A DNA stretch of 7,617 nt, from positions 1 to 7,617 of the forward strand of contig JAJRTK010000432.1 in assembly GCA_024278345.1 (NCBI GenBank), read 5' to 3'. The notes under the pieces were generated by a model. The model made no database searches. It saw only the letters and a program-made list of their open reading frames with translations, and was not told the DNA's origin. A program made the position numbers and the translations under genes. This stretch comes from a bacterium. GTDB taxonomy: Bacteria > CSSED10-310 > JAJRTK01. Of the stretch, positions 1 to 7,617 are shown piece by piece. Each line of letters opens with the position of its first letter. The stretch's first letter is position 1.

Positions 1-78
1 CGCCTCAGGGCTCCGATGACCAGCCTGCCCGGTAGCGGCGAAGCCCGAAAGCCGTTGATGGGAAAGACCTACTGGTGA
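1..78 (+). CDS. possible C-terminal tail of a gene entering from the left edge
   Basis: Reading frame 1 is open from the window edge to a TGA at 76-78 and gives 25 residues ending in KPLMGKTYW. The other two + frames stop earlier, at about 17 and 33. Twenty-five open codons in GC-rich DNA are weak evidence, and I do not recognise the peptide. If real, this gene would converge on fadD from the opposite strand. It could equally be non-coding sequence. Confidence 0.15.
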   Translation, partial: RLRAPMTSLPGSGEARKPLMGKTYW

Positions 79-352
79 CGGGTTCGCGCGAAATCCCGCG
101 GTCTAACCCCGGAGTCGCGGGCGCCCGGGTGCGGTGCCAGGCGACGCGGCAATGGGCCGGGCGACAGAAGTCCGTGGCGGGCGCCTGGGCGAGGCTCCAG
201 GCCAGACCGCCGGCCCGCGGGCTTGCCGATGGAGTCGCGGGTGGAGATGGGCGAGCAGCGGTCGGCCGGACGGCCGCCGATGGGAGCGGAACACAACCCT
301 GATGAAGGACCCGGGCGACGCCCGCTCCGCCGCTTTGGAACCTCTTCCGGCG
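79..352. other. GC-rich non-coding region downstream of fadD
   Basis: No convincing gene lies here. The short open frames on both strands are arginine/proline/glycine-rich translations of GC-rich DNA. What can be seen is self-complementary sequence. The hairpins include gcctgg/ccaggc (183-188 with 197-202), the 10-bp palindrome gcccgcgggc (213-222), cggcc/ggccg (263-267 with 272-276) and cgggc-gac-gcccg (312-324). The 11-mer ggagtcgcggg occurs at 111-121 and again at 231-241, exactly 120 bp apart. I looked for RNase P RNA, SRP RNA, tmRNA, cobalamin-riboswitch and group II intron core motifs on both strands and found no convincing match. Confidence 0.4.
312..324 (-). other. short hairpin just after fadD, weak terminator candidate
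   Basis: A 5-bp stem cgggc/gcccg with a gac loop lies about 30 nt past the fadD stop codon in the direction of fadD transcription. The sequence after it on the minus strand (gggtccttcatc) has no run of T, so intrinsic termination is doubtful. It belongs to the short-loop hairpin type found in the other gaps of this window. Confidence 0.25.
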
Positions 353-2167
353 CTACTCCTTGGGATACATGGCGTCGATGAGCTCCTTGTATTTGTCGTC
401 CACGACGCGGCGCTTCACCTTGAGGGTGGGCGTGAGTTCACCGGTCTCCTGGGAGAGCTCGTGGGGCAGGACGTGGAACTTCTTGAGCTGTTCCCAGCGG
501 CCGAGGTCCTTGTTCACCTCGTCCACGATGGGCTGGAAGAGGGCGCGCACCCTGGGATCGTCATTGAGCTTCGCACGGTCCTCGGGGAGAGAGCCGAGAA
601 TTTCCTCCAGGGACTCGAAGTTGGGCGCGATGAGGCCGACGCAGTACTTCCGTTTTTCGCCGATGACGATGGCCTGGTCGATGAGTGGGCTGAGCTTGAG
701 TTTGCTCTCGATGGGCTGGGGCGCCACATATTTGCCGCCGGCGGTCTTGATGAGATCCTTCTTCCGGTCGGTGATGTGAAGAAAGCCGTCGTTGTCGATG
801 TAGCCGATGTCGCCGGTGTGGAGCCAGCCGTCGGAATCGATGGTCTCGGCGGTGATCTCGGGCTTCTTGTAGTAGCCCATCATGATGTTGGGCCCCTTGG
901 CCAGGATCTCGCCATCCCGCTCGCGGCCCGGTTCCGGGGCGATCTTGATCTCCACGCCGGGCCACGGCTTGCCCACGGTGCCGATGCGCGCGGCGCCGGG
1001 GATGTTCGCGCACAGGATGGGGCTGGTCTCCGTGAGGCCATAGCCCTCGAAGACGGTGAGCCCGATGGCCGTCAGGAACTCGCCGATCTCCTTCGCCAGC
1101 GCCGCGCCGCCGCTGATGGCGTATTTCAGGCGGCCGCCGAACTTCTCGTGGAGCTTCGAAAAGACCAGCTTCGACGCCAGGGAATGCTGGAGGCCCAGGA
1201 AAAAGGGAATGCTCTTGCCCTGGTCCAATAGCTTTGCATGCCGGCTGCCCACGCCCAGGGCCCAGTGGACGAGAGCCCCCTTCACGCCGCTCTTGGCACC
1301 GCCCATGACCTTGGCATGGATCTTCTCGTAGATGCGCGGCACGCTGATGAGCATGGTGGGGCGGACCTCGGAAAGATTGTCGATGAGCTTCGGGATGCTC
1401 TCGGCGAAGGCCACGGTGAAACCGAACGCCACGGCGGCGTAGTATCCCACCGTCCGCTCCAAAGAGTGGGACAAAGGCAGGAAAGAAAGCATCCGCCGGA
1501 CAGAAAGATCGACATTGTCGAAGACGGCTCTGGCGCCCAAAACGTTGCTCACGATATTCCGGTGGCTGAGCATGACGCCCTTGGGCTCGCCCGTGGTGCC
1601 CGACGTGTAGATCAGCGTCGCCAGGTCCTCGGGCCGGATGGCCGCCATCCGCTCGGGGATCGGGTCCACCGCCGTGGGGTTCCGGGGATAGACCTCTCCC
1701 AACGTGCTCACCCAATCCGCCGTCTTCGGCACGTCTTCGAAGACCACCACCCGCTCCAGCTTCGGAACCTTCTCCTCCTTCTTCAGCTCCACCAGCTTGT
1801 CGAGCTGGTGCTGAGACGAGACGAACAAGAGCTTCGCCTCGCAATCATTGAGGATATAGGCCACGTCCTTGGGCGGATTCGACGGGTAGATGGGCGCCAC
1901 CACGCCGCCCAGGGAGAGGACCGCCAGGTCGGTAACGCACCACTCCATGCGGTTTTCGCCCATAATGCAGACGACATCCCCCGGCTGCACCCAGTCGCTG
2001 ATGGCCCGAGCCAGGTCCCGCACCCGTCCTTCGTATTCCTTCCAGCTCACGGAGATCCACTTGCCGTCCTTCTTGTGGAGAACCGCCTCCTCGCTCCCGC
2101 TTTCGCTGGTCCGGTTGAAAAAAATCTCTGGAATGATTCTCGGAGTCTTCTGTTCAGTCACCGCCAT
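353..2167 (-). CDS. long-chain fatty acid--CoA ligase, AMP-forming (FadD15-like)
   Basis: This 604-residue enzyme of the ANL superfamily activates a fatty acid with ATP to an acyl-adenylate, then forms the CoA thioester. The product feeds beta-oxidation or lipid synthesis. The length is normal for the FadD15 group. The adenylation motifs are present in order: phosphate-binding loop YTSGTTGEPKG (187-197), PLSHSLERT (231-239), SVPRIYEKI (275-283), GYGLTETSP (375-383), GWLHTGD (447-453), ITDRKKDLIKTAGGKYVAP (465-483) and the C-terminal TPTLKVKR. In the last, K583 fits the adenylation lysine. There is no signal peptide or membrane segment, so it is cytoplasmic or membrane-associated. The ATG at 2167 has a GGGAG Shine-Dalgarno sequence 7 nt upstream, and the gene is intact to TAG at 353-355. 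It stands alone, 608 bp from the next gene. Chain-length preference cannot be read from the sequence. Confidence 0.96.
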   Translation of the reverse strand: MAVTEQKTPRIIPEIFFNRTSESGSEEAVLHKKDGKWISVSWKEYEGRVRDLARAISDWVQPGDVVCIMGENRMEWCVTDLAVLSLGGVVAPIYPSNPPKDVAYILNDCEAKLLFVSSQHQLDKLVELKKEEKVPKLERVVVFEDVPKTADWVSTLGEVYPRNPTAVDPIPERMAAIRPEDLATLIYTSGTTGEPKGVMLSHRNIVSNVLGARAVFDNVDLSVRRMLSFLPLSHSLERTVGYYAAVAFGFTVAFAESIPKLIDNLSEVRPTMLISVPRIYEKIHAKVMGGAKSGVKGALVHWALGVGSRHAKLLDQGKSIPFFLGLQHSLASKLVFSKLHEKFGGRLKYAISGGAALAKEIGEFLTAIGLTVFEGYGLTETSPILCANIPGAARIGTVGKPWPGVEIKIAPEPGRERDGEILAKGPNIMMGYYKKPEITAETIDSDGWLHTGDIGYIDNDGFLHITDRKKDLIKTAGGKYVAPQPIESKLKLSPLIDQAIVIGEKRKYCVGLIAPNFESLEEILGSLPEDRAKLNDDPRVRALFQPIVDEVNKDLGRWEQLKKFHVLPHELSQETGELTPTLKVKRRVVDDKYKELIDAMYPKE

Positions 2168-2174
2168 GTCGATG

Positions 2175-2179
2175 CTCCC
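2175..2179 (-). promoter_or_regulatory. ribosome-binding site of the acyl-CoA synthetase gene
   Basis: The minus strand reads GGGAG, then 7 nt, then the ATG at 2167. This supports that start and the N-terminus MAVTEQKTPR. Confidence 0.7.
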
Positions 2180-2204
2180 ATGCAGTCAGTGCTCAGATTC
2201 CCCG

Positions 2205-2219
2205 GGGCGCGACGCGCCC
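2205..2219 (-). other. hairpin in the fadD upstream region
   Basis: gggcgc-gac-gcgccc forms a 6-bp GC stem with a 3-nt loop. Read as DNA it is a 15-bp palindrome around one central base. It starts 38 bp upstream of the fadD ATG, so it may lie in the 5' leader or act as an operator-like dyad. Nothing else shows a regulatory role. Confidence 0.35.
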
Positions 2220-2534
2220 AACGAGGTCAAGAATACCGCAAAGCTCGTCTCTTGGTGCTGAGTTCCGCTCGCATCGGCGGCAATCCGTCCGCCGCTGCTC
2301 GCCCATCCACGCCCCTGGCACCGGCCATGAGCCGCGAACCCGGCGCCGCCGGATCCCAGGCAACCGGCAGGAGCTCAGCGGGCCCCCAAAAAGAGGTCCC
2401 GTCCCGGCTCACCCATGCGCCTCCAGTGGCCTAAGACCTTTCCAGACCCGGCTCCAGCCCCCAAGAGTCCAAGCTGAATGTAGCAAGACTGGAGCTAAAC
2501 TCAAAAGCAGCCGGGATTGGTGGTGAGACCCAGG

Positions 2535-2574
2535 TATCAACGTAAGGCGGAACACAGCAAGGAAACAAAGAGGA
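2535..2574. repeat. copy A of a 40-bp dispersed intergenic motif
   Basis: The stretch from tatcaacgtaaggcggaaca to the closing aaagagga matches 3576-3616 in the same orientation. About 32 of 41 aligned positions agree, with one gap. It begins about 200 nt downstream of the lipoprotein stop codon in the direction of transcription. Copy B sits about 240 nt downstream of the amidase stop codon. No open frame spans both copies in a consistent way, so a shared non-coding intergenic unit is likelier than a gene remnant. Confidence 0.5.
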
Positions 2575-2613
2575 AGCCGCGCAGCGTACAAAGGAATGGG
2601 TTCAGGGATGTAG

Positions 2614-2716
2614 GGTCACGGTGCGCCGTGACCTTGCTGGAATCCCCGGACGACCGCCGGGTAACGCGAGGCGTGACCCTTCGAGTCACGCAAACGTGAC
2701 CCGCTGAGCGACAGCG
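2614..2716. repeat. GTCAC/GTGAC inverted-repeat cluster (REP-like)
   Basis: Three hairpins lie within 103 bp. The first is ggtcacgg-tgcg-ccgtgacc (2614-2633), an 8-bp perfect stem that G-T and A-T pairs can extend. The second is gcgtgac-ccttcga-gtcacgc (2671-2691), a 7-bp stem. The third is cgctg-agcga-cagcg (2702-2716). A further cgtgaccc copy lies at 2695-2702. The GTCAC core is therefore present five times in both orientations, which suggests a repetitive extragenic palindrome family. No T-run follows on the minus strand, so this is not an obvious terminator for the lipoprotein gene. Confidence 0.6.
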
Positions 2717-2775
2717 AGGCGTTGCCCGAGCACCCCACCATCGCACGTTTTGGGGGAACCACCGCGGAGGTTGGG

Positions 2776-3150
2776 CTATTCTTCGTAGATATCCAAGGCA
2801 ACCCGGCTGGGGTCTGCTGGATCGTATTTCACCGGAAGAACCTTGCCGGGCTGGATCTGGGGGATCCACAGGATCGAGATGAGAGCTTTCGTCTCCGCTT
2901 CATAGGGATCCAATCCCTCGGCGTGGATCTCCAGAAGAAAACCCACCACCGGATCGTGGTTGACAAGGACGCCCGTGTCCCAGATTCTGAGGACCTTCCC
3001 TGAGGCCGGAATGCCATTGGCCCGGATCTCTCTGGCAACTTTTTCTCCGGTGACTCTGTTGACAATGGCGGAAAAACAGCCGGAAGAGAGGCAACCGATC
3101 ATCGCGGCAAGCAGGAGGATCGGCATCCGTGGAGCAATGGGTGAAGCCAT
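2776..3150 (-). CDS. putative small lipoprotein or exported protein, DUF3592-like
   Basis: The product has 124 residues and unknown function. The N-terminus MASPIAPRMPILLLAAM is a short charged-then-hydrophobic export signal. It is followed by IGC (C20) and SSGC (C25), either of which could be the lipidated cysteine; neither is an ideal lipobox. The mature part carries GIPASGKVLRIWDTG, then NHDPVVGFLLEIHAEG, and ends QPGKVLPVKYDPADPSRVAL. That arrangement (variable Gly-Ala-x-Val start, 'TG..VN..P', final 'pG..lpVkYDP.dps.v.l') resembles DUF3592-type proteins. This is recognition by eye, not a search. The frame stays open to 3336, but the upstream part only translates a repeat element. The ATG at 3150 fits the signal sequence and a GAGG 9 nt upstream. 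C20 or C25 lipidation would place it in the envelope. Confidence 0.75.
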   Translation of the reverse strand: MASPIAPRMPILLLAAMIGCLSSGCFSAIVNRVTGEKVAREIRANGIPASGKVLRIWDTGVLVNHDPVVGFLLEIHAEGLDPYEAETKALISILWIPQIQPGKVLPVKYDPADPSRVALDIYEE

Positions 3151-3159
3151 GGGGGAAAG

Positions 3160-3163
3160 CCTC
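3160..3163 (-). promoter_or_regulatory. ribosome-binding site deciding the lipoprotein start
   Basis: The minus strand carries GAGG 9 nt before the ATG at 3150. The 9-bp direct repeat bordering the adjacent mobile element begins 2 bp further upstream, so the element stops just short of this site. Confidence 0.5.
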
Positions 3164-3164
3164 T

Positions 3165-3173
3165 GTTGTTGAA
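3165..3173 (+). repeat. left 9-bp direct repeat (putative target-site duplication)
   Basis: gttgttgaa, followed by gg of the left inverted repeat. It is identical to 3375-3383 in the same orientation, as expected for a target-site duplication. Confidence 0.55.
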
Positions 3174-3374
3174 GGCTCCGTCCATCGTTTCGGCCACCAT
3201 ACGACGCGGAGCGTCGTACATAAATGTGGGTCCAGGGAGCGTGCTCCCTGGCGTGGGTCTGGGAGCAGTGCTCCCAGCGGAGGTCCGGAGGCGGCGCCTC
3301 CGCCGGGTTCCAGGGCCGGAGGCCCCGGGGTAGCACCCGGATTCTACGAGGTGGCCGAGACGATGGACGAGGCC
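3174..3374. mobile_element. 201-bp MITE-like element with terminal inverted repeats
   Basis: The left end (3174-3197) and the reverse complement of the right end (3351-3374) match at 21 of 24 positions, sharing cgtccatcgt and tcggccac. Perfect 9-bp direct repeats (gttgttgaa) lie immediately outside both ends. Inverted ends inside direct flanks are the signature of transposition by a DDE-type transposase. The element is too short to encode one, and open frames through it are translations of hairpin DNA. The interior is almost entirely the hairpin array described separately. An alternative is a REP-type palindromic cassette whose flanking match is chance, but nine identical bases exactly at both borders argue against that. 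No autonomous parent element is in the window. Confidence 0.6.
3200..3330. repeat. tandem array of short-loop hairpins with differing arms
   Basis: Five hairpins follow one another. They are tacgacgc-gga-gcgtcgta (3200-3218), ccagggagc-gt-gctccctgg (3232-3251), ctgggagc-agt-gctcccag (3259-3277), cggaggc-ggc-gcctccg (3286-3302) and gggcc-gga-ggccc (3313-3325; an A/C mismatch then two further pairs extend it to 3310-3328). Stems are 5-9 perfect base pairs and loops are 2-3 nt. The last four are spaced 25-27 bp apart behind a shared linker: tgtgggt, cgtgggt, cggaggt and ccgggtt. The arms differ between units, but each arm matches its partner, so pairing is conserved rather than sequence. Confidence 0.8.
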
Positions 3375-3383
3375 GTTGTTGAA
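3375..3383 (+). repeat. right 9-bp direct repeat (putative target-site duplication)
   Basis: gttgttgaa, identical to 3165-3173 and in the same orientation, directly outside the right inverted repeat. Confidence 0.55.
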
Positions 3384-3575
3384 GGAACGTCCTCTACCCA
3401 TCCATGGCCCGATACAAAGCTGGCGTCAACCGCAAGTCCAATAGCGGCGAGACAAGACCCGGCTCAAGATCGGTCACCCGCTGCACCCCTAGAAACTCTG
3501 CCTGTATCATGCTTTCGAGGAGTCTCCGGACATGATGGACGTAGGCAGCGAGACCATGAACTTGGATGACGCGGC

Positions 3576-3616
3576 TATCCACGTAACGCGGAACAGAACA
3601 GGAAAAGAAAAGGGGA
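3576..3616. repeat. copy B of the 40-bp dispersed intergenic motif
   Basis: It starts tatccacgtaacgcggaaca and continues in an A/G-rich tract ending agggga. It matches 2535-2574 at roughly four of five positions in the same orientation. On the minus strand the tract reads as T/C-rich sequence just after the dyad ggac-tag-gtcc. That could add to transcription termination after the amidase gene. Confidence 0.5.
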
Positions 3617-3662
3617 CCTAGTCCACTTCCCTCTTCCACGGCAATCCACTGGCTCCCATCCG

Positions 3663-3680
3663 AAAAACGGGCGGCGCCCG
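3663..3680 (-). terminator. probable intrinsic terminator after the amidase gene
   Basis: On the minus strand the sequence is CGGGC-gcc-GCCCG followed by TTTTTCGG. This is a 5-bp all-GC stem with a 3-nt loop and a five-T tract, about 176 nt past the amidase stop codon. The stem is shorter than typical. On the + strand no T-run follows, so it would work only for leftward transcription. Confidence 0.4.
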
Positions 3681-3768
3681 AAAAAGAGGACGATAAGCCC
3701 GGAACTCTCATCACGAATCGTAGCGAGGTGGTCGGAGGCGCGTTTCCACCAAGGAGCGGAGAGGCGGA

Positions 3769-3804
3769 CACCGGAGGTGCGTAGGGGCGGGTTGCAACCC
3801 GCCC
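3769..3804. repeat. palindromic intergenic repeat with a perfect 20-bp dyad
   Basis: gggcgggttgcaacccgccc (3785-3804) is a perfect 20-bp palindrome. Five bases before it lies a small hairpin cacc-gga-ggtg (3769-3779) with the same gga loop as two hairpins in the 3200-3330 array. It begins about 50 nt past the amidase stop codon. No T-run follows on either strand, so it looks like a REP-type element rather than a terminator. Confidence 0.6.
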
Positions 3805-3841
3805 GTGAATCTCGTTCAAGGGCCGCCCGACGAGGACGCCG

Positions 3842-3855
3842 GTGGAGACGATGGA
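3842..3855. repeat. partial copy of the mobile element's right end
   Basis: gtgg followed by agacgatgga equals the right inverted repeat at 3351-3370 except that ccg between the two blocks is missing. It ends at the base next to the amidase stop codon (3856-3858). No matching left end was found nearby, so it would be a solo end or a decayed copy. Fourteen matching bases with a gap could be chance. Confidence 0.3.
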
Positions 3856-6800
3856 TCAGACGCCGTCGATTCGGGATGAGATTTCCGGGATAAGGCATAC
3901 CACCATCAGGAAGACCAGGCTCCAAGGCCACCAGGGAAGAGCCGGTACCGACCGAGTTGAAGGCGTCCCCGTCGCTGTCGGCGTCAGAGTCGCCGCCGCG
4001 GGAGATGGAGTTGCCGTGGCCGAGGCCCCTGGCTGCGGGGTACGTGTCCGCGTGGGGGTCAGAGTCGCTCCCGGAGGGGATGGAATCGCCGTCTGGGATG
4101 CAGTAGCGCCGGGCGGCGTCGAGGTGGGAGTCGCCGACGGTGTGAAACCCATCGCCGTTGGCGTCACCGTAGATGTCCAGGTTCTCGTCGGCGGCAAAGT
4201 CCCGGTGGGTGTCCGCGTGGCGGTTCCGGTCCAAGTAGGCGTCCGCGTGGCGGTTCCGGTCCAAGTGGGCGTCCGTGTCGCCGTCCGCGTGGCGGTTCCG
4301 GTCCCAGTAGGCGTCGCCGTCACCGTTGGCGTCGGGAGTGGAGGGGCGAGGAACGAAACGACTCGGGTCATCACTTCCCCCCGCTTCGACGCCGAATAGA
4401 TGGTCTCGAAGGGAAAACCGATATTGACCACGCGATAGGTGCCAGTATCCACCTGAACACAAGCGCCAAAGGAGGTTCCGGTATAGGTCATGCACCTGGA
4501 ACCGGAGCCCAGGGGATCGATGACATCGGGATAGTTGACATCGTAGGTCCCGTGAGTGCCGTCGTCGAACGCCACGGCCGAAACCCCGTCGAGGATCGAC
4601 CCTGCCTCTCCTTCCGCCGCATAGACTCCGGCGTCGTCCTGGACATAGGCACTCCAGAGCCAGCTATTGTAAAACGCCTGGTCCGAGGCGCTGCCCAGGT
4701 TGTCGAGGTCCCAGCCGATCTCGGCGCCCGTGACCAGCAGGTTGCCTCCCGCCTGGAGCCAGTTCTGGACCAGGCTCTGCTCCGAACTGCTGAAGGTCTC
4801 GTCGGCGGTCGATTCCTCCCCCAGAATCCAGAAGGCCGCCCTGTAAACGGCGGTGGAAAGCAAAGGTCTCCCCGCCAACACCGCCTCGTTGGAGGCGGAA
4901 TCGAAGGAGAGATCCAGCCCCCGCATCGCCTCCGCATGCTGGATCACATAGTCGAAGCTGTTCATCCGGTCCAGGAACATCCGCTGCACCGTGCCGCCTA
5001 GATCGGCTTCGTACTGGTTCACCAAGAGGTATTTGTCCAGGCGGTCGAAGCCGTTGACCAGGAGCAGCCTGGATTGCGTTCCTGCCGCGGGCAGCTTGAC
5101 GGCCAGCGTCTCGGTGGGAAACGAGACGCCACCTTCGTTGACGGCGGCAACCCGAAGGTAGACGATGCTCCCGGGGACGAGTCCGAAAATGTCCAGCGCC
5201 GTGCCCGTTGCCGGCGTTCCCTCGTCAAAACCGTAGCCATTGTCACTTCGATAGACCAGGTACGACTGGGCCGGATCGCCGTACAACCCGCCCGCGTCGG
5301 TCACCGGCGGCTCCCAGGTGACCCGGACCGACGACGTCCCCGTGGCGTGGGCCTCCGGCGCCCGGGGCGGCTCGGGTAATAGCTTCACCGGAATCCCGTC
5401 CCGTTGCGCGTAGTACTTCACCATCCCCTGGTAGATGGCTCGGGCCAGGAGGTTGCGCCACCTGGGATCCTTCATCTGTTCGGCGTCGGTGGCGTTGTCG
5501 TGGAAGGCCACTTCCAGCAGGGCCGATGGCATTTCGTTGTTGTAGGCGGGATTGATCTCCCCGAAGTAGGCGGACCGGTAGCCTCGATTGGCCCAACCTG
5601 CCTCCCAGCCTTGGCGGAAGTCGTTGATCATCTCGTCGTGGATCAGGTTCATGAGCTCCACCGAGCCGGGGGCCGCCTGGGTCGTGTCGTAGGAGCCATC
5701 GGGAGGATTCGAGCTGTAGATGTAGGAGCTGGTGCCTCGAACGGTTCCGTCGAAGGCGTTGGAGTGCCAGGAGACGTACAGGGAATCGTCGAGGCCGGCG
5801 AAGTTCTCCCACGCGGCGTATTTCGAGCGGGCGGTCACGTCGCCGGCATAGACGGAGCTGGGTGCTCCCAGGAACTGGGTGTGGGTCTTGGCGCCTTCCT
5901 CCCACCGTGGATGGCCGCTCACGACACCGGTGTATGCGCCCAGGACGTCGCCCATGCCACCGCCGAACCGGACGGCGTCCGCCGAAACCGTCTCACCCAG
6001 TTCCGCCGAATCGTTGGCCAGCACCACGGCGCCGCGGTTGGAGTCGGAACCGGCCTTGAAATAGAAGCGGCCCAGGAAGACCCAGGTCCAGCCGTGGCGC
6101 TCCTGGTTGACGCGGAAATGCGACTCGCCCCCTGCGTGGAGGACGATGTAGTGGGCGTCGCTGGCGCGGTTCGCCCCGTCCCGCGTGTAGGAGACATAGA
6201 CGTTGTAGAACCCGTCGGCGGGCAGGTTGGGTGTCCAGGTCGCCCGGGCCGTCTCCGTGGCCGCCGTCTGGATCAGCCGCGCTGTCCCCCCGCTGAAGGG
6301 ATTCGTCCCGTTGGCGTACGGCGCCTGGAAGTTCAGGAAAGCGCTCTGCCCCGAATCCAGGAAGAGCGAGGGATCCCCGCTCTCCACGTAACTCCCGTTC
6401 CCGGGAAACGCCGCACCGTCCCCCTCGTCCACGATGACCATGTCGTTGTTGAGGTCGCTCTCCTTCACCGTGAAGAAGTCGGCGCCCGCGTTCCGCAGGT
6501 AGCGGAGCAGGTACTGGTCCGCACCCTCGGGGTTCACGAAATCCTCCACGATTCCGTTGGTAATGCCCCGCTGCGTATCCCAGCCCCGGGAACCGCCATA
6601 ATCAAGCCAACCGTGACACTGGCTGAAAAATATGAGCTTCCCGGTGAGCGCCCCTTGCGGCACACCGGCCGGCCGGCGATCCCGCCGCACCAGCGGTTTC
6701 CTGGAAATCCCCGCCTCCCCCGCTTCCTCTTTCCGCAAGACCGACGCGTCAAACTTCGGTAAGTACGAAGGCAAGGTCCGGTAAACGCCATCCGGATCCT

Positions 6801-7272
6801 CCAGCTCCCTGGCCACCACGTGAAACTCCCGAAGATCGGGCCACTCGTCGAAAGCCCCGATGACCTGCCAGCTCAGGTCCTCCAGGACTTCGTCGGTCAG
6901 CGCCCCTGACCGAAGGAACTCCCGGCCCAATCCAAGGCGAATCACCAGTGCCGGCCCCTGGAGAAAAACGCCGTCGAACTCCGCCGCACGCTCCCGGTGC
7001 GCCGCAAAAAAGGCCCCCGACGCCACGCGAAACAAACTCGGAACCAGCCCCTGGGCCCGCATGGCCACGGCGGTTTCCTCCGACGCACTCCATACCTTCC
7101 ACCCAGAACTCCCCACCCTCACCTTGGCACCTCCCGTCACAGCGGTCCTGTCAGCGACGCTCCCCGCCTCCACACCCGCACCAGCCAAGGCCACTCCCGC
7201 AAAAAGCCACCACCCCATTGCTCCCGCAAAGACCAGCCGCACCCTCTTTCCAAATCCGAAATAGAACCCCAT
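3856..7272 (-). CDS. secreted N-acetylmuramoyl-L-alanine amidase with golvesin-like insert, FN3, GATase-like domain and PT stalk
   Basis: This 1138-residue exported enzyme is predicted to cut the amide bond between MurNAc and L-Ala in peptidoglycan, using zinc. Residues 1-30 form a signal peptide (KRVRLVF...LFAGVALA). The Amidase_3 fold is split. The first half has SQCHG (H220) and GIVED (E243), and the second half has SWHSNA (H503) and LLEVAFHDN (E587), which match the family's two His and two Glu. Residues ~290-440 between them resemble a golvesin C-terminal/Xly-type binding domain (ATWTPNLPADGFYNVYVSYT, HYIVLHAGG, SADAVRFGG). A fibronectin type III domain follows (~634-728), then a glutamine-amidotransferase-like domain (~736-975). 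Its expected elbow reads TGAEIG, with Glu in place of Cys, so it is probably non-catalytic. A Pro/Thr stalk (979-1106) and one hydrophobic segment (1112-1129) end the protein. The ATG has GAGGG 6 nt upstream. Confidence 0.9.
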   Translation of the reverse strand: MGFYFGFGKRVRLVFAGAMGWWLFAGVALAGAGVEAGSVADRTAVTGGAKVRVGSSGWKVWSASEETAVAMRAQGLVPSLFRVASGAFFAAHRERAAEFDGVFLQGPALVIRLGLGREFLRSGALTDEVLEDLSWQVIGAFDEWPDLREFHVVARELEDPDGVYRTLPSYLPKFDASVLRKEEAGEAGISRKPLVRRDRRPAGVPQGALTGKLIFFSQCHGWLDYGGSRGWDTQRGITNGIVEDFVNPEGADQYLLRYLRNAGADFFTVKESDLNNDMVIVDEGDGAAFPGNGSYVESGDPSLFLDSGQSAFLNFQAPYANGTNPFSGGTARLIQTAATETARATWTPNLPADGFYNVYVSYTRDGANRASDAHYIVLHAGGESHFRVNQERHGWTWVFLGRFYFKAGSDSNRGAVVLANDSAELGETVSADAVRFGGGMGDVLGAYTGVVSGHPRWEEGAKTHTQFLGAPSSVYAGDVTARSKYAAWENFAGLDDSLYVSWHSNAFDGTVRGTSSYIYSSNPPDGSYDTTQAAPGSVELMNLIHDEMINDFRQGWEAGWANRGYRSAYFGEINPAYNNEMPSALLEVAFHDNATDAEQMKDPRWRNLLARAIYQGMVKYYAQRDGIPVKLLPEPPRAPEAHATGTSSVRVTWEPPVTDAGGLYGDPAQSYLVYRSDNGYGFDEGTPATGTALDIFGLVPGSIVYLRVAAVNEGGVSFPTETLAVKLPAAGTQSRLLLVNGFDRLDKYLLVNQYEADLGGTVQRMFLDRMNSFDYVIQHAEAMRGLDLSFDSASNEAVLAGRPLLSTAVYRAAFWILGEESTADETFSSSEQSLVQNWLQAGGNLLVTGAEIGWDLDNLGSASDQAFYNSWLWSAYVQDDAGVYAAEGEAGSILDGVSAVAFDDGTHGTYDVNYPDVIDPLGSGSRCMTYTGTSFGACVQVDTGTYRVVNIGFPFETIYSASKRGEVMTRVVSFLAPPLPTPTVTATPTGTGTATRTATRTPTWTGTATRTPTWTGTATRTPTGTLPPTRTWTSTVTPTAMGFTPSATPTSTPPGATASQTAIPSPPGATLTPTRTRTPQPGASATATPSPAAATLTPTATGTPSTRSVPALPWWPWSLVFLMVVCLIPEISSRIDGV
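4211..4312 (-). repeat. 30-bp tandem repeat in the PT-stalk coding region
   Basis: gtccgcgtggcggttccggt plus ccaagtaggc forms a 30-bp unit at 4211-4240. It is repeated at 4241-4270 (one difference) and, after a 12-bp spacer, at 4283-4312 (one difference). The unit equals ten codons and encodes the repeated block TPTWTGTATR of the stalk. Near-identity at DNA level points to recent expansion or slippage. Because it is in frame, changes in copy number would only alter stalk length. Confidence 0.85.
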
Positions 7273-7278
7273 GATCGA

Positions 7279-7283
7279 CCCTC
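7279..7283 (-). promoter_or_regulatory. ribosome-binding site of the amidase gene
   Basis: The minus strand has GAGGG 6 nt before the ATG at 7272. Together with the signal peptide that follows, this fixes the start. Confidence 0.7.
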
Positions 7284-7441
7284 GAAAGAAAACCGTAGAT
7301 CACCAAGAAAACCACACTCCACCCCCTGTCGTCCATCCCTGCGACCACCACGGCCAACTCCCCGCGGCCACCAGGAATCTCTCGACACCCCCCCACCAAA
7401 AAAAACGCTCACACAAAGATTCAGTGGTCGGTCGCCGGCGG

Positions 7442-7463
7442 TTCATTTAAAAAATCTTTTTTC
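7442..7463 (-). promoter_or_regulatory. AT-rich island, possible promoter or UP element of the amidase gene
   Basis: On the minus strand this reads AAAAAAGATTTTTTAAATGAA within otherwise GC-rich sequence, about 170 bp upstream of the start codon. TTAAAT could serve as a -10 element, and the A-tract before it resembles an UP element. I find no convincing -35 hexamer at the right spacing, so this rests mainly on base composition. Confidence 0.2.
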
Positions 7464-7617
7464 TTCTGCTGGCTGTGGCCCACTCCTGTCAGCACCGCCC
7501 CCCCGCCTGCGGCGCGAGTTCCCCGCGGCCGCCGCCTTCCGCCCATCAACGCACTGCATGCCAACGACATGCCCTAATCAGCGGCTAACGACCGAAGGGA
7601 CCTATCCAATCCCCGCG

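Follow-up and report, generated by a model that had tools for sequence, protein, structure and literature searches.

A row of five hairpins forms the interior of a dispersed, MITE-like element in a candidate-phylum bacterium

Introduction

QMITE2 of Coxiella burnetii has target-site duplications (TSDs) of 7-9 bp, terminal inverted repeats (TIRs) of 23-29 bp, a core of 113-145 bp and a very stable folded transcript (PMC10969869). The element reported here resembles QMITE2 in dimensions, but it differs in sequence and host, and also in its core, where five separate hairpins stand in a row. BOX of Streptococcus pneumoniae is likewise MITE-like, with a modular interior and TIRs that pair together in the fold; its boxB modules, however, are one sequence in variable copy number, whereas the present hairpins differ in stem sequence (PMC3049150). 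BrickBuilt of Porphyromonas gingivalis is also a MITE with a repeat array inside, but that array is a 23-nt minisatellite without spacers, and there are 19 copies per genome (PMC4596501). GTAG/CGTC REPs and REPINs share short stems, loops of 2-3 nt and alternative complementary stem residues with our hairpins, which differ in having neither the tag tetranucleotide nor alternating orientation and in being enclosed by TIRs with a TSD (PMC3733652; PMC3116915). A search of open papers found no description of this element. It is distinctive in that its hairpins have differing stems and in that its shell, but not its interior, is common to other genomes.

The hairpin array is the interior of a 201-bp element

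The DNA analyzed here (the window, 7,617 nucleotides) belongs to a metagenome-assembled genome (MAG; G000) of 6.06 Mb in 550 contigs, from the phylum of Candidatus Schekmanbacteria. A first-pass annotation had reported a tandem array of hairpins at 3200-3330. All five hairpins are where it placed them and are more densely clustered than expected, with four perfect stems of at least 7 bp within 150 bp compared to at most 2 in any of 30 dinucleotide-shuffled versions of the window. The array is not the unit, however. The true unit is a MITE-like element at 3174-3374, whose enclosing TIRs and flanking direct repeat had been missed:

3165-3173, no strand: target-site duplication, left copy GTTGTTGAA; the same 9 bp stand at both outer edges
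3174-3197, plus strand: left terminal inverted repeat TIR1, GGCTCCGTCCATCGTTTCGGCCAC; an inverted repeat with about 300 such ends in the genome
3200-3218, no strand: hairpin 1, tacgacgc-GGA-gcgtcgta; 8-bp perfect stem, loop GGA
3232-3251, no strand: hairpin 2, ccagggagc-GT-gctccctgg; 9-bp perfect stem, loop dinucleotide very variable across copies
3259-3277, no strand: hairpin 3, ctgggagc-AGT-gctcccag; perfect, 9 bp if counted up to a 1-nt centre; in three pairs both sides have changed between copies
3286-3302, no strand: hairpin 4, cggaggc-GGC-gcctccg; perfect inverted repeat, 8 bp
3310-3328, no strand: hairpin 5, ccagggcc-GGA-ggccccgg; a single A.C mismatch; other copies close the loop with C-G or T-A
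3351-3374, minus strand: right terminal inverted repeat TIR1 (imperfect, 24 bp), from the inverted repeat and the count of ends in the genome
3375-3383, no strand: target-site duplication, right copy GTTGTTGAA

A repeat search gave the enclosing inverted repeat as 25 nt at 3174-3198 and 3350-3374, 88% complementary. At 201 bp the element has no room for a transposase gene, and together with the TIRs, the TSD and the dispersed copies described below this is the anatomy of a MITE. The hairpins are all in one orientation, separated by the linkers GTGGGTC, GTGGGTC, GGAGGTC and GGGTTC, and in the same repeat search only hairpins 2 and 3 were clearly alike (74% over 23 nt). An Rfam search returned 0 matches at gathering score, and in that sense the earlier remark that the array has no named family holds.

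Copies are dispersed through the genome and were inserted

To count copies, we used blastn and patterns of the element ends. At least 63 blastn matches to the element were present in the window's own genome (507 first-look candidates, 40 scored). The TIR pattern for ends of one subfamily (A; GGTCATGGTACCGG) matched 248 times, compared to 0 for a reversed-pattern control, and 52 ends of a second subfamily (B) were found when up to 2 mismatches were allowed, some of which are also A-like. We estimate about 140-290 elements, a range that reflects the many copies lying at contig ends, where one end often stands for one copy. Many copies are partial because the assembly breaks at them, and they help to explain the fragmentation of this MAG.

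Just over half of the full-length copies (15 of 29) were flanked by a TSD with at most one mismatch, of 8 bp in nine cases and 9 bp in six, and the flanks of extracted copies were unrelated to one another. The clearest sign of real insertion is a copy (L274, contig C5) that splits an ISL3-type transposase gene and is bordered by a perfect 9-bp duplication, GTTCAAGCG; when its flanks are joined, a single reading frame runs through the insertion site. A plasmid search gave no match to the element and chance-level matches only to the TIR, and a search of IMG/VR gave none to TIR1.

The element is thus dispersed, inserting and non-coding, with a conserved fold of a TIR stem and five hairpins, and the window carries what is very probably one copy of a high-copy, mobile, non-autonomous MITE-like family. 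A role in transposition had been among the first guesses about the array. The fallback offered at that time, to be adopted if no further copies existed, was that these are chance palindromes in GC-rich DNA; with more than 100 copies, that condition fails. The G+C content is indeed high, but copies, TIRs, TSDs and shuffles refute this reading, whose probability we regard as negligible. The puzzling array is thereby explained as mobile DNA. The family is new, although selfish DNA of this kind is known, and its interior is modular to an unusual degree; a heavily amplified element is thus added to a candidate phylum.

The element is predicted to fold on both strands

Folding predictions for the whole element gave -135.6 kcal/mol for plus-strand RNA (z -9.7), with z of -8.3 for minus-strand RNA and -8.9 for DNA. 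In the predicted structure, the TIR stem closes a ring formed with the five hairpins. Hairpin 1 and the TIR stem are common to all three predictions, and the plus-strand RNA optimum merges hairpins 2 and 3 into a longer alternative.

Such a strong predicted RNA fold on both strands raises the alternative that each site carries a functional structured RNA or an array of transcription terminators. Consistent with this, copies of subfamily A, and these alone, have a terminator-like hairpin 1 that carries a T6 tail when read on the minus strand. In addition, a small lipoprotein-like gene on the minus strand (ORF ending at 2776) has its probable start codon about 24 bp downstream of the window copy. 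However, the window copy has no such T-run, a search for a terminator-like site inside it found none, and copies occupy unrelated sites, one of them inside a gene. We therefore judge a site-by-site RNA or terminator function to be decidedly unlikely.

Stems are held between copies and loops probably invert

We assessed pairing in hairpins 2-5 of 42 distinct copies by comparison with shuffles, a comparison whose significance is inflated by the relatedness of the copies. Standard pairs occupied 97.8% of stem cells versus 96.7% after shuffling. Two-sided changes were seen in 22 cells versus 6.8 +- 1.8 (0 of 500 shuffles as high), and four pairs showed such changes, a number reached in 21 of 500 shuffles; relatedness inflates both tests. 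The two-sided changes amount to about three independent events: a G-C to A-U change in hairpin 3 of L014, a change of two neighboring pairs of the same hairpin in L098, L085 and L231, and the pair that closes the loop of hairpin 5, which is T-A or C-G. This is modest but genuine covariation. The covariation first proposed for the array is thus present between copies; the differing stems within one copy, on which that proposal had relied, are not in themselves covariation and are weaker evidence for it, because homology is in doubt for most units and only hairpins 2 and 3 are clearly alike.

In a comparison of nearest copies that does not depend on counting pairs, stems differed by 0.66 per site, linkers by 1.44 and loops by 2.82, so that stems change 2-4 times less than linkers or loops. 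These rates indicate that the stems are held, with modest support from the compensated pairs. One-sided changes also occur, with broken cells in many pairs and several G-U pairs. Loops of the GNA type, which had been singled out as potentially stabilizing, are common (GGA, AGA) but are not a rule, since hairpin 2 has a highly variable 2-nt loop.

The states of that dinucleotide are many and include the inversion pairs TG/CA, GT/AC and GG/CC; taken alone, these could be chance because so many states occur. In hairpin 5 of L008, the loop is TCC where other copies have GGA, an exact inversion that involves three changes at once and leaves the stem intact. These changes probably reflect inversion of the loop by template switching or cruciform resolution. 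They suit the alternative that mutation bias alone, through template switching in quasi-palindromes, keeps the pairing with no selection on the fold. Against this, several copies retain broken or G-U pairs, which makes any correction incomplete at best, and we consider mutation bias alone the less probable account, though a credible one. For the folded core we favor a mixture in which palindrome-correcting mutation acts together with selection on the folded strand. Since the adjoining linkers change more than the stems do, selection is somewhat the likelier of the two. A folded single strand, either a transcript or DNA during replication or transposition, may be the form that is tolerated or needed, and template-switch repair would help by restoring palindromes and flipping loops. 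With the same hairpin at more than 100 sites, the genome offers natural replicates for separating selection on folding from palindrome-correcting mutation, including the apparent loop inversion. A census of 150 kb of unmasked DNA counted 137 hairpins versus about 79 after shuffling, with an excess of purine or pyrimidine triloops as well, although other repeats dominate these counts.

Hairpin modules recur in a second family

A second MITE-like family in the same genome is bounded by a different repeat, TIR2 (GGGTATCCACGYAAGGCGGGACA...), and contains a longer modular hairpin array (345 first-look candidates; L249-L273). The window holds a damaged copy at 2533-2735, of which a 90-bp module (2638-2729) recurs at more than 30 places with about 89-98% conservation. 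In other copies the first module is a related one, GTGGGTCCAGGGAGC-NN-GCTCCCTGG, with different hairpins after it; modules are therefore common to different shells. A hairpin of this family swaps its loop-closing pair in the same way as hairpin 5 (GGGGAT-GGA-ATCCCC and GGGGAC-GGA-GTCCCC), and a pattern search for hairpin Y of the family gave no matches. The core of the TIR1 element may be assembled from short hairpin modules through their duplication and exchange.

The TIR1 shell is shared with other genomes

The exact TIR is also present in two other MAGs: NC_groundwater_415 (G003/G042), a Candidatus Schekmanbacteria genome that shares its phylum with the window's genome, and "bacterium isolate Yes70-08" (G041), in whose 4.3 Mb there are 454 TIR1 ends. 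In a sample of 386 genomes, only the window's own and G003 had more than one TIR1 site, so the shell is patchily distributed. Shells in Yes70-08 had 8-bp duplications in the cases read by eye (TGATAACG in L112, CTAAATTC in L111), and their interiors are GTAG-flanked hairpin pairs, imperfect fold-backs of A/T-rich repeats, or nested elements. Interiors in G003 differ again, with total lengths of 81-231 bp.

The GTAG-flanked pairs inside TIR1 elements of Yes70-08 bear on a further alternative, that the hairpins are REP units (a REP/BIME cluster) moved by a REP-associated tyrosine transposase and merely captured in a TIR element. Stem length and the 2-3-nt loops also match GTAG-REPs (PMC3733652), and the window's genome has one RAYT-like Y1 gene, with GTAG hairpins inside it. 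However, none of the five hairpins has a GTAG or CGTC tag at its foot, the units stand in one orientation with GGTC-like linkers, and the sole Y1 gene (L168) is a weak partial match (E 9.7e-4) that is not flanked by array units. A REP origin thus appears improbable to us. Our preferred reading remains an element with its own TIRs. A bolder extension of it, which we think rather doubtful, is that, across distantly related bacteria, a transposase recognizes a conserved TIR shell of 23-24 bp, whereas the folded interior would be freely exchangeable; modules would be swapped within a genome, the shell would be re-filled with host-specific hairpins, and foldedness, but no particular sequence, would be selected.

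An ISL3-type transposase is a candidate mover

We found no intact autonomous element with TIR1, and searches for transposases of the IS256, IS1595, IS1 and ISL3 types gave either none or genes without TIR1 at their flanks. What looked like a 1.1-kb TIR pair in Yes70-08 (L144) proved to be a composite of small elements rather than an autonomous one. In L125, an IS630-like ORF next to a TIR seems, from its sequence, to be a separate insertion. TIR1 does resemble an end, GGCTCTTCGCCATCTTTGAGGCC, that follows an ISL3-type transposase (3 of 2000 shuffles were as good). ISL3 elements make 8-bp TSDs. A search for ISL3 in Yes70-08 gave no match. A DDE transposase acting in trans and cutting at TIR1 would account for the copies, and because of the resemblance between ends and the fit of the duplication length (8 or 9 bp), the ISL3 family is our best, if tentative, guess from these sequences.

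Other features of the window

Three further features lie downstream of the element in window coordinates. A stray TIR2-like left end (GCTATCCACGTAACGCGGAACAGAACAGG) stands at 3574-3600 without its array. A GTAG-tagged palindrome, GTAGGGGCGGGTTGCAACCCGCCC, lies at 3781-3804, and the same type of palindrome occurs twice in frame in the only RAYT-like Y1 gene of the genome (L168, 1303-1425). Finally, the Golvesin_C / Amidase_3 / fn3 protein encoded at 3856-7272 on the minus strand has, near its C-terminus, a stretch rich in Thr and Pro (RTATRTPTWTG) that is encoded by a tandem repeat at 4160-4330.
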